In this document: positions 1 through 64,000 of the stretch, piece after piece | Layout of the letters: every line of letters begins with the position of its first letter | Position numbering within the stretch: the stretch's first letter is position 1 | Assembly (NCBI RefSeq): GCF_024298825.1 | Contig: NZ_CP101153.1 | Location: 4,030,001 to 4,094,000 of the forward strand | Source: Haloglomus salinum | Lineage (GTDB): Archaea > Halobacteriota > Halobacteria > Halobacteriales > Haloarculaceae | Reading direction: 5' to 3' | Length of the DNA: 64,000 nucleotides | Translations under genes and position numbers: made by a program | The notes under the pieces: generated by a model | Database searches by the model: none | Told to the model about the DNA's origin: nothing | What the model saw: the letters and a program-made list of their open reading frames with translations, nothing else

Positions 1-1
1 G

Positions 2-1174
2 CGCGACTACCTCGAGACCGAGGTCGAGCCCGACGTCGACGAACTCGACCGGAACGGGCCGGTGAGCCGCGACCGGATGCTCGGCTACATGGACGACCTC
101 CGCGAGCTGGGCATCGGCCACGACCCCGACACCGTCCAGGAGTACTTCGGCGACCTGTGGCGGTTCGCCATCGCCAGCGAGGAGATCTCCCGCGTGTGGC
201 CGTCGCTGAACGTCGCCCTGCAGATGTCGTTCCCGGCCGTGTTCGTCGAGCACGCGTCCGAGCGGACCCGCGAGACGATGCTCCCGCGGCTGGAGGACGG
301 CCAGTGCATCGGCTGTCTCGCCGTCACGGAACCGGAGGGCGGCAGCGACACGGCCCGCCCGAACGTCGTCGCCGAGTACGACGAGGACGAGGAGATGTAC
401 ACGCTCCGGGGACAGAAGACGTGGGTCGGCAACGGCGGTATCGCCGACGTGGCGCTGGTCGTCGCCGAGGACGAGCAGACCGGCGTCTCGGACATGTTCC
501 TGGTCGACTACGAGCACCAGCCCTGGGAGGCAGAATCCATCCAGAAGCTCGGCTGGAAGGGCGTCAACAACGCCCGGATGGACTTCACCGGCTGCAAGGT
601 CCCGCCCGAGAACAAGCTGATGAACATCGTCGGCAACGCGATGGCCGAGGGCGAGGAGATGACCGACATCGTCCCGTTCCCGGAGAGCGTCACCGACCTG
701 TTCGCCCGGCAGAAGCCGCTGAACGCCACCTTCTCCTTCATGCGGACGGGGATGGCGTTCATGGCCGTCGGCATCATGCAGGCCGCCTTCGAGGAGGCGC
801 TGGAGTACGTCGACGAGCGCGAGACCTTCGGCAAGCCCATCGCCGGCCACCAGCTCGTCCAGGAGAAGCTGTACGACATGAACGCGGCGCTGGTCTCCTC
901 GCGGCAGACCGCCCGACGCGCTGCGGAGGCGCTGGAGGCGGGCGCCCCGGAGGCCCGCCGGCTCACCTCGCTCGCGAAGGGGTACTGCTGTGAACGCTCG
1001 AAGGACGTCACCGACGAAGCCATCCAGGTGTTCGGCGGCGAGGGCCTGAAGACCGAGCGTCGGCTCGAACGGTACTACCGCGACGCCCGCGTCATGACCA
1101 TCCCCGACGGCACCACCGAGATCCAGAAGCTCATCGTCGGCAAGGAGCTGACCGGCACGGCCGCGTACAAGTAA
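2..1174 (+). CDS. Acyl-CoA dehydrogenase family protein, 5' end cut by the window edge
   Basis: FAD-dependent enzyme that would introduce the alpha-beta double bond into an acyl-CoA. The reading frame is open from base 2, so the true start lies outside the window; the GTG at 62 is internal because the residues before it (RDYLETEVEPDVDEL) look like the usual N-terminal helical domain. The first family signature is seen as AVTEPEGGSDTA and the second as QVFGGEGLKTERRLERYYRD. Near the C-terminus the usual EGTSEIQ motif, which carries the catalytic Glu in medium-chain enzymes, reads PDGTTEIQ, so an Asp occupies that position. An SCP2-like gene lies downstream on the other strand. The family is certain; the acyl substrate cannot be read from the sequence. 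Confidence 0.93.
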   Translation, partial: RDYLETEVEPDVDELDRNGPVSRDRMLGYMDDLRELGIGHDPDTVQEYFGDLWRFAIASEEISRVWPSLNVALQMSFPAVFVEHASERTRETMLPRLEDGQCIGCLAVTEPEGGSDTARPNVVAEYDEDEEMYTLRGQKTWVGNGGIADVALVVAEDEQTGVSDMFLVDYEHQPWEAESIQKLGWKGVNNARMDFTGCKVPPENKLMNIVGNAMAEGEEMTDIVPFPESVTDLFARQKPLNATFSFMRTGMAFMAVGIMQAAFEEALEYVDERETFGKPIAGHQLVQEKLYDMNAALVSSRQTARRAAEALEAGAPEARRLTSLAKGYCCERSKDVTDEAIQVFGGEGLKTERRLERYYRDARVMTIPDGTTEIQKLIVGKELTGTAAYK

Positions 1175-1339
1175 CCGAGCGGGAGGAATCGACGCTCGCG
1201 GTCGGAACTGGAACCGCTGGCGCCGACGCTGACGCTGGAGTGGGAGCACGACACCACCGAAGAACGGCGCACGGGCCGCGTCGAACGCGGTGCGCCGGCG
1301 GCCGAGAGCGGCCAGTCGGGTGCTCTCGAACGGAGTGCG

Positions 1340-1840
1340 TTACGCCGAGTACTTCTCGTCGACGAAGTAGCAGTCGATGCCGGAGGAGATGTCGGTCAGC
1401 GTCGCGGCGGCCTGCGAGTACTGCATGACCTTGTTCATGTCGCCCTCGAGCTCGAACTTGCCGGACATCATGCCGTCGATGGCGCCGATGTTGCCACGGA
1501 GGAGGTCCTTCCAGACGTCGTAGTCCGCGCGCAGGATGAACCCGGCCTCGACATCGTCGGGGTCCTCGATGAGTCGAGCGTCCGTGCACTTGCCGCCCTC
1601 AAGCGCGACGAGCGTGTAGCCCGTGTCACCGTCGACGTACTGGTCCATCTCCTCGCGGAGCTCATCGGGGAGCGCGTCCATGTCGATATCGTCGATGGGC
1701 ATCCCCTCGGTGATGAAGAGGAAGTCGCCGTCGAAGCCGACGCCCCAGTCGGCCGCCGCCTCGGCGTACTCCTCGTCGTTGTTGATCGCTTCCTTGTACT
1801 GGTCGAACCAATCCTGGCTGGGGAACGGAACTTCGCTCAT
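1340..1840 (-). CDS. SCP2 sterol-binding domain protein
   Basis: A 166-residue acidic protein of single-domain SCP2 type, a fold that binds lipids or acyl-CoAs in a hydrophobic tunnel. The family look comes from the second half, where a run DVWKDLLRGNIGAIDGMMSG is followed by KFELEGDMNKVMQYSQAA, the typical end of SCP2 domains. There is no signal peptide, so it is cytoplasmic. It is convergent with the acyl-CoA dehydrogenase before it and, with the short-chain dehydrogenase on the same strand upstream, suggests a lipid or acyl-CoA role. The ATG at 1840 is the only reasonable start. Ligand unknown. Confidence 0.82.
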   Translation of the reverse strand: MSEVPFPSQDWFDQYKEAINNDEEYAEAAADWGVGFDGDFLFITEGMPIDDIDMDALPDELREEMDQYVDGDTGYTLVALEGGKCTDARLIEDPDDVEAGFILRADYDVWKDLLRGNIGAIDGMMSGKFELEGDMNKVMQYSQAAATLTDISSGIDCYFVDEKYSA

Positions 1841-2000
1841 CCGTTACGTGTCTCGCGTTACCACCACCTGACCGTTGTGGATTCAATCACCGGGTGATTT
1901 AAGACCACCAGCAGTGGCTGGGTCGGACAGCGACCCTCTGGTCCCGTACTGCTGTCGCCACCCGGAGAAGTGACTGTGCCCCCCGTGTCGGGGCCGCTCT

Positions 2001-2044
2001 CGTGACACAGACAACAGGACCGTGCCCGTGACACAGACAACAGG
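2001..2044. repeat. 18-bp direct repeat, 26-bp period
   Basis: CGTGACACAGACAACAGG occurs at 2001-2018 and again, identical, at 2027-2044. The two copies are separated by 8 bp, giving a 26-bp period. They lie upstream of the SCP2 gene (about 160 bp before its start). Function unknown: a regulator-binding repeat or a slippage duplication are both possible. Confidence 0.75.
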
Positions 2045-2053
2045 CCGTTGCAT

Positions 2054-2076
2054 CCGCGCGAGCGCAGCGAGCGCGG
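2054..2076. repeat. REP-like inverted repeat
   Basis: CCGCGC (2054-2059) and GCGCGG (2071-2076) flank an 11-base loop GAGCGCAGCGA. A near-identical element, inverted, occurs at 27794-27818, again next to a T-tract hairpin. A second short inverted repeat, GGGCGC/GCGCCC, follows at 2090-2104. Confidence 0.6.
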
Positions 2077-2128
2077 TTCACCGGCACGAGGGCGCGTAGC
2101 GCCCGAGTGGCGGTTTTTCTGGTGCAGA

Positions 2129-2180
2129 TTTTTTGCGTGAGTGGTTCCGCGCCGCAGGCGCGGAACCCGAGCGCAAAAAA
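2129..2180. terminator. Nested T-tract hairpin after the short-chain dehydrogenase gene
   Basis: TTTTTTGCG (2129-2137) pairs with CGCAAAAAA (2172-2180). Inside them GGTTCCGCGCC (2143-2153) pairs perfectly with GGCGCGGAACC (2157-2167) around a 3-base loop. It starts 7 bases beyond the stop codon of the minus-strand dehydrogenase and, being symmetric, offers a U-tract in both directions. The same layout recurs at 27726-27777. Reading it as a terminator is inference from position and shape. Confidence 0.6.
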
Positions 2181-2186
2181 GGTGCG

Positions 2187-2972
2187 TTAGAAGGAGAAGA
2201 GGTCGATACCGCCCGTGACACCGACGACCTGACCGGTGACGTAGTTGGCCTGCTCGGAGCAGAGGTAGGCGATCATGTTCGCGACGTCCTCCTCCTTGCC
2301 GAGCTGGCGCATCGGCGTGGCCTTCGCGATACGGGCGAAGTGCTCGTCGGTCTGTTCGAGCATCTCGATGTCCATGTCCGCGAGCGCACCGACGACGATG
2401 CTGGGTGCGATGGCATTGGACGTGACGCCGTGCTGGGCGCCCTCGAGCGCGAGCGTCTTCGCGAAGCCGATGAGCGCCGCCTTCGTCGCGGAGTAGGAGG
2501 CCTGGCCGAAGCCGCCCTGCCAGCCGGCCATCGAGGACATGTTCACGATGCGGCCCCACTCCTGCTCCTTCATGCGGGGGTAGACCTCGCGCGTGATGTT
2601 GTACGCGCCGGTGAGATTGACCGCCATGTCGCGGTCCCAGATGTCGTCGTCGAAGTCCTCGACCTTGTCACGCGCATCGACCATCCCGGCGTTGTTGATG
2701 AGGATGTCCGTCGACCCCATCTCTTCCTCGATGGCCTCGACGGTCGCCCCGACATCGTCGCGGTCGGTGAGGTCGCACTCGACGGCGAGAGCGTCGCCGC
2801 GGTACTCCTCGCCCTCGTTGATCTCGTCGGCGACGTTCTCGGCCTTCTCCTGAGCCACGTCGAGCACGACCACGTCGGCGCCCTCCTGGGCGAGTACGCG
2901 GCAGTCCTCGCTTCCGATACGTCCGGCGCCACCGGTGACGATGGCGACCCTGTCCTCGATTCCGAAGTCCAT
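2187..2972 (-). CDS. Short-chain dehydrogenase/reductase, acetoacetyl-CoA or 3-oxoacyl reductase type
   Basis: A 261-residue classical SDR. Visible are the dinucleotide-binding TGGAGRIG near residue 14, the INNAG motif, the catalytic Ser in VNMSSMAG, and the YSATK Tyr-Lys pair. Asp in VVVLDVA at the end of the second beta-strand favours NAD(H) over NADP(H) by the usual SDR rule. Overall it resembles FabG or PhaB-like reductases, which act on 3-oxoacyl thioesters, and the acyl-CoA dehydrogenase and SCP2 genes nearby fit such a role. In haloarchaea, PhaB-like enzymes serve polyhydroxyalkanoate synthesis, but no pha genes are visible here. The exact substrate is unknown. Confidence 0.85.
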   Translation of the reverse strand: MDFGIEDRVAIVTGGAGRIGSEDCRVLAQEGADVVVLDVAQEKAENVADEINEGEEYRGDALAVECDLTDRDDVGATVEAIEEEMGSTDILINNAGMVDARDKVEDFDDDIWDRDMAVNLTGAYNITREVYPRMKEQEWGRIVNMSSMAGWQGGFGQASYSATKAALIGFAKTLALEGAQHGVTSNAIAPSIVVGALADMDIEMLEQTDEHFARIAKATPMRQLGKEEDVANMIAYLCSEQANYVTGQVVGVTGGIDLFSF

Positions 2973-3130
2973 TACGACCGGCGTATCCCGTGGGCGTCGC
3001 TTAAACGTTTATCCGGCACACCAGCGGCCGTTTATCCCGTGAGGGCTCGGTGACCGACACACCAGCTAACCGACAACCACGCGAGCGATGTTTTCTCGGC
3101 GGGCAGGAGGGCTCGGACGACGCGAGGGAA

Positions 3131-3847
3131 CTATCCATCGATTCCGACGATTTCCGGAATCTCCCGGAGGTCCGCGACGACGTGGTCGGCTGCCTTGCCG
3201 GCCGCTTCCTCGCCGTAGGCGATGGCCGAGAGTCCGAGCGCGCTCGCCCCCTCGATGTCGTGGCCGTAGCGGTCACCCACCATCACGCCCTGCTCGGGGT
3301 CGATACCGTGCTCGGCGGCCTTCGACAGCGCCGTCTCGAACATCCGGCGGTCCGGCTTCTTGTAGCCGACCGCTTCCGAGGTGGTGACGTGTGCGAAGTG
3401 CTCGTCGAGGCCGAGCGCACTGAACATGGACTCGGCCTCGGCCGCGTCCACGTCACTGATAACGGCCTGGTAGATGCCGGCCTCGTCGAGCGCCCGGATG
3501 GTCTCGACCGCCCCCGGCTCCGTGCGGAGCGTCGCGTCCGAGCACCGGTCGAGGATGGGTCGCCACTCGGATTCCGGCGGCGGGTCGCGACCCTCGGCCT
3601 CGAAGACGGCCTCGGTCGCGACGCGGTAGCCCGCACTGGCGGTCCGATACTCGGTACCGTCCCCGGCCCGGAAGTGCTCGCCGAGGGCGGTCTCCCACCG
3701 CTCGCGGGTCAGCTCCGGGTCCAGGTCGTACGCGTCGGCCAGTTCCGCGAGGAAGGCGGCGTACCCCTCTCGTACCGAGGCGAGTTCGACGATGACGCCG
3801 CCGATGTCCCAGAAGACGGCGTCGTAACGGCGCGTGGTGTCGCTCAT
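3131..3847 (-). CDS. HAD-superfamily hydrolase
   Basis: A 238-residue HAD phosphatase-like protein. Motif I is FWDIGGVIVE with nucleophile Asp14; the second acidic residue of the usual DxDGT is Gly here, as in the YihX-type DxGGV subgroup. Motif II is AVISDVD (Ser), motif III is the Lys in VGYKKPDRRMFE, and motif IV is MVGDRYGHDIEGA, which supplies the Mg-binding Asp pair. The alpha-helical cap lies between motifs I and II (roughly residues 20-100). Substrate unknown; most such proteins dephosphorylate small metabolites. The gene stands alone, 50 bp from the next gene on the same strand. Confidence 0.9.
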   Translation of the reverse strand: MSDTTRRYDAVFWDIGGVIVELASVREGYAAFLAELADAYDLDPELTRERWETALGEHFRAGDGTEYRTASAGYRVATEAVFEAEGRDPPPESEWRPILDRCSDATLRTEPGAVETIRALDEAGIYQAVISDVDAAEAESMFSALGLDEHFAHVTTSEAVGYKKPDRRMFETALSKAAEHGIDPEQGVMVGDRYGHDIEGASALGLSAIAYGEEAAGKAADHVVADLREIPEIVGIDG

Positions 3848-3898
3848 GGTCGGGACTGGGACCGGCGGCGTGAAATCGGTGTCGCGTCCCGGCGGCGG

Positions 3899-4372
3899 TC
3901 AGTCGCGCTCCCCGCGGAGGTGGGCACGGAGGTGACCGCGGGGGCCCGACCAGTCCACGCCGACGACGAGCGCGTAGGCGAAGAGCAACGCCGCGAGCCA
4001 CGTCAGCCCCACGTCGGTCGCCAGGTACACCGACCCCTGGACCTCGCCGGCCGAGCGGACGAGCAGCGTCCCGAGCCCGAACTGTAGCGCGACGGCCGTG
4101 ACCGAGAACGCCAGCACGCGCGCCGTCGACGGCGGCTGCCGGATGCCGGAGAGGACCCCCGCGACGACCGCCGTGGCGAGCGTCCCGAGCGCGCTCGTTG
4201 CCCCGAGCGCCGGTGAGAGCAACAGCGCGTCCGTGACGGCCCCCACCGCCCCGCCGACGGAGAACCCGAGGAGCAGGAAGTACGCGACGGCGTACCCGAC
4301 CCGCATCGCGGTTCCCGGCGGGTCCGTCGACTCGTCGTCGGTCGGGTCTGCCCCGTCGGTCGGGCCGGTCAT
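3899..4372 (-). CDS. Small polytopic membrane protein
   Basis: A 157-residue protein with an acidic cytoplasmic N-terminus (about 22 residues) and four hydrophobic segments (about 25-45, 50-75, 83-105 and 118-140), then a basic tail. No family recognised. Its ATG overlaps the stop codon of the beta-propeller gene upstream by 4 bases, so the two are translationally coupled. It could anchor or assist the exported propeller protein, but that rests only on gene order. Confidence 0.78.
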   Translation of the reverse strand: MTGPTDGADPTDDESTDPPGTAMRVGYAVAYFLLLGFSVGGAVGAVTDALLLSPALGATSALGTLATAVVAGVLSGIRQPPSTARVLAFSVTAVALQFGLGTLLVRSAGEVQGSVYLATDVGLTWLAALLFAYALVVGVDWSGPRGHLRAHLRGERD

Positions 4373-5583
4373 CTGTCACCCTCCAGCGCGAACACGCCGC
4401 GTTCGTTGCGGACGTACAGGACGCCGTCGGCGACGGCCATCCCCGAGGGCTCCCCCCCTGGGAACGATACGTCGAACACCCGCGTGCCGTCGCCGGTCGC
4501 GAGCGCCGTCACGCCGTCGTCCACGGGGACGTACAGCCGGTCGTCCGCGATGGCGGACGTGGCGAAGCCCCGGTCCGGCAGGTCGGCGACCCACCGCTCC
4601 CCGCCGGTGGCCGCATCCAAGGCGACGACCCCCCGGTCGTTCGTGACGTAGACGCGGTCGCCGTCGGTGACGGGCCCGCGGAGGTCCTCGGTGTCGAACG
4701 GCGCGCGCCAGAGCTCCGAGCCGTCCGCGGCGTCGAAGGCGTAGACGGGCCCGTTGGCGACGAAGACGCTGCCGTCCACCACTGCGGGTGCGGTCACGTC
4801 GAGGAACGGCAGGTCGAGGCGGTCGGTGGTCCACTCGACCGCGCCGGTGTCCGGGTCACGGCCCTGGAGGACACCGTTGTCGGCCCCTGCGGGCTGCCGG
4901 GCCGTCAGCAGTATCCCGTCGTCGGGCGCGTACGCCAGTGGCACCGCGACTGTCTCGGCCGTCCAGTACGGCAATCCGGTCTCGACCGACAGCGCGACGA
5001 GCCGGTCGGTCCCGTCGACCAGCGAGCCGAGGAAGACGGTGTTCCCGACCGCCAGTACCTCCCGGAAACTGCTGTTCGTCGCGTACGCCCAGTCGCCGTT
5101 CCCGGTCCCGGCATCGAGCCCGTAGAGGGAGACGTCGGCGACGGTGAGCGCGTGGCCGGCCGCCAGCTGCGGCCCGGACTGGACGAACTCGGTGCTCGCG
5201 TCGCGGCCGATGGGGTCGCGCTCGCGGTGGCCCGTCTGCCAGACGAGCGAGCCGTCGTCGGGGCGGAGCGCGAAGGTGGACGACGGGCGCACGGCGAGTA
5301 CCTGCTCGGGCGTCGCGACGACGCCGGGCGAGACAATCGGATCGCGGGGCGTCAGGAACCGCCAGCGGACGCTCGCGCCGGTCCGGGGCCCCGGCTCGGG
5401 CTGGTACCCGGTCCGTCGAGGGTCGCGCTTGCGGACCGGCCACGACCCGGTTGGGACGGTCGAATCGAGCCGCATCTCGGGGCGGACCCGGTCGGGGGAG
5501 AGTCCCGCCGCGGCGAGGCTGGCGAGGAGCCCGCCCCCCGCCGCGAGTGCGCCGCGGCGGCTGAGGGTGGAGGGCGCCGTCAT
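4369..5583 (-). CDS. Tat-exported PQQ-like beta-propeller protein
   Basis: A 404-residue protein starting with a twin-arginine signal (LSRRGALAAGG, then a hydrophobic stretch). The rest consists of repeats of the PQQ-enzyme or WD type: blades contain ALDxxTGxxxW-like segments such as VYAFDAADGSELW, VVALDAATGGERW and CDS-end VFALEGDR. No catalytic residues of quinoprotein dehydrogenases were recognised, so it is more likely a scaffold or binding propeller, as in BamB-like proteins. The open frame extends well upstream, but ATG at 5583 is chosen because it places the Tat motif at the N-terminus. It is divergent from an ABC exporter operon across 159 bp and overlaps a membrane protein gene downstream. 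Confidence 0.85.
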   Translation of the reverse strand: MTAPSTLSRRGALAAGGGLLASLAAAGLSPDRVRPEMRLDSTVPTGSWPVRKRDPRRTGYQPEPGPRTGASVRWRFLTPRDPIVSPGVVATPEQVLAVRPSSTFALRPDDGSLVWQTGHRERDPIGRDASTEFVQSGPQLAAGHALTVADVSLYGLDAGTGNGDWAYATNSSFREVLAVGNTVFLGSLVDGTDRLVALSVETGLPYWTAETVAVPLAYAPDDGILLTARQPAGADNGVLQGRDPDTGAVEWTTDRLDLPFLDVTAPAVVDGSVFVANGPVYAFDAADGSELWRAPFDTEDLRGPVTDGDRVYVTNDRGVVALDAATGGERWVADLPDRGFATSAIADDRLYVPVDDGVTALATGDGTRVFDVSFPGGEPSGMAVADGVLYVRNERGVFALEGDR

Positions 5584-5742
5584 CGTCGGTCCGTCGCGGC
5601 GCTCCGGTATGTGTCTCCCGGCTCCCGTGGGCGTCGTTCCCGACAGGCATAAACCGCGACCCGACGACCGCCCGGCCATGGCAGGTTCCCCGCCCGCCGC
5701 CCGCTCCCCTCCCCCAGGACGCTCCGAGCGAGGTGGCGTGCG

Positions 5743-6861
5743 ATGAGCCCCGACCGCCAGGCCCTCGCGGTCGCGGGTGCCGTCGCACTCCTCCTCGCTG
5801 GCGTCTGTGGTGCGGCCGTCGTCCTCTCGTACGAGCCACCGCCCCCGGAGCCCTACGAGCCGACCGAGAACGTCCCGGCCGGCACCGACTACGTGGGGAC
5901 GCTGAACACGACCGAGTACCGCTCGGACCCCGCCGTGCGGAACGGGACCCGCGCCTCGCTCCGCTTCCAGAGCGCCGTGCAGTTCTACGACGGTCCGCCG
6001 TACCTCCGGGCACTGGCGGTCAGCCCGCCGTCGAACGCGTCGCTGAACACGTCGGCCGCGAGCCAGGTCACCTACTTCGGCCGGAGCGGCGAGCCGTACG
6101 GCGCCCGGCTCGTGGTGGCGAACTGGACCGCGAGCGACGCCACCGAGGCGCTCCGTGCCCGACACAGTGTCGAGTTCACGACCGAAACTCGGCGCGGGTT
6201 CACCATCTACCGCTCCGACCGCGGGCCCGCGGTCGCGGTGCTCGACAACGGCGCCGAGGGGGGCCCGATTCCGCGCGAGGGCCCACGCCTCCTCGCCATC
6301 GGGAACGAGAGCGCCGTCTCCGACGCCGTCGACGTGGCCATCGCCCGGGCCGACCCGGAGACCACTCCCGAGACGGTCGGGGGCGAACTGCTGCGGCGCT
6401 ACGACGGCACCGACGACGGCTACGTCCGGTTCGCCTACCGGTTCCGCCCCTCGACGGTCCCGGACTACCCCTTCGTCGGCCCGGCCGTCCGGACCGTGGA
6501 GTACGTCGGAACCAGGTACACGCTGAACGAGACGGCCGCCGCGGCCAACGAGACGGCACCGCCCGACGTCCGCGTCCGCATCCGGATTACGAGCGAGGAT
6601 GCCGAGAGCGCCGACGACGTGCGCAACATCATGAGTGCCGGGAAGTCGTTCTACCTGCTCCAGTCCTCGAACGCGACGCTGAAGACGGAACTTCGGCGGA
6701 CCGCGTTCGATATCGAGGGACGAACGCTTCTCGCGGACTACGAATCCTCGCCGAGCGGCCTCCGGGTCCTCGTTCGAGGGCTGTTCCGGAACCAGCCCGA
6801 GCCCCAGTCGCTCGCCCGTCCCAGCCCCGCAATCGACACCGCCCACCAGGAGCCCGCATGA
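5743..6861 (+). CDS. Secreted or membrane-anchored protein of ABC exporter operon
   Basis: A 372-residue protein with one N-terminal hydrophobic segment (about residues 8-30) followed by a PPPPEP spacer and a long Asn-X-Thr/Ser-rich extracellular domain, with many possible N-glycosylation sites such as NTTE, NGTR, NASL and NETA. No known domain recognised. The only Cys near the membrane segment (LAGVCGA) has Val before it, so it is not a normal lipobox. The stop codon overlaps the ATG of the permease gene, and the ATPase follows, so it is probably the external component or cargo of that transporter. Confidence 0.8.
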   Translation: MSPDRQALAVAGAVALLLAGVCGAAVVLSYEPPPPEPYEPTENVPAGTDYVGTLNTTEYRSDPAVRNGTRASLRFQSAVQFYDGPPYLRALAVSPPSNASLNTSAASQVTYFGRSGEPYGARLVVANWTASDATEALRARHSVEFTTETRRGFTIYRSDRGPAVAVLDNGAEGGPIPREGPRLLAIGNESAVSDAVDVAIARADPETTPETVGGELLRRYDGTDDGYVRFAYRFRPSTVPDYPFVGPAVRTVEYVGTRYTLNETAAAANETAPPDVRVRIRITSEDAESADDVRNIMSAGKSFYLLQSSNATLKTELRRTAFDIEGRTLLADYESSPSGLRVLVRGLFRNQPEPQSLARPSPAIDTAHQEPA

Positions 6862-7925
6862 GCCTGCGCACCATCCTCCGGAAGGAACTGCTGTGGAGCC
6901 GCCACCGGATACTGGCGCTGCTGTTCGTACTCGTGCTCCTGCCGGGGGCGTTCGCCGGGGCGTCGGTGTTCTTCCAGCACGTCCTCCCGAAGGACGCGCC
7001 CGTGGCCGTGGTGGCCGGTGAAGATGTCTCCGAGGAGGAGTACGACGTGGTCGCGGCCTCCTTCCGGCTGTTCTCGAAGCCCATCCAGTACGACTCCGAG
7101 GCCGCGGCGATGCGGGACCTCGAGCGCGAGTCGGTGTACGCCGTCGTGAGCGTCCCACCCGACCTGGGCGACCCGGACGTCAAGCGGGTGAACATGACCG
7201 TCACCATCGACGGCGACATGACGCCGTACCGGGAGCCGTCGCAGGCGCTGGTGAGCGTGGTCGCGTCGACGATGAACCGGCAACTCGACAAGCGCGTGGT
7301 GGTCCAGCGCGAGATCAGCGGCGAGGAGCGCAAGCTCTCCTCGTACCTCCTGCCGACGTTCCTGACCATCATCGTCCTCACCTTCGCGTTCGCGTACCTG
7401 CCGTACAACCTCGCCCGCGAGGAAGCCGTCCTCGACCGGTTGCGCGTCGAGACCTCGCTCGATACGGTGGTCGCGGGGAAGCTCGCCTTCTTCACCGCCC
7501 TGCTCGCGGTGCCGTTGCTGGTCTTCCACGCCGTCGGGCTGGGGATGGGCTACGACGTGAACCTGCTCGCGCCCGCCGCCGTCGCCGCGCTCGCGCTGAC
7601 CTTCCTCGCGTGCGGCGCCATCGCCACCGCCGTGACGTTCGCCTCCGGCTTCGGGACGACGGGCCGGCTGTTCAACGTCCTCCTCCTGTTCGCCTTCCTC
7701 GGGTTCTCGGGGCTGGTCTACCCGGTCGGCTTCTTCTCGCCGCTCCGACGGGATATCATCCGCCGGGTCCCCACCCACTACGCGATGCTCACGGTCCGGG
7801 GGGCCACCCTCCGTGACCTCCCCGTCGCCGAGTTCGGCCCCTGGCTCGGTGGCGTCGCGCTGTTCGCGCTCGCGATGCTCGTGCCGCTGAAGCTCTCGCT
7901 GCTCGCCTACGAGCGGGGGACCTGA
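6858..7925 (+). CDS. ABC-2 type transporter permease
   Basis: A 355-residue membrane protein with ABC-2 permease architecture: a first membrane helix at about 18-40, a large extracellular domain (about 40-165, including a VAVVAGEDV strand typical of this group), and five more helices from about residue 170 to the end. The ATG at 6858 overlaps the TGA of the preceding gene (ATGA) and there is one base between its stop codon and the ATG of the ATPase. Such permeases export lipids, drugs, peptides or sodium; the substrate here is unknown. Confidence 0.88.
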   Translation: MSLRTILRKELLWSRHRILALLFVLVLLPGAFAGASVFFQHVLPKDAPVAVVAGEDVSEEEYDVVAASFRLFSKPIQYDSEAAAMRDLERESVYAVVSVPPDLGDPDVKRVNMTVTIDGDMTPYREPSQALVSVVASTMNRQLDKRVVVQREISGEERKLSSYLLPTFLTIIVLTFAFAYLPYNLAREEAVLDRLRVETSLDTVVAGKLAFFTALLAVPLLVFHAVGLGMGYDVNLLAPAAVAALALTFLACGAIATAVTFASGFGTTGRLFNVLLLFAFLGFSGLVYPVGFFSPLRRDIIRRVPTHYAMLTVRGATLRDLPVAEFGPWLGGVALFALAMLVPLKLSLLAYERGT

Positions 7926-7926
7926 G

Positions 7927-8652
7927 ATGAGCGACCAGATGCCGACGCTGGATGCCACGACGGTCGCCCCCATCCGGGTCTCCGGGCTGCGCAAGCGCTA
8001 CGGGCGCGTGATGGCGCTCGAGGGCGTCGACGTGACCGTCGAACCGGGCACCGTCCACTGTCTCGTCGGACCGAACGGCTCCGGGAAGACGACGCTCCTC
8101 CGGACGTTGCTCGGCCTCGTGGAGCCATCGGCCGGCGAGGTGTCCGTCCCGGACGTGCGCCTCGGGACCGCGTTCCAGCGCCCCTCCCACTACGACCAGC
8201 TGACGGTCGCGGAGAACCTGGAGGTGTTCGGCGCGCTCGCGGACGCCGATTCGGACTGGGCCGAGACGGTGCTGGACCGGCTGGGGCTGGACGTGGTCCG
8301 GAATCGTATCGCCGGGGAGCTGTCGGGCGGCTACAGCCGCAAGCTCGACCTCGCGCTCGCACTCCAGAAGGAGCCCGCCTACCTGCTACTGGACGAGCCA
8401 CTGGGCGACCTCGACGACGTGACGAAGCTGCGGCTGGTCGAGTTCCTGGAGGCGTACCGGGATGCAGGCCACGGCGTGGTCGTCTCGACCCACAACCTCG
8501 GACAGTTCGCGGGGAGCGTGGACCACCTCACCATCGTCTACGACGGCGAGGTGCTGCTGGACGCGCCGCGCGAGGACATCGACGTGGCCGACGACGACCT
8601 GCAGGAGTTCTACGTCGAGCGGGTGCTGGGGGCGGCGTCCGACTCCGAGTAG
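7927..8652 (+). CDS. ABC transporter ATP-binding protein
   Basis: A 241-residue ATPase with Walker A GPNGSGKTT (about 48-56), Q-loop FQRP near 88, signature LSGGYSRK (Tyr where Gln is usual), Walker B YLLLDEP followed by a D-loop LGDLDD, and H-loop STHN. It completes the exporter formed with the permease directly upstream, with start and stop one base apart. A slightly extended N-terminus precedes the first strand. It converges with the HD-domain gene, leaving 22 bp between stops. Confidence 0.95.
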   Translation: MSDQMPTLDATTVAPIRVSGLRKRYGRVMALEGVDVTVEPGTVHCLVGPNGSGKTTLLRTLLGLVEPSAGEVSVPDVRLGTAFQRPSHYDQLTVAENLEVFGALADADSDWAETVLDRLGLDVVRNRIAGELSGGYSRKLDLALALQKEPAYLLLDEPLGDLDDVTKLRLVEFLEAYRDAGHGVVVSTHNLGQFAGSVDHLTIVYDGEVLLDAPREDIDVADDDLQEFYVERVLGAASDSE

Positions 8653-8674
8653 GTCGTCGGTCCGGACCCGTGTG

Positions 8675-9340
8675 TCAGGCCTCGCCGTCGAGTCCGGCTT
8701 CGCGCTCGAACCGGTCGAGGAACTGGTCCATGAACTGCCGACGTGACTCGCCGAGCCGACGCGCGGGCTGGGTGTGCAACCGGTCCAGGCGCTCCGCGGC
8801 CCACTCGCGGAGGAGCGTGATGTCCGGGCGGTCCGGCGCCGGCGCGTCCGACGCGGAGGGGTCGTCGATGACCGCGTAGCGTTCGCCGGCCCGCCCCGAC
8901 CGCTCGCCGACGATGCACGCCAGCCGAACCAGTCCGCGGGCCCCGGCCGCATCCAGTTTGTCGGCGTCGAACAGCAGTTCCGCCTCGATGGTCTCCGGCG
9001 TCGGTGAACTCGACCGGATGCTGTGGGCCCGGATGCAGTGTTCGACCGCCGCGGCGTGCTCGGGCGCGACGCCTTCTGCCTCGAGCAGTTCCACCGCTCT
9101 CGTGGCACCCCAGGCATCGTGGTCGTCGATATCACCAACCCGCTCACGAGGGCGCCCGATATCGTGGAGCCACGCGGCCGCGGCGAGTACGTCCTCGTCG
9201 ACGGCGGCATCGCATTCGCGGGCCAGCCTGAGCGCCACGTCGCGGACGCGCCTGGCGTGGAACTGGTCGTGTGCCGGGAGGGCGTCTTCGTAGTAGGAGA
9301 CCGACAGCTCGCGAGCGAGGGGACCGAGTTCCTGCGTCAT
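8675..9340 (-). CDS. HD-domain metal-dependent phosphohydrolase
   Basis: A 221-residue HD-superfamily protein. Metal ligands are seen as His in HARRV (about residue 28), the HD pair in WLHDIGR, and Asp in FDADKLDA, the YedJ/YpgQ-like pattern (H...HD...D). Such enzymes hydrolyse nucleotides or other phosphoesters; substrate unknown. ATG at 9340 is chosen because the frame upstream of it is low-quality coding sequence and MTQELGPLAREL begins a normal helical N-terminus. Confidence 0.88.
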   Translation of the reverse strand: MTQELGPLARELSVSYYEDALPAHDQFHARRVRDVALRLARECDAAVDEDVLAAAAWLHDIGRPRERVGDIDDHDAWGATRAVELLEAEGVAPEHAAAVEHCIRAHSIRSSSPTPETIEAELLFDADKLDAAGARGLVRLACIVGERSGRAGERYAVIDDPSASDAPAPDRPDITLLREWAAERLDRLHTQPARRLGESRRQFMDQFLDRFEREAGLDGEA

Positions 9341-9469
9341 TGGAGGGGGACGGGTGTCGGCCGCCGGCCGGCATAGGCGATGTGGAATCAATCGACCATC
9401 ACAGGTCGGTACAGCCGACGCTGGGGTGTGGACGCCGAACTCCACCCGCAAATAATTCTATAATACAGG

Positions 9470-9488
9470 CCATATCCGAGTAATATGG
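9470..9488. promoter_or_regulatory. Small inverted repeat in AT-rich intergenic spot
   Basis: CCATAT (9470-9475) and ATATGG (9483-9488) form a 6-bp inverted repeat with a 7-bp spacer, in the AT-rich stretch 9450-9500 between two minus-strand genes. It lies downstream of the large oxidoreductase gene (stop at 9538) and about 130 bp upstream of the HD gene start. It may be a terminator or an operator; nothing decides between them. Confidence 0.35.
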
Positions 9489-9537
9489 AAGTTACGCAGC
9501 AGGCATGCGTACCTTGGACACAGAGTTTGAGAATCGG

Positions 9538-12500
9538 TTACTCTGCCAGCGACGCAGCCAGCACCTCCACGGGATGCGGCGGCCGCTCGTCGAGCCCCTC
9601 CCAGTCGTCGAGTTGCGTCCGGCAGGACGCACCGGGAGCCACCACCGCCTCGGCGGGACTCGCCTCGACCTGTTCGAACAGCAGTTCCCCGACCGCCTTG
9701 CTCATCGAGTAGTGTTCGGCCTCGTAGCCGAAGGAGCCGGCCATCCCACAGCAGGTCGAGTCGAGCGGGTCCACCTCGAACCCCGCCCGTCGCAGGACGC
9801 CCACGGCGTGGTGGTCCTTCTTCGTAGCCTTCTGGTGGCAGTGGCCGTGGTAGGCCAGCGACTCCGCGATGGGGCCGTGGCCCGCACCGGCGGCACCGTC
9901 GCCGACCGCTCCCGCGGCGTCGAACGCCACGTCCCGGTCGAGGTCGTGGCGGTCGAGGTACTCGCAGACGCCGAAGGTGTACTCGCGGACCATGTCGACG
10001 GCCGTACCGGAGAGCAGGTCGCCGTAGTCAGACTGCACCATCACCGCGTCCGTCGGCTCGACGACGACCACGTCCCGGCCGTCCTCGACGTGCGGTGCGA
10101 GTTCGGCCACCACGTCGCGAGCGCGGTCGCGGGCAGTGTCGAGGAAGCCCTTCGAGTGGGCCGCCCGGCCCGAGGGGAGCGGCGCTGCGAGTTCGACGTG
10201 GACGCCGGCCGCCTCCAGCACCGCGACGGCGGCCCGTGCGACCTCGGGCGTGACGTACGTCGAGTACGGGTCCGGCAGGAGGACAACCCGATGGGCGGCC
10301 ATCTCGGCCTCGATAGCGGGGTCGTGGGTGTCGAACCACTCGACGAACGACTCGCTCGCGAACGATGGGAGGTCACGTTCGCGAGCGATACCGAGCGTCT
10401 TCTCGGCCAGCCAGCCGCTCCCGGGCAGCGACCCGAGCGCGTTGAGGAGCGGGGCGAACCGCGAGCCCGTCGCGGAGAGGTCGAACACGTTGGCGAAGAG
10501 GCGGTCGCGGCGGTGGGGCGTCCCACCCTCCTCGTGGGCGGCGTGCTCGACCTCGGCTTTCAGCTTCGCCATGTCGACCTGCGACGGACAGTCGCGGGCA
10601 CAGCCCTTGCAGCCGACACAGAGGTCCAGCACCTCGCTCAGGAACTCGTGGTCGGCCGCCTCCACGTCGAGTTCGCCCGAGAGGACCCGCCGGAGCGAGT
10701 TGGCCCGGCCGCGAGTGGACTGTATCTCCTCGTCGGCCGCGCGATAGGTCGGGCACATCACGCCACCGGTCGTCTCCTGCGGGCCGCGACAGCCCCCACA
10801 CCCGTGGCAGAGCTCGACCATCCCCTGGAACCCGTTCTCGTTCTCCCAGCGGAGTTCGGGCTCGAAGTCGGAGAGCGCGTTGTCGGCGTCGAACTCGTAC
10901 TCGGGCGAGAACCGGAGGTTCTCGGTCATGTCCACGTCGCCACAGACCTGTCCCGGATTCAGCAGGCCGTCCGGGTCGAACTCGGCCTTCAGGTCGCGGA
11001 ATATCTCGTATACGTGGTCGCCGTACAGCTTCCGGTTCCAGCCACTCCGGGCGCGACCGTCGCCGTGCTCGCCCGACACCGCGCCGCCGTACTCGACGAC
11101 GAGGTCCGTCACGTCGTCGGCGATGGACTGCATCCGGTCGACGCCCTCGACGGTCTTCGTGTTCACCAGCGGCCGGACGTGGAGACAGCCGGGGCCGGCG
11201 TGGGCGTAGAAGGATGCGTACGTGTCGTGGGCGTCCAGCACCTCGCGGAAGTCGGCGACGTACTCGGGCAGGCGCTCGGGCGGGACCGCACAGTCCTCGA
11301 CGAAGGAGATGTGCTTCGCGTCGCTCGTCCGCCCGAGCAGGATGGGGAGCCCCGACTTCCGGAGCTTCCAGAACCGTGCCCGCTCGTCGTCGTCGTGGGC
11401 CTCGCGTGCGAAGGTCGCCCGCGGCCGGTCGTCGCTGACCGGCGCGTCGCCGGGTGGGTCGGCCGTGGCGTCGTCGTCGAGCTGGCGTGCCCGGTCGGCG
11501 AACAGGCCCGCGACCTGCTCGCGGCCAGCCGCGTCGTGCTCGGCGTAGAACTCGACGAGGAGCACCGCACCCGTGCCGCCGGGCGCGAGTTCGCGAACGA
11601 GGTCGCCGAACTCCGTCGTGTCCCGTGCCAGGTCGAGCAACACGTCGTCCAGCACCTCGACGGCAGCCGGGTCGTGGTCGAGGATGGGCGCAACGTCGGC
11701 CATCGCCGTCACGAGGTCGTCGTACCCCAGCAGCGCGACCGACTTCGTCTCGGGCACGGGCTCCAGCGACACCGTGACCTCCGTCACCACGGCGAGGGTC
11801 CCTTCCGAGCCACAGAGCAGTTTCGCGAGGTTCACGGTCGCGTCCTCGGGGAGCGGCCCCTCGTCGTCGCCCGGCTCGCGGTCGAGGCCCTCGTACGCGT
11901 CCGCGACGACAGCGTCGAGGTTGTACCCCGAGACGTTCCGTTTCAGGTCCGGGAAGGTCGACTCGACGACACCGGCGTCCTCCTCCAGGAGGGTGAGGAC
12001 GCGCTTCGCGACGCGGGCCCGGACCGACCAGTCGCTCTCGGCCCGGCGCCGGAGCTCGCCGAACGTCACCTCACCGAACGTCACCACGTCCCCGTCCGCG
12101 AGCACGACCTCGCAGGACTCGACGTAGGCGTCGGTCTTCCCGTACTGCAGCGAGTGCGCGCCGGTCGAGTTGTTGCCGACGGCGCCGCCGATGGCGGACT
12201 TGTCGCCCCACGCGGGGTCGGGCGCGAACTTGAGGCCGTGGTCGGCGAGTCGGGCGTTCAGGTCGCCGAGCAGACAGCCCGGTTGCGTCGTCGCCGTCCG
12301 GCGCTCGGGGTCGATGTCGACGATGGCGTCCATCTCGGCCGTGAAGTCCAGCACCACCGCCTCGTTCACGGACTGCCCGGCGAGCGACGTACCACCGCCA
12401 CGCGGCAGGACCGGCACGCCCTCCTCGGCGCAGAACTCGACCGTCGCCGCCACGTCCTCGGTGTCACGCGGGAGGACCACCCCGACGGGCGTCACCTCGT

Positions 12501-12675
12501 AAGCGGAGGCGTCCGTCGCGTACAGCGAGCGCGTGAACGCGTCGAACCGGACCTCGCCCGCCACCCGTTCGCGGAGGCCCGCCACGAGGTCGGCGTGCTC
12601 CTCGGGGACCGCACCACCGGCGTAATCGTAGTCGGCCCGCGGGTCCGCCGCCGGGTCCGACTCCTCGGTTGCCAT
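9538..12675 (-). CDS. FAD-binding and 4Fe-4S oxidoreductase (D-lactate/glycolate dehydrogenase-like)
   Basis: A 1045-residue three-part enzyme. The N-terminal half is a FAD-binding type 4 domain (VLPRGGGTSLAGQS near residue 95, the GlcD/VAO pattern). The middle has two cysteine clusters for iron-sulfur centres, CHGCGGC with a later MCPTY, and CVGCKGCARDCPS. The C-terminus is a CCG domain with TCCGMAGSFG and GASCRTQL. This is the GlcD-GlcF fusion layout used by membrane-associated D-lactate, glycolate or 2-hydroxyglutarate dehydrogenases that pass electrons to the quinone pool. Start ATG 12675 (MATEESDPAAD) is preferred over an upstream in-frame codon because a TTAA box lies about 27 bp upstream. 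Substrate not resolvable by eye. Confidence 0.92.
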   Translation of the reverse strand: MATEESDPAADPRADYDYAGGAVPEEHADLVAGLRERVAGEVRFDAFTRSLYATDASAYEVTPVGVVLPRDTEDVAATVEFCAEEGVPVLPRGGGTSLAGQSVNEAVVLDFTAEMDAIVDIDPERRTATTQPGCLLGDLNARLADHGLKFAPDPAWGDKSAIGGAVGNNSTGAHSLQYGKTDAYVESCEVVLADGDVVTFGEVTFGELRRRAESDWSVRARVAKRVLTLLEEDAGVVESTFPDLKRNVSGYNLDAVVADAYEGLDREPGDDEGPLPEDATVNLAKLLCGSEGTLAVVTEVTVSLEPVPETKSVALLGYDDLVTAMADVAPILDHDPAAVEVLDDVLLDLARDTTEFGDLVRELAPGGTGAVLLVEFYAEHDAAGREQVAGLFADRARQLDDDATADPPGDAPVSDDRPRATFAREAHDDDERARFWKLRKSGLPILLGRTSDAKHISFVEDCAVPPERLPEYVADFREVLDAHDTYASFYAHAGPGCLHVRPLVNTKTVEGVDRMQSIADDVTDLVVEYGGAVSGEHGDGRARSGWNRKLYGDHVYEIFRDLKAEFDPDGLLNPGQVCGDVDMTENLRFSPEYEFDADNALSDFEPELRWENENGFQGMVELCHGCGGCRGPQETTGGVMCPTYRAADEEIQSTRGRANSLRRVLSGELDVEAADHEFLSEVLDLCVGCKGCARDCPSQVDMAKLKAEVEHAAHEEGGTPHRRDRLFANVFDLSATGSRFAPLLNALGSLPGSGWLAEKTLGIARERDLPSFASESFVEWFDTHDPAIEAEMAAHRVVLLPDPYSTYVTPEVARAAVAVLEAAGVHVELAAPLPSGRAAHSKGFLDTARDRARDVVAELAPHVEDGRDVVVVEPTDAVMVQSDYGDLLSGTAVDMVREYTFGVCEYLDRHDLDRDVAFDAAGAVGDGAAGAGHGPIAESLAYHGHCHQKATKKDHHAVGVLRRAGFEVDPLDSTCCGMAGSFGYEAEHYSMSKAVGELLFEQVEASPAEAVVAPGASCRTQLDDWEGLDERPPHPVEVLAASLAE

Positions 12676-12811
12676 ATCCCGCTCTCCGACCGCCGCCCAC
12701 GTTAATCCCCGCGCCGAACCGTGGTTCCGAGCGAGGGAAGGCGCCCCACGACCGCACCGGCCTGCTGGCACCACCGTGGATTTCTTGCCGTCCGGGATGG
12801 AAAAATCGCGC

Positions 12812-13213
12812 ATGTCTCACGGCACCGGCGAGGCGGCGACACGGCGCGACGGCCGGGGGGCGCCGGTCTCGGCGCTGACGGGTGGCCTCGTCAGCTTCGT
12901 CACGATATTCCTCCCCTTCGCACCGGTCGTCGGGGGCGCGATCGCCGGCTATCTCCGCGCCGGCGACGCCCGGGCGGGCGCGCTGACGGGGAGCCTCGCC
13001 GGCCTCGTCGCGGTGCTCCTGCTCGCGGGACTCGCGAGCGGGGTCCTCGCGCTGCTCCCCGTCCCCATCGATGCGGCCTCGTTTCCGGACCCACTCGGCC
13101 TCGCGCTCGGTGTCGGTGGCGTCCTGCTGGCGGCCTACGTCCTCGTGTTGAGCACGGTCGGCGGCGTCTGTGGCTCGTTCGCCGCCAGCGAGGTCGACAT
13201 CATGGGCCGGTGA
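12812..13213 (+). CDS. DUF5518-like membrane protein
   Basis: A 133-residue protein with an Arg/Gly-rich N-terminus and three or four hydrophobic segments rich in Gly and Ala, including VVGGAIAGYLRAGDARAGAL, the pattern remembered for the haloarchaeal DUF5518 family. Function unknown. ATG at 12812 (MSHGTGE) is chosen; an in-frame ATG at 12776 would add 12 residues. Divergent from the large oxidoreductase across 136 bp. Confidence 0.75.
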   Translation: MSHGTGEAATRRDGRGAPVSALTGGLVSFVTIFLPFAPVVGGAIAGYLRAGDARAGALTGSLAGLVAVLLLAGLASGVLALLPVPIDAASFPDPLGLALGVGGVLLAAYVLVLSTVGGVCGSFAASEVDIMGR

Positions 13214-13260
13214 CCCGGCCGAGGCGGAACCTTCCTGTCGCTCGGACGAGATGAGCCGGT

Positions 13261-13920
13261 ATGCACAGCCGCCGTCGGGTGCTCCGCGCGCTCGCGGCCG
13301 GAGGCATCGTCGCGCTCGCCGGCTGTGGCGGTGGTCCGGGTGGGTCCCGGGATGCCGGTGGGTCCCGGGATGCCGGTGGGGCGTCCCCGGCCGCGAGCCC
13401 GACGGCCGCCCCCAGCCCCACGCGCCGTCCGGGCCCGGCCCCGTCGGAGCGGGTTCTGGGCGCGGCCGCCACTGCGGTCGACGGCACCCGTGTCTCGGCC
13501 CGGCGCTGGACGGCGTTCGAGTCGGTCGAGTACGAGCACGAGGACGGGGCCGGCACGGCAACCGTCGAACCGCAGCGCGGCCGCTTCGTCGCGTACGACT
13601 TCCTCGTCGAGAACACCGGTGACGAGCGACTGCCGGCCGTGTCGGACACCGTCTTCCGGCTCCAGCTGGCCGGCGGCACCTACCGACACCTCCACAGTCT
13701 TGACGGGGTCGCGTTCGACCGGGTCGTAGAGCCCGACACCGGACCGGGTATCCGGCCGCTCGCGTGGTACGACGGGCTGGCTCCGGGGGCATCGGTCAGC
13801 CTGCAGCTCGTCTTCGACGTGCCCCATCGCCCGCGGTTCCGCCACTACCTCGCGTGGGACCACCCCACGCCGGTGGCGGGCGTCGAGGGAGTGGTCTTCC
13901 TGTGGCCGGGTGGAGGATGA
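13261..13920 (+). CDS. Tat lipoprotein with DUF4352-like beta-domain
   Basis: A 219-residue lipoprotein: SRRRVLRAL twin-arginine motif, hydrophobic stretch, lipobox LAGC, then a Gly/Ser/Pro-rich linker and a beta-rich domain (GRFVAYDFLVENTGDERLP) that resembles the DUF4352 group of extracellular immunoglobulin-like domains. The linker contains a perfect 18-bp tandem duplication at 13339-13374 that repeats GGSRDA. Function unknown. It converges with an endonuclease relic, 10 bp away. Confidence 0.8.
   Translation: MHSRRRVLRALAAGGIVALAGCGGGPGGSRDAGGSRDAGGASPAASPTAAPSPTRRPGPAPSERVLGAAATAVDGTRVSARRWTAFESVEYEHEDGAGTATVEPQRGRFVAYDFLVENTGDERLPAVSDTVFRLQLAGGTYRHLHSLDGVAFDRVVEPDTGPGIRPLAWYDGLAPGASVSLQLVFDVPHRPRFRHYLAWDHPTPVAGVEGVVFLWPGGG
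13339..13374 (+). repeat. 18-bp tandem duplication inside lipoprotein linker
   Basis: GGTGGGTCCCGGGATGCC occurs twice in tandem (13339-13356 and 13357-13374). It keeps the reading frame and duplicates six residues in the linker just after the lipobox. Typical of replication slippage. Confidence 0.85.
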
Positions 13921-13930
13921 GGAGCCGGAT

Positions 13931-14619
13931 TCAGGTATCGGGCCACTTGTACGCGAATCCAGGTGGTGGCTCGCCGAACCACTCGAACAGGCGCTCCGTG
14001 TCGCTCCGGCTGAACTGGAGCGCATCGCGACTGAATCCGGGCTGGAAGCCGTGGCTCTCGAAGAGCGAACAGAGGAACTCCGCACGGTCACGTTCGTTGC
14101 CTTGATCATAGCCCGGCATCGGGTACCCTCTCTAGCTAGCCAGCCGTCACAGACGTACCACGCCCTCGCCGTGGTCACGGTCAGATCGAGGTCCGATGGA
14201 AACCGTTTCCGTCCGCTTCTGTACCAGGCCGCGAGGTCGTGGAGCGCGGGATGGGACCAGGTCCGGAACCCGTACAGGTCGCTGTAGTTCGATTCGTTCA
14301 CAGTCCGGAACCGCTCGTTGTCGGTCTTGCGAGCCTGTTGTGCCTGGTATGCTGCAGTTCGTTCGAGGAACACGTCGGTACCCAGCGGTCCGTAACGTTC
14401 GCGAAGGAACTGTAGATACGGGCGCGTCGTCATCCGAATCCGGAAGTGGGGGTTCGCATCGTTCCGGCCGTGGATGTCTCCGTCACCCATCAACAGGCCG
14501 ATGAGTCGCTCCATCTCCCTCTCGGTGAACTCGGGGCGGTCGCAGTCCGCGCGGGCCCAGTGTGAGCCGAGTCGCCCGAAGGACGTATCGCAGCCAGGGC
14601 ACCGGTCGTAGTCGGGCAT
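13931..14619 (-). pseudogene. Frameshifted LAGLIDADG homing-endonuclease-like gene
   Basis: The first 170 residues, from ATG 14619, begin with a possible zinc-binding motif (CPGC...H...C within the first 30 residues) and contain LIGLLMGDGDIHG, a single LAGLIDADG motif with the catalytic Asp. They run in one frame to WYVCDGWLAREGT. The continuation YDQGNERDRAEFLCSLFES, ending in PPPGFAYKWPDT, is in another frame starting about 14119. The joined product would be about 228 residues, as expected of freestanding haloarchaeal members with a PGF.YKW end. The shift falls near 14110-14135. It could be a real inactivation, a sequencing error or, least likely, programmed frameshifting. GC is lower than in neighbours. 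It sits 30 bp downstream of thyX. Confidence 0.75.
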
Positions 14620-14649
14620 GGTGACGCTGGCTCCTGATTCGGTATAGAA

Positions 14650-15393
14650 TCAGGGTGCGAGTCGGTTCTTCCGGTTCTTCATATGCTCCTCGTAATGCTG
14701 GAACGTGATGGGGCACCACTCCTCGGCGAGGTCGAGCACCCGCTCGGTCATATCGCGGATCTCCCACTGGCTATCGGCCGCGGCCCGCATGTCGGCGACG
14801 TGCATCAGCATCCGTGCGTTCATCGTCATCACGACGTTGACCTCGGTTCCGATGGGGAGGACGAACCGTGCGTCCTCGGGAGGCATCCCCAGATCGAGCA
14901 GGCGCTGGTACTCCTCGACCGACCGGGTGACCGACTCCCGGAAGATGCGCTCGCGCTCTGCCACCGTCTCCTCGTCCACGGAGCCCGTGGACTGGTTCCG
15001 ACCCACCCAGTTCGGATCGCTGGCTGACGGTGGGGTCACCACCATCGCCCCCTCTCGAACCTCCTCCGGGTCGACATCGTCGAACGCCACGTACCGCATC
15101 GACTGGACATCGAAGGAGACGTGCCGGTGACGGGTGAGCTGTGCCATGCAGGAGCGGCTCATCCCCTCAACGGCGAAGGTGGCATGGGGGTGCTCGAACG
15201 GCCCGAAGTGGCCGTGGTCGAGCAGGTGACCGATGAGCGTCTGCTTCTTGTCCTCGATGTCGTCCCCCTCGATCTCCGCCATCGTCTCCTCGAACGTCTG
15301 GTCACCGACGAAGGTCGGACTGTAATCGTTGCGGGCCGCAGTACAGATGACCCGCTCGGGGTCGTCGGTCGCTTCCAGCAGGCGAACGTCCAT
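14650..15393 (-). CDS. thyX: Flavin-dependent thymidylate synthase
   Basis: A 247-residue ThyX, which makes dTMP from dUMP using FAD, NADPH and methylenetetrahydrofolate. The family signature RHRxxSFxxQSxR is complete: RHRHVSFDVQSMR at about 88-100. Also seen are the HGHFGPFEHP motif and C-terminal NARMLMHVADMRA with the dUMP- and FAD-contacting Arg. The gene is intact although a homing-endonuclease relic lies immediately downstream. ThyX is the usual thymidylate synthase where thyA is absent. ATG at 15393 begins MDVRLLEATDDPERV, a normal archaeal N-terminus. Confidence 0.97.
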   Translation of the reverse strand: MDVRLLEATDDPERVICTAARNDYSPTFVGDQTFEETMAEIEGDDIEDKKQTLIGHLLDHGHFGPFEHPHATFAVEGMSRSCMAQLTRHRHVSFDVQSMRYVAFDDVDPEEVREGAMVVTPPSASDPNWVGRNQSTGSVDEETVAERERIFRESVTRSVEEYQRLLDLGMPPEDARFVLPIGTEVNVVMTMNARMLMHVADMRAAADSQWEIRDMTERVLDLAEEWCPITFQHYEEHMKNRKNRLAP

Positions 15394-15446
15394 ACCACGT
15401 GGCGGAAGGCGAACGGAATAAGTCTAGTTGGTGCCGGCTCGAGGAC

Positions 15447-16883
15447 CTACGGCGCCTCGAACTGTGCCAGCACCGCGGCCGCGCCGTCCCCTTCCCAGAT
15501 GACCGTCACCTCGCTGCCGGAGTCGACCGCCGCGTACGTCGTGAAGCTGTCGCCGGCGGCGATGCCGTCCCCGCCAGCGGTCCAGGTGTCGACCTTGGTC
15601 TGTCCGTCGCTCGTGTACCTGACCCGGAGGTCCACGTTCACCGTGTCGCCGCCCTCGTGCTGGATGGTCACGGTCCCCTCGGCGTTCTGCTCGAAGCCGA
15701 ACGCGACCTGCGGGGCCTCGGCGGGAGTGCCGCGGGCGCTCCCGCCCCCGCTGGCCTCACCGAAGCCGAACTCGTCGGCCAGGCGCTGCGGGTCGCCCGT
15801 GATGGTGAGCACCACGGCCCGGCCGTCGGCCGTGACCTCCGTCTCCGGCGGGGTCACGTCCTCGGAGCGTGATTTGGCGGTCTCGATAGCCGAGCGGAGC
15901 GTCTCCGCCCGATCGCTCACGACGCCCTCGTCGTCGTAGTAGAGGCGGACGGTCACCTCGCTGGAGGTGGACTCCGGTGCCGTGCCGCTCCCGCCGACGC
16001 CGACGATGCCCTGCGTGAGCGCCTTCACGTCCTGCGCGAGTTCGTCATCCGGCTCCCGGGTACCACCCTGACCGTCGCCGAAGTACATCGAGCGGACCGT
16101 CTCGCCGCTTGCGAGCGTCCCCGCGATGAACGGCGCGTCACCGAGGTCGGTCAGTATCTCGCCCACGAGGTCGTCGTCCGCGAGCGGGCTGCCGCCGCCG
16201 CCCGCGGTGTCGACCTGCGTTTTGACGGCGTCCAGTGCCGTCGGCACGCCCGAGGGGGTGGCCGTCAGTTCGCCGCCGCCCCGGTAGTCGCCGCCGGAGG
16301 TCGGGGTCTCGCCGGGGTACGCCACGTCGACCGTCGCGCCGGCGAGCGCGTCGGCCGATATCGCCGCGGCGACCGTCCGGGTCTTGTCGTACTCGGCCGC
16401 GCCGCCGTAGAGCGTGAAGCCCTCGTACTCGCCACGCTCGGTGAGCTGCTCGTTCTCGGCGAGCTGCGAGCGGATCCGTTCGGCGTCGAAGTCGCCGGTC
16501 AGGTAGCCGGCGTAGACGCTCCGGTCGTCCTGATACTTCCTGGGCTCGCCGCGGTCCGTCCCGACGACGCCGCTGAGCCGGTCGGCGTCGGACGGCGCCG
16601 CTCCCTCCACGTCGCCGGCGGTGTCCTCGACACCCTTCCGGAAGGACTCGGGGAGTGCGGCCTTCTGCTGGCGGTACGCGCTCGCGTCGACCGAGACGAA
16701 CGACCGCGTCTGCACGTCGAAGACGGCAGCGGGGTCGAACAGGGCCGTGGCGTACGCTGGGGCGTCGGAGCCACTACCGCCGTCGGTCACGTCGGAGAGC
16801 TGTTCGGTACAGCCGGCGAGGCCGGTCAGGAGGGCTGCGAGTCCGCCGCTCGCGCGGAGGACATCGCGTCGTTCGGGGGCCAT
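15447..16883 (-). CDS. Tat lipoprotein with one C-terminal pilin-like beta-module
   Basis: A 478-residue surface lipoprotein: twin-arginine ERRDVLRA, lipobox LAGC at about 22-25, then a long acidic domain of unknown function starting with a conserved YATALFDPAAVFDVQTRSF block. The last 90 residues form a beta-domain (PQVAFGFEQNAEGTVTIQHE, then GGDTV...IAAGDSFTT...VTVIWEG) that resembles the globular part of haloarchaeal type IV pilins. It is a paralogue of the next gene upstream on the same strand: the same N-terminal start pattern, a related ADWLFD/ATALFD block and the same C-terminal module. ATG 16883 puts the signal at the N-terminus. Confidence 0.82.
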   Translation of the reverse strand: MAPERRDVLRASGGLAALLTGLAGCTEQLSDVTDGGSGSDAPAYATALFDPAAVFDVQTRSFVSVDASAYRQQKAALPESFRKGVEDTAGDVEGAAPSDADRLSGVVGTDRGEPRKYQDDRSVYAGYLTGDFDAERIRSQLAENEQLTERGEYEGFTLYGGAAEYDKTRTVAAAISADALAGATVDVAYPGETPTSGGDYRGGGELTATPSGVPTALDAVKTQVDTAGGGGSPLADDDLVGEILTDLGDAPFIAGTLASGETVRSMYFGDGQGGTREPDDELAQDVKALTQGIVGVGGSGTAPESTSSEVTVRLYYDDEGVVSDRAETLRSAIETAKSRSEDVTPPETEVTADGRAVVLTITGDPQRLADEFGFGEASGGGSARGTPAEAPQVAFGFEQNAEGTVTIQHEGGDTVNVDLRVRYTSDGQTKVDTWTAGGDGIAAGDSFTTYAAVDSGSEVTVIWEGDGAAAVLAQFEAP

Positions 16884-17000
16884 GAGCGGTCGTTCAGGAC
16901 CTCCCGGCAAACGTCTTGTGTTCGGCACGTCCATCGCGAGAGAAGCGTCGGTCCGGCGGTTCCGGGAGAACCGCGGCCGAGGCCCCGGCCGACAGCGGCG

Positions 17001-19091
17001 TCAGCTCCCGGAGGTCGGCGTCCCGTCCTCGACGGGCGTCGGGGTCCGGGTGCTGGTGGACGTGCTCGTCTCGGTGGGCGTCGCGGTGCCGGATTCGGCT
17101 GGGGTCGCGGTGGCCGAATCCGTCGGTGTCGCGGTGCTCGATTCGGCCGTGGTCGGAGTGCCGGATTCGGTCGTCGTCGCGGTGCTCGACTCCGTCGGCC
17201 GCGGCGTCCGCGTCGGTGTCTCGTCCGGGGTCGCGGTGCCCGTCCGCGTCTCGGTGGCTTGCTGGGGGGGCTGCGTCTCCGTCCCCTCCGCGGACGCCGT
17301 TCGGGTTCGGCGGGGCGTCCCCGTTGGTGCGCTGCGGTACTCGGCGAGCGTGACTGCCCCCTCACCATCCCAGATGACACGGACGGACCCGTCCTCGGCG
17401 AGGGCGAGTTCGGTCGTGTAGGTGTCCCCGGCCGCGATGGCGTCGCCCTCGGGCTCCCAGACCTCCTTCCGGCCACCTTCCACCGAGTCGTAGACGACGA
17501 CGAGCGGCTGCTCCACGTGGTCGCCGCTCTCGTGCGTGATGGCGACCCGGTTCTCGCTCCGGGTTTCGAAGCCGAAGGCGACCTCCGGAGCGTCGGACGG
17601 CTCCGGCGGCCGGTAGAGGCCAAGCGTCGCCGAGGAGCCACCCTCTGGGGAGGTCCAGATGACGCGGAGGATACCCGTGACGGGCTGGTCGGTGGTGACC
17701 GAGTCGCCGGCGGTGATGGAGCCGTCGTCGGGTTGCCACTGGCGCTCGATGCCCTCGCCGTTGGACTCGTACAGCAGCCCGATGGTGCCCTCCGTGCCGA
17801 CCTCGTCGCCGCCGTCGTGGGTGACGGTCACGCGGCCGTCCTCGCGGCGGTCGAAGGTGAACGAGACCTGCGGGGCCCGTGCATTGGGCTCGTTGCTGTC
17901 GCCGAAGCCGAGTGCCTCGTAGAACGCCGACGGGTCGCCGGTGATGGCGACCGCGACCGCCGTGCCGTCGGTCTCGACCGTGACCTCCGGCACGGTGAAC
18001 GCCTCGGACTCCGCCCGGAGCGCATCGCGGAGGTCCTCGACGGCCGCGGCGCCGTCGCTCGCGGCGGACTCGTCCTCGTACAGCAGCCGGAAGTCCACCG
18101 CGCCGCTGCTGGCGCCGTCGGCGTCGGCACTCCCGCCGAACGCGGTCAGGCCCATCGTGACCCGGCGGAGGTGGCGTTCGACGGGGCTCGGCTCCGGCTC
18201 GCTCACGGTCGGGGTACTGGCGCGCCGGTCGTCGGCCCCGCCGTTGTCGTTCCCGTCCCGGCCGTCGGCCTCCGGGGTAGCCGTCGTCGCCTCCGGCGAG
18301 CGGAACCCGAGCCGCTCGCGGAGCGTGGCGGCGTCGAACGCCAGCCCGCCGACGATGGGGCCGTCGAGTGCCTCCGCCAGCCGGTCGAGCCGGTCGTTCC
18401 CGGCGAGGAGGCCGCCGGACCCGCTCGCGCCGGCATCGACGTGGTGGACCACCGCGCGCTCGGCGCTGACGCCACCAGCCGGCGTCCCGGAGGGTGAGGG
18501 GGGTGTCTCGCCGCGCGGCGGGTTGCGGTACTCGCCGCCGGCGTCGGCCACCGTGAGAACGACCGCCTCGTCGCCGACGGCCGCGGCCGCCGTGTTCCCC
18601 GGCGAGTAGCGGTCCCGTCTCGTGTAGAGGTCGTACCCCTCGTACTCGCCGTCGGCACTCACCTCCGAGTTCGACCGGATGGCGCTCGCCACGGCGTCAC
18701 TGTCGAACGACCCCGTTCCGACGGTCGTCAGGATGAACTGCTCGTCGCCGTAGTCGTCCGGATTCGGGTCGGCGAAGGCGCCGAGGCCGGTCACGCGGTC
18801 GAAGTCCTCGACGGCGACCCCATCGTACTCGTCGGCCGCCCGCTGGACGGCCTCGTTCGCCTCGGCCGGGAGCGCGGCCTGCTGCTCGCGATACGCCGCG
18901 ACATCGACGGCGTAGAACCCCTGGAACGAGGCGTCCAGCAGGGTATCGGTGTCGAACAGCCAGTCGGCGTACGCGGGTCGTTCCTCCCCGGGTGCGTCCG
19001 TGACGTCCTCGATACAGCCGGCGAGGCCGCCACTCAGGAGGGCTGCGACGCCTCCGGCACGGAGCACGTCGCGACGTTTGGGTGACATCAT
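17001..19091 (-). CDS. Large Tat lipoprotein with two pilin-like beta-modules and a Thr/Ser/Pro tail
   Basis: A 696-residue lipoprotein: KRRDVLRAGG twin-arginine motif, lipobox LAGC, and an N-terminal domain similar to the neighbouring paralogue (YADWLFDTDTLLDASFQGFY). Two tandem beta-modules follow, each with a FxF...VTHDGGDEV or ITHESGDHV core, an ITAGDS or IAAGDTYTT turn and an RVIW strand. They look like the beta-domains of haloarchaeal type IV pilins. The last about 105 residues are almost only Thr, Ser, Pro, Ala and Glu (a mucin-like stalk, potentially O-glycosylated). There is no PGF-CTERM end. Two adjacent ATGs (19091 and 19088) could start it. Role unknown; an adhesive or envelope protein is plausible. 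Confidence 0.82.
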   Translation of the reverse strand: MMSPKRRDVLRAGGVAALLSGGLAGCIEDVTDAPGEERPAYADWLFDTDTLLDASFQGFYAVDVAAYREQQAALPAEANEAVQRAADEYDGVAVEDFDRVTGLGAFADPNPDDYGDEQFILTTVGTGSFDSDAVASAIRSNSEVSADGEYEGYDLYTRRDRYSPGNTAAAAVGDEAVVLTVADAGGEYRNPPRGETPPSPSGTPAGGVSAERAVVHHVDAGASGSGGLLAGNDRLDRLAEALDGPIVGGLAFDAATLRERLGFRSPEATTATPEADGRDGNDNGGADDRRASTPTVSEPEPSPVERHLRRVTMGLTAFGGSADADGASSGAVDFRLLYEDESAASDGAAAVEDLRDALRAESEAFTVPEVTVETDGTAVAVAITGDPSAFYEALGFGDSNEPNARAPQVSFTFDRREDGRVTVTHDGGDEVGTEGTIGLLYESNGEGIERQWQPDDGSITAGDSVTTDQPVTGILRVIWTSPEGGSSATLGLYRPPEPSDAPEVAFGFETRSENRVAITHESGDHVEQPLVVVYDSVEGGRKEVWEPEGDAIAAGDTYTTELALAEDGSVRVIWDGEGAVTLAEYRSAPTGTPRRTRTASAEGTETQPPQQATETRTGTATPDETPTRTPRPTESSTATTTESGTPTTAESSTATPTDSATATPAESGTATPTETSTSTSTRTPTPVEDGTPTSGS

Positions 19092-19216
19092 TGGTCGGTG
19101 TCGATGGCATCGGTAAGTGTCTTCGGTGTCTCCACCTCGGGAACTGCCGGGCGACGGGAGCCGCAACCGATACCTGTGGGACCACCTTCATGCCACCGCC
19201 GCCCGTCGACTGCTCT

Positions 19217-20011
19217 ATGTATCTCGCTGACGAGGCGTGGCCGGACCTCGAATCGTACTTCGAGTCCGAGTCGCTGGCCATCGTCCCGCTGGGGTCGACC
19301 GAACAGCACGGCCCGCACCTCCCCGAGGGGACCGACCATCTCATCGCCGAAGGGCTCGCCCGCGCCGCGGCCGACAGGACGGGCTACCTCTGCACGCCGA
19401 CCATCAACATCGGCGTCAGCCCCCATCACAAGCAGTTCCACGGGACGATGTGGGTCGACGCGCCGCAGTTCCGCGACTACGTCGAGTCGTTCACCCGCAA
19501 CCTCACCTACCACGGCATCGACCGCGTCGTCTACGTCAACGCCCACGGCGGCAACATCGAACACCTCCAGGAGGTCGGCCGCCGCCTCTACGACGACGAG
19601 ACCGCCTTCGCCGTCGAGTGGATGTGGGACGAGTCCATCCCGGACCTCGTGGACGACCTGTTCGAGCACAACGGGCCCCACGGCGGCCCGAAGGAGACCG
19701 CAATGATACAGCATCTCCACCCCGACCTGGTCCACGACGACCGGCTGGAGGAGGCCCGCGACACCGGCGTCCTGATGGAGGAGGTCGAGAACGCCGAGCC
19801 CGACGGCCGCCGCCGCGGGATGGTCCACGGCGCCCGCGCGTTCTACGACGCTGCCGACAACACCGACAACGGCGTCCTCGGCGACCAGACCGACGCCACG
19901 GCCGAGAAGGGTGCCGAGCTGTTCGAGGCCTCATGCGACCAGCTCGTGAAGCTCTGTGACTGGCTCGCCGCACGCGAGCCCGAGGAACTGCGCCCGAAAC
20001 CCCACGTCTGA
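19217..20011 (+). CDS. Creatininase-family hydrolase, possible ArfB-type formamide hydrolase
   Basis: A 264-residue creatininase-fold enzyme. Metal-binding motifs are clear: LGSTEQHGPHLPEGTDHL near residue 25, HHKQFHGTMW, and NAHGGN. In archaea this family includes ArfB, which removes the formyl group from the riboflavin/F420 precursor before ArfC acts, and arfC is present in this window at 44895-45566. Other members hydrolyse creatinine or act in peptide-cofactor maturation, so the exact reaction is inference. ATG at 19217 (MYLADEAW) is chosen as the conserved family N-terminus; ATG 19190 is an alternative. Confidence 0.85.
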   Translation: MYLADEAWPDLESYFESESLAIVPLGSTEQHGPHLPEGTDHLIAEGLARAAADRTGYLCTPTINIGVSPHHKQFHGTMWVDAPQFRDYVESFTRNLTYHGIDRVVYVNAHGGNIEHLQEVGRRLYDDETAFAVEWMWDESIPDLVDDLFEHNGPHGGPKETAMIQHLHPDLVHDDRLEEARDTGVLMEEVENAEPDGRRRGMVHGARAFYDAADNTDNGVLGDQTDATAEKGAELFEASCDQLVKLCDWLAAREPEELRPKPHV

Positions 20012-20072
20012 GCGTCTCGCGTCGGCGGATGTCTGACTGACCTTCTTGTCGTACCCGTCCGTGTGCCCGACC

Positions 20073-20495
20073 ATGCATCAGGTCGCCGAGAGGCTGTACG
20101 TCGGGGGAATCGGCGCCGCGAGCGAGGAGCCGGCGCTTCACGACGCGGCCATCGAGGTCGTGGTCGGACTCACCCACGACCCCCCGGCCGGCGGCTACCC
20201 CGACGCCGTCCGCGTGGTGCGTGAGCCGATGATGGACGGTCCCAGGAACGAGGTCCCGGCTTTCGAGCGCGCGGTCGAGGCGACCCTCGACGCGCTGACG
20301 AGCGACGAGCGCACGCTGGTCCACTGCTCGGCTGGCGCCTCGCGGAGCGTCGCGGTGGCCGCGGCGGCGCTCACCGAGACGACCGACCGCGACCTCGAAG
20401 CCGCCTTCCGGCAGGTCGTCGACCGACGACCGCCTGCCGACCCACATCCGGCGCTGGTCCGGCATGCGGCCGACTACGTCGGCCTGGAGGACTGA
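20073..20495 (+). CDS. Dual-specificity protein phosphatase-like protein
   Basis: A 140-residue cysteine phosphatase. The P-loop is HCSAGASRS (HCxxGxxRS) with nucleophile Cys, and the upstream MMDGP supplies a likely general acid Asp. The N-terminus MHQVAERLYVGG is typical of small atypical dual-specificity phosphatases. It probably removes phosphate from Ser/Thr/Tyr or from a small molecule in the cytoplasm. ATG 20073 is chosen over an in-frame codon at 20046, because a CTTCTTG TATA-like box lies about 27 bp upstream. Confidence 0.88.
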   Translation: MHQVAERLYVGGIGAASEEPALHDAAIEVVVGLTHDPPAGGYPDAVRVVREPMMDGPRNEVPAFERAVEATLDALTSDERTLVHCSAGASRSVAVAAAALTETTDRDLEAAFRQVVDRRPPADPHPALVRHAADYVGLED

Positions 20496-20514
20496 GGGAC
20501 GCTTCCATGTAACA

Positions 20515-20541
20515 TGACCCATTATACATATATGTGGGTCA
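20515..20541. terminator. Inverted repeat between convergent genes
   Basis: TGACCCA (20515-20521) pairs with TGGGTCA (20535-20541) around a 13-base AT-rich spacer that includes the palindrome ACATATATGT. It lies 20 bp after the phosphatase stop and about 90 bp before the stop of the convergent lipoprotein gene. A terminator is the simplest reading, but the TATA-like spacer would also suit a regulator site or a small promoter. Confidence 0.4.
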
Positions 20542-20627
20542 GAAGGCATTAATCTGAATACTATCGGAGAAATAGTCGATGGAGGATGTTATTCGAGAGT
20601 TAACCGACAGGCGCATCGTAGCAGGCT

Positions 20628-21518
20628 TCAGCTCTCTGATGCGGCCTCGGCCTCGCTCAGCCACCCCGGCTCCGCGACGGTCACGTCGCTGGTCGCCGTG
20701 GTCCGGAGTTCGATGAACAGCCGGCGTGGCGTTCCGTCGCGGGTCCCTCGGATGTCGACCACGCCGCGATGGATGACGCCACGCTCGTCGACCAGCAGCA
20801 CGCCGGTGGCGTCGGTGATGGTCGTGCTCTCGTTGACCGCCGAGCCGTTCACCTCGGCGAGCGTGTATCGGGCCATCGTCCGGCCGTCGCGCTCGACCAC
20901 CTCGGCACCCGAGAAATTGGCGAACCGGAACAGGCTCTCCGCCGAGCGGGCCACGTCGGCACGGCGTTCGTGGTACTGCTCGAACGTGCCGCTGCCGTTC
21001 CGAACCCGGTAGCTCGTCCGACCATCCACCGCCTGGCGCCGGGAGAGGGTCGTCGCGTTGCGGTAGATGTCGACGGTGGTCTCCCCGCTGGGGGAGGTCA
21101 CGCTGAACTCGCCGAGCGAGCGTTGCCCGTCGAGGTCACTCCGGACCACCGAGACCGACCGGGTTCGGCTCCCGTCGAGCATCGCGACCTGTGTCACGTT
21201 GAGAGCGTAGTCCGTGTCGGCGAGGCTGTCGACCTTCGCGTCCAGCAGGGCCGTGGGGTCCGCTACGCCCGACTCGCTCGTCCCAGCCGGATACGAGAAC
21301 GCGGTCGAGCCGCCGTCGCCGCCGTCGCTGCCACCCCCACCGCCATCGGCGCCGTCACTGCCGTCGCCGCCGTCGCTTCCGCCCCCGCCACCGTCCCCGC
21401 CGTCGAGAGCCGCCGACCCGGTCGGGGATGGTGTCGGTGTCGGTTGCGTGCTCGTCCCACCACAGCCGGCGAGGACGACGAGACAGCACAGGCCCACCAC
21501 CAGCAGGCTGTGTCGCAT
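20628..21518 (-). CDS. Secreted lipoprotein with Gly/Asp/Ser-rich linker
   Basis: A 296-residue protein: N-terminal hydrophobic segment with lipobox VLAGC and no twin-arginine pair (MRHSLLVVGLCCLVVLAGC), so Sec export is likely. Then comes a TPTPSPT segment and a 40-residue tract of Gly, Asp and Ser only, followed by a beta-rich domain that looks LolA/LppX-like (lipoprotein carrier fold: repeated strands such as GEFSVTSPSGETTVDIYRN). Haloarchaea carry many such lipoproteins of unknown function. ATG at 21518 puts the signal at the N-terminus. Confidence 0.8.
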   Translation of the reverse strand: MRHSLLVVGLCCLVVLAGCGGTSTQPTPTPSPTGSAALDGGDGGGGGSDGGDGSDGADGGGGGSDGGDGGSTAFSYPAGTSESGVADPTALLDAKVDSLADTDYALNVTQVAMLDGSRTRSVSVVRSDLDGQRSLGEFSVTSPSGETTVDIYRNATTLSRRQAVDGRTSYRVRNGSGTFEQYHERRADVARSAESLFRFANFSGAEVVERDGRTMARYTLAEVNGSAVNESTTITDATGVLLVDERGVIHRGVVDIRGTRDGTPRRLFIELRTTATSDVTVAEPGWLSEAEAASES

Positions 21519-21614
21519 GCGCGCCAGTGCAACCCCACCCCGGATAGTGCTGGCGGCGGCAGCCCGGCCCCCGGGAGCGAACGGCTTTTGCCGGGGCGTC
21601 GGGAACCAGTCCGC

Positions 21615-22487
21615 ATGAACCTGCTCGTGGTCGGGGCCGGGACGATGGGCCGCTGGTTCGCCCGGAGCGTCGCCCCCGCCGTCGACCGCGTGACCTTCGC
21701 CGACGACGACGCGGCCGCCGCCCGGGCAGCCGTCGCGGCCTTCGAGGAACGAGTGGCCGACCAGTCCGACCCGCCGGCGGCGGCCGTCGACGGGCAGCAT
21801 GCCGACAGCGCGGCGGTCGACCTCGTCTGCGTGGCGGTCCCCATCTCGGCGGTCCCGGACGCCGTCGCCGAGCACGGCCCCCGCGCCGAACGCGCCGTCG
21901 TGGACGTCTCCGGGGAGATGGCGACCGCGGTCGACGCGCTCGCCGACGCGGCGCCCGACTGCGAGCGTGCCTCCTTCCACCCGCTGTTCGCGCCCGACAA
22001 CGAACCCGGCAACTGCGCCGTCGTCGTCGACCGTGGCGGGCCGGCCGTCCGCGCGATCCGCGAGGCGCTGACCGACCGCGGCAACCACGTCTTCGACACG
22101 ACCCCCGAGGAACACGACCGCGCGATGGCGACCGTGCAGGCCCGCACCCACGCCGCCGTCCTCGCGTTCGGCCTCGCCGCCGAGGACGTGCCCGGGGAGT
22201 TCCACACGCCCGTCTCCGGGCCGCTGGCCGACCTCGTCGAGAACGTGACCGGCGGGAACCCCTCGGTGTACGCCGAGATACAGGCAGCCTTCGAGGGCGC
22301 GGACGCGGTGGCCGACGCCGCCCGCCGCATCGCGGACGTGGCCGACGACGCCGAGGCGTTCGCCGAGATGTACGACGAGGCCAGCGCGGGAGCGTTCGGC
22401 GCAGGAACCGGGGAAGCGGCGGCCCCCCCAGACACCGACGCGCCCGGCCACGACACCGACGCGAACACGGACGGTGACGACGCATGA
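21615..22487 (+). CDS. tyrA: Prephenate dehydrogenase
   Basis: A 290-residue enzyme that oxidatively decarboxylates prephenate to 4-hydroxyphenylpyruvate for tyrosine synthesis. The N-terminus MNLLVVGAGTMGRW is a Rossmann NAD(P) site (GxGxxG). Also seen are CVAVPISAVPDAV, the VDVSGEM segment, FHPLFAPDNEPG with the substrate-binding His, and a helical dimerisation domain. The C-terminal about 25 residues (Asp/Thr/Ala/Pro) are a low-complexity extension. Its stop overlaps the ATG of the methyltransferase gene. ATG 21615 gives the conserved Rossmann start. Confidence 0.92.
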   Translation: MNLLVVGAGTMGRWFARSVAPAVDRVTFADDDAAAARAAVAAFEERVADQSDPPAAAVDGQHADSAAVDLVCVAVPISAVPDAVAEHGPRAERAVVDVSGEMATAVDALADAAPDCERASFHPLFAPDNEPGNCAVVVDRGGPAVRAIREALTDRGNHVFDTTPEEHDRAMATVQARTHAAVLAFGLAAEDVPGEFHTPVSGPLADLVENVTGGNPSVYAEIQAAFEGADAVADAARRIADVADDAEAFAEMYDEASAGAFGAGTGEAAAPPDTDAPGHDTDANTDGDDA

Positions 22488-24016
22488 TGGACGAGTCCCA
22501 GCGCTCCGACCTCCGGGACACGGCGCGCTACCTCCGGAGCGTCCGCCCCATCGACCCCGAGGAGGTGTTCGAGTACGTCGAGGGGCAGCCCCACCCCGGT
22601 ATCGTGAAGCAGGGACTCCGGACGCTGGCGCCCGAGCTGGGGCTGGTCGAGACCGACGACGGGACCTTCGCCCCTGCCTCCGAGGAGCCGGTTCCGGCGT
22701 GGCGGGCCCGGGGTGTCGACGAGCACGTCACCGCGCTCCCGGACGCCCACGCCACCCGGCTGGAGGACCTGCTCGTCGAGCGCTACGGCGCCGGCTGGCC
22801 GGACGGCGACAGCGGCGACCGACTCCGTGCCCGGCTGCGCGAGGTCAAGGAGCACTACCTCCACGGCGGCGACGTGGAGTACGACGACGAGACGGCGCTC
22901 GCGTACGCCATCTACCACCTGCCGGGCTACTATGCGAGCGTCCAGTACGTGCTGGACGACCTCGCGAAGGCCGACCTGCTGGACCACCATCTGCGCGTGC
23001 TGGATGTGGGGGCGGGCGTGGGCGGGCCCGCGCTCGGCCTCGCGGACTACCTCCCCGACGACGCGCTCGTCCACTACCACGCCGTCGAGCCCGCGGCCGC
23101 GGCCGACGTGCTGGACGCGGTGCTGGAGGGGACGGGGCGGAACGTCCACTCGACGGTGCACCGCGAAACCGCCGAGGCGTTCGACCCGACCGGGCCGCTC
23201 GACGGGGCCGCCGCGGACGGCGGGAACGACGACGACGCGGCGGACGGCTGGGACCTCGTCCTGTTCTCGAACGTCCTCTCGGAGCTGGCCGACCCCTCGA
23301 AGACGGCCCGGCGATATCTCGACGCGCTCGCGCCCGACGGCTCGCTGCTCGCGCTCGCACCCGCCGACCGTAACACGGCGCTGGGCCTACGCGGCGTCGA
23401 GCGCGCGCTGGCCGACCACTCCGGCGAGGACGCTGCGACCGTGTGGGCGCCGACGCTCCGGCTGTGGCCCGACGCCGCGCCCAGCGACACCTGCTGGTCG
23501 TTCGACGTGCGCCCGGACCTCGACGTGCCGGGCTTCCAGCGCTCGCTCGACCGCGGCGAGCGTGGGCCCGACGCCGCCCCGACCGGGAGTGGGGACCGGG
23601 AGCCGGGCGACGGCGAGTTCGTCAACGTCGACGTGCAGTTCTCGTACAGCGTCCTCCGGCGGGACGGCCGCCGGGCCATCGACTACCAGCCCGCACACGA
23701 CCGGTTCGCCCGCCTCGCGGACTCCGAGTCCCACGTCACCGACCGCGTCAACGTCGCCGCGGCGAAGTTGAGCCACGACCTGACCGAGGACCCCAGCGCC
23801 AACCCGCTGTTCCGCATCGGCGACGGCTCACAGGCGGCCGACCACTTCGCCGTCCTCGTCGACGAGGACGCGCTGAACGCGCCGCTGCGCGAGGCGGACT
23901 ACGGCGACCTGCTCACCTTCGAGCAGGTGCTGGTCCTCTGGAACGACGACGAGGCCGCGTACAACCTCGTCGTCGACGATGAGGTCGTGGTGGAGTCCGT
24001 CCCGGTCCCACCCTGA
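22484..24016 (+). CDS. Rsm22-family (ribosome-associated) methyltransferase
   Basis: A 510-residue protein with a SAM-binding motif LDVGAGVGGPALGL (about residue 168) and the later FSNVLSELAD, which is typical of the mitochondrial/archaeal Rsm22 family that acts on the small ribosomal subunit. Family members often carry Cys ligands for an Fe-S cluster; I see no clear Cys cluster here. The N-terminal 130 residues are helical and include a winged-helix-like stretch. ATG at 22484 overlaps the tyrA stop (ATGA), so the two are co-translated. An rRNA substrate is inferred from the family only. Confidence 0.82.
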   Translation: MMDESQRSDLRDTARYLRSVRPIDPEEVFEYVEGQPHPGIVKQGLRTLAPELGLVETDDGTFAPASEEPVPAWRARGVDEHVTALPDAHATRLEDLLVERYGAGWPDGDSGDRLRARLREVKEHYLHGGDVEYDDETALAYAIYHLPGYYASVQYVLDDLAKADLLDHHLRVLDVGAGVGGPALGLADYLPDDALVHYHAVEPAAAADVLDAVLEGTGRNVHSTVHRETAEAFDPTGPLDGAAADGGNDDDAADGWDLVLFSNVLSELADPSKTARRYLDALAPDGSLLALAPADRNTALGLRGVERALADHSGEDAATVWAPTLRLWPDAAPSDTCWSFDVRPDLDVPGFQRSLDRGERGPDAAPTGSGDREPGDGEFVNVDVQFSYSVLRRDGRRAIDYQPAHDRFARLADSESHVTDRVNVAAAKLSHDLTEDPSANPLFRIGDGSQAADHFAVLVDEDALNAPLREADYGDLLTFEQVLVLWNDDEAAYNLVVDDEVVVESVPVPP

Positions 24017-24109
24017 CCGGTGGGACACCGGGCAGTCCACGGGAGTGGACCACGAGCCACCCGCCGCCCGCAGGCACGGCTTTTTGCCCCGGCCGGCCGG
24101 AGGCGTGGC

Positions 24110-24916
24110 ATGGAGGTTCTCCTCACCAACGACGACGGCATCGACGCCACGGGCCTGCAGGCCATCCGCGAGGCCCTCTCGCCGGTGGCCGACGTGACCG
24201 TGGTCGCGCCCGCCGCCGACCAGAGCGCTGTCGGGCGGAAGATGTCCAGCGAGGTGACCGTCGAGGAGCGCGAGGACGGCTTCGCCGTCCACGGGACGCC
24301 GGTCGACTGCGTGGTCGCCGGAACCCAGGCACTGGACCTCGAACCGGACCTCGTGGTCGCGGGGTGCAACCGGGGCGCGAACCTCGGTGGCTACACGCTC
24401 GGGCGCTCGGGAACCGTCTCCGCGGCCGTAGAGGCGGCGTTCTTCGATATCCCCGCCATCGCCGCCTCGCTCTACTTCCCCGGGAGCGACGAGCGCTACC
24501 GGGAGTTCGACCCCGACGTGCCCGCGTACGCGGAGGCCGCTCGGGCGACTCGCTTCCTCGTCGACCACGCCCCCGAGGCCGGCGTCTTCGAGCACGCCGA
24601 TTACCTCAACCTCAACGCCCCGCTCCCGGCGGAGTACGAACCCGACGCCCCCGAGAGCGAGCCCAGCGCCCCGATGCGGGTCACGCGCCCGTCCCACGTC
24701 TACCGCATCGACGCCGAGCGCGAGGGCGAGCAGGTCGTCATCCACGACCACATCTGGGAGCTGATGGCCGAGGGAACCATCCCCGACCCCGACGGGACCG
24801 ACCGCCGCGCCGTCGTCGAGGGCGAGGTATCGGTCACACCGCTCGCCGCGCCACACACCACCGAACACCACGAGGCGCTCGACGGCCTGGTCGCGGCGTA
24901 CGGCGACGTCGAGTGA
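24110..24916 (+). CDS. surE: 5'/3'-nucleotidase SurE
   Basis: A 268-residue SurE, a metal-dependent phosphatase acting on 5' and 3' nucleoside monophosphates. Metal ligands are LLTNDDGIDA (Asp-Asp at 8-9), SAVGRKMSS (Ser near 39) and the CNRGANLG Asn near 95. Length and motif order are normal. ATG 24110 is supported by a CTTTTTGCC box about 27 bp upstream, a common haloarchaeal promoter position for leaderless transcripts. Confidence 0.95.
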   Translation: MEVLLTNDDGIDATGLQAIREALSPVADVTVVAPAADQSAVGRKMSSEVTVEEREDGFAVHGTPVDCVVAGTQALDLEPDLVVAGCNRGANLGGYTLGRSGTVSAAVEAAFFDIPAIAASLYFPGSDERYREFDPDVPAYAEAARATRFLVDHAPEAGVFEHADYLNLNAPLPAEYEPDAPESEPSAPMRVTRPSHVYRIDAEREGEQVVIHDHIWELMAEGTIPDPDGTDRRAVVEGEVSVTPLAAPHTTEHHEALDGLVAAYGDVE

Positions 24917-25069
24917 CGGCCGACGGGCGGTCATCGCGACGAGCCGGGCGTCGCCACTCGACGGGTGAACGAGGGGCCGGGACAATCGCCCGACCCGCGA
25001 AGACGGGGCCGCAGAAGGCGTCGAGTCAAAGGTGTCGTCGTACGGCGCTCGCGCGCCGCCGCCGTGGTA

Positions 25070-26863
25070 TCAGAGCGTCCCGGGGAACGATTCCAGCCCG
25101 GTGACCGGGTTGGACGCACCGGACGTGGACGACGACGCTGCCGCGAGACCGTCGGTCCCCTTCACGGGAATCCGAACCTCCGAGCCGTCGTTGTCGATGC
25201 TGACGCCCGCCGACGTGCGCGAGTTGAAGTACGCGATGTCGGTCGTCGAGAGGGTGACACGAAGCGTCTCGCCCGCCTCGAACTGGCGCTGGACGCCGGC
25301 CAGTTCGAACGAGATGTCCTGCGGTTCGCCAACCGGCCCCTCGACGCGGTAGGGCGTCGACTGGTTGTAGAGGAGTTCCGCGTTCCCCGCCGAATCGACG
25401 TGGTAGACCTTCGCGAAGACGAGCGGGTCGCGCCCCAGCGGCGTCACGTTCAGCGTGATTTCGGGCACGCCCAGGAGCTCCATCTCCTCCTCGACCGGGA
25501 AGTCGAAGTCAGCGAACGTCCCCGGCGCGTAGTCGTCGTTGCACTGGACGAGAATCTCGGAGTTGGAGCCGCCGACCGGGCCACCGGCGAGGTCGGTCGT
25601 CCCGCTACTGGCGTTCGTGGCCTCGGCCAGCGTCCGGGACGGACCCTCGGCCGCGCTCGGAAGCGCGTCCGCCTCGGCGAACGCCTCGGCCTCCTGCTGC
25701 CAGTAGGTGACCTCGGCGAGGTCGGCCCGTTTGCCGCCGGCGACGTGCTCGGTCATCCAGTCGAGCGCCATCGCGTCGATCTCCCCCTGCTCGAGCGGCG
25801 CCTGCTGCTCCAGCGAGTGGCCACCGCGGATGAACACCATCCGGCTGTCCTGCCCGCCGCCCTCCAGCAGTTCGTGGTTCCGAACCGCCTCGGTCGCGGT
25901 GAACAGCGTGTCGTTCCAGCCGGTGATGAGCAGCGACGGCGGCGCGTTCTCCGCGAGCCCGGCCGCCTTCGTCGACGGCGAGCGGAGCCTGAAGAACGAC
26001 CGGGCCGCCGGCGAGAACTCGTTGGTCGCGACGCTCTCGGTGTAGAACTTGTACAGCCGCGGGTCGACGCCGTTCCGGACGTCGCGCGCGTCGATATCGT
26101 TGTCGCTGTCGCCGCCCGTCTCGATGTCACGCGAGCCCTGCGCGCCGAACTCCTGCAGGATAGTCGTCCAGCCCGCCTTGATGCCGCCGTTCGGGGCCAG
26201 CGAGTAGGTCAGGTCGTTCCACGCCCACCGTGGGACGATGGCGTCGAGCCGGTCGTCGACCGCAGCGAGGTTGAGCTGGATACCGCCGGCGTAGGAGAGT
26301 CCGTCCATGCCGACCTTGATGGACGGTCCGGAGCCGGGGTTGTCCACGTCGCGCGTGCCGTTCCGGCCACCGTCCGACTCGTCACCCTGCACGAGCAGGC
26401 CGGAGCTCTCGCAACCGACGTCCGCCTGACGTGCGTAGCCCAGCCAGTCGAGGAGCGACTGCGCATCCTTGACCTCCTTCGGCCCGTTGACGCCGACCTC
26501 GCCGTCGGACTCGCCGAAGCCACGCGAGTCGTAGGTGAGGACGACGAAGCCCGCTTCCGCGTATTTCGTTCCCGTCCGGACGAGCGCTGCATCCTCCTTG
26601 TCGCTCCCGTAACCGTGCGTCATCAGGACAGCCGGCGCCGGGCCCTTCGTATCCGGCAGGTAGAGCTGCGTCGCCAGTTCCTTCCCGTCCCACGTCTCGA
26701 TGCGCTTCGTCACCGTCTCGACCTGCTCGCTGGCCGCCGCCGCGTTCGTGACGCTCGTCCCGAGCGCGCCCGCCGCGAGTAATGTCGTCGTCGCACCTTT
26801 CAGAAACGAGCGTCGGCCCGTCCCACCCGACCCACCACGGGCTCGCTGCCTGTCCTGTTCCAT
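25070..26863 (-). CDS. Tat-exported S15/CocE-type serine hydrolase
   Basis: A 597-residue alpha/beta hydrolase of the X-Pro dipeptidyl-peptidase/cocaine-esterase type (CocE/NonD). Twin-arginine signal TGRRSFLKGA with a hydrophobic core to about residue 45. The nucleophile is Ser190 in GLSYAGG (GxSYxG), the acid is Asp in ITGWNDTLF and the base His in RGGHSLEQQ. The C-terminal 200 residues are a PepX-C jelly-roll. It should act outside the cell on a peptide or ester; substrate unknown. A codon at 26872 would add three residues (MYG). It shares a short divergent promoter region with the PAC2 gene. Confidence 0.9.
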   Translation of the reverse strand: MEQDRQRARGGSGGTGRRSFLKGATTTLLAAGALGTSVTNAAAASEQVETVTKRIETWDGKELATQLYLPDTKGPAPAVLMTHGYGSDKEDAALVRTGTKYAEAGFVVLTYDSRGFGESDGEVGVNGPKEVKDAQSLLDWLGYARQADVGCESSGLLVQGDESDGGRNGTRDVDNPGSGPSIKVGMDGLSYAGGIQLNLAAVDDRLDAIVPRWAWNDLTYSLAPNGGIKAGWTTILQEFGAQGSRDIETGGDSDNDIDARDVRNGVDPRLYKFYTESVATNEFSPAARSFFRLRSPSTKAAGLAENAPPSLLITGWNDTLFTATEAVRNHELLEGGGQDSRMVFIRGGHSLEQQAPLEQGEIDAMALDWMTEHVAGGKRADLAEVTYWQQEAEAFAEADALPSAAEGPSRTLAEATNASSGTTDLAGGPVGGSNSEILVQCNDDYAPGTFADFDFPVEEEMELLGVPEITLNVTPLGRDPLVFAKVYHVDSAGNAELLYNQSTPYRVEGPVGEPQDISFELAGVQRQFEAGETLRVTLSTTDIAYFNSRTSAGVSIDNDGSEVRIPVKGTDGLAAASSSTSGASNPVTGLESFPGTL

Positions 26864-26975
26864 ACCATACAATGCCGTACACCAACATAAAGGGAAATTG
26901 ACAGTCCCGTCAAAACGTCGGCCGGCGCGGCGCGCCCCCCCTCACGTTGAAGCCCCTGCCGAGCGACGCGCCGGT

Positions 26976-27710
26976 ATGGCACACGTCGACATCGAGGCCG
27001 ACATCGACCTGACCGGCGCGACGCTCGTAGAAGGACTCCCCGGGGCCGGACTCGTCGGAAAGATCGCCGCCGACCACCTCGTCGACACGTTCGAGATGCC
27101 CTGCGTGGGGGGACTCCACTGCGACGGGATTCCCGAGGTGGCCGTCTACCACAGCGACGATTCCGAACTCATGCCGCCGGTCCGGTTCTACGCCGACGCG
27201 GACCAGGACCTGCTCGTTCTCCAGAGCGACATCCCCGTCTCTCCCCAGCGGGCCACCGGCTTCGCCGACTGCGTGACGAGTTTCGTCGTCGAACACGACA
27301 TCACGCCGTTCTACCTCAGCGGCCTCCCCGGGGAGAAAGACGGTACCCCGGAGCTGTACGGCGTCGCGTCCGGTGACGCTGGAGGCCGCCTCGACGAGGC
27401 CGGCATCGTCCCGCCACGGCAGGGCGGCCTGGTCAGCGGCCCCACCGGCGCGCTCCTCTCGCAGGCACAGCGCCAGGACCTCGACGCTGTCGGCCTCATC
27501 GTCGAGACGGAGGCGCAGTTCCCCGACCCCGAATCCTCCCGCGTCATCATCTCCGGCGGCATCGAGCCCCTCACCGACCTCGAGGTCCCGACAGAGAACC
27601 TCGTCGAGCGTGCCGAGGAGATCCGCGAGGCCCGGGAACAGCTCGCCCAGCAGATGCAGCAGGCCGACGAGGAGTCGAGCCAGGCACAGCCGCTTCGAGG
27701 GTTCCAGTAG
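26976..27710 (+). CDS. PAC2-family (proteasome assembly chaperone-like) protein
   Basis: A 244-residue protein with a PAC2 fold: it starts MAHVDIEADIDLTGATLVEG, continues LPGAGLVGKIAADHLV, and has the central ATGFADCVTSFV block and a C-terminal helix with IREAREQLAQQMQQ. In archaea PAC2 proteins are thought to help assemble the 20S proteasome; some remain uncharacterised. ATG 26976 is supported by a GTTGAAG box about 27 bp upstream. No proteasome genes are nearby. Confidence 0.88.
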   Translation: MAHVDIEADIDLTGATLVEGLPGAGLVGKIAADHLVDTFEMPCVGGLHCDGIPEVAVYHSDDSELMPPVRFYADADQDLLVLQSDIPVSPQRATGFADCVTSFVVEHDITPFYLSGLPGEKDGTPELYGVASGDAGGRLDEAGIVPPRQGGLVSGPTGALLSQAQRQDLDAVGLIVETEAQFPDPESSRVIISGGIEPLTDLEVPTENLVERAEEIREAREQLAQQMQQADEESSQAQPLRGFQ

Positions 27711-27725
27711 CGCTTCGTTCGAGCG

Positions 27726-27777
27726 TTTTTGCGGTTCGAGTTCGCTGGCTGCGCCAGCGAACCGCTCACCGCAAAAA
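27726..27777. terminator. Nested T-tract hairpin after the PAC2 gene
   Basis: TTTTTGCGG (27726-27734) pairs with CCGCAAAAA (27769-27777). Inside, TTCGCTGGC (27741-27749) pairs with GCCAGCGAA (27753-27761) around a 3-base loop. It begins 16 bases after the PAC2 stop codon and has the same plan as 2129-2180. Confidence 0.6.
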
Positions 27778-27793
27778 ACGTTCAGAAAACCGG

Positions 27794-27818
27794 CCGCGCC
27801 TCGCTACGCTCGGCGCGG
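27794..27818. repeat. REP-like inverted repeat
   Basis: CCGCGCC (27794-27800) and GGCGCGG (27812-27818) flank TCGCTACGCTC, whose reverse complement GAGCGTAGCGA differs by one base from the loop GAGCGCAGCGA of the inverted repeat at 2054-2076. The two are copies of the same small element in opposite orientation. Confidence 0.6.
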
Positions 27819-28099
27819 TGAACGGTACGCCTGCGGCGCGCCGACGCACGTCCGGTTCCCTGAGCCGCTTTCCGCTACAGGACGTGCCTGGTCCATCGGC
27901 CGCGTATACAACTGAAACCACAAATTACATGATAATCATAGGAACAAATAATAAATGCCGAGTATTTTTGACATATTTAGGATGCATTGAATTTGTATCC
28001 CGTATCCACCCCCTGTCAATGACCGGGGCTATCGGTTCGTCGTGACCGATGAGCGCGGGCGAGGGGACTGTGGTCGGCGGTCCCGTCCCGCTGCCCGTC

Positions 28100-28963
28100 T
28101 CAGTCCGTCGTCACGCGCACCCGGTAGAACCCGGCGAGCGTCATGACGTGGTCGAACTCCCGGAGGCGGGACCTGTCGTGTCCGGTGTAGTCCGTGAGCG
28201 GTCGTTCCGCTTCCGCGCGGGCGTCGGCGGCGATGGTGTCGGGCTGGTTTACCGTCGCGAGCGAGAGCGTCCGGTCGGCGCCGTCGACGGACGAGAACCG
28301 CAGGGCGACGTAGTAGTCGCAGGGCGGCGTGATGGTCGGCACGTCCGGGTGGACCCGGTAGGTGGTGCCGTCCCGCCGGACCCACAGCTCGGGATAGCTG
28401 CCGTCGCCCTGCCGGCCCTCGCGCCTGATGTACTGGTAGGGCCGGTTCTGCGGCGGGAGGTCGACGGCCATCCCGTCCAGAATCCGCCCGACCGGGTCGC
28501 GGACGGCCGCCGGGAGGTCAGCGAACCGGTGGACCGTCGTGTCCTCGGGAGGTGTGGCCTGTGCGGCCCGGTACTGGACGATGTAGTGGCCGCCGGTATC
28601 GCCCTCGACCGCGTAGCTGCCGGACAGGTCGCCGGCGTGGCGGAGCCGGACCGTCCAGCCCGGCTGGACCGGCGAGCGGCCGCAGTCCTCGGGTCGGATT
28701 CTCCCGCGAGCAGTATCGCCACTCGCGGCCGTCCGGAGCCAGTCTCGCCACTGCCCGGGGAGGACCAGCGCGCGCTCGCCCGTCGGCAGGTCGTCCGTCC
28801 CGACGTACTCGTAGGTGACCGTCGCCCCGGCGTCGGTGGGCGACGTGTCGGTCGGGGAATCCGTGGGCGCATCGTCGCCATCAGCGGGCGAACCGGAGGA
28901 GAACGGACTCGTACATCCGGCGGTCGCTGCCAGCATCGCGAGGTAGGCACGTCTGGAGGGCAT
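28100..28963 (-). CDS. Tat lipoprotein of unknown function
   Basis: A 287-residue lipoprotein with SRRAYLAML (twin-arginine), lipobox ATAGC and a Ser/Thr/Asp/Pro-rich linker (residues 20-45). The globular part (about 46-287) is rich in Arg and Tyr with strands such as VTYEYVGTDDL, HYIVQYRAAQ and YVALRFSSVDG. No domain recognised. The stop lies in a region convergent with the PAC2 gene; a GACGTTTTTCC stretch about 27 bp upstream of the ATG could be its promoter. Confidence 0.78.
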   Translation of the reverse strand: MPSRRAYLAMLAATAGCTSPFSSGSPADGDDAPTDSPTDTSPTDAGATVTYEYVGTDDLPTGERALVLPGQWRDWLRTAASGDTARGRIRPEDCGRSPVQPGWTVRLRHAGDLSGSYAVEGDTGGHYIVQYRAAQATPPEDTTVHRFADLPAAVRDPVGRILDGMAVDLPPQNRPYQYIRREGRQGDGSYPELWVRRDGTTYRVHPDVPTITPPCDYYVALRFSSVDGADRTLSLATVNQPDTIAADARAEAERPLTDYTGHDRSRLREFDHVMTLAGFYRVRVTTD

Positions 28964-29157
28964 ATCCGCCGGATGACGGTGTGCGGAAAAACGTCTTCTG
29001 GATGCTCAAAGGGGTGCTTGTTTCTGGGGCCGGGACTCGCTTTCCGCCAGGGGATTTCGGCCGGGAGAGAGCCTTCACTTCGGGGTGAACGGCGGGTCCT
29101 GTGGGGTCGAGTCCTCCGTCTCCCGGCTGCAGGGCTCGGCACGCCGGAACGCCCACC

Positions 29158-29841
29158 TCAGAGCAGCCCGCCGATACTCCGGAGCAGGTTCACCACTCCC
29201 CAGAAGAGCCCGCTGACGACGCCCCGACCACCGATCCGGATGTCGCGGGACGCCAGCGCCTCGCGGAACGCGACCCCCGGTGAGTCGGCGGTGGCGATGC
29301 GGTCGAACGTCTCCTTGTCCGTGGTCATCCGGATCGAGGCGTCGCTTCGGGCGCCCGCGCGCAGGTCCTCGATGCGGTTGTCCCCGGTCAGCCGGAACGA
29401 GAAGACCGCCGTCTCCCCGTCCGCGGTGGTCACGTGGAAGTTGACCACGTTGTCGGTGGCCAGTCCCCCGGCGAGCCCCAGTTCGGGCTGCTCATCATTG
29501 TAGGCCGTGGTGACCGACGAGACCCGCAGGTAGAACCGGCTGCCGAACGTCGTGTCCGGCGACTCGACCGGGCTCCCGAGGGCGTCGCCGCCCTCCCGGA
29601 CGCCGTCGCCGGCCACTGCGCCGGGGTCGGCGGTCGCGTTGCCTTCCTGTGCGACCACGGCGCCGGCCGGTGTGGCCCCGCCGCTGGCCACACCACCGGC
29701 CAGGAGGAGCAGCACGCAGCTCACCACCACGAGACCAGGATGCGTGCGCCGACTCGAGTTCACACCCGTCCTTCGGGCGAGACCACCATCAATCGCCGAC
29801 TCCCTTTGGCCGAATCCGGGCCATTTCAGCACTGTTTTCAT
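29158..29841 (-). CDS. Secreted protein with SCP2-like domain
   Basis: A 227-residue protein with one hydrophobic segment (about 33-50, ending near VAQEGN) after a basic N-terminus. The C-terminal half, with DASIRMTTDKETFDRIA, then GVAFREALASRDIRIGG and a hydrophobic end VVSGLFWGVVNLL, resembles the lipid-binding SCP2 fold, here apparently outside the cell. That assignment is by eye and moderate. ATG 29841 is chosen as the closest start before the hydrophobic segment. It is 43 bp downstream of the membrane regulator gene and probably co-transcribed with it. Confidence 0.7.
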   Translation of the reverse strand: MKTVLKWPGFGQRESAIDGGLARRTGVNSSRRTHPGLVVVSCVLLLLAGGVASGGATPAGAVVAQEGNATADPGAVAGDGVREGGDALGSPVESPDTTFGSRFYLRVSSVTTAYNDEQPELGLAGGLATDNVVNFHVTTADGETAVFSFRLTGDNRIEDLRAGARSDASIRMTTDKETFDRIATADSPGVAFREALASRDIRIGGRGVVSGLFWGVVNLLRSIGGLL

Positions 29842-29884
29842 CGCCGAAACGGTCCGTTTACCGGTTGCTGTCCCGCGACTCCGG

Positions 29885-31015
29885 TCAGACATCCATCTCC
29901 CCCGGCAGTGAGAGCACGTTCTCGCGGCCGATGCGGTACACCTCGATGGTCCCCTCATCCTGCATCTCGTTGACGACCTGGCTCGTCTTGGTCTCGGACC
30001 AGCCAAGCTCGCTCACCACCTCCTGCTGTTTCATCCGCCCCCCTCGCGACTCCAGCAGGTCGAGGACACGTTCGGGGTCGCTGAGGAGCTCTTCGGGAAC
30101 CGCCGCCGCAGCGCCGTCACCGTCGCCGGACGGCTCCTCGGTCGCCGACTCCTCGGCCGCGGTGGCTGGGTCGTCCGCAGTGGACGGGTCGTCCGGTGTG
30201 GTCCCGGTGCGGTCCTCCGACGAAGGCCACGGCAGCAGACGCCCGTCGGGGTCGCGTCGGCGCCACCAGTACACGCCGACACCCCCGGCGCCGGTAGCCG
30301 CGACGAGGCCGACGACGGCCCCGATGGTCGCGAGCGTATCGGGGGCGAGGAGTGGACCGCCACCGACGGTGACCCGTGGCTCGTAGGGCGCGAACTCGAC
30401 CGGACCTCGCCAGACGACCGCCCTGTCGCGCCAGGTATCTGGGTCCGGGCTGACCTGCTTCGCGTCGAACCCGGCGGGCCACTGCACCACGAGTCGGGTG
30501 TCCGCGTCCGAGAGCGGCAGCCGGGTGATGGCGTCGCCGATGACCATCCGCCCACCCGACCGGGAGGCGAAGCCGGTCCACACGAACCGGTACACCACCA
30601 CGCCCTCCCCGGTCGGGAGCTCCCTGGCCTGGACGGTGACGTTCCGGATCTCCATCGACCGCCCGGTCCGGCTGGCGGCGACCTCGGCGGCCTCGGCCAT
30701 CATCTCCCGGTAGGGGCCGGTGTACTGGAGCGGCCGGGCCTCGATGCGGTCGTCGACGGTCTCGAACCGCGACCGCGTCTCCTCGTCGTCCAGGGCGACA
30801 CGGTAGCCGACCTCCCAGACCGCCGAGCCGTCGGGCTGGACGGCGATGCGGATGGCGGTGGTGTCCGCCGCCAGCCCGCTGGTGTTGCGCTGGACGGCGG
30901 GGACGCTGTCGGTGGTGCTTCCCCCCGGATTCGGGGACGGCGACCCCCCGGCGACGGTGGCCAGCAGTGCTACCACCAGCAGGGCCAGCACGGTCGAACC
31001 GCGGTAGCGGTCCAT
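29885..31015 (-). CDS. Membrane-anchored winged-helix regulator
   Basis: A 376-residue haloarchaeal protein with a signal peptide (residues 8-25), an extracellular beta-domain (about 50-225), one membrane helix (about 228-250, ending YWWRRRD) and an acidic linker. It ends in a cytoplasmic winged-helix domain (about 305-376) with RGGRMKQQEVVSELGWSETK, then TSQVVNEMQDEGTIEVYR, an MarR/DUF7343-like fold. Such one-component proteins are thought to sense an external signal and act on DNA directly. It sits first in a likely operon with the SCP2-like gene, which could be its target or partner. Confidence 0.85.
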   Translation of the reverse strand: MDRYRGSTVLALLVVALLATVAGGSPSPNPGGSTTDSVPAVQRNTSGLAADTTAIRIAVQPDGSAVWEVGYRVALDDEETRSRFETVDDRIEARPLQYTGPYREMMAEAAEVAASRTGRSMEIRNVTVQARELPTGEGVVVYRFVWTGFASRSGGRMVIGDAITRLPLSDADTRLVVQWPAGFDAKQVSPDPDTWRDRAVVWRGPVEFAPYEPRVTVGGGPLLAPDTLATIGAVVGLVAATGAGGVGVYWWRRRDPDGRLLPWPSSEDRTGTTPDDPSTADDPATAAEESATEEPSGDGDGAAAAVPEELLSDPERVLDLLESRGGRMKQQEVVSELGWSETKTSQVVNEMQDEGTIEVYRIGRENVLSLPGEMDV

Positions 31016-31225
31016 CCTCCTTCTACCGGGGCATTACCAGCCGCTCTCATAATCCCTCGGTCGGCCGTCGGGACTGGGAGCGTCCGAACCGGCGGCGCCG
31101 GACCGGGAGCATCGCCCTGAGCCGGGATGTCCGATGACTTCCCCAACTGCGCGCGAGGCCGAACGCCGTCCGGTTCACCACGGCGGTGCTCCCCCGTCAC
31201 AACCGAGGGCGAAATTCTAGTATTT

Positions 31226-31284
31226 GAATCCAGCGACTGTTTTGACGAGAATCCGGCAAGGATTCACGAGAATCGCACGACGTG
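31226..31284. promoter_or_regulatory. Cluster of GAATC motifs, candidate operator
   Basis: ACGAGAATC occurs at 31255-31263 and again, identical, at 31276-31284, a 21-bp (two helical turns) spacing. An extra GAATC lies at 31226-31230, and GATTC at 31271-31275 forms an inverted repeat with the last copy. All sit 60-120 bp upstream of the TTTATA box of the fibre cluster. A regulator site is inference from arrangement only. Confidence 0.4.
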
Positions 31285-31346
31285 GAGGGTATCAAATCCG
31301 GACAAATCCACGCGGAACCGCCTCGATTCACCACCAGCGCCGGGGA

Positions 31347-31352
31347 TTTATA
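31347..31352 (+). promoter_or_regulatory. TATA box of the surface-fibre cluster
   Basis: TTTATA within CGGGGATTTATACAG is the only good archaeal TATA-like hexamer before the four-gene cluster. It would start transcription about 31376, giving a leader of roughly 95 bases before the ATG at 31472. Confidence 0.55.
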
Positions 31353-31471
31353 CAGAACTCCAGGGGGCATGTGCAGTCACGATGCGAGGAACCGCATCGG
31401 CACGCTCCGGTCCTGTCACGGCGGTCACGGCCCGGTCGACGGGTGCGGATGCGTGCACACGGAGACAGCCC

Positions 31472-31636
31472 ATGACCCGGAACCACGAACCGAAGTTCGA
31501 CACGGACGAACCGCACACGACCGACGACCAGTACGCGAGCTTCTCGACCGAGGCGGGGCTCGTCATGTACGACCCCGACGACCCGGACGCGTGGCTCGAG
31601 GCCGACACCACCATCGACCCCGCGGAGGTGGCGTAG
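31472..31636 (+). CDS. Small acidic protein, DUF7331-like
   Basis: A 54-residue protein (starts MTRNHEPKFDTDEPHTTDDQ, contains YASFSTEAGLVMYDPDDPDAWL) matching a small haloarchaeal family remembered as DUF7331, defined by a Y.SF...GLV.YD...AW...D pattern. It is soluble and of unknown function. Its stop TAG is directly followed by the ATG of the next gene, so it is first in the cluster. In this setting it may be a small regulator or a chaperone. Confidence 0.7.
   Translation: MTRNHEPKFDTDEPHTTDDQYASFSTEAGLVMYDPDDPDAWLEADTTIDPAEVA
31624..31630 (+). promoter_or_regulatory. Shine-Dalgarno site for the lipoprotein at 31637
   Basis: GGAGGTG, complementary to the archaeal 16S rRNA 3' end, 6 bases before ATG 31637. 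It lies inside the upstream small gene and supports coupled translation. Confidence 0.65.
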
Positions 31637-32821
31637 ATGTCTCGAGACGACGCCACCACGGGCGGCACGTCGCGGCGGAGCGTGCTCAAGACGCTGGGCG
31701 CGGCCGGCGCGGCCGGCGCCGTCGGCCTGGCCGGCTGCAGCGAGGTCGCGGCACGGGAGTACGAGGCGGCCCCGGTCGCGCTGGACGCCGCCGCCGAGGA
31801 GCGGGGCTTCCACGCCGTCGACGTCGGCAGCTGGGAGGAGACTCGCAGCGCCGAGGCGCTCGGCATGGAGGTCGACGCGACGCTGACGAACCAATACGCC
31901 GCCTACGGGGGCCAGGATGCCCACCTGGGGCTGGTCGCGATGCCCGCGGTCGAGGAGGGCGGGGAGGCCCTGAACCCGCTCGCTGAGCGACCGCTCCCCG
32001 ACCTGGTCGACTCCGCTGCCGCCCGGTCGCTGCTCCGCCGGCTCAACATCGAGCCCGAGGGGGAGCTGGCATGGCGGCGCGGCCCGGAGCGGCTCGGAGT
32101 CCGTGAGACCGCCTTCCTCGGCCGGGAGGCCCGTGCGATGGCGTTCACCGGAACCACCGGCGGCGGCGAGGAGGTCCTGCTCCACGTCGCTCGCATCCGC
32201 CACGAGGGCGACGCCGTCTTCGGCGTCCGGGTCGATACCCGGCCCCTCGAACGCGACCAGGAGCGCGCCACGCCGACGGATGGCGGCAGCGAGGACGAAG
32301 ACGGCTCCATGGACTCGGGCTCCGGCGGCGGCTGGTCGCCCCCCGAGGCCTGGGAGCGCTTCGATATCGGTCTCGGACACGGCGAGCGCATCGACCCCTG
32401 CGCCGGTACGCCCGGTCGCTGGGTCGAGATCACCAAGCCCGAGGACCGTGGGCTCGTCACGCTGGACGGCTCGACGAGCGGCGGCTACCAGTTCCCAATC
32501 GAGTACGACGGCGGGAAGCCGTACGCCGAGGTGACCGCCGAGGCCGACACGGGGAAGGTCCTCGGGGTCTGCGGCGGGTGGCCGGACGACTTCGACCACT
32601 ACGAGTGGAGTTACCGTCGCATCAGCCAGCACAGGGGGCACTGCGGGCCGACGCTGAACAGGTGGATCTCCGCTGGCACGGGGACCTCGGTGACCATGCC
32701 GCTGGAGGACTGCGCGTGCGGGTTCACGATCTACGAGATCCGCGTCGAGGCGTACGACTCGCAGGGCAACGTCGCCTCCAGCGACACCATCCGCTACAAC
32801 GTCAACGTGTGGGGGTGCTGA
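31637..32821 (+). CDS. Tat lipoprotein, DUF6517-like domain plus Cys-rich Ig/PKD-like domain
   Basis: A 394-residue lipoprotein. TSRRSVLKTLG is the twin-arginine motif and GLAGC the lipobox. Residues 35-210 look like the haloarchaeal DUF6517 family (A.L...A...RGF...DVGSWE, LTNQYAAY, LGLVAMPAVE). After a Gly/Ser/Asp linker (about 215-235) comes a domain with PKD or Ig-like strands (YEIRVEAYDSQGNVASS) and an unusual set of seven cysteines: DPCAG, GVCGG, GHCGP, DCAC and the C-terminal WGC, apart from the lipid-anchored one. Disulfides are likely if they are exposed outside. It is second in the fibre cluster, with a Shine-Dalgarno 6 bases upstream. Confidence 0.8.
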   Translation: MSRDDATTGGTSRRSVLKTLGAAGAAGAVGLAGCSEVAAREYEAAPVALDAAAEERGFHAVDVGSWEETRSAEALGMEVDATLTNQYAAYGGQDAHLGLVAMPAVEEGGEALNPLAERPLPDLVDSAAARSLLRRLNIEPEGELAWRRGPERLGVRETAFLGREARAMAFTGTTGGGEEVLLHVARIRHEGDAVFGVRVDTRPLERDQERATPTDGGSEDEDGSMDSGSGGGWSPPEAWERFDIGLGHGERIDPCAGTPGRWVEITKPEDRGLVTLDGSTSGGYQFPIEYDGGKPYAEVTAEADTGKVLGVCGGWPDDFDHYEWSYRRISQHRGHCGPTLNRWISAGTGTSVTMPLEDCACGFTIYEIRVEAYDSQGNVASSDTIRYNVNVWGC

Positions 32822-32849
32822 GATGACGGACTCGCGACCTCCCCGGCAC

Positions 32850-32857
32850 GGAGGTGA
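32850..32857 (+). promoter_or_regulatory. Shine-Dalgarno site deciding the GTG start at 32864
   Basis: GGAGGTGA, a full match to the 16S rRNA 3' end, 6 bases before GTG 32864. It decides for this GTG over the ATG at 32823, which opens only a 14-codon frame. Confidence 0.75.
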
Positions 32858-32863
32858 CCAGGC

Positions 32864-33322
32864 GTGACCGACGAGGCCGACACCACGGTCTCCGGCGAGA
32901 CCTCCGACAGCCGGGTCGCGCTGAGCCGGCGGCAACTGCTGGCCGGGACCGCCGCGGGCGCCGTCGTGCTGGCCGGCTGCTACACCGCCGTCACCGAGCT
33001 GGACGACGGGGCCGGTGAGTCCGGCGGAGGCGGCACGCCGACCCCGACGTTCGGCTACGGCGGGTCGCCGGACGGCGGGGACGCCTCCTCGACCGGGACC
33101 CCGGACCAGCGTGGCGAGTGGACCCCCGGGGCCACCGAGACGGGGACCCGCCCCGACATCGACTGGCCCACGGACACCCCGACGGCGACAGCGACACCCA
33201 GTCCCACGCCGTCACCGACCCCCAGTCCGACCCCGACGGCGACGCCCACGTCGCCCCCGATTCAGGACGACTTCGGCGAGCAACGCTACGGCGAGTACGG
33301 CTACGGGGGCGTCGGCCCGTAA
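32864..33322 (+). CDS. Tat lipoprotein with Pro/Thr stalk, fibre-cluster member
   Basis: A 152-residue protein with twin-arginine SRRQLLAGT, lipobox LAGC (about residue 36) and then almost no globular domain. Residues 45-105 are Gly/Ser/Thr/Asp-rich, 106-132 are a PTPSPTPSPTP-type stalk, and the tail ends in a Tyr/Gly-rich EQRYGEYGYGGVGP. It looks like a lipid-anchored spacer or adaptor presenting a short C-terminal peptide, just before the fibre gene (24 bp apart). The start codon is GTG, chosen for its Shine-Dalgarno. Confidence 0.78.
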   Translation: MTDEADTTVSGETSDSRVALSRRQLLAGTAAGAVVLAGCYTAVTELDDGAGESGGGGTPTPTFGYGGSPDGGDASSTGTPDQRGEWTPGATETGTRPDIDWPTDTPTATATPSPTPSPTPSPTPTATPTSPPIQDDFGEQRYGEYGYGGVGP

Positions 33323-33334
33323 TCCGGCGCACAC

Positions 33335-33341
33335 GAGGTGA
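33335..33341 (+). promoter_or_regulatory. Shine-Dalgarno site deciding the ATG at 33347
   Basis: GAGGTGA, 5 bases before ATG 33347. It overlaps the in-frame GTG at 33338, arguing against that earlier start. Confidence 0.7.
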
Positions 33342-33346
33342 ACACA

Positions 33347-34960
33347 ATGAGCAAGACTCCGAACCACGGCTACAACGTTCCGCAGAAGGGCGCGAAGAAC
33401 TGGCACAAACCGCTGAACGACAACTTCCGGCAGTACGACATCGACATCGAGGTCCGCGACGCCGCGTCCAACCGCGGGAACTACACGCCCAAGCAGGGCG
33501 CGAAGTTCCTCGCGACCGACCTCGGCGTGGTCTACCTGGGCGATGGGTCGAACTGGCTCCCGATGCTGGCGCTGTCGCGGCTCCGGACGCCTGCGACGAC
33601 GGGCGCCGCGGCTAACCTGATCGCCGGCCACCCGGGCAACAGCGTCGCGAGCGGCATCAGCGGCGCGACGGTCGCCGGCGGTGGCTTCGACGACGGGAAC
33701 ACGGTCGAGCCCAACGAGGTGACGGCCCCCTTCGGGACCGTTGGCGGTGGTCGCGGGAACGCCGCCGGCGCCGAGAACGCCACGGTCGCGGGCGGCGAGG
33801 CCAACTCAGCCAGCGGCCAGGACGCGAGCGTCGGGGGCGGCACCTCGAACGTCGCCTCCGGGCAGCACGCCACGGTCGGCGGCGGCGACCTCAACCGGGC
33901 CACCGGCCAGGATGCCATCGTCGCGGGTGGGATGCGCAACGAGGCCACCAACCAGTGGTCGACCGTCGGCGGCGGGAACAACAACGTCGCGAGCGCCGGC
34001 AACTCGACCATCGCCGGCGGCTCGAAGAACACCGCCGAGTTCGACGCGGCGACCGTCGCGGGCGGCTACGACAACACCGCGAAGTACACCGCCACCGTTG
34101 GTGGCGGGGCCGAGAACAGCGCCGGCGGCGACCACTCGACCGTCGGCGGCGGGGAGAAGAACACCGCCAGCGCGGAGTACACGACCGTCGGCGGCGGCGG
34201 ACGGAACGAGGCCACCGACAAGATGGCCACCGTCGCCGGGGGCGTCGGCAACACCGCGGACAGCACCGGGACCGTCGGCGGCGGCCTCGGGAACTCGGCG
34301 GGCTACGTCGCCACCGTCCCAGGGGGGCGGAACAACGCGGCCAACGGGAGCTTCTCGTTCGCCGCTGGCCGGCAGGCGACCGCCGACGGCGACGGGAGCT
34401 TCGCCTGGGGCGATAGCACCCAGCGGAGCGTCACGGCCTCGCGGGCGGACCAGTTCCTGGTCCAGGCCGGCGGCGGTGTGACCGTCTTCTCCAGCAGTGA
34501 TGCCTCCACGGGTGCGGAACTCCCCCCCGGCGGCGGCTCCTGGTCCTCGCTGAGCGCGAGCTCCGCGAAGACGAACATGCAGCCGGTCGACCCCGGCGCG
34601 GTCCTGGACCGGGTCGCGGACCTGGATGTCAGTCGGTGGGAGTACGACAGCCAGGAGGACGCCACCCACATGGGCCCGATGGCCGAGGACTTCCACGACG
34701 CGTTCGGGCTCGGTGCCGACCGCGACCGCATCGCCACCGTCGACGCCGACGGCGTCGCGCTGGCAGCCATCAAGGGCCTCGACCAGCGGGTGGACGACTG
34801 CGAGGCGCGTGTCGCGGACCTCGAACGCGAGGTCGAGAGACGCGACGAGCGCATCGCGGACCTGGAGGCCACGGTCGCGGAACAGTCGTCGGCACTCTCG
34901 GACCTCCGCGACGAGGTCGCCGACCTCCGCGAGACGGTCGGCGAAACGGACGCGGCGTGA
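33347..34960 (+). CDS. Trimeric fibre-like protein: YadA-head-type repeats, S74-like chaperone, coiled coil
   Basis: A 537-residue protein without signal peptide. Residues 1-80 are a hydrophilic head domain (NYTPKQGAKF, LGDGSNWLP). Residues 108-355 hold about 14 repeats of 14-15 residues of the form TVGGGxxNxAxGxxA, the left-handed beta-roll motif of YadA-type heads and phage fibres, closed by FAAGRQATADGDGSFAWGDS. Residues 400-480 resemble the peptidase S74 (endosialidase) intramolecular chaperone: SSAKTN for the SDxxxKxN core, MGPMAEDFHDAFG, and VDADGVALAAIKGL. Residues 480-532 are a heptad coiled coil (VADLEREVERRDERIADLEA). Trimerisation and self-cleavage before the Ser are known for the family; here they are inferred. 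It is last in the cluster after two lipoproteins. No other phage genes lie nearby. Confidence 0.85.
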   Translation: MSKTPNHGYNVPQKGAKNWHKPLNDNFRQYDIDIEVRDAASNRGNYTPKQGAKFLATDLGVVYLGDGSNWLPMLALSRLRTPATTGAAANLIAGHPGNSVASGISGATVAGGGFDDGNTVEPNEVTAPFGTVGGGRGNAAGAENATVAGGEANSASGQDASVGGGTSNVASGQHATVGGGDLNRATGQDAIVAGGMRNEATNQWSTVGGGNNNVASAGNSTIAGGSKNTAEFDAATVAGGYDNTAKYTATVGGGAENSAGGDHSTVGGGEKNTASAEYTTVGGGGRNEATDKMATVAGGVGNTADSTGTVGGGLGNSAGYVATVPGGRNNAANGSFSFAAGRQATADGDGSFAWGDSTQRSVTASRADQFLVQAGGGVTVFSSSDASTGAELPPGGGSWSSLSASSAKTNMQPVDPGAVLDRVADLDVSRWEYDSQEDATHMGPMAEDFHDAFGLGADRDRIATVDADGVALAAIKGLDQRVDDCEARVADLEREVERRDERIADLEATVAEQSSALSDLRDEVADLRETVGETDAA

Positions 34961-35103
34961 GCTATCACCCCCGCTGCCCATCTCGGCCCTCCCACGACCC
35001 GCCTACCGGACGACCGGACACACTGGCTGCGCCTGAAATACTGGGTGTCCCAGCCATGAGTCCTTGATGCATATTGAACATTCTTGTCTAGTTATTCTGC
35101 AGT

Positions 35104-35142
35104 TATTACGATTATTCCGGATATATTCCAGCCTATTACGAT
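35104..35142. repeat. Short direct repeat in AT-rich spacer
   Basis: TATTACGAT occurs at 35104-35112 and 35134-35142, 30 bp apart, in an AT-rich stretch (35030-35150) between convergent genes. Possibly termination-related; no function visible. Confidence 0.4.
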
Positions 35143-35176
35143 AGGAGCGGAAAATCGGACGGGGTGAAACGGAGCT

Positions 35177-36820
35177 CTACAGCTCGCCGCCGCTCTCGAG
35201 CTGGCCGCCGTCCAGTCGCTCCTTGGCCATCTCCTCGAGCTGGAAGCGCTGGACCTTCTGGGTGGCGCTGCGCGGGAGTTCGTCGACGAACCAGATGCGC
35301 CGCGGGTGGGCGTAGGTGGCGACGTGGTCGAGCGTGAACTTCCGGAGTTCCTCCTCGGTCACGTCCGACCCCTCCTCGAGGACGACGAACGCGACGGGTG
35401 CCTCGCCCTTGACAGCATGCGGGGCCGCACAGACACCGGCCTCGGCCACGTCGGAGTGCTCGTAGAGTGCGTCCTCGACCTCGGCGGGGTAGATGTTCTC
35501 CCCACCCGCGATTATCATGTCGTCCGAACGGTCGACCATCCAGAGATAGCCGTCCTCGTCGACGCGCATGATGTCCTCCGTGAGGAAGTAGCCCTCGTCG
35601 TCGAAGACGGCCGCCGTCTTCTCGGGGAGCTTGAAGTAGCCCTCGAAGACGTTGGGGCCCTTGATGGCGAGTTCGCCGGTCGTGTCCTCGCTCTCGAAGT
35701 CGAGGTCCTGGTCCGGGAAGGGGCTGAGCTGGTCGTTCGTCACCTTCGTCTCGCGGGTGTCGGGGTCCACGAGTTTCACGTCGCAGACCTCCAGCACGGG
35801 GCCGATACAGCCCGCGGCCTTGCGGACGCCGTGCGAGGGCTCGATGGTGCCCGCGGGCGCGGTCTCGGTCATCCCCCAGCCCTCGATCATCGGGACCCCC
35901 CAGGCCTCCTCGATGGTCCGGCGGACGTTGTCCGGGAGCGGCGCGGCGGCGCAGTTGACGTAGCGCAGCGCGGAGAGGTCGTACTGGTCCTCGTTGCCGC
36001 GGTACTCCTGCCACATCATCGTGTACATCGCCGGGACCCCGGCCATCGTCGTCACGTCGTGCTCGTCCAGCGCCGTCAACATGTTCTCGGCGTCCGGTTC
36101 GGGCTGGAGGTGCATCGTCGCGCCCTTGTAGAGGTACGTCGACATGATTGCGTTCAGGGCGAAGATGTGGAACAGCGGCAGCACGAGGACGATGGAGTCG
36201 TCGGCGTCGACGGCGAGCCCGCCCTTGGTGTAGGCTTCGACCGCAGAGAGGAGGTTCTCGTGGCTCAGGAGCACACCCTTCGGCTTGCCGGTCGTCCCGG
36301 AGGTGTACGGCTGGCAGGCGATGTCGGAGATGTCACGCTCCGGCCGGTCGAACTCGGTGGGCTGGTCGGTCATCGCCTGCGAGTAGTTGACGATGCCGTC
36401 GTCCGTGACGCCGGGCAGGAGAAGTGTCTCGATGTCGGTCGCACCCGCGAGCTGCTTCGCCTCGTCGGCGAGAACGGGCGAGGCGATGACCACGTCGGCC
36501 TCGGAGTTGTTCACGACGTAGCCGAGCGTGTTCGGGTCCATCCGGAGGTTGAGCGGGACCGCGACCGCCCCCGCGCGGATGATGCCGAAGTACGCCGGCG
36601 GGAACTGGTTCGTGTTCGGAATGAACAGCCCCACGCGGTCGCCGGGTTCGACGCCCTGCTCGACGAGGAGGTTGGCGACCTGGTTGGCCTGCTGGTCGAC
36701 CTCGGTGAAGGAGAGTTCCTGCCCGAAGGAGGTGAAGGCAGTCTTGTCGCCGTACCGGTCCGCGGCCATCGTGGCGACATCGCCGAAGTGGCGCAGCGGT
36801 TCGCCGTTGTGGTGTTCCAT
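35177..36820 (-). CDS. Long-chain fatty-acid/acyl-CoA ligase (AMP-forming)
   Basis: A 547-residue ANL-family ligase that activates a carboxylic acid with ATP to an acyl-adenylate and then a CoA thioester. The AMP-binding signature is YTSGTTGKPKGVLLSHEN (about 170-187). A second core motif reads GWGMTETAPAG, the hinge and A8 region reads DGYLWMVDRSDDMI and is followed by AGGENIYPAEVE, and the catalytic Lys is in PRSATQKVQRF near the end. The whole matches FadD-like enzymes. With the acyl-CoA dehydrogenases and reductase in the window it fits fatty-acid use; chain length specificity is not visible. A promoter is expected in the 129-bp gap upstream. Confidence 0.93.
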   Translation of the reverse strand: MEHHNGEPLRHFGDVATMAADRYGDKTAFTSFGQELSFTEVDQQANQVANLLVEQGVEPGDRVGLFIPNTNQFPPAYFGIIRAGAVAVPLNLRMDPNTLGYVVNNSEADVVIASPVLADEAKQLAGATDIETLLLPGVTDDGIVNYSQAMTDQPTEFDRPERDISDIACQPYTSGTTGKPKGVLLSHENLLSAVEAYTKGGLAVDADDSIVLVLPLFHIFALNAIMSTYLYKGATMHLQPEPDAENMLTALDEHDVTTMAGVPAMYTMMWQEYRGNEDQYDLSALRYVNCAAAPLPDNVRRTIEEAWGVPMIEGWGMTETAPAGTIEPSHGVRKAAGCIGPVLEVCDVKLVDPDTRETKVTNDQLSPFPDQDLDFESEDTTGELAIKGPNVFEGYFKLPEKTAAVFDDEGYFLTEDIMRVDEDGYLWMVDRSDDMIIAGGENIYPAEVEDALYEHSDVAEAGVCAAPHAVKGEAPVAFVVLEEGSDVTEEELRKFTLDHVATYAHPRRIWFVDELPRSATQKVQRFQLEEMAKERLDGGQLESGGEL

Positions 36821-36949
36821 AACAGAGGGAGGAACCGCCGGTCACGGCATAAAGATTGGCGCCCGGCACGGCTGCCGGACTAAAAGCGTCCGGCAGATGC
36901 AGGGCCGAGAAGGTCATCGGAGGGGTGACGGGGACGCGGCATCACCCGC

Positions 36950-37432
36950 TCAGGCAGGGGCCGCGACGAGCAGCACGGCCGCCGTCGCGAACGCACCCAG
37001 TCCGAGGAGGGCGTAGTTGGCGACGGTGTTGTCCGCCCGGGCGATATCGAAGGTGAACGAGTCGGCGGGGAGCGGCCAGAAGAGGTTGACGCCAGCGGGC
37101 GTCAGCATATCCGCGAAGAGGTGCGACCCCACCCCGAGCACGCCGATTCCGGCGCCGAACACCGCCGCACGCGTCGGGCCACCGAGCGGTTGCCACGACC
37201 CCTGGCCGACGGCGTACCCGACCGCTCCCAGTGCCCCGGCGACCAGCGCCAGGAACAGCAGCGAGTGGGTCGGCCCCCGGTGCGGGACGAGCGGGAGGTC
37301 CATGTCCACGTCCGGGAGCGTCGCGAGCGCGAGCACGCCCGCCCCGCCCACGAACGCCAGGAACGGGTCCGCCTGCACGAGGATGTAGCCGACAGGTGCG
37401 TAGACGAGCAACGCCATCCCGTAGTGACCCAT
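36950..37432 (-). CDS. Membrane-bound metal-dependent hydrolase (DUF457/YdjM-like)
   Basis: A 160-residue protein with four or five hydrophobic helices and the family's metal-site motif DVDMDLPLVPHRGPTHS (about 47-63) plus SHLFADMLTPAG. This matches the YdjM/DUF457 group of membrane hydrolases; physiological substrate unknown, possibly phospholipid related. ATG 37432 (MGHYGMALL) is chosen because the upstream frame is Arg-rich and unlike coding sequence. Confidence 0.85.
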   Translation of the reverse strand: MGHYGMALLVYAPVGYILVQADPFLAFVGGAGVLALATLPDVDMDLPLVPHRGPTHSLLFLALVAGALGAVGYAVGQGSWQPLGGPTRAAVFGAGIGVLGVGSHLFADMLTPAGVNLFWPLPADSFTFDIARADNTVANYALLGLGAFATAAVLLVAAPA

Positions 37433-37563
37433 CGCGTACACACCGGCGGTTCGGCGGCTCCGGATTTGAACCTGTGGACGGACCGTCACGCCACCTCGCC
37501 GACCGTCGGGCGACCGTCGGCCGATGCCCACAACTAAACCGCTGCCCACCGTACCGGTCGGCG

Positions 37564-37938
37564 ATGGTCGGGGTCCAGTCGGTGGTGGAGGGAGTGGTGG
37601 AGACGTTCGGTCCCTTCCTCATCCCGGTGACCGTCTTCGCCATCGGAATCGTCGGCTACACCGTCCTGTACCTGGTGAGCCGGCAGTTCCGACCGGATTC
37701 GGAGGAGGGCGTGGTCAACCTCTCGGCCGGGACGCCCGAACGCTCCGCCACCGACAACGACTACGGCGCCAGCACCCGCGGCGTCCGCCCGTACGACGAC
37801 GATGAGGAGGGCGCGACGACCGACGGGACCGAAGCCGACGGTACGGGGCGCTCCGGAGGCGGGAGCAGTGCCGGTACCGGGCCGGAACACGAGGGGGACG
37901 ACGGCCGGACCAGTGACGCCCCCCGGCACAACGACTAA
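37564..37938 (+). CDS. Small single-span membrane protein
   Basis: A 124-residue protein with one membrane helix (about 16-38, FLIPVTVFAIGIVGYTVLYL) and a long acidic, Gly/Ser/Thr-rich cytoplasmic-like tail. No family recognised. ATG 37564 is the start that puts the helix at the N-terminus. It lies 24 bp before the AhpD-like gene on the same strand, possibly one unit. Confidence 0.72.
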   Translation: MVGVQSVVEGVVETFGPFLIPVTVFAIGIVGYTVLYLVSRQFRPDSEEGVVNLSAGTPERSATDNDYGASTRGVRPYDDDEEGATTDGTEADGTGRSGGGSSAGTGPEHEGDDGRTSDAPRHND

Positions 37939-37962
37939 CTCGGTTCCAGACGGAATCGCGGT

Positions 37963-38571
37963 ATGGCTCCAGCCGACGAGACGCCGACGCTCCGGGACAA
38001 CGCGATGACGCGCTTCCCGGTGCCCGACTTCGAGGACCTGCCAGATGACCTCCAGGAGCGAATCACCGAGGAGGCCGACCAGGCCGGCTTCACGCCGAAC
38101 GTCTTCTCCGCGATGGCCCACCGCCCCGAGCAGTTCCGCGCCTTCTTCGGCTACTACGACGCCATCCACGAGAGGAGTTCGCTCGCGCCCGAGGAGATCG
38201 AGATGATAATCGTGGCCGTCTCGGGGACGAACGACTGCTACTACTGCATCGTCGCGCACGGCGCCCTGCTCCGCATCTTCGGCGAGGCACCGCTGCTCGC
38301 GGACCAGATTGCGGCCAACCACCGCCTCGCCGACATCTCGGAGGAGCACCGGGCGATGCTCGACTTCGCGGTGAAACTCACCGAGTCGCCGGGGCGCGTC
38401 GACGAGTCCGACCTCGACCGCCTCCGCGAGGCCGGCTTCGACGACGAGGCCATCTGGGACATCGGCAGCGTCGTCGCCTACTACAACCTTGCCAACCGGA
38501 TGGCGCTCATGACGGATATGCGTCCGAACGAGGAGTTCCATACGATGGGGCGCACGCAGAACAAGGACTGA
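37963..38571 (+). CDS. AhpD/carboxymuconolactone decarboxylase-family peroxidase-related protein
   Basis: A 202-residue helical protein of the alkylhydroperoxidase AhpD superfamily. The redox motif is CYYCIVAHG (about 87-95, Cys-x-x-Cys with the following His), matching the uncharacterised peroxidase-related subgroup. Such proteins reduce organic peroxides with a thiol partner. The N-terminal MAPADETPTLRDNAM segment is an extension. Cytoplasmic. No partner reductase is adjacent. Confidence 0.9.
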   Translation: MAPADETPTLRDNAMTRFPVPDFEDLPDDLQERITEEADQAGFTPNVFSAMAHRPEQFRAFFGYYDAIHERSSLAPEEIEMIIVAVSGTNDCYYCIVAHGALLRIFGEAPLLADQIAANHRLADISEEHRAMLDFAVKLTESPGRVDESDLDRLREAGFDDEAIWDIGSVVAYYNLANRMALMTDMRPNEEFHTMGRTQNKD

Positions 38572-38613
38572 AAGGGCCGATTTCATCCCTTCCGGCATAG
38601 CCCTGTTACAGAG

Positions 38614-38635
38614 GTTCGAAATCCCGGATTCGAAC
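38614..38635. terminator. Inverted repeat between convergent genes
   Basis: GTTCGAA (38614-38620) and TTCGAAC (38629-38635) are perfect complements with an 8-base loop. It lies between the AhpD-like gene and the low-GC transglutaminase-like gene, both of which end here. A bidirectional terminator is the simplest explanation. Confidence 0.45.
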
Positions 38636-38672
38636 GTCGGCGAGAAGTAACGCGACTGTGCTCTGTACTGTC

Positions 38673-39320
38673 TCAGGAATAGATATCCTCTCCGATATGA
38701 GTTCGGTTGCCGTCGAAGGCTGCATCTACGCCACTCAGATGGTTGCTCCAGCCCCAAGAGCCATCAGAGTACTTCTCTACAAATCCCTCGGCCGCCAGAT
38801 TCTGTATGTCTCCGATATGATCACTATACTCCGTGTCCATCGGATAGAACAGGATATCATCCCAGGAGTAGTTTCGTGAGATCTGTCCCCAATCGATACC
38901 GTTGCTCGAATAGAAACTTCGGAGCCCCTCCTGGATACCGGTACTACTCAGTCCTTCGCTCTCAGGGAATCCGACCTCGATCAATGCGTGAACTCGGTCG
39001 TACTGAGGGCTTTCAACGTTCACAATCCGCCACGGATACCCGTAGCTGGAGAAAATCGAGGCCGCCAAGATGCATTGGTCGCCGCACCTCCCTCCGCGCT
39101 CCCACGTTGTTCTCGGCTCCCGGTATCCCTCATGTTGGTCATAATAACTGACCTGAGTACGAATGTAGTTATGAACGGCTCCTGCAAAATAGGCCCAATG
39201 CTCCGCTTCATCCGAGTAGTCCATCCGGTACTGTTCGAAGATGTGCTCCCCCAGGTCTCGGATGTCCGCCTCGATATACTCGATATACCCGCGGAGGTCC
39301 TCGGTCGTCCACTCGGTCAT
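38673..39320 (-). CDS. Transglutaminase-like protein, low GC
   Basis: A 215-residue protein with a transglutaminase-like (papain fold) core: catalytic Cys in GGRCGDQCILAAS (about 82-94), His in VHALIEVGF, and an acidic residue in YPMDTEYSD. The N-terminal 75 residues are helical with many Tyr and Glu. GC content is clearly below the neighbouring genes, and codons such as ATA and AGA are used, which points to recent transfer. It has its own leaderless promoter. Cytoplasmic, no signal. Reaction (peptidase, amidase or crosslinking) unknown. Confidence 0.78.
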   Translation of the reverse strand: MTEWTTEDLRGYIEYIEADIRDLGEHIFEQYRMDYSDEAEHWAYFAGAVHNYIRTQVSYYDQHEGYREPRTTWERGGRCGDQCILAASIFSSYGYPWRIVNVESPQYDRVHALIEVGFPESEGLSSTGIQEGLRSFYSSNGIDWGQISRNYSWDDILFYPMDTEYSDHIGDIQNLAAEGFVEKYSDGSWGWSNHLSGVDAAFDGNRTHIGEDIYS

Positions 39321-39345
39321 CGTAGCATAAGCATCCGTGTATGTC

Positions 39346-39351
39346 GATAAA
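39346..39351 (-). promoter_or_regulatory. TATA box of the transglutaminase-like gene
   Basis: TTTATC on the minus strand (within TTGTTTATCGAC) lies about 28 bp upstream of ATG 39320, the spacing expected for a leaderless haloarchaeal transcript. Confidence 0.6.
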
Positions 39352-39446
39352 CAATTTTCCACAGGTCGGCCGAGCGGAAGGCAGCGAATCACTCTCCGGA
39401 CGAATGGAGCCACAGAGACCGGACTGGTTGGAACCTCTGCGCCAGG

Positions 39447-39932
39447 TCAGGCCACCAGCAGGAACCCGACCAGCATCGCCCCCGTCACGACCAGTTGTGC
39501 GAGCGCGCTCCCGAGGACCGCGACGGTGGCCGTGCCGGCCGCGCGGAGCGACCCGCGAGGGTCACCCGACCCCCGGAGTTCGAGCAGGAACACCGTGCCG
39601 GCGACGCCGACGACGACGCCGAGCGGGCCGAGGACGAACAGGAGCACGAAGCCGACGACGCCCGCGATGGCCGTCGTCCTGGTCGAGGCGCCGCCCGCCT
39701 TCGCACCCAGCGGGGCCGCGAACCAGTCGGCCGCGAGGCCGAGCAGTCCGAGGGCGACCAGCCCAGCGAGCGCGAGCGTGCCGGGCGTGGTGTAGTCCGT
39801 GGCCCACCAGTAGGACAGGACGCCGGCCAGCGACAGCGCCGGCCCCGGGAGTCCGGGGACGAGACTCCCGAGGATGCCGACGAGCAGGAGCGCGAGCGCA
39901 GCCAGCCACACCGCCTCGACGGTACCCAGCAT
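39447..39932 (-). CDS. DUF456 membrane protein
   Basis: A 161-residue protein with four or five hydrophobic segments, beginning LLLVGILGSLVPGLPGPALS, the defining start of the DUF456 family. Also seen is LGAKAGGASTRTTAIAGVVG. Function unknown. ATG 39932 (MLGTVEAVW) fits other members; an upstream codon at 40007 would add a 25-residue Val/Pro-rich stretch. Confidence 0.85.
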   Translation of the reverse strand: MLGTVEAVWLAALALLLVGILGSLVPGLPGPALSLAGVLSYWWATDYTTPGTLALAGLVALGLLGLAADWFAAPLGAKAGGASTRTTAIAGVVGFVLLFVLGPLGVVVGVAGTVFLLELRGSGDPRGSLRAAGTATVAVLGSALAQLVVTGAMLVGFLLVA

Positions 39933-40118
39933 GGGGACCGACACCGACGGCCCTACCGCGGCGAGGGCGACGGATGCGGGAACGGGAACAGCGGGGAGCG
40001 GGGACACGTGTGCCGTGAAGGTTGCGCGTGGGGCGGCTTACGTCCCGTGGTCGGTGGGGCGCGTTTCAGCGTTCCGAACAGGACGCGCCCTTATGCCCGG
40101 ATGGAACGGTTCTCGACC

Positions 40119-40646
40119 ATGGACGATACGTACCGCTCCACCGTGGGCGTCGTGGCACTCGCGGTCCTGCTCGTCGCCGCGGGGTGTGGGCAGGTCATCG
40201 GCGGCGGACCGGCGGGGCCCCAGTACCAGGGCGAGGCGAGTGACTACCTCCTCACGGCGGAGGAGGTCGGCGACGGCTGGACGGAGAACGTGACCCGCGA
40301 CCCGAACATCAACTCCTCGCGGATCGAGTCCGGGCGGGTCATCGAACTGACCAACGGGAGCGCCGACCTCCAGATTACGGTGCTCGTGTTCTCCTCGGCG
40401 GCGGACTCGGGTGCGTTCCTCGACGAGCAGCGACAGGCGTACAACGCGAGCGGCCTGAACGCGACCAACGTCTCGCTCGGCGACGAGGGCATCGGTGCGA
40501 CCGTCTCCACCGGGACCTTCCTCGAGGCCCGGCAGGACAACGTCTACGTGCAGGTCGTCGGCAACGTCCAGCCGAAGACCGCGGAGGGGTACGTCGAGGC
40601 GCAGTTCGAGAAACTCCGGGTCGCGGGCGGGTCCGACGACGAGTAA
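40119..40646 (+). CDS. Small lipoprotein
   Basis: A 175-residue protein with a Sec-type signal (VVALAVLLVAAGC, lipobox VAAGC) and a beta-rich domain (YLLTAEEVGDGW, DLQITVLVFSSAADSGAF) typical of small haloarchaeal lipoproteins with unknown function. ATG 40119 (MDDTYRS) is chosen; ATG 40101 would add six residues. It converges with tmcA, 21 bp apart. Confidence 0.8.
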   Translation: MDDTYRSTVGVVALAVLLVAAGCGQVIGGGPAGPQYQGEASDYLLTAEEVGDGWTENVTRDPNINSSRIESGRVIELTNGSADLQITVLVFSSAADSGAFLDEQRQAYNASGLNATNVSLGDEGIGATVSTGTFLEARQDNVYVQVVGNVQPKTAEGYVEAQFEKLRVAGGSDDE

Positions 40647-40667
40647 TCGCGGCGAGCCGTCCCTTCC

Positions 40668-43025
40668 TCAGCCGTCCTCGTACCGCGCTGCTTCCTCGCG
40701 AGCCGCCTCGGTCCCGTACGCGTCCACGAGCGCGACGCAGGCGTCCCCGAACGCACGCATGCAGGCGCGGCGGGAGACGAAGTCGAGTTCCTCGGCCACC
40801 TCCTCCCAGGGACGGGCCTGACACGCCTTCCGCACGAGGAGGCGCTCTGCGGTGTCGCTCAGGCCCGCCGCCGAGCCCCCGAGGAGGTCGTGGAGCGCGA
40901 GTCGGCGGAACGGCCGCGGTGCCGGGGCGTACATCCCGGGCCCGTACGCGGCGGCCGCGACGGTCCGCCACTCGCGGTCGGTGAGGTCCAGCGGGACCGT
41001 CGCGTCGGCCGCGCGGAGCGTCGCCCTGACCACGTCCGGGGCCGCGTCCTGGAGCGGGTCGCCGAGAACGCTCCCGATTCGCCGCGCGAACCAGTCCGCG
41101 CTCCGGTCGTGGAGGGTGGCGCCCGCCTCCGTGAGCGGACGCATCATCAGCGCGGAGTACTCGCCGGAGGTGTCGTTGCGCGTCGTCGAGAGATGGACCG
41201 TCCGGAAGTCGTTGCGCCGCCAGAACCGGAGGAGTTCCGGGGTCGCACCGTAGCCGACACCGAGGTAGTCGACGGGCTCGGCGGGCCAGCGCGGTTCCGG
41301 TGGGTCGGTGTCGCCCCTGTCTGCCCCGTCCGCTCCCTCCGACCCGTCCGGCCCGAACTCGTCGGCGACCTCGCGCAGGAGCCGGCTCCCCAGCCCCTCC
41401 GAGCGGACGGCGTGATGGGTCGCGATGCGGAGCACCCGGACCCCGACCGGGTCGGCGGCCGCCTCGTCGCGCAACTGCGTTGTCAGCACGTCCGGGAGCA
41501 TGTTGCCGCGCACGCGCTCGCCCTCGTACATCCGGGCGCGGCGCTCGGCCGGGAGCCCGCCCTCCCGCGCGAGGAGCGCCACGGCGACCGGGTGGCCGTC
41601 GTGGGTGAGCGCACGGACGGCGACGTTCGGCGCGTCGAGCAGGCGCGCGAGGTCGTCCGGCTCCGTGCGGTAGTGGGCGAGCACGAGCAGGCCGAACGCC
41701 TCGGCGAGGCGCCACTCCTCACCCGGCGCCGCGAGCGTCGCGGGGTCGAGACGCTCGTACGTCGCCGTCCCGGGTGTCGCGTCGGCCACGAGGTCGTCGA
41801 CCGGCGGCCGCGCGCCCAGCATGAGCGCCCGGAAGGACCACACCTCCACGGGGTCGCCGCCGGCGTACCGGATGGGGTCGTCCAGCGTGCAGTCCGTGAC
41901 CTCGTAGTCGCTGTCGGCGAGGCGACCACGGAACCGCACGTCGAAGCCACGGCCGGCACCCTCGTACCCGTGGACGGTCGTCGCGAACGCGACCGGAACG
42001 CCCGTCAGGAAGCGTTCGAGCAGGCGGACCGGGAGCGAGGCAGCCTCGTCGACCAGCAGGACATCGGGGGCCGTCGCCGCGTCGGGGTCGGCCACCGCCT
42101 CGGCCGCGTCCGGCGGGCCCGCGAACCGGACCCTCCCCTCGTCCGTGGCGAGGGTGTGGTCCTCGTCGTCCCACTCGGCGTCCGTGCCGACCGTCGCGAG
42201 CAGTTCCCGGGCCCGGGCGAACACCTCGCTCGCGTTCCGGTAGCCCGGCGCCGCCACCAGCACGTCCCGGCCGTCGAGTGCGAGCGCGCCGGCCGCCAGC
42301 CCGATGGCGCTCGACTTCCCCCGGCCCCGGTCGGCCGTCAGGACGACGGCCTCAGGGGGGTCCCGGAGGTGTTCACACGCTGCGACGGCGTCGGCCTGGT
42401 CGCGTGTCAGGCACGCATCGTAGGCCGCCGCGGGGAAGGCGGCGCCGGCCGGCGGCTCGACGGGCCCTGTCGTCGTCGCGAGCCGGGGCGCCGGGTCCGT
42501 CAGCCCGTCGCGCTCGATGGTGGCGGTGACACCCCCGTCGGTGTCCGTGACCGCGGCGATGGCCACGCCCGGATGCGCGCGGAGCGTCCGCACCAGCCGC
42601 CGTCGGAAGACGCCGGTCACATCGTCGAGACCGAACGGCGGGACCGCCAGCGACTCGTCGAACCCGTCGCGGCGGTCGGGCCACTCGGAGAGCGGCGGCG
42701 CGAGCAACACGAGGAGGCCGCCCCCGTCGACCGTGCCGGCGGCGCGGCCGAGCGCGTTCGGCTGGCACGCGTCGTGGCAGTCCACGACCGTCGCGTCGTA
42801 CGTCTCGCCGAGGAGGTCACCCGAGCGGGTCGGCGGCCGCCGGGTCGTCGCGTCCAGCGTGTCACGCTCGCTCAGGAGGGCGACCCGGTCGAGGCCAGCG
42901 GCGTCGAGCGCACGGCTCGCTGCCGTCTCGCAGGCATCGCGCGAGCCGTGGAGCACGAGGAGCCGGCGCTCGTCGGTGGCACGGGCCTCGGCGACGAGCC
43001 GGGTGGCCAGCTCCGGGAGGTCCAT
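40668..43025 (-). CDS. tmcA: RNA cytidine acetyltransferase (TmcA/NAT10 type)
   Basis: A 785-residue enzyme forming N4-acetylcytidine in RNA, using acetyl-CoA and ATP. The helicase module has Walker A ADRGRGKSSA (about 231-240) and a DEAA Walker B box (LLVDEAASLP). The GNAT module follows with RIATHHAVRSEGLGSRLL (acetyl-CoA site), and the C-terminus is a tRNA-binding helical domain. The order and length match archaeal TmcA, which modifies the tRNA(Met) anticodon and, in some archaea, many rRNA sites. The open frame extends 340 codons further upstream, but that part crosses the divergent neighbour and is not real; ATG 43025 gives the conserved N-terminus. Confidence 0.93.
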   Translation of the reverse strand: MDLPELATRLVAEARATDERRLLVLHGSRDACETAASRALDAAGLDRVALLSERDTLDATTRRPPTRSGDLLGETYDATVVDCHDACQPNALGRAAGTVDGGGLLVLLAPPLSEWPDRRDGFDESLAVPPFGLDDVTGVFRRRLVRTLRAHPGVAIAAVTDTDGGVTATIERDGLTDPAPRLATTTGPVEPPAGAAFPAAAYDACLTRDQADAVAACEHLRDPPEAVVLTADRGRGKSSAIGLAAGALALDGRDVLVAAPGYRNASEVFARARELLATVGTDAEWDDEDHTLATDEGRVRFAGPPDAAEAVADPDAATAPDVLLVDEAASLPVRLLERFLTGVPVAFATTVHGYEGAGRGFDVRFRGRLADSDYEVTDCTLDDPIRYAGGDPVEVWSFRALMLGARPPVDDLVADATPGTATYERLDPATLAAPGEEWRLAEAFGLLVLAHYRTEPDDLARLLDAPNVAVRALTHDGHPVAVALLAREGGLPAERRARMYEGERVRGNMLPDVLTTQLRDEAAADPVGVRVLRIATHHAVRSEGLGSRLLREVADEFGPDGSEGADGADRGDTDPPEPRWPAEPVDYLGVGYGATPELLRFWRRNDFRTVHLSTTRNDTSGEYSALMMRPLTEAGATLHDRSADWFARRIGSVLGDPLQDAAPDVVRATLRAADATVPLDLTDREWRTVAAAAYGPGMYAPAPRPFRRLALHDLLGGSAAGLSDTAERLLVRKACQARPWEEVAEELDFVSRRACMRAFGDACVALVDAYGTEAAREEAARYEDG

Positions 43026-43211
43026 ACCGGTCGGGGTGGCCCCGAACGGCAAGGGTCCGTCGGTCGGTGGAGACGGCGTGTATTTCGAACATAACGCAGA
43101 TATTATCCAGAAGTCCAGATTTTTCGACATCTGTGCTCGGTTCCTGCCCATTATGTCATGCGTTCGCACGCCACCGAACACGCTTACCCGTCCGGCCAGC
43201 ACGGTCCACGC

Positions 43212-44120
43212 ATGACCAGCGACGACCCGCCGGGGTTGGCCGATGCGCTCGCGGCGGTCGAGCGTGACCACGATGCACGTGTCGTGGCCGCTCGCGACAT
43301 CGGCAGTCGGGCGTGGAACCTCCACTCGCCCTTGAGCGACCACGACGTGGCCGCGCTGTTCGTCCAGCGCCCGGCCGCGTACGCACGTCTCGGCGACGTG
43401 GTCGACTCCGTCGAGCGGACGGAGGGCGAGACGGAACTCCGGGCCTGGAACGTCCGCCGGTTCGGTGAACTCCTCGCCGACTCCAACCCGACGGCGCTGG
43501 AGTTCTGCCACTCGCCGCTCGTCTACCGGGCCTACGAGCCGCTGTCGGCGCTCGTCGCGGACGTGGCCGAGGAGTTCGGCCCGATGTCGGTCTACCACCA
43601 CTACCGCTCGCTGGCGACCCGGCAGTACCACAAGTACCTCCAGCAGCGGCTGCTCGACGGCGGCGAGCCAGTGTTCGTGGTCGTCGCGGACCTCGACGGC
43701 GCGTACCGCGTCCGACCGGTCGACGACCCGGACGGGCCGACCGAGCGCGTCCCGACGGACCGCTACGAGGTGGCGACCACGGACCGGACGGTCAAGCGGG
43801 CGCTGTACGTCGTCCGGGGCATCCTCTACGCCGAGTACGTCCGGGACACCCACCGGTTCCCGCCGCTGGATTTCGGCGCGTTCCTCGACTCGATCGGGGA
43901 GGTCGAGGGGTTCGACCCGGACCCGGAACTGGTCGCGACGGCCCGTGACCTCGCCGAGCGCAAGCGGGCCGGCGACGGGGATGCGCTCGTGGGCGACCCC
44001 GTCGGGCCGGGCGCGTTGCCCCCGGAGCACATCGACCCGGAGACCCACGCCGTCCGTGGCATCCCCCGCGAGCGGGTGAACGCGTTCATCGAGCGGGCGC
44101 TGGCCGACGCGCCCGAGTGA
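43212..44120 (+). CDS. DNA polymerase beta-superfamily nucleotidyltransferase (YcgL/RlaP-like)
   Basis: A 302-residue predicted nucleotidyltransferase. The core is GSRAWNLHSPLSDHDVAALF (about 30-49), the Gly-Ser...Asp-x-Asp pattern of the pol-beta fold, followed by a helical C-terminal domain with YHHYRSLATRQYHKYL and VKRALYVVRGILYAEYV, as in the PF10127 group. Relatives lie next to RNA ligases, and a nucleic-acid repair role is suggested for them; here the neighbour is tmcA, divergent across 186 bp. ATG 43212 is preferred over a codon at 43158, because a CGCTTACCC box lies about 27 bp upstream. Confidence 0.85.
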   Translation: MTSDDPPGLADALAAVERDHDARVVAARDIGSRAWNLHSPLSDHDVAALFVQRPAAYARLGDVVDSVERTEGETELRAWNVRRFGELLADSNPTALEFCHSPLVYRAYEPLSALVADVAEEFGPMSVYHHYRSLATRQYHKYLQQRLLDGGEPVFVVVADLDGAYRVRPVDDPDGPTERVPTDRYEVATTDRTVKRALYVVRGILYAEYVRDTHRFPPLDFGAFLDSIGEVEGFDPDPELVATARDLAERKRAGDGDALVGDPVGPGALPPEHIDPETHAVRGIPRERVNAFIERALADAPE

Positions 44121-44251
44121 GCCGTCTGCTGGGAGACCGGGGACCCACGCGGGCCGTCACAGGAGTCCGCAGAACCCGCCGGTTCCCGCGACAGCCGGCA
44201 GGTCCCGCGGGGGCCGTCGGGCCCAAACCGCGACCGTGACAAGCCCGTCTC

Positions 44252-44521
44252 ATGAGCTACGCCGAGCAGGTCGCGAACACGATCGATGAGTTGCGGACGG
44301 TCGCCGAGGAGCACGACTGCGAGGTCGGCCGGGCCGGGAGCTACGACTGCATCGTCGTCGGCGGGACCGGCGAGACCGTCCGCCCGGTTCCGACGGCGGT
44401 GTTCCGGACGGCCCGGGAACTGGGGCTGGAGGCAGCGGGGGTCGAGGTGGGCGAGCCGACGGGTCGTCCGCAGGTCGGCTTCGACTTCGTCGAGCCGCCC
44501 GAGCGCGGCGACGAGGAGTGA
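44252..44521 (+). CDS. Small conserved haloarchaeal protein
   Basis: An 89-residue soluble protein (starts MSYAEQVANTIDELRTVAEE) with two Cys-free strands (DCIVVGG has the only Cys pair partner) and a helix. No known domain. It has its own start after a 131-bp GC-rich gap and is followed 57 bp later by another small gene. Confidence 0.65.
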   Translation: MSYAEQVANTIDELRTVAEEHDCEVGRAGSYDCIVVGGTGETVRPVPTAVFRTARELGLEAAGVEVGEPTGRPQVGFDFVEPPERGDEE

Positions 44522-44578
44522 GAGCGCGCCGCGGGCCGACCCACCAGAGTCATACCGGAGGCCGCGCTACCGGAGTGC

Positions 44579-44869
44579 ATGTCAGACCAGTCCGACGCGG
44601 TCACGCTCACCATCGACGGTCCCGACGGCGACGACGAGGTCACGCTCCCGGAGGGCCTCCTCGAGATGCTCGCCGAGGGCGACGAGTCCGCGGCCCAGGT
44701 CGTCGGTGACCTCGCGATGTTCGGCTGCGCACAGCGCATCCACGCCACCGTCCACCACTCCGAGGGCGGCGTGGACGAGGAGCTGGAGGCCATCGAGGAG
44801 ACGACCATGGACCTGTTCGAGGAGCGCTTCGGCGCCACCTACGGCGAGCTGACCGGCCACCAGCACTGA
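44579..44869 (+). CDS. Small conserved haloarchaeal protein, DUF7545-like
   Basis: A 96-residue acidic soluble protein. A strand VTLTIDGPDGDDEVTLPEG, then helices with LLEMLAEGDESAAQVVGDL and a conserved FGCAQRIHATVH segment. This pattern is remembered as a haloarchaeal family of unknown function (DUF7545). No other domain. Confidence 0.68.
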   Translation: MSDQSDAVTLTIDGPDGDDEVTLPEGLLEMLAEGDESAAQVVGDLAMFGCAQRIHATVHHSEGGVDEELEAIEETTMDLFEERFGATYGELTGHQH

Positions 44870-44894
44870 CCCGGCCGCACGTTCCCTTCTCCGC

Positions 44895-45566
44895 TCAGGC
44901 GACGTCGTACGACAGCAGGACGCCGTCGTCCAGCCGCTCGACCGCCTCCAGCGACAGCGACGGGAACGAGTCGACGAACCCCTCCCCGTCGGCGAGCGTC
45001 GGGGCGTCCCGACCACCGATGACCAGCGACCCGACGTAGAGCGTCAGCCGGTCGACGAGGCCGGCGTCGAACAGCGAGAAGATGACCTCACCGCCGCCCT
45101 CGACCATGAGCCGGTCGACACCCCGCTCGGCGAGCGCATCCAGCCCGGCCGCGAGGTCGACGCGCGCTCGGTCCCCCTCGCTCGACGCGCGAACGACCGT
45201 CGCCCCCGCCGTCGCGAGCGCCCGCTCGCGGTCGGCCGAGAGCGCGTCGCTCGCCAGCAGGTAGGTCGTCGGCTCGCCGTCGAGGATAGCGGCGTCGAGC
45301 GGCGTGCGCCCCCGGCTGTCGACGACGACCCGTGCGGGTGGGCCGTCCGCATCCGCCCGCTCGCTGGCGCGGTGGGCCTCGTCGTGGCGCACCAGCGAAG
45401 GGTCGTCCGCGAGGACGGTCCCGACGCCGACGAGCACGGCGTCGGCCTGGGCGCGGAGGCGGTCGACGCGGGCGAAGTCCTCGTTGCCGGAGATGCGGAC
45501 CTGCTCGCGCCGGCGGGTCGAGAGCTTCCCGTCGACGCTGGTCGCCGCGTTCGCGTGGACGTACAC
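44895..45566 (-). CDS. arfC: 2,5-diamino-6-(ribosylamino)pyrimidinone 5'-phosphate reductase
   Basis: A 223-residue RibD-C/DHFR-fold reductase, third step of the archaeal riboflavin and F420 route. Seen are MYVHANAATSVDGKLS, VGVGTVLADDPSL, ARVVVDSRGRTPLDA, and VEGGGEVIFSLFDAGLVDR, the archaeal ArfC/RIB7 pattern. It uses NAD(P)H to reduce the ribose. It stands alone; an ArfB candidate is 25 kb away in this window. ATG 45566. Confidence 0.92.
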   Translation of the reverse strand: MYVHANAATSVDGKLSTRRREQVRISGNEDFARVDRLRAQADAVLVGVGTVLADDPSLVRHDEAHRASERADADGPPARVVVDSRGRTPLDAAILDGEPTTYLLASDALSADRERALATAGATVVRASSEGDRARVDLAAGLDALAERGVDRLMVEGGGEVIFSLFDAGLVDRLTLYVGSLVIGGRDAPTLADGEGFVDSFPSLSLEAVERLDDGVLLSYDVA

Positions 45567-45619
45567 ACCGGCCGTGCGGTCCGGGGGAGAAAACGGGTTT
45601 CGGTGCGGGGGTCCGTGGC

Positions 45620-46354
45620 TCAGACCTCGACGGCCAGCATCAGCTCGTCCACCGGCTCGTCGTCGATACGGTAGTGGCCCTCTCGGACGGCCTCGACCTC
45701 CCAGCCGTGGTCCTCGAGGAACTCGACGGCGGCCCCGTTCGTCGCCGGGACGGAGTTGTAGACGCGGTCGTAGCCGTTGGCCGCCGCCCAGCCGACCCCG
45801 CGGACGAGGAGGTGACTGCCGATGCCGAGCCCCTGGTACTGGTCGACCACGCCGACGGTGAGTTCGGCGGTGTGCGATAGCTTCGCGAGGTCGTTGCCCT
45901 TCACGCCGGCCCAGCCCACCACGTCGCCGTCGACGGTCGCGACGAAGAAAACGCGCGTCTCGACCTCGTTGTGCCGCAGCAGCGTCTCCTCGTTCTCGAC
46001 GATGTCCGCGACGGACTCGGCCTCGACGTAGGGCGCGGTCTCGGTGGTCGAGCGGATGGCCCCGATGAGACCGGTCAGGTCGTCCTGTCGGGCCTGTCGG
46101 ATACAGAACAGCGTGTCGTCGACCTGGTACTCCTCGATGGCCCCCGACTCGAACGCCACCTCCAGGGCGCCCTCCTCGGTCCGGTTCAGGGCGCCATCCC
46201 GGGTCAGCATCGCGACGTGGTGCCCGAACATCTCGTGGTCCATCCGCAGGTCCTGCCGGGCCTCCTCGTAGTCGACGCGCCCGTGGCGCTCGACGAGGTC
46301 GTATATCTCCTGTCGCTCCGGCCGCTCGAACGTGGGCTGCTGGCGGAACTCCAT
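45620..46354 (-). CDS. Winged-helix/GNAT acetyltransferase fusion
   Basis: A 244-residue protein with an N-terminal winged-helix-like domain (about 1-80: RPERQEIYDLVERHGRVDYE) joined to a GNAT domain (about 85-235). The acetyl-CoA loop is DQYQGLGIGSHLL, preceded by VVGWAGVKG and followed by NGYDRVYNSVPATN. A DNA-binding acetyltransferase, possibly self-regulating or acting on chromatin proteins, is a reasonable inference. ATG 46354 (MEFRQQP) is supported by the TTAA box at 46381. It is divergent from an acyl-CoA dehydrogenase. Confidence 0.82.
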   Translation of the reverse strand: MEFRQQPTFERPERQEIYDLVERHGRVDYEEARQDLRMDHEMFGHHVAMLTRDGALNRTEEGALEVAFESGAIEEYQVDDTLFCIRQARQDDLTGLIGAIRSTTETAPYVEAESVADIVENEETLLRHNEVETRVFFVATVDGDVVGWAGVKGNDLAKLSHTAELTVGVVDQYQGLGIGSHLLVRGVGWAAANGYDRVYNSVPATNGAAVEFLEDHGWEVEAVREGHYRIDDEPVDELMLAVEV

Positions 46355-46380
46355 ATCATACCCGTTAATCGACGGTGGAC

Positions 46381-46386
46381 TTAATG
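46381..46386 (-). promoter_or_regulatory. TATA-like box of the GNAT-fusion gene
   Basis: ATTAAG on the minus strand, about 28 bp upstream of ATG 46354, the leaderless spacing. Confidence 0.5.
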
Positions 46387-46474
46387 ATATGGTAACGTTC
46401 GACAACCCTCTAGGACTGGCGGCCTGCGGGTGACCGGAGTGGGCCCCTTCCCGCGAACTGAACTCAAGCAGGCC

Positions 46475-46481
46475 ATTTATC
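46475..46481 (+). promoter_or_regulatory. TATA box of the acyl-CoA dehydrogenase at 46506
   Basis: TTTATCT in GCCATTTATCTGG, about 28 bp upstream of ATG 46506. A good archaeal TATA box for a leaderless transcript. Confidence 0.62.
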
Positions 46482-46505
46482 TGGAATCGCGGCGACGGTC
46501 GAGGT

Positions 46506-48311
46506 ATGGCAACGGACCCCATCGACTACGGTGCCCTCGAGGAGTCGGCGGACTGCAACTACTGGGAGTACGACCCCACGTTGCAGGCCGTCGCCGAGCG
46601 GCTCTACCCCGACTCGGACCTCGACTGGGCGCAGAGCCAACTCGAGGAGTTCGGCGAGGTACTGGGCCACAGCGTGGCCCACAACGCGGCCCTCATCGAC
46701 GAGAACCCGCCGGAGCTGCACACCTACGACAACTACGGCGAGGTCCAGAACCACGTCGAGTACCACCCGAAGCAGTTCGAGAACGAGCGCATCACCTACG
46801 AGGAGTTCGGCCTCAGTCACGACGTCTTCCACGCCCCCGAGGGCCGGGACGAACCGCTGAACATCTCGCACGCCCTCCTGATGCAGACGTTCCTCTCGTA
46901 CGCCGACCAGGGGTTCACCTGTCCGGCGTCGATGACCGTCGGCGCGGCCATCGTCCTCGAGAAGTTCGACGACGGCCCGCTGGAGGAGTTCTTCCAGGGA
47001 CTCACGGCCGACGACTACGACGAGCACATCGAGGGCGCCATGTTCCTCACGGAGAAGCAGGGCGGCTCCGACGTGGGTGCCAACGAGACCCGCGCCGAGC
47101 CGGCCGACCCCGAGACGGTCTCCGACGACGCGCCAGAGGACGCCGAGGTCTACCGGCTCCACGGCGAGAAGTGGTTCTGCTCGAACATCGACGGGCAGGG
47201 CGCGCTCGCGCTGGCCCGGACCCCGGACGCCGACGAGGGGACCGCCGGCCTGTCGCTGTTCCTCGTCCCCCACGAGGTCGACGGCCAGCCCAACGGACAG
47301 GTGTACCGCCGGCTGAAGGACAAACTCGGGACGCTCTCCGTGCCGACGGGCGAGATCGAGTTCGAGGGCGCCGAGGCCTACCTCGTCGGCGAGGCGGAAC
47401 GCGGCTTCAAGTACATGGCCGAGATGATGAACTACGAGCGGCTCTCGAACGCGGCCGCTTCGGTCTCGGCCATCGGCCGCACCCTGCTCGCGGCGAAGGT
47501 CCGGGCCGCCGACCGCGAGGCGTTCGGTGACGTCATCCAGGAGTACCCCCTGATGCGGCGTGACCTCGTCGAGATGACGGTGGACTACGAGGCCGCCGCG
47601 ACGTTCACCTTCGAGGCCGCCCGGCTGATGGACCGCCGTGAGGAGGAGGGAGACGAGAGCGAGGCCTACCGCCTGATGCGCCTGCTCATCCCCATCGCGA
47701 AGTACCGGACCGCGCGGATGGCCGTCGACAACACGAGCTACGCGATGGAGGTGCTGGGCGGCAACGGCTACGTCTCCGGCTTCGTCACGGAGCGGTTCTT
47801 CCGCGACGCGCAGGTACTCCCCATCTGGGAAGGCCCGTCCAACGTCCTCTCGCTGGATGTCCTCCGCGCGCTCGAGCGCGAGGGGGCCGCCGAGGCGCTG
47901 CTCCCGTACGTGCAGGCAAAGCTCGACGCCGTCGAGCATCCACACCTCGAACCGCTGGCCGAGGAGGTCGAGGCGGCCTTCGGCGACCTCCAGCGCGGCC
48001 TCGGCGCGCTCGCGGGCGAAGACGGCGACTACGCCCAGTACCAGGCCAAGAAGCTCGCGGACCTCATCTTCGACGTGGTGACGGCCACGCTCCTGCTCGA
48101 ACAGGCCCAGGACGACATCGACGCCGGTGAGGGCCGCCGTGCCCTCGTGGCGGAGGGCTTCGTCAACACCCGCTTCCGCGACGAGTCACGCGTCATCGAC
48201 TCCGGCGAGCGCTTCGCCATGACCGACGAGGTGTTCGACGGCGTCGCGCGGTACGCGAGCGTGGCGCCCGACGCGCTGGTCGATACCCCCGAGCCGACCG
48301 CCGACGACTGA
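46506..48311 (+). CDS. AidB-like acyl-CoA dehydrogenase family protein
   Basis: A 601-residue flavoprotein of the long ACAD type. Motifs are TEKQGGSDVGANETRA (first signature), LRDKLGT-like segment with KDKLGTLSVPTGEIEFEG, EVLGGNGYVSGFVTERFFRD (second signature), and PIWEGPSNVLSLDVLRAL, where Glu in IWEG is the catalytic base position. The IWEG...LDVLRAL end and the extra C-terminal helices match AidB-like proteins and related long acyl-CoA dehydrogenases. It may oxidise a branched or long acyl-CoA, or act in alkylation resistance as AidB does in bacteria. Gene is intact and has its own promoter. Confidence 0.92.
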   Translation: MATDPIDYGALEESADCNYWEYDPTLQAVAERLYPDSDLDWAQSQLEEFGEVLGHSVAHNAALIDENPPELHTYDNYGEVQNHVEYHPKQFENERITYEEFGLSHDVFHAPEGRDEPLNISHALLMQTFLSYADQGFTCPASMTVGAAIVLEKFDDGPLEEFFQGLTADDYDEHIEGAMFLTEKQGGSDVGANETRAEPADPETVSDDAPEDAEVYRLHGEKWFCSNIDGQGALALARTPDADEGTAGLSLFLVPHEVDGQPNGQVYRRLKDKLGTLSVPTGEIEFEGAEAYLVGEAERGFKYMAEMMNYERLSNAAASVSAIGRTLLAAKVRAADREAFGDVIQEYPLMRRDLVEMTVDYEAAATFTFEAARLMDRREEEGDESEAYRLMRLLIPIAKYRTARMAVDNTSYAMEVLGGNGYVSGFVTERFFRDAQVLPIWEGPSNVLSLDVLRALEREGAAEALLPYVQAKLDAVEHPHLEPLAEEVEAAFGDLQRGLGALAGEDGDYAQYQAKKLADLIFDVVTATLLLEQAQDDIDAGEGRRALVAEGFVNTRFRDESRVIDSGERFAMTDEVFDGVARYASVAPDALVDTPEPTADD

Positions 48312-48488
48312 GGCCGGGCGGCACTGCCACGTGCGACGTCGGCACACGGCCTCGGGCACCTTTTACGCGCACAATTCGATAACCTAGACGATAAAGTAGC
48401 TACTAGCGATTTCTGTGTCAGGAATCGAGAATCGTGTGTGAATCCTCGTGTTCGTCGAGCTGTGCAGTCGGTAGCGAGTGTTCCGGTT

Positions 48489-48644
48489 TCACTCCGCCTC
48501 CTCGTGTTTCTGGTAGCTCCGGTAGCTCATCGCGTCGCCGTCGACGATGACCGTCTCGGTGCCGTGGTCGCTCTCCGGGTCCACTTCCAGCCCGCCGTCG
48601 CCGGTCTCGTCTCCGAACACGTATGGATTGGTGTGTTCCGCCAT
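48489..48644 (-). CDS. 51-residue acidic protein
   Basis: A very small gene: MAEHTNPYVFGDETGDGGLE, a run of Asp/Glu, then VIVDGDAMSYRSYQKHEEAE. The start ATG has a perfect TATATA box about 27 bp upstream, and codon use is normal for this genome (G/C at third positions), so it is probably expressed. It is divergent from the first penicillin-acylase-like gene. No domain; not recognised. Confidence 0.68.
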   Translation of the reverse strand: MAEHTNPYVFGDETGDGGLEVDPESDHGTETVIVDGDAMSYRSYQKHEEAE

Positions 48645-48668
48645 ACCACACCATGGGCCACGCGGCGG

Positions 48669-48674
48669 TATATA
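48669..48674 (-). promoter_or_regulatory. TATA box of the 51-residue protein gene
   Basis: TATATA in CGGTATATACGTT, about 27 bp upstream of ATG 48644. A strong TATA match in a GC-rich genome. Confidence 0.6.
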
Positions 48675-48798
48675 CGTTGTGGCGACGTGTGCCGGGCGTC
48701 AGACACGGGGGCGAAGCGTTTCTTCCGCGGTTGATTGGCTTAAACGACCTGCCATCCCGGGGGAAGACGCTACGCCCCTGATTGATGGTTCGTTCAGC

Positions 48799-51756
48799 AT
48801 GAAGCGACGAACGTTCACGCAGGGACTCGGCGCCGCCGTCGGCACCGCACTCCTGGGCGGTATCGCCAGCGGCCGAGCGGACACGCTGGCGGAAATCGAG
48901 ATCCAGACGACCGAACACGGCGAGAGCCACGTCTACGCCGACGACCTCTACGCGCTGTCGTACGGGAACGGCTACGTCCAGGCCCGCGACCGGCTGTTCG
49001 AGATGGACGCTCTCCGGCACGTGGGCTACGGGGACAGCGCGGCCATCATCGGCCCCTCGCAACTCGGGTCGGACATCTCCGTCCGCCGCGACCTCTACAG
49101 CGAGGCCGAGATGGAGTCGATGTACGAGGACGCGAGCGAGACCACGCGGACCGCGCTCGAGGGGTTCGCCGACGGGGTGAACCGCCGCATCGTCGAACTC
49201 GCCGGGACGGGCGACCTGCCCGGGGAGTTCGCGGCGCTGGGGCACGCTCCCGAGCCGTGGGACCCGGTCGACTCCATCGCGGCCATCAGCTACGCCATCG
49301 GCTACTTCGGCGTCTCCGGCGGCGGCGAACTCGGCAACGCGAAGACGCTCGCCCACCTGTTCGAGGAGTTCGACGACCCGGCCGAGGCCTACGAGGCGTA
49401 CGGCGACCTGAACACGCTCCGGACGCCCGAGGCCCACTACGCCAGCATCCCCGCGACCGACAAGACGGTCGAGGCGGGCGAGACGATTCCGGACGCGCTG
49501 GAGGAGTTGCCCGAGCGCCAGCGCGAGTTCGTGTCGGCCGCCGCGGACGCCGAGCCGTGGGGCGTGCAGACGGAGGTGGACCTCCCGGAGGACCTGGCCG
49601 ACGCGGTCCCGCAGGCCCGGGGCATCATGGAGGGGTTCAAGTTCGGCTCCAATGCACTCGTCGTCGACGGCGAGCACACCGAGACGGGCGAGCCGATGCT
49701 GGGCGGCGGCCCGCAGATGGGGTACTTCAAGCCGCCCGTCATCCACGAGATCGGGCTGCACGGGGCGGGATTCGACGTGACGGGCGTCGGCGTCGTCGGG
49801 GCGCCGTCGGTCGTCATCGGACGGAGCGACCACCTCGCGTGGACGGTCACCTCCGGGCGAGACGACATGATAGACACCTACGCCGTCGAACTCGACCCCG
49901 ACGACCGCCACCGGTACCGCTGGAACGGGGAGTGGCACGAGATGGACACGGAGACGGTCGTCCACCGCGCCTCGCTGCCGGGGAGCGTCGTCGAGGGGGA
50001 CCCGTCGGTACAGGTGGTCGAGCAGGAGGTCGCGCGCGTCGAGCAGAACGGCGACACGATGCCGGTCGTCGCGTGGAACCCCGACGAGAACGTCGCCTGG
50101 TGCCAGCGCAAGACCACGCGCTATCAGGAGCTCTCGGGGGCCTTCCGCTGGGCCGAGGTCGGACGCGCCGACACGCTCGACGAGTTCGAGGACGCCCTCG
50201 CCGAGTTCCCGTTCACCTTCAACTTCCACGTCATCAGCGACCGAGACGACGAACCCGACATCAGCTTCATCCACACCGGGGAGGTCCCCGACCGTATCGG
50301 TCCGTGGGACGGCCGGCTGCCCGTTCCGGGTGGCGAACCCCACTGGAACAGCACACGTCTCGCCCAGCTGGAGGGAACGGTCGCGCACGGCTCCTCGCGG
50401 GGCTACTTCGTCAACTGGAACAACGGCCCGGCGGTCGGCTGGCGGGCCGACGACGCCGAGCGCTCCTGGGGCACCACCCACCGCGTCGCGGTGCTGGACC
50501 GGTTCACGCGGCAGGCTATCGAGACGACCGGCGGCGCGCTCTCGCTCGACGACGTGAAGTCGGTCATCGAGCTGGCGGCGAAGCACGACTCGGCGGCGCC
50601 CCAGTGGCTCGAACCGGTCGTTGCCGCAGGCGCGGAGAGCGACGACCAGCTGGTCCGTGAGATGGCGGCCGAGCTGGAGTCGTGGCTGGCCGACGGCTGC
50701 TCCTGGCGGACCGCCGACGGCGGGTTCGGCGGCGAGCGCTACGCGGGCGGCGGGATGGCCATCTTCGAGGCCGTCCGACGAGCCCTCAGCGAGCGCGCAC
50801 TCGGCGACGAGCTCGGACCACACCGCCACGTGGCGGCCTACGACCCCAGCGGCGGCGGCGGGGCATCGCTCGGCAACGGGCCGGACCCCCACGCCGCGGA
50901 CCACGGGAACGCGAAGCAGGACCAGCTGCTCGCCGACGCGCTTCACCTCCGGACGGAGTACGACTGGTTCCGGGGGGCCACGAGCGACGAGGGGCCCGGC
51001 CGCGGCCGGGGTCGGGGTCGGGGACGAGGGGAGGGGCGAGGCACCAGAGCACGGCGCCGTGACCGCGTCGTCCGCGCGGCACTGGCCGACGCCCGCGACG
51101 AGCTCGTCGACCGGTTCGGCACCGTCGACCCGTCGACCTGGCAGCTGCCCCGGTACAGCAGCACCTTCTCGGCACTCGGAGCGACACCCACGGAGGCCAT
51201 CCCGATGTCGAACCGGGCGTCCTACATGCAGGCCATCGCGGCGGGCGAGGGGCTCGATGGGGCCGGGGACGCGCTGCCCCCGGGGAACTCGGGACACGTG
51301 AACGCCGCCGAACTCGTCGCAGCACAGGCGGGCCGCGGCCCGGAACACCTGACCGACCAGCTCGAGCTGTACGCGAACTACGAGTACAAACCACACCCGC
51401 ACACCCGCGAGGAGGTGGCCGAGACGGCCGTCGAATCGACCACGGTCCGCGCGACGACGCCCTCACTCACCGGCCCGGCAGAGCCCGTCCGGGACCTGCC
51501 GGCGGACGTCCTCTCGCCGCTGCTCGAACTCCAGTCGGCCAGCCAGCCCGGGGACGTGACGGACGCCGTCTCCGAGACGACGGGGGCCGTGACCGGCGCC
51601 GCCGAGTCGGCGAGCGAGGCGGACCCGGGCGGAACGGCGGACGACGCCGGCGGGTCGATTCTGGGCAGCGGAGCAGCAACCGACGATTCGGCGGCGGAAT
51701 CCGGCGGTGACGGGCTGACCGATGGGGGACTCCTGGGCGGACTACTGGACCGCTGA
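48799..51756 (+). CDS. Tat-exported penicillin-acylase-family Ntn-hydrolase (copy 1)
   Basis: A 985-residue precursor that should mature into two chains by cleavage before a nucleophilic Ser. Tat signal MKRRTFTQGLG. The nucleophile is Ser284 in FKFGSNALVV; the catalytic Asn is in FVNWNNGPAVGW, as in penicillin G acylase (NWNN). The N-terminal alpha-chain contains LSYGNGYVQARDRLF, typical of the family. Near residues 733-753 is an Arg-Gly-rich insertion, and the C-terminal 100 residues are acidic and Ser-rich. In bacteria such enzymes cleave acyl-amides including acyl-homoserine lactones and penicillins; the natural substrate here is unknown. The next gene is a paralogue of the same length. 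Confidence 0.9.
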   Translation: MKRRTFTQGLGAAVGTALLGGIASGRADTLAEIEIQTTEHGESHVYADDLYALSYGNGYVQARDRLFEMDALRHVGYGDSAAIIGPSQLGSDISVRRDLYSEAEMESMYEDASETTRTALEGFADGVNRRIVELAGTGDLPGEFAALGHAPEPWDPVDSIAAISYAIGYFGVSGGGELGNAKTLAHLFEEFDDPAEAYEAYGDLNTLRTPEAHYASIPATDKTVEAGETIPDALEELPERQREFVSAAADAEPWGVQTEVDLPEDLADAVPQARGIMEGFKFGSNALVVDGEHTETGEPMLGGGPQMGYFKPPVIHEIGLHGAGFDVTGVGVVGAPSVVIGRSDHLAWTVTSGRDDMIDTYAVELDPDDRHRYRWNGEWHEMDTETVVHRASLPGSVVEGDPSVQVVEQEVARVEQNGDTMPVVAWNPDENVAWCQRKTTRYQELSGAFRWAEVGRADTLDEFEDALAEFPFTFNFHVISDRDDEPDISFIHTGEVPDRIGPWDGRLPVPGGEPHWNSTRLAQLEGTVAHGSSRGYFVNWNNGPAVGWRADDAERSWGTTHRVAVLDRFTRQAIETTGGALSLDDVKSVIELAAKHDSAAPQWLEPVVAAGAESDDQLVREMAAELESWLADGCSWRTADGGFGGERYAGGGMAIFEAVRRALSERALGDELGPHRHVAAYDPSGGGGASLGNGPDPHAADHGNAKQDQLLADALHLRTEYDWFRGATSDEGPGRGRGRGRGRGEGRGTRARRRDRVVRAALADARDELVDRFGTVDPSTWQLPRYSSTFSALGATPTEAIPMSNRASYMQAIAAGEGLDGAGDALPPGNSGHVNAAELVAAQAGRGPEHLTDQLELYANYEYKPHPHTREEVAETAVESTTVRATTPSLTGPAEPVRDLPADVLSPLLELQSASQPGDVTDAVSETTGAVTGAAESASEADPGGTADDAGGSILGSGAATDDSAAESGGDGLTDGGLLGGLLDR
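50995..51057 (+). repeat. Arg-Gly-rich insertion coding repeat
   Basis: Tandem GGTCGGGGTCGGGGACG-type repeats encode about 21 residues of RG-rich sequence (GPGRGRGRGRGRGEGRG then TRARRR) inside the first penicillin-acylase-like gene. The paralogue has a normal acidic stretch at this place. Confidence 0.8.
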
Positions 51757-51876
51757 CGCCGGAACGGACCGTCACCGGGTTCGAGCCCCTAGAATCCTGA
51801 CCCATCGTTCAATCAATAAACACCCCTCTAAAGGCGGCGTCACGGCTACCCCGGGGTACGAGAACAGTGGGGGCAC

Positions 51877-54828
51877 ATGCAGCGACGAGACTTCACGAAA
51901 CTACTCGGTGGGCTGGCAGGGACGGGACTGGCTGGGACGGCCGCGGCCGAGACCGACGGCTTCGCCCCGAACCTCCAGGAGGACCCGCTGGAACAGATAG
52001 AGATACTCACCACGGAGTACAACGAGAGCCACATCTACGGCGACAGCGTCTACGCGCTGGGCTACGGCAACGGCTACGTGCAGGCGCGCGACCGGCTGTT
52101 CCTGCTGGATGCCGTCCGGCACATCGGCTACGGCAACAGCGCGCAGGTGCTGGGTCCGGCACAGCTCTCCTCGGACATCCAGGTCCGGCGGGACCTCTAC
52201 AGCCCGGACGAGATCCGGCGCCAGTGGGAGAACGCCTCGCAGACCATCAAGGAGGCCGTCCGGGGCTACACGGACGGCGTCAACCGGCGGATGACGGAGA
52301 TGGCGGCGGCGGGCGAGCTGCCGGGCATCTTCGCCGCGCTGGGTCACGCCCCGGAGCCGTGGAAGCCCGAGGACACCGTGGCGGCCATCAACTACCTCAT
52401 CGGCTTCTTCGGCGTCAGCGGCGGGAGCGAACTCGGCAACGCGAAGAGCCTCGCGAGACTCAAGCAGAACCTGGGTGACGAGCGCGAGGCGTTCGAGGCC
52501 TACGGCGACCTCAACTGGCTGGAGACGACCGACGACCACTTCACCAGCATCGCGCCGGGCGACGAGGACTACGACCCGGACCTCGTCGAGACGGTGCCGG
52601 ACTACGAGGACGTACCACAGGAGCAGCTCGACCTCGTCGACGCCGCGCTGGGTGCCGAAACCTGGGGTATCGAGACCGACCTCAGCATCCCCCCGGACGT
52701 GCAGAACGGCATCCGCTCGGGCCAGGGGCTGATGACCGGGTTCAAGTGGGGTTCGAACGCGTACGTCTTCAGCGGCGAGCTGACGGAGACGGGGACACCG
52801 ATGCTGGGCGGCGGGCCGCAGATGGGCTTCTTCAAGCCACCCATCCCGTACGAGATCGGCCTGCACGGTGCCGGCTTCGACATGACCGGGATGGGCGTCG
52901 TCGGGGCGCCCGCGCTGGTCATCGGCCGGACGGACACGCTCGCGTGGACGGTCACCTCCGGGCGAGACGACCAGATCGATACCATCGCGGTGGAACTCGA
53001 CACCGAGGACAAGCACCGCTACAGGTGGGACGGGGAGTGGTACGAGATGTCGACGGAGACGGTCGTCCACAGGGCCAACCCAGCGGGGGCGGTCCTCACG
53101 GGCGGTTCGGGCACCCGCGTCGTGGAGCAGGAGGTGGCCCGGGTCGAGCAGGACGGTGCCTCGATGCCCGTCGTCGCGTGGAACCCCGACGAGAACATCG
53201 CCTGGTGCCAGCGCACGACGACACGGGGCGACGAGCTGGAGGGTGCGTTCGCGTGGGCAGAACTCGGCCGCTCCGACGACCTGGAGGACTTCGAGCACCG
53301 CCTCTCGGAGTTCCCGTTCACCTTCAACTTCCACGTCGTCGAGTACGAGGAGGACGACCAGGGTAACGTCGAGCGCGAGAACATCGCGTACATCCACACC
53401 GGAAAGATCCCCGAGCGCTTCGACGGCCGGGACTACCGGCTCCCGGCGACGCCGGAGACCCACGAGTGGACGGCCACCTACTCCGGGACCGGGCTGGGAA
53501 CGACCGACCGGAACTCCTCGCGTGGCTACTACGTCAACTGGAACAACGGCCCGGCGGCGGGCTGGCGGGCCGGTGACGGCGAGCAGAACTGGGGCTCGCG
53601 ACACCGCGTCGAGACCCAGAACCACTTCATCCGGCAGAAGCTCGACATCCCCGAGGGGGTCCCGGTCGGCAAGGAGAAGGCCGAACAGGCACGCTCGACG
53701 GTCTCGCTCGAGGACGTCCGCGACATCGAGTACCAGTCCGCGAAGCACGACGCCACCGCACAGGTGTCGGCACCGTACCTCCGCGACGCCGCGGCCGACG
53801 CCGACGACCTGCAGGACGTGGCCGACGTGTTGACCGAATGGCTCGAGGACTTCTGCTCGTGGAAGGACCTGACCGACGACGACCGGATGGACTACCCGGG
53901 GCACTCGGTGTTCCTCCGGGCCCGGAAGAAGCTCCAGCAGCGCGTCTTCGACGACGAACTCGACGGCGAGCAGGGGACGCTGGACCTGCGGCCGGTGACG
54001 AGCCGGCACGCCTCGGACTCGGGCAACGCGACCAGCGACGTGACGTTCATCGACGCACTGGCCGGTGAGACGGAACACGACTGGTTCGCCACAGCCAGTA
54101 ACGACGGTCTCGCCACGTTCGACCCGGAGCGCCGCGACGAGGTCATCCGGGGCGCGCTCCGCGAGGTGAAGGCCGAACTCCGCGAGGAGTACGGCTCCGA
54201 CCCGGCCGACTGGCGGGACGCCATCCTCGAGAGCAAGTTCCTCTCCATCGGCGCCTCGAACCAGACGGTCATCGACATCCAGAACCGCTCCTCGTACAAC
54301 CAGGCCATCGACATGGGATTCGCACTGAGCGACGACACCCAGACCTGGCAGGACAACGCCCAGGACGTGCTGCCGCCGGGCCAGTCCGGCCACCAGAACG
54401 CACAGGAACTCGCTCAGACCCAGGCCACCGGCGAGGAACCGGAACGCCTCCACGACCAGCTGGAGTTCTACGTGAACAACGGGGAGTACAAGCCCCACCC
54501 GCACACGCGGACGCAGGTCGAGGACGTGGCCGTCGAGTCGACGACGGTCCGGGTCACCCCGGAGCACGACTACACGCCGGTCGTTCCGGCGGCACCGCGG
54601 CCGCTCCCGATGCCCATCAGCGTCCCGAATCCCGACGGGCCATCCCCCGGTGACACTCCCGCGCCGCCGGAGGGTGGCGTGCCCTCACGCACGTCCACGG
54701 ACAGAGGGGACGGCAGCGACGCGACCGATACTGCCAGCGACGCGACCGATACTGCCAGCGACGCGACCGATACGGTTGACCGACCCACAGGCCACGTCAC
54801 TGACAGCGACCTGGACGACCTGCTGTAG
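51877..54828 (+). CDS. Tat-exported penicillin-acylase-family Ntn-hydrolase (copy 2)
   Basis: A 983-residue paralogue of the preceding gene. Twin-arginine MQRRDFTKLLGG, nucleophile Ser293 in FKWGSNAYVF (the autocleavage site), and the catalytic Asn in YVNWNNGPAAGW. The two copies are similar along their whole length, differing in loops and C-terminal tails. The tail here carries a heptad-like SDATDTA repeat (54715-54773), then ends DLDDLL. The 120-bp gap to copy 1 contains an AT-rich stretch with TATA-like boxes around 51812 and 51830, so it may have its own promoter. The acyl-amide substrate is unknown. Confidence 0.9.
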   Translation: MQRRDFTKLLGGLAGTGLAGTAAAETDGFAPNLQEDPLEQIEILTTEYNESHIYGDSVYALGYGNGYVQARDRLFLLDAVRHIGYGNSAQVLGPAQLSSDIQVRRDLYSPDEIRRQWENASQTIKEAVRGYTDGVNRRMTEMAAAGELPGIFAALGHAPEPWKPEDTVAAINYLIGFFGVSGGSELGNAKSLARLKQNLGDEREAFEAYGDLNWLETTDDHFTSIAPGDEDYDPDLVETVPDYEDVPQEQLDLVDAALGAETWGIETDLSIPPDVQNGIRSGQGLMTGFKWGSNAYVFSGELTETGTPMLGGGPQMGFFKPPIPYEIGLHGAGFDMTGMGVVGAPALVIGRTDTLAWTVTSGRDDQIDTIAVELDTEDKHRYRWDGEWYEMSTETVVHRANPAGAVLTGGSGTRVVEQEVARVEQDGASMPVVAWNPDENIAWCQRTTTRGDELEGAFAWAELGRSDDLEDFEHRLSEFPFTFNFHVVEYEEDDQGNVERENIAYIHTGKIPERFDGRDYRLPATPETHEWTATYSGTGLGTTDRNSSRGYYVNWNNGPAAGWRAGDGEQNWGSRHRVETQNHFIRQKLDIPEGVPVGKEKAEQARSTVSLEDVRDIEYQSAKHDATAQVSAPYLRDAAADADDLQDVADVLTEWLEDFCSWKDLTDDDRMDYPGHSVFLRARKKLQQRVFDDELDGEQGTLDLRPVTSRHASDSGNATSDVTFIDALAGETEHDWFATASNDGLATFDPERRDEVIRGALREVKAELREEYGSDPADWRDAILESKFLSIGASNQTVIDIQNRSSYNQAIDMGFALSDDTQTWQDNAQDVLPPGQSGHQNAQELAQTQATGEEPERLHDQLEFYVNNGEYKPHPHTRTQVEDVAVESTTVRVTPEHDYTPVVPAAPRPLPMPISVPNPDGPSPGDTPAPPEGGVPSRTSTDRGDGSDATDTASDATDTASDATDTVDRPTGHVTDSDLDDLL
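54715..54773 (+). repeat. 21-bp tandem repeat in the acylase C-terminal tail
   Basis: AGCGACGCGACCGATACTGCC occurs at 54715-54735 and 54736-54756, with a third partial copy to 54773. It encodes SDATDTA repeats. Probably slippage in a disordered tail. Confidence 0.85.
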
Positions 54829-54857
54829 GCCTGGGCAGGGAGAGAAATTTCCCAGGC
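54829..54857. terminator. Inverted repeat after the acylase gene
   Basis: GCCTGGG (54829-54835) pairs with CCCAGGC (54851-54857) across a 15-base spacer ending in AAATTT. It begins right after the stop of the second acylase and sits between convergent genes. Further right, CGCTATCGATAGCG (54885-54898) is a 14-bp palindrome. Confidence 0.5.
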
Positions 54858-54911
54858 ATTCCACGTCGAATCGCGTAGGAGAGACGCTATCGATAGCGCT
54901 TCGCAGATATC

Positions 54912-55910
54912 TCAATCGAGCTCGACATCCCGGAACTCGAACCGGGCCCCGCCGTCGCGCCCCTCCGTGACCGTGATAGTCCAGTCGTGGGCCTCGGCGA
55001 TCTCCTTGACGATAGCGAGGCCGAGACCGACGCCGCGTTTGCCCTCCGACCGGGTGGGTGAGAACACCGCTTCGCGCTCTTCTGGAGGGATACCGGGGCC
55101 GTCGTCCTCGACGAAGAACCCCTCGTCGTCCGCGAGCGCGCCGATGGTCACGGAAGGGTCCCCCTCCTCGCTCGCGTGTTCCACCGCGTTGCGGATGAGG
55201 TTCTCGAGGAGCTGCTGGAGCCGGCTCCCGTCGGCCAGGAACCCGAGGTCGGAAGCGACGGTGACCGTGGCCTCGCCGGTCGCGACCGTCTCGCGGGCGG
55301 CGGTCCCGATGGCCATCAGCGACACCGGCTCCTTCGCGTCCACGGCCTGTCCCTCGCGTGCCAGCCGGAGCAGGTCGTCGACGAGGATGGACATCCGTTC
55401 CAGCGAGCTCTCGACCAGCTCCAGCTCGTCGCGGTCGATATCCTCCTGCAGGATGTCGACGTAGCCCTTCGCGACGTTGAGCGGGTTCCGCAGGTCGTGA
55501 CTGACGACGCCGGTGAACGCCTCGAGCCGCTCGTTCTGCTCGCGAAGCTCCTGTTCGCGCTGTTTCAGCTCGGAGATATCCTGGATGGTGCCGAAGTGGA
55601 AGGGGACCCCCTCGATGCGTCGTCGCGTCGTCACCGCCGAGATGGGGACGCTGGTTCCGCCGTACTCGTGGACCGTCTCGGCCGTCCGGGTCTCCCCGTC
55701 CGTGAACGAGTCCCAGTAGTCGTCGAACCGCTCCGCGTCGAAGTCGGGAACCACCTCCCAGATGGGCGTCCCGACCAGAGACTCCCGCTCGGTATCGAGG
55801 AGGTCCGCGTACGCGTCGTTGACGTAGACGTACCGCCCGTTCTCACCGTAGACGCCGACGCTGACTCCCACCGACTCGACCATCTCCTTGAGCAGTTCCG
55901 ACCGGTCCAT
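54912..55910 (-). CDS. PAS-domain sensor histidine kinase
   Basis: A 332-residue cytoplasmic kinase: a PAS domain (about 5-120, with GRYVYVNDAYADLL and HFGTIQDISELKQRE), a coiled linker, the HisKA H-box VVSHDLRNPLN (His about 144), and a HATPase domain with ENLIRNAVEHA (N-box), DDGPGIP (G1) and GVGLGLAIVKEI (G2). No membrane segments, so it senses an intracellular signal. No response regulator is adjacent, as is common for haloarchaeal kinases. ATG 55910 is chosen because the frame upstream is not coding-like. Confidence 0.93.
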   Translation of the reverse strand: MDRSELLKEMVESVGVSVGVYGENGRYVYVNDAYADLLDTERESLVGTPIWEVVPDFDAERFDDYWDSFTDGETRTAETVHEYGGTSVPISAVTTRRRIEGVPFHFGTIQDISELKQREQELREQNERLEAFTGVVSHDLRNPLNVAKGYVDILQEDIDRDELELVESSLERMSILVDDLLRLAREGQAVDAKEPVSLMAIGTAARETVATGEATVTVASDLGFLADGSRLQQLLENLIRNAVEHASEEGDPSVTIGALADDEGFFVEDDGPGIPPEEREAVFSPTRSEGKRGVGLGLAIVKEIAEAHDWTITVTEGRDGGARFEFRDVELD

Positions 55911-55987
55911 GCCATAACTCCGGGACGACAGGGCAAAAACCGGTCGGCGAGAGCGGTCCGACGCCCGGAAGCGCCGCCCCACGCGGT

Positions 55988-56578
55988 TCAGTCGGCCGCG
56001 ACCGGTTCGCCGTGCTGGATGTCGGTCCCCAGCACGTCGAGGAACTGTGCGATCCACTCCGGGTGGTCGGGCCACGCCTGTCCCGTCACCAGATTGCGGT
56101 CCGTGACGACGCCGTCGACCCACGAACAGCCCGCAGCCTCCACCTCGGCCCGGACAGCGGGGTACGCGGTCATCTCGTAGCCGTCGAGAACATCGGCGGC
56201 CGCGAGGATCTGCGGCCCGTGGCACAGCGCGGCGACGGGTTTCCCCGTCTCGAAGAAGTGCCGGACCGTGTCGAGGACGGCGTCGTACGTCCGGAGGTAC
56301 TCCGGGGCGCGCCCGCCCGGGACGACGAGCCCGTCGTAGTCGGCCGGGTCCACCTCGCTCATCGTCGCGGTGACCTCGAAGTCGTGACCACGCTCCTCCA
56401 GATACGTCTGGTCGCCACGGAAGTCGTGGATGGCGGTCTTGACGCTGTCCCCGGCTTCCTTCTCGGGGCAGACGGTGTGAACCTCGTGGCCGACGGCCTG
56501 GAGTGCCTGGAACGGGACCATGACCTCGTAGTCCTCGACGAAATCACCGACAATCATCAGGAGCTGTTTTCCTGTCAT
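55988..56578 (-). CDS. DJ-1/PfpI-family protein
   Basis: A 196-residue protein of the DJ-1/PfpI superfamily. The nucleophile-elbow Cys is in AALCHGPQ (about residue 118), preceded by VVPGGRAPEYL, and the N-terminus is LLMIVGDFVEDYEVMVPFQ. Family members are proteases, glyoxalases or stress proteins; the GRAPEYL and HGPQ motifs favour the PfpI/YhbO-type deglycase or protease subgroup. Cytoplasmic. It lies between two histidine kinases, which may be coincidence. Confidence 0.9.
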   Translation of the reverse strand: MTGKQLLMIVGDFVEDYEVMVPFQALQAVGHEVHTVCPEKEAGDSVKTAIHDFRGDQTYLEERGHDFEVTATMSEVDPADYDGLVVPGGRAPEYLRTYDAVLDTVRHFFETGKPVAALCHGPQILAAADVLDGYEMTAYPAVRAEVEAAGCSWVDGVVTDRNLVTGQAWPDHPEWIAQFLDVLGTDIQHGEPVAAD

Positions 56579-56687
56579 GAGTGAACACGCACCGTGCAGT
56601 GCGTCCGATGCATGGGCCGGAGCGGACATAGTTCTTGACCCAGTCAAGAGGACACGAGGAACGACCGCCACGCGGTGGGTGGAGCGG

Positions 56688-58958
56688 CTACTCGGCGGGG
56701 AACTCGACGCCGTGTATCTCGAAGGCGGCGCCACCCTCGTCGGCCTCCGAGACAGAGATATCCCAGCCGTGCGCCGAGACGAGCTGGTCGACGACGACCA
56801 TCCCGAACCCCGTCCCCTCCTCGTGGGTCGTGTACCCCGGTTCGAATATCTGGTCACGCTCGTCGGGTGGGATACCGGGGCCGTCGTCCGCGACGTAGAA
56901 GCCCTCGTCGTCCGGGAGCGTCCCGAGGTGTACGGTCACGTCCGAATCACCGTGGACGACGGCGTTGCGGAGGAGGTTGTCGAAGACCTGCCTGAGGCGG
57001 GAGGCGTCGGCAGCGACCATCGCGGACTCCTCCACCTGGAGGGAGGCCCCGTTCGTGTCGATACCGGTCCAGACGTCGGTCGCGAGCCGGCGCAGGTCCA
57101 CGTGGTCGGTCCGGTCGACCTGCCCGCCCGACCGTGCGAGTTCGAGCAGGTCGGTGATTATCTCGCGGATTCGCTCGTGTGCAGTCTCGACCCGCTCGAA
57201 CTCCGCCGGGTCGCCGGACTCCCTGGCGAGGTCCAGCCAGCCCATGGCGGAGGTGAGGGGGTTCCGCAGGTCGTGGGCGACGAGTTCGGCGAACCGGTCG
57301 AGGCGCTCGTTGCGCTCGGCCAGTTCCTCCTCCCGGGCCCGGAGCGACTGCTCGGCCCGCGCCCGGTCGAGTGCCGTCCGGGTGTTGGCCGCGAGAACCT
57401 GCATCAGTTCGACGTCCTGTGCCGAGAACGCCCCCGGTTCCGGCGAGCCGACGATGACCACCCCGTTCGTCCCGAGCGGGAAGATGGCCTCGCTATCGAT
57501 GGGGGAATCAGGGTCGTAGACGTTCGCCGCCTTGCTGACCCGGCCGTGAACCTGTGGCTCGCCGGTCTCGTAGACCTCCCAGGCGAGTGACTCCCCGGCC
57601 GGGAGTACCGGAACCGTGTCGAAGAGTTCCCCCGCTCCCCGACTCGTCGCCACCGCGACGAGTTCCTCCCCCTCCTCCAGGAAGACCCCGCTCACGGGGT
57701 GGTCGAGGAGGTCGTCGAACGCGGCGCAGCTGCGCTGGGCGATGGCCTCGGGGTCGGATTCGGCCATCAGGTCGCGCGTGACCTCGTGCAGGGTCTGGAG
57801 CTGGACCTCGTACTCCCGGCGGTCGGAGATGTCGCGGATGACGCCGACGGTCCCCTCGAAGCCCTCGTCGGTGGTGCCCTCGTCGTCGGCCAGTGCGGTG
57901 AACCGCGTCTCGGTGGGGACCGTACTCGCGTCGCCCCGCACGAGGTCGAACTCGATGGCAGTGGTCGTCGCGGTGTTGCGGCGTATCTCCGCACGAGCCT
58001 CGACCACGCGGTCGACCGCGTCCCTCTCGAGGAGGGTGGAGAAGTGCATCCCGACCAGCGCCGCACGGTCGTACCCGGTCAGGTCGCACATCGCGTCGTT
58101 GACGTAGGTGAACTCACCGTCGGCGTCGGTGGCGTAGAGGCCGTCCCGGACCGTCTCGGCCAGTGTCTCGTACTGCTCGAGGTCCTGCCGCCGCTCCTTC
58201 TGGTCGGTGATGTCACGGAGGACGGCGAGGACGACATCGTCGTCGTGGAGGGTGGCCCGCTTGAGCGACACCTGCAGCCATCGGTAGGTGCCGTCCTTCC
58301 GTTCGATGGGCCACTCGAAGCGGTCACCGTCTCCCTCCAGCGCGGCCGTCATCTTCTGTTCTACCTGCGTCGAGTCCCGCTCCGGGTGGGAGGCGGTGAT
58401 GTCCATCACGTCCACCTCCCGGAGTTCCTCGACACGGTAGCCCAGCAGGTCGACCGCCTTCGGGTTCGCGTCTCGTATCGCGAACGTCGCGGCGTCGTGG
58501 ACGATGATGGCGTCCTCGACCTCCTCGAAGATGACGCGGTAGTCGTCGAGCGCAGCCGTCCGGCTGGCGTGGTCACGGTGTCGTCTGGCCGTCCCGATAC
58601 CCGCGAGCGTCCCACCGAGCGTCCCCGCGGTCAGCGAGGTGAGGACGGCGAACTGCGGCGCGACCGCGCCGACGGTGAACTCGAGCCCACGGAACCAGAG
58701 GTTCATGACGAGGAACACGCCGAACCCGCCCGCGGTCCAGGCAGCCACCCGTCCGGCTTCAGTCCCCGGGAGGTCCGTCGTCGCGTAACGGAAGTACCCG
58801 ACGGCGAGGAGGACGACACCCAGCAGGAGCGCCAGGCCCGCCTGGAGTGCGGCGGTGGAACTCCCGGCAGCGACGACGAACCACAGCGTAATCGCGATCG
58901 AGGCGGCAGCCAGCAGACAGGGGAACCAGCGCGAGAGGGACGCGGCTGTCCGGACCAT
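56688..58958 (-). CDS. Membrane PAS/GAF sensor histidine kinase
   Basis: A 756-residue kinase with four predicted membrane helices in the first 125 residues, then PAS1 (about 130-250, VHDAATFAIRDANPKAVDLL), PAS2 (about 255-380, TDADGEFTYVNDAMCDLTGY), a GAF-like domain (about 385-530), HisKA (LVAHDLRNPLTSAMGW) and HATPase (FDNLLRNAVVHG, DDGPGIP, GTGFGMVVVDQL). PAS-type signals (redox, light or ligand) would be relayed by His phosphorylation. ATG 58958 (MVRTAAS) is chosen over a TTG at 58985, giving a short basic start before the first helix. Confidence 0.93.
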   Translation of the reverse strand: MVRTAASLSRWFPCLLAAASIAITLWFVVAAGSSTAALQAGLALLLGVVLLAVGYFRYATTDLPGTEAGRVAAWTAGGFGVFLVMNLWFRGLEFTVGAVAPQFAVLTSLTAGTLGGTLAGIGTARRHRDHASRTAALDDYRVIFEEVEDAIIVHDAATFAIRDANPKAVDLLGYRVEELREVDVMDITASHPERDSTQVEQKMTAALEGDGDRFEWPIERKDGTYRWLQVSLKRATLHDDDVVLAVLRDITDQKERRQDLEQYETLAETVRDGLYATDADGEFTYVNDAMCDLTGYDRAALVGMHFSTLLERDAVDRVVEARAEIRRNTATTTAIEFDLVRGDASTVPTETRFTALADDEGTTDEGFEGTVGVIRDISDRREYEVQLQTLHEVTRDLMAESDPEAIAQRSCAAFDDLLDHPVSGVFLEEGEELVAVATSRGAGELFDTVPVLPAGESLAWEVYETGEPQVHGRVSKAANVYDPDSPIDSEAIFPLGTNGVVIVGSPEPGAFSAQDVELMQVLAANTRTALDRARAEQSLRAREEELAERNERLDRFAELVAHDLRNPLTSAMGWLDLARESGDPAEFERVETAHERIREIITDLLELARSGGQVDRTDHVDLRRLATDVWTGIDTNGASLQVEESAMVAADASRLRQVFDNLLRNAVVHGDSDVTVHLGTLPDDEGFYVADDGPGIPPDERDQIFEPGYTTHEEGTGFGMVVVDQLVSAHGWDISVSEADEGGAAFEIHGVEFPAE

Positions 58959-59027
58959 AGATTGAGTTGTGGCTCCACCGTTCAATTTCTTTCCACCATC
59001 GGCTGGATAATCCGAGCCGTGGCGCGA

Positions 59028-59936
59028 CTACTCCACGGCCTCGTCGGGGACGCCGGGCGTCACGCGTGGCGACCGGATGTCGTGTTCGGCGAATGCGGCG
59101 AGCGCACGGTCGGTCACGTCCGTCTCGAAGGCGAACTCGTTGCGGAGGTCGTCGACGTAGGCCTTCCCGGTCACGGTGCGGTAGTGGAGGTCGTCGGTGA
59201 CCCGGACCGTCACCGGGTGGTCCTCGGTGACGTAGACGTACTGGGAGGTCTCCATCGCCTCGCGGACGATACGGCGCGCGACCCGGACGTCGGCAGCAGG
59301 GTCCAGATAGAACTCGACGGTGACGAGCATCTCCGCGGCGCCGTCGTTCGCGTTGGCGATGGATTCGTTGAAGAAGAGGTAGTTCGGGACCGTGATGGCG
59401 GTGTCGTCCGGCGTGACGAGCGTGGTCGAGCGGAGGCCGATGTCGGTGACCTCGCCGTAGTGCTCACCGACGGCGATCTTGTCGCCGATGCGGTAGGGTC
59501 GCTCCGCGACCAGGACGATTCCACCGAACAGGTCCGCCATGAGGTCCTTCAGGCCGAGGCCGAGCGCGGCACCGAGCAGGCCCGAGAAGGCCACGAGCTG
59601 GGTGCTACTGAAATCGAACACGCCGCGGAAGACGAGCCAGGCCGCCCCGGCGTAGACACCCACCTTGACGACGGGGATGAGCAGCGTCACGCGGAAGCGC
59701 TGGGTCGTCAGCCGGTCGGCCAACCCGTTCAGGAGCGCGCTCGCGGCCCGGGCCACCACGTACGCCAGAACCAGGATTGCCAGCGCGTTGAGGACCGTCT
59801 GGAGAGTGACGGGACTGACCTCGCTCACCTCCGAGCCGCTCAGCCCGCCCGTCTGCGCGACCGCGAGTGGGTGGCCGGTGGTCAGTGCGACCGCCAGCGC
59901 GTGGCCAGCCGACGACACGGAGGGACCGGTCACCAC
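59028..59936 (-). CDS. MscS-family mechanosensitive channel
   Basis: A 302-residue small-conductance mechanosensitive channel. Three membrane helices lie at about 45-68, 85-105 and 113-135, with FSGLLGAALGLGLKDLMADL forming the pore-lining helix. The beta-domain follows with LVAERPYRIGDKI, GEVTDIGLRSTTLVTPDDT and VPNYLFFNESIAN, all diagnostic of MscS. The start is GTG at 59936, overlapping the stop of the upstream NTPase-like gene by 7 bases, so the two are translationally coupled. The cell would use it to release solutes after hypo-osmotic shock. Confidence 0.93.
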   Translation of the reverse strand: MVTGPSVSSAGHALAVALTTGHPLAVAQTGGLSGSEVSEVSPVTLQTVLNALAILVLAYVVARAASALLNGLADRLTTQRFRVTLLIPVVKVGVYAGAAWLVFRGVFDFSSTQLVAFSGLLGAALGLGLKDLMADLFGGIVLVAERPYRIGDKIAVGEHYGEVTDIGLRSTTLVTPDDTAITVPNYLFFNESIANANDGAAEMLVTVEFYLDPAADVRVARRIVREAMETSQYVYVTEDHPVTVRVTDDLHYRTVTGKAYVDDLRNEFAFETDVTDRALAAFAEHDIRSPRVTPGVPDEAVE

Positions 59937-60964
59937 AGCAACCGCCTCCCCCGGAGGTACTCGGCAGCCGGGTGCAGCGCCGTCGGTTCGACCCAGGCGA
60001 CGTCGTCGGACAGCGCGACGAGGTCGCGGTCGGCCAGGTACGTGAGCGACCGCCTGACCTGGACCTCGGGCAGTGCCGCGGCCAGCACCTCCCGGTCGAC
60101 GGCGCCGTTGGTCAGCACGAGCAGCAGGACGAACCCAGCGTCGTCGTCGAGGTCGAGACTCCGGTCCAGTGCCTCGACCGAGGCCGGGCTGATGGTGCCG
60201 TCCTCGACGCTGCGCGCCCAGAGCGCCGCCGCCACGCCCGGGTTCCCCTCGGAGAGCCGTGTCAGCCGCTCGAAGACGACCGCCTCCACCTCGCCCACGT
60301 CGTCCTCCGCCCGGGCCGTGAGGTAGGAGAGGTTCAGCGTCGGGACGGTCACCTCCACGCCGACCGACCGCGTGAGCGAGACGGTCCGGGGCTCGAAGTC
60401 GAGGGTCTTCACGCGGCCGAAGGCTTTCGTCGATTCGAATCTCGGCAGGTCCGGGCCGTACATCGCGTAGATGAGGTCCCGGACCCCGCCCGCGTCGAGG
60501 GGCGGCAGCCGGACGACGATGGGGAACGCCGCGTCGACGTCACGGGTCGCCCGGAGGTAGTCCCAGGCGTAGCTGTTCCAGGCGGTGACGAACATCGCGT
60601 CGCTGTCGGTCACGCGGTCGATGAACCGCTCCAGCGGGTCGAAGCCGCCGACCCGCCGGGTGTAGAGGTAGTGACAGCCGTCGACGACGACCGCCTCGCT
60701 GTCGGGTTCCGGGGCCTCGCCCGGGTCGACAACGAGGCCGTCGAACGACCGGCGCTCGGCGGCCGCACCCAGGTACTCCTCGGCGTAGGCCAGCAGTCCC
60801 GCGCGGCCGGCGAACGGCTCGGCGACCACCGCCACGTTCGAGCGCTCTCCCTCCAGATGCCCGCCGACGGCCTCCTCGAGCGCGTCGAACTGCGCGCCCA
60901 GGCCGGCCTCCCGAAGCGCCGCCACCGGGAGGTCCGGCACCGCGTCCTCCACCACTTCCCTCAT
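59930..60964 (-). CDS. Unidentified NTPase-like protein coupled to MscS channel
   Basis: A 344-residue soluble protein. No family was recognised with certainty. A weak Walker-A-like stretch (AEPFAGRAGLL, about 48-58, no GK[ST]) and an SEAVVVDGCHYLY strand that could be Walker B are followed by RLPPLDAGGVRDLIYAMYG, as in AAA/STAND sensor regions. The C-terminal about 110 residues look like two winged-helix repeats (VDREVLAAALPEV, VRRSLTYLADRDLVAL). It reads as a degenerate STAND or AAA-type regulator. Its stop overlaps the channel gene, so it probably acts with it. Confidence 0.72.
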   Translation of the reverse strand: MREVVEDAVPDLPVAALREAGLGAQFDALEEAVGGHLEGERSNVAVVAEPFAGRAGLLAYAEEYLGAAAERRSFDGLVVDPGEAPEPDSEAVVVDGCHYLYTRRVGGFDPLERFIDRVTDSDAMFVTAWNSYAWDYLRATRDVDAAFPIVVRLPPLDAGGVRDLIYAMYGPDLPRFESTKAFGRVKTLDFEPRTVSLTRSVGVEVTVPTLNLSYLTARAEDDVGEVEAVVFERLTRLSEGNPGVAAALWARSVEDGTISPASVEALDRSLDLDDDAGFVLLLVLTNGAVDREVLAAALPEVQVRRSLTYLADRDLVALSDDVAWVEPTALHPAAEYLRGRRLLW

Positions 60965-61113
60965 GGCTGCCCATCCCCGTCAGTGCGTGCCACCCCAGCG
61001 TGCATACCGTTCCGAGGGCCCCGCGTCGACTTCGGTGTTTCCCCGAGTGCCCGGAGCGGGAGCGTGGCCGCCCCACCGCCACGCCTTTGCCGCCGACGCG
61101 CCCGAGTCGGCGT

Positions 61114-61884
61114 ATGCAGGTGACGTTCCTCGGAACCGGGAGCGCGATGCCGACCGGCGAGCGGATGCAGACCGGACTGCTCGTCGAGGGCGAGGCGGGC
61201 CCGCTACTCGTCGACTGTGGCAGCGGCGCGCTCCACTCGCTGGCCGCCACCGAAACGGGCTACGAGGGCGTCGACACCGTCCTCCTGACCCACCACCACC
61301 TCGACCACGTCGCGGACCTCCTGCCGCTGATGAAGGCGCGCTGGCTGGCGGGCGCCGAGTCGCTCCGGGTCGTCGGACCGCCAGGGACCGGCGAGCTGGT
61401 CGAGGGACTGCTGGAGGTCCACGACTACATGCAGGACCGCCTCGACCTCCGACTGCGGGAGGTGACCCCCGACGAGGCCCCGTTCGACCTCGCGGGCTTC
61501 TCGGTGGACGCCATGGAAACCGTCCACTCGATGTACTGTCACGCCTACCGGTTCACGCCCGCAGACGCGGCCGCGGGCGACGACGCACCCGTCTTCACCT
61601 TCTCGGGGGACTCCGAGGAAACCGACCGCCTCGCGCGCTTCGCGGACGGCTCGGACGTGTTCGTTCACGACTGCTCGTTCCCCGACGAGGTCGACGTGGA
61701 CAACCACCCCACGCCGAGCGCACTCGGGCAGGTCCTGGCGGGCCACGACTACGGCACGGTCTACCTGACCCATCTCTACCCGCACACGGTCGGGACGGAG
61801 TCCGAGATGCTCGATTCACTGGAGCAGCACTACGACGGTGAGGTGCGGTTCGCGGAGGACGGGCTGACGGTCGAGGTGGAGTGA
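61114..61884 (+). CDS. MBL-fold (RNase Z-like) metallo-hydrolase
   Basis: A 256-residue metallo-beta-lactamase-fold enzyme. Metal motif THHHLDHVAD (HxHxDH) near residue 58, a later His in METVHSM, TFSGDSEETD with the bridging Asp, HDCSF and LTHLYPH. Overall layout matches ribonuclease Z-like or general MBL hydrolases; the tRNA-processing exosite of true RNase Z was not recognised. ATG 61114 (MQVTFLGTGSAMPT) is the canonical MBL start; earlier in-frame codons lie in Arg/Pro-rich non-coding-like sequence. Confidence 0.9.
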   Translation: MQVTFLGTGSAMPTGERMQTGLLVEGEAGPLLVDCGSGALHSLAATETGYEGVDTVLLTHHHLDHVADLLPLMKARWLAGAESLRVVGPPGTGELVEGLLEVHDYMQDRLDLRLREVTPDEAPFDLAGFSVDAMETVHSMYCHAYRFTPADAAAGDDAPVFTFSGDSEETDRLARFADGSDVFVHDCSFPDEVDVDNHPTPSALGQVLAGHDYGTVYLTHLYPHTVGTESEMLDSLEQHYDGEVRFAEDGLTVEVE

Positions 61885-61938
61885 GATGACCCGAGGACCT
61901 GGAAGCATGGAACCGTCCGCCACCTGCACGGCCGGCAG

Positions 61939-62358
61939 ATGAGCGAGGGGCTCGTGGCGCGTGCCTCGCCGGTGCTGGTCGCGCAGACGCTCGCGTTCCT
62001 CGCGGTCGTCATCGGGCTCCCCGTGGCGTTCTCGCTCGGGGGGCGACTCCGCTATCTGGCTCTCGCTGCGGTCGGGACGCTCCTGCTCGTGGGGTTCATC
62101 CTGCTGGGACTCCAGCAGGCCCATCGGTCCGGGACGCTCGTCCAGCACGCCACGTTCCTCGTGGTCTGGCTTGTCGGCGCCGCCGTCGCGGATGGGCTGG
62201 CGAAACGGGCGGCCGAGTGGTTGCCGGAGCCCCTCCCGTTCCTGCTCGGGGTCGGTATCGGACTGGGGGCGCTCTGGTTCGGCGCACGCCTCGCCTACGA
62301 CGACGGCTCCGTGCGCGGGCTGCTCGCACGTTCAGAGACCGACGCTGACAGGGACTGA
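61939..62358 (+). CDS. Small membrane protein
   Basis: A 139-residue protein with about four hydrophobic helices (about 8-28, 36-55, 65-84 and 96-115) and an acidic C-terminal tail. No family recognised. It follows the MBL gene by 54 bp on the same strand. Confidence 0.75.
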   Translation: MSEGLVARASPVLVAQTLAFLAVVIGLPVAFSLGGRLRYLALAAVGTLLLVGFILLGLQQAHRSGTLVQHATFLVVWLVGAAVADGLAKRAAEWLPEPLPFLLGVGIGLGALWFGARLAYDDGSVRGLLARSETDADRD

Positions 62359-62361
62359 GTC

Positions 62362-63429
62362 TCAGTCGATGCGGTAGCGCAACAGCGCCGCCACACCGCC
62401 GAGGTTCTTCAGCTGCTGGCCAGGGTCGAACTCGTTGGAGAACACCGTCACCTGGCCGCCCTTCTGCTCGACCGTCTCGACGAGGTCGTTGGCGTTCACA
62501 TCCCAGTCGCCCTCGCCGGCACGTTCGGCGCGCAGGCGCTCGTCGAGGATGAGCAGCTCGTCGATGGCACCGAACTCGGCGGCCTCCATCACGCCCTCGA
62601 TGCCGTACGCGGCCTCGTGGCCCTGCGCGATGCGCTCCATCAGCTCGTCGATGTACTCGGCCTCCTCCGCGATGCGCGTCTCGGCCTGCACCTCGTCGAC
62701 GGCACCGCGCTTGAGCACCTCGTGGACGCCGCGGTCCCCGACGCCGGCGGTGTCGACGGTCGTGATGAGCTTCGCGACATCCGGCGCCTCCTCCTCGATG
62801 TACTCCAGTGCGTCCTGTTTGGTGAAGCCGGGGCCAGCGAGGATGATGGCGTCGACGTCCATCCGCGCGAGCACGTCGGTCAGCTCGGCGAACAGCTGGG
62901 TCCGGGGCTGGGCGTACTCGCCCTTGCCCGTGGTGGCGGTGATGGCGGCGCGCTCCTCGACGCCGTACTGGGCGACGGTGTGGACGTAGGCCTCGCCCTC
63001 CTCGACGGTAGCGATGGCGACGTCGGGGTTCTCGGCGGCCTCGACGGCCTCCTGGAGGCGTTCGAGCTGGTCTGTCTTCCACCACTTGGTGATCTCGATC
63101 TCCGTGCGCTCCTCGACGTTGAGGGTGTGGTGGAGCCCGAGCTGGTCCTCGCGCGAGCAGTCGACGATCTCGCCCCCGATGCGGAGCCGGTTGGCGAACT
63201 TCGCGAACTCCGTGGTCTCGACCTCGATGGTGACGTACATGTGCTCGCGCTCGCCACCGGTGTCGCGCATCTGGTCGTCGTTGCGCTGGATGCGGCGGGT
63301 CGTGTCACCGCCGACCTCGTCACCGGGTTCGATGATGTAGGTCAGGTGCCACAGGTCGTCCAGACTCTCGGGGACCACCTCTATCTTCTCTCGCCCCTCG
63401 CCGACAGCGTGGCGGTCCTGGATTCGCAT
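62362..63429 (-). CDS. pelA: mRNA surveillance protein Pelota
   Basis: A 355-residue Pelota/Dom34 protein that rescues stalled ribosomes together with aEF1A/ABCE1. Three eRF1-like domains are seen: N-domain ([29 protein letters not shown], mRNA-side), M-domain, and C-domain ending [13 protein letters not shown]. There is no GGQ motif, as expected for Pelota rather than release factor aRF1. ATG 63429 is the normal archaeal start. It converges with the small membrane protein, whose stop is 3 bases away. Confidence 0.95.
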
Positions 63430-63493
63430 ATCCGGACTCGGCGGGCCGGGCGCAAAGACCCTGCCGTTCCCGCCCGCCGGGGCGGCGCCAGCC

Positions 63494-63499
63494 TTTATC
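63494..63499 (+). promoter_or_regulatory. TATA box of the acyltransferase-like gene
   Basis: TTTATC in GCCTTTATCAG, about 31 bp upstream of ATG 63528, suitable for a leaderless transcript. Confidence 0.5.
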
Positions 63500-63527
63500 A
63501 GCCGGCTGGCCGCAGTCGGACACGACG

Positions 63528-64000
63528 ATGCGCGAGACCCTGCCGTTCACCCTCATCGAGGAGATGACACACCACCTCGAGCGGCGGTTCCAGCCGCTCA
63601 ACATGCAGGGCGAAATCGCGTCCTCGGCCACGGTCGACATCGACGAACTGCGGGCGGCCACCAGCACCGCGATGGAACTCCACCCTATGTCGCGGGCCCG
63701 ACGCCGCCCGTCGCGCCCCACCGACAGCCGGTACTGGTGGGAGATTCCGACCGAGCCGGGCCGGGTCCCCATCTACGAGGTCGACAGCGAGGAGTACGAC
63801 CTCCGGACGGTCCGGAACCGCCTCTACGGCCACCAGTTCGACCTGACCCAGGAACCGCCCTTCGGGATGGTCGTCTACCGCGGTGGCGGGGTCGACGGTG
63901 GGGACCGTATCCTCCAGTCGACCAGCCACGTGGTCGCCGACGGCGTGGGTGTACTCCGGTTCAGTCACGCCACCTGGACGGCCTACCGGGGCGAGGAGCC
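63528..64000 (+). CDS. Condensation/acyltransferase-fold protein, 3' end cut by window edge
   Basis: The first 157 residues of a protein starting [21 protein letters not shown] helix typical of condensation-domain or wax-ester-synthase/PapA-like acyltransferases, then [11 protein letters not shown] and, near residue 137, [15 protein letters not shown], which fits the HHxxxDG active-site motif of that superfamily except that the first His is Ser. Such enzymes transfer acyl groups or form amide or ester bonds. The reading frame is open at the edge. An atypical enzyme or a non-catalytic relative is possible given the missing first His. Confidence 0.72.

Follow-up and report, generated by a model that had tools for sequence, protein, structure and literature searches.

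How a fibre-like protein without a signal peptide could come to stand on the surface of a haloarchaeal cell is the question raised by a small group of genes in Haloglomus salinum, located in a stretch of 64,000 nucleotides (contig NZ_CP101153.1, positions 4,030,001 to 4,094,000; hereafter the window). We propose that the fibre protein, P0004, and the lipoprotein encoded directly upstream, P0003, probably form a cargo and carrier pair, in which P0003 would provide both the Tat signal and the membrane anchor in trans, as a form of hitchhiker export.

Gene organization of the locus

Four ORFs of the window follow one another on the + strand, to which all coordinates given here refer: P0001 (31472..31636; 54 aa, DUF7331, Pfam PF24018 E 9.1e-10), P0002 (31637..32821; a Tat lipoprotein of 394 aa, Pfam PF20127 E 4.4e-11), P0003 (32864..33322; a Tat lipoprotein of 152 aa with a Pro/Thr stalk, proposed here as carrier and anchor), and P0004 (33347..34960; the fibre protein, 537 aa). 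The TAG stop of P0001 abuts the ATG of P0002, leaving a gap of 0 nt, and the next two gaps measure 42 nt (P0002 to P0003) and 24 nt (P0003 to P0004), in agreement with the original prediction of four genes on one strand separated by tiny gaps. Ribosome sites of the GGAGGTG/GAGGTGA type are found just 5' of P0002, P0003, and P0004, the start codon of P0003 is GTG, and a TTTATA box is found about 120 nt 5' of P0001, at 31347-31352. The host genome is a single contig of 4.19 Mb, and the P0004 of Haloglomus halophilum ZY41 is identical to that of the window.

Domain architecture of P0004

The central part of P0004 is a YadA/UspA1-type beta-roll (residues 106-345; 33662..34381) with 14 copies of the repeat [TSI][VI][GAP]GGxxNxA, spaced by 14-15 residues, whereas 2000 shuffles of the repeat region never produced more than one repeat per shuffle. 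This region matches UspA1 (3pr7, E 2.3e-23), and residues 130-290 were modelled with a pLDDT of about 85-94. It is followed by an S74 chaperone region (residues 403-478; 34553..34780), in which the Pfam family Peptidase_S74 matches residues 407-453 (E 5.8e-7; 30.1 bits against a cut-off of 22). The Ser-x4-Lys dyad of this region, formed by Ser403 (34553-34555) and Lys408 (34568-34570), is invariant in seven aligned haloarchaeal homologues and has the same spacing as the dyads S911/K916 of endoNF and S587/K592 of MyRF (PMC8326128). The UspA1 match and the above-cut-off Pfam match thus uphold the proposal, made from the sequence alone, of a YadA-type repeat fibre with an S74 region.

The chain ends in a coiled coil of heptad-like sequence (residues 479-534; 34781..34948), within a long C-terminal helix predicted by the structure model for residues 467-534, and the Pfam scan found no C-terminal membrane anchor family. 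The coiled coil accounts for the PHROGs matches of P0004, which are uninformative. At the other end, no signal peptide was found (N-terminus MSKTPNHGYNVPQKGAKNWH), as had been noticed before. A Foldseek search with the model of the whole P0004 monomer, built from 7 sequences and with the module and the S74 region poorly placed, gave no meaningful match.

The N-terminal module in Halobacteria

Residues 1-75 of P0004 (33347..33571) constitute a module supported by its recurrence among genomes, by alignment, and by the structure model, with the alignment consensus NHxYNxPxxGxxxWHxPLNxNF...RD...Y.P..GAKFLATDxGxVYxGDGSxW. It is present in 95 of the 391 sampled Halobacteria genomes and in 41 of the 86 genera, and the host genome has four further copies besides that of P0004. 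Around 80 module regions, mostly of 19 kb each, were fetched and read; the module is nearly always N-terminal, being C-terminal on a beta-helix protein in two cases, and no module protein inspected has a signal peptide. Among 84 proteins, the module is followed by no fewer than 28 C-terminal families that share no detectable similarity, of which polysaccharide lyase 14, S74, beta-helix, and CBM6 are recognisable.

Outside the Halobacteria, module matches were weak and partial only, the phage records had no match, and one scan of viral contigs with a single module protein returned no relative. The module has no Pfam or NCBIfam family of its own, and a PDB search with its profile gave no match. 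Its fold was confidently predicted by AlphaFold2 as a helix and beta-hairpins. Pfam Mtd_N was detected in 6 of 78 module proteins (best 1.6e-4), with no significant match in P0004 itself, and the C-terminal half of the module is weakly Mtd-like (Foldseek E 0.39, VIA Z 5.1). A fold likeness of the same weak degree (VIA Z about 5) relates this half to the N-domains of phage hyaluronidases and to the trimerisation domains of collagen XV/XVIII, and a role of the module in trimerisation is plausible. Mtd and the phage hyaluronidases are receptor-binding proteins of phages, whereas the P0004 module is not in a phage.

YG-motif partners upstream of module genes

The signal of P0003 (SRRQLLAGTAAGAVVLAGC) has the RR motif, the hydrophobic stretch, and the lipobox Cys expected of a haloarchaeal Tat lipoprotein, with the segment from the twin-arginine motif to the lipobox Cys (RRQLLAGTAAGAVVLAGC) at 32927..32980; its Tat matches are weak, just under the cut-off in both Pfam and NCBIfam. 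A Thr/Pro stalk alone occupies the region between the signal and the C-terminal motif. The N-terminal motif FGYGG of P0003 (33050..33064) belongs to a signature that recurs in upstream Tat lipoproteins, since GYGG was found, about 10-30 residues past the lipid Cys, in 28 of 28 Tat-lipobox ORFs directly 5' of a module gene, against 2 of 65 elsewhere in the fetched loci. The C-terminal end of these partners is also rich in YG, typically DDYGEQGYGxYGYGG, and reads DDFGEQRYGEYGYGGVGP in P0003 (33266..33319). Neither motif has a Pfam or NCBIfam family of its own.

When upstream neighbours were picked by the C-terminal YG motif alone, disregarding the signal peptide, the direct upstream neighbour of 48 of the 95 module genes, P0004 included, had the motif, as compared with 5 of 996 other acidic ORFs of the loci, which served as control. 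The spacing in the 48 pairs goes from a 4-nt overlap up to 160 nt. Every one of the 48 partners had a Tat-type score, and a lipobox was found by script in 39. In two over-extended ORFs (L048 and L069) the script matched a false site, the true Tat lipobox being recognised on inspection, and many genes had their N-terminus assigned by script as well. Some partners have no lipobox Cys, and therefore anchoring is not universal, which suggests that complexes with such partners are in some cases secreted instead of anchored. The mid-regions of the partners consist of LamG, CBM6/35, or other domains, or of a Thr/Pro stalk alone. Several module loci sit in glycosyltransferase/sulfatase clusters; the window locus lies outside such clusters. 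For the remaining 47 module genes no direct upstream YG partner was found, and some of them have a YG-motif Tat protein further away.

At the DNA level, the form GYGxxGYGG occurs at 77 sites in the 391 genomes, 45 of them immediately 5' of a module gene, although this strict form misses some partners (P0003 has RYGEYGYGG). The module is present in 52 of the 62 genomes with the DNA motif versus 43 of the 329 others (Fisher p 2.7e-28, which overstates independence because the counts include related genomes); the adjacency of partner and module does not rest on this value. In the open-access literature we found no description of the module, of the YG motif, of their pairing, or of archaeal YadA-type proteins.

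Module or Tat signal on S74 proteins

S74 is present in 22 of the 391 genomes. Considering the full-length proteins of these genomes together with L010 and L011, and excluding fragments and the unresolved L158, six haloarchaeal S74 proteins have the module and no signal, 11 lack the module and bear a Tat signal of their own, six have neither, and no protein combines the two (one-sided Fisher p 0.009 for module versus signal, a value in which related genomes are counted and independence is overstated). In agreement with this split, L014, in which YadA repeats and S74 stand behind a Tat signal, and L012 have signals of their own and no module. Because the module and an own Tat signal never co-occur on S74 proteins, the module behaves as if it replaced the signal, and since no YG partner was found in the stretches read at Tat-bearing S74 loci, the YG partner tracks the module and not S74. 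The six proteins with neither mean that module or signal is not the sole arrangement.

Discussion

P0003 and P0004 present one hallmark of a Tat hitchhiker pair, in that a cargo without signal is encoded together with a partner that has a Tat signal, and this arrangement recurs in 48 of the 95 loci. In E. coli, the co-translocation through Tat of subunits without a signal is an established process, as in HybOC and PaoABC (PMC4273604), and the lipoproteins of haloarchaea are mostly Tat substrates (PMC2945643). In the mechanism that we propose, P0004 would fold into what is most likely a homotrimer while still in the cytoplasm, helped by the S74 region, which would act as a folding chaperone and afterwards probably cut the chain at Ser403, releasing a C-terminal piece that carries the coiled coil. 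The N-terminal module would bind the GYGG/YG segments of P0003, the complex would leave the cell on the Tat signal of P0003, and the lipid anchor and Pro/Thr stalk of the latter would keep the fibre on the cell surface, with a probable role of P0004 as an adhesin there. Mature P0003 and the module were modelled with AlphaFold2 as a single chain, for which a single TAA was read as Q to join them, a modelling device that makes no biological claim; the YG motifs were not docked, with a pLDDT of about 43-58 there, and this modelling outcome neither supports nor refutes binding. The lack of docking, the 47 of 95 module genes without a direct partner, and the six S74 proteins with neither module nor signal were counted against the carrier and cargo interpretation.

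The pair has also to be distinguished from the group of four genes in which it is found. P0002 has a signal with RR and lipobox (SRRSVLKTLGAAGAAGAVGLAGC) and is composed of a DUF6517 half and a Cys-rich C-terminal half; its relatives are present in 78 of the 391 genomes, and in none of these 78 does one lie next to a module gene, the closest being more than 20 kb off, on two related plasmids/contigs. Relatives of P0001 were found at none of the other module loci read, and two further partner-module pairs of the host genome stand without relatives of either gene. Because relatives of P0001 and P0002 are absent beside the module elsewhere, the conserved unit consists of two genes, P0003 and P0004, and not of four, as the original prediction had it; P0001 (DUF7331) is probably co-transcribed with the cluster, yet no part of the conserved pair. 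A single surface complex of all four products would fit with the shared strand and with the gaps of 0-42 nt, but it is hardly credible given that neither the other module loci nor the two pairs of the host genome include P0001 or P0002 relatives. The expectation that the lipoproteins anchor or present the fibre is accordingly retained for P0003 as a candidate anchor, whose GYGG/YG signature recurs 5' of signal-less relatives, and dropped for the Cys-rich P0002; in the same way, the suggested co-occurrence of lipoproteins and fibre in other haloarchaea was found for the P0003-type partner beside the module and not for P0002 relatives.

Regarding the route of export, the cargo might exit by another path and be captured outside by the YG lipoprotein, so that docking would occur without co-export. 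Another route may exist in view of the six full-length S74 proteins with neither module nor signal, and a missing direct upstream partner for 47 module genes points in the same direction; however, the mutual exclusion of module and own Tat signal on S74 proteins speaks against capture outside, as do the partners without lipobox Cys, which could not anchor anything, and we consider it unlikely. Very unlikely is an intracellular P0004, with module and partner linked by operon or regulation alone: it would agree with the absence of a signal peptide from every module protein inspected, but polysaccharide lyase 14, CBM6, and beta-helix, found as cargo domains, are of an extracellular kind, and module-less relatives bear Tat signals. 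The lowest probability is assigned to the reading of P0004 as a tail fibre that belongs to a prophage or a contractile injection system, or that is a recent remnant of such an element. The S74 region and the weakly Mtd-like fold of the module recall such fibres, and a T4 gp19-type tube gene lies 5' of S74 genes in two other loci, whereas Phage_sheath_1 (contractile sheath) was not found in the host genome, in a search that detected its positive controls, and the module was unmatched in phage records and had no relative in the one viral-contig scan. With no sheath gene found in the genome and no match to the module in phage records, this origin is disfavoured, and a phage or contractile-injection role for P0004 is unlikely here.

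The carrier and cargo pair can be compared with several known systems. The Tat hitchhikers HybOC and PaoABC (PMC4273604) share with P0003 and P0004 the co-encoding of a signal-less subunit with a Tat-signal subunit, but they are fixed pairs of redox enzymes, whereas in haloarchaea a single small module is found on numerous unrelated cargos and the partners have a short YG motif, with a complex that we only infer. Beta-roll repeats and a C-terminal coiled coil are common to P0004 and the trimeric autotransporter adhesins YadA and UspA1 (type Vc), although P0004 has, unlike these, neither a Sec signal nor a C-terminal membrane anchor, and possesses the S74 region and the N-terminal module. Type Vc secretion was rejected for P0004, which it does not fit because the Sec signal and any membrane anchor family are absent. 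The MAT fibres of Bdellovibrio are cellular, phage-like, and modular, with diverse ends and, in a subset, an S74 domain (SDxxxK), and they have their own signal peptide followed by a beta-rich N-domain of about 130 aa (PMC10769870); P0004 differs in having no signal peptide and has no known match to the MAT N-domain. Each piece of the arrangement, that is, hitchhiking, S74, YadA repeats, and cellular phage-like fibres, has therefore a known relative.

It is possible, and we put it forward tentatively, that the pair represents a general export-and-display platform of haloarchaea, in which a small, probably trimerising N-terminal module would carry dozens of unrelated folded proteins through Tat on YG-motif partners, so that a short peptide motif would mediate the provision of the signal in trans. 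If so, the rule that the module binds YG would be simple and might find use as a display tag, and Tat hitchhiking, known from a few redox enzymes, would come to include a broad class of proteins at the cell surface. In about one quarter of the sampled haloarchaeal genomes, a surface location would then be given to proteins now taken as "cytoplasmic" or "tail fiber domain-containing", and the haloarchaea would own a modular, peptide-guided means of exporting and anchoring folded, multimeric proteins that have no signal of their own.

A T4 gp19-type tail-tube protein (PF06841) is encoded directly upstream of a protein with a Peptidase_S74 (S74) chaperone region in two different haloarchaea, on a Natronosalvus plasmid (L056:9278-9724, E 6.5e-29) and at L012:7472-7918 (E 9.5e-22), the S74 protein carrying the ~75-residue module that begins the window fibre P0004 in the former and its own Tat signal in the latter. 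Besides the tube gene, no further tail gene was noted near the S74 genes of these two loci. Neither the module nor a recognisable signal is present in the haloarchaeal YadA-repeat/S74 proteins of L159, L161, L165, L166, L010, and L011, two of which start with a carboxypeptidase-regulatory-like stretch.

In two right-handed beta-helix proteins that lack a signal (L117:9245-10570 and L125:7892-9598), the module is found at the C-terminal end. The gene of the second adjoins one that encodes a Tat protein of 77 aa with a YG-rich motif at its C-terminus (L125:7472-7705). A fibre together with its partner, the Tat-exported YG-motif protein, is encoded in two near-identical copies in a single genome, G306 (L050:9276-11087 and L051:9442-11249), the fibre frame of the second being split into two ORFs.

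Among 391 haloarchaeal genomes, matches to the window's Tat lipoprotein P0002 (31637-32821, forward strand) were confined to its DUF6517 half, and its Cys-rich C-terminal half (residues 235-394) had no relatives. Elsewhere in the window, two adjacent Tat lipoprotein ORFs, starting at 15447 and 17001, are alike at their start (RRDVLRASGGLAALLTGLAGC and RRDVLRAGGVAALLSGGLAGC) and perhaps represent a tandem duplication.
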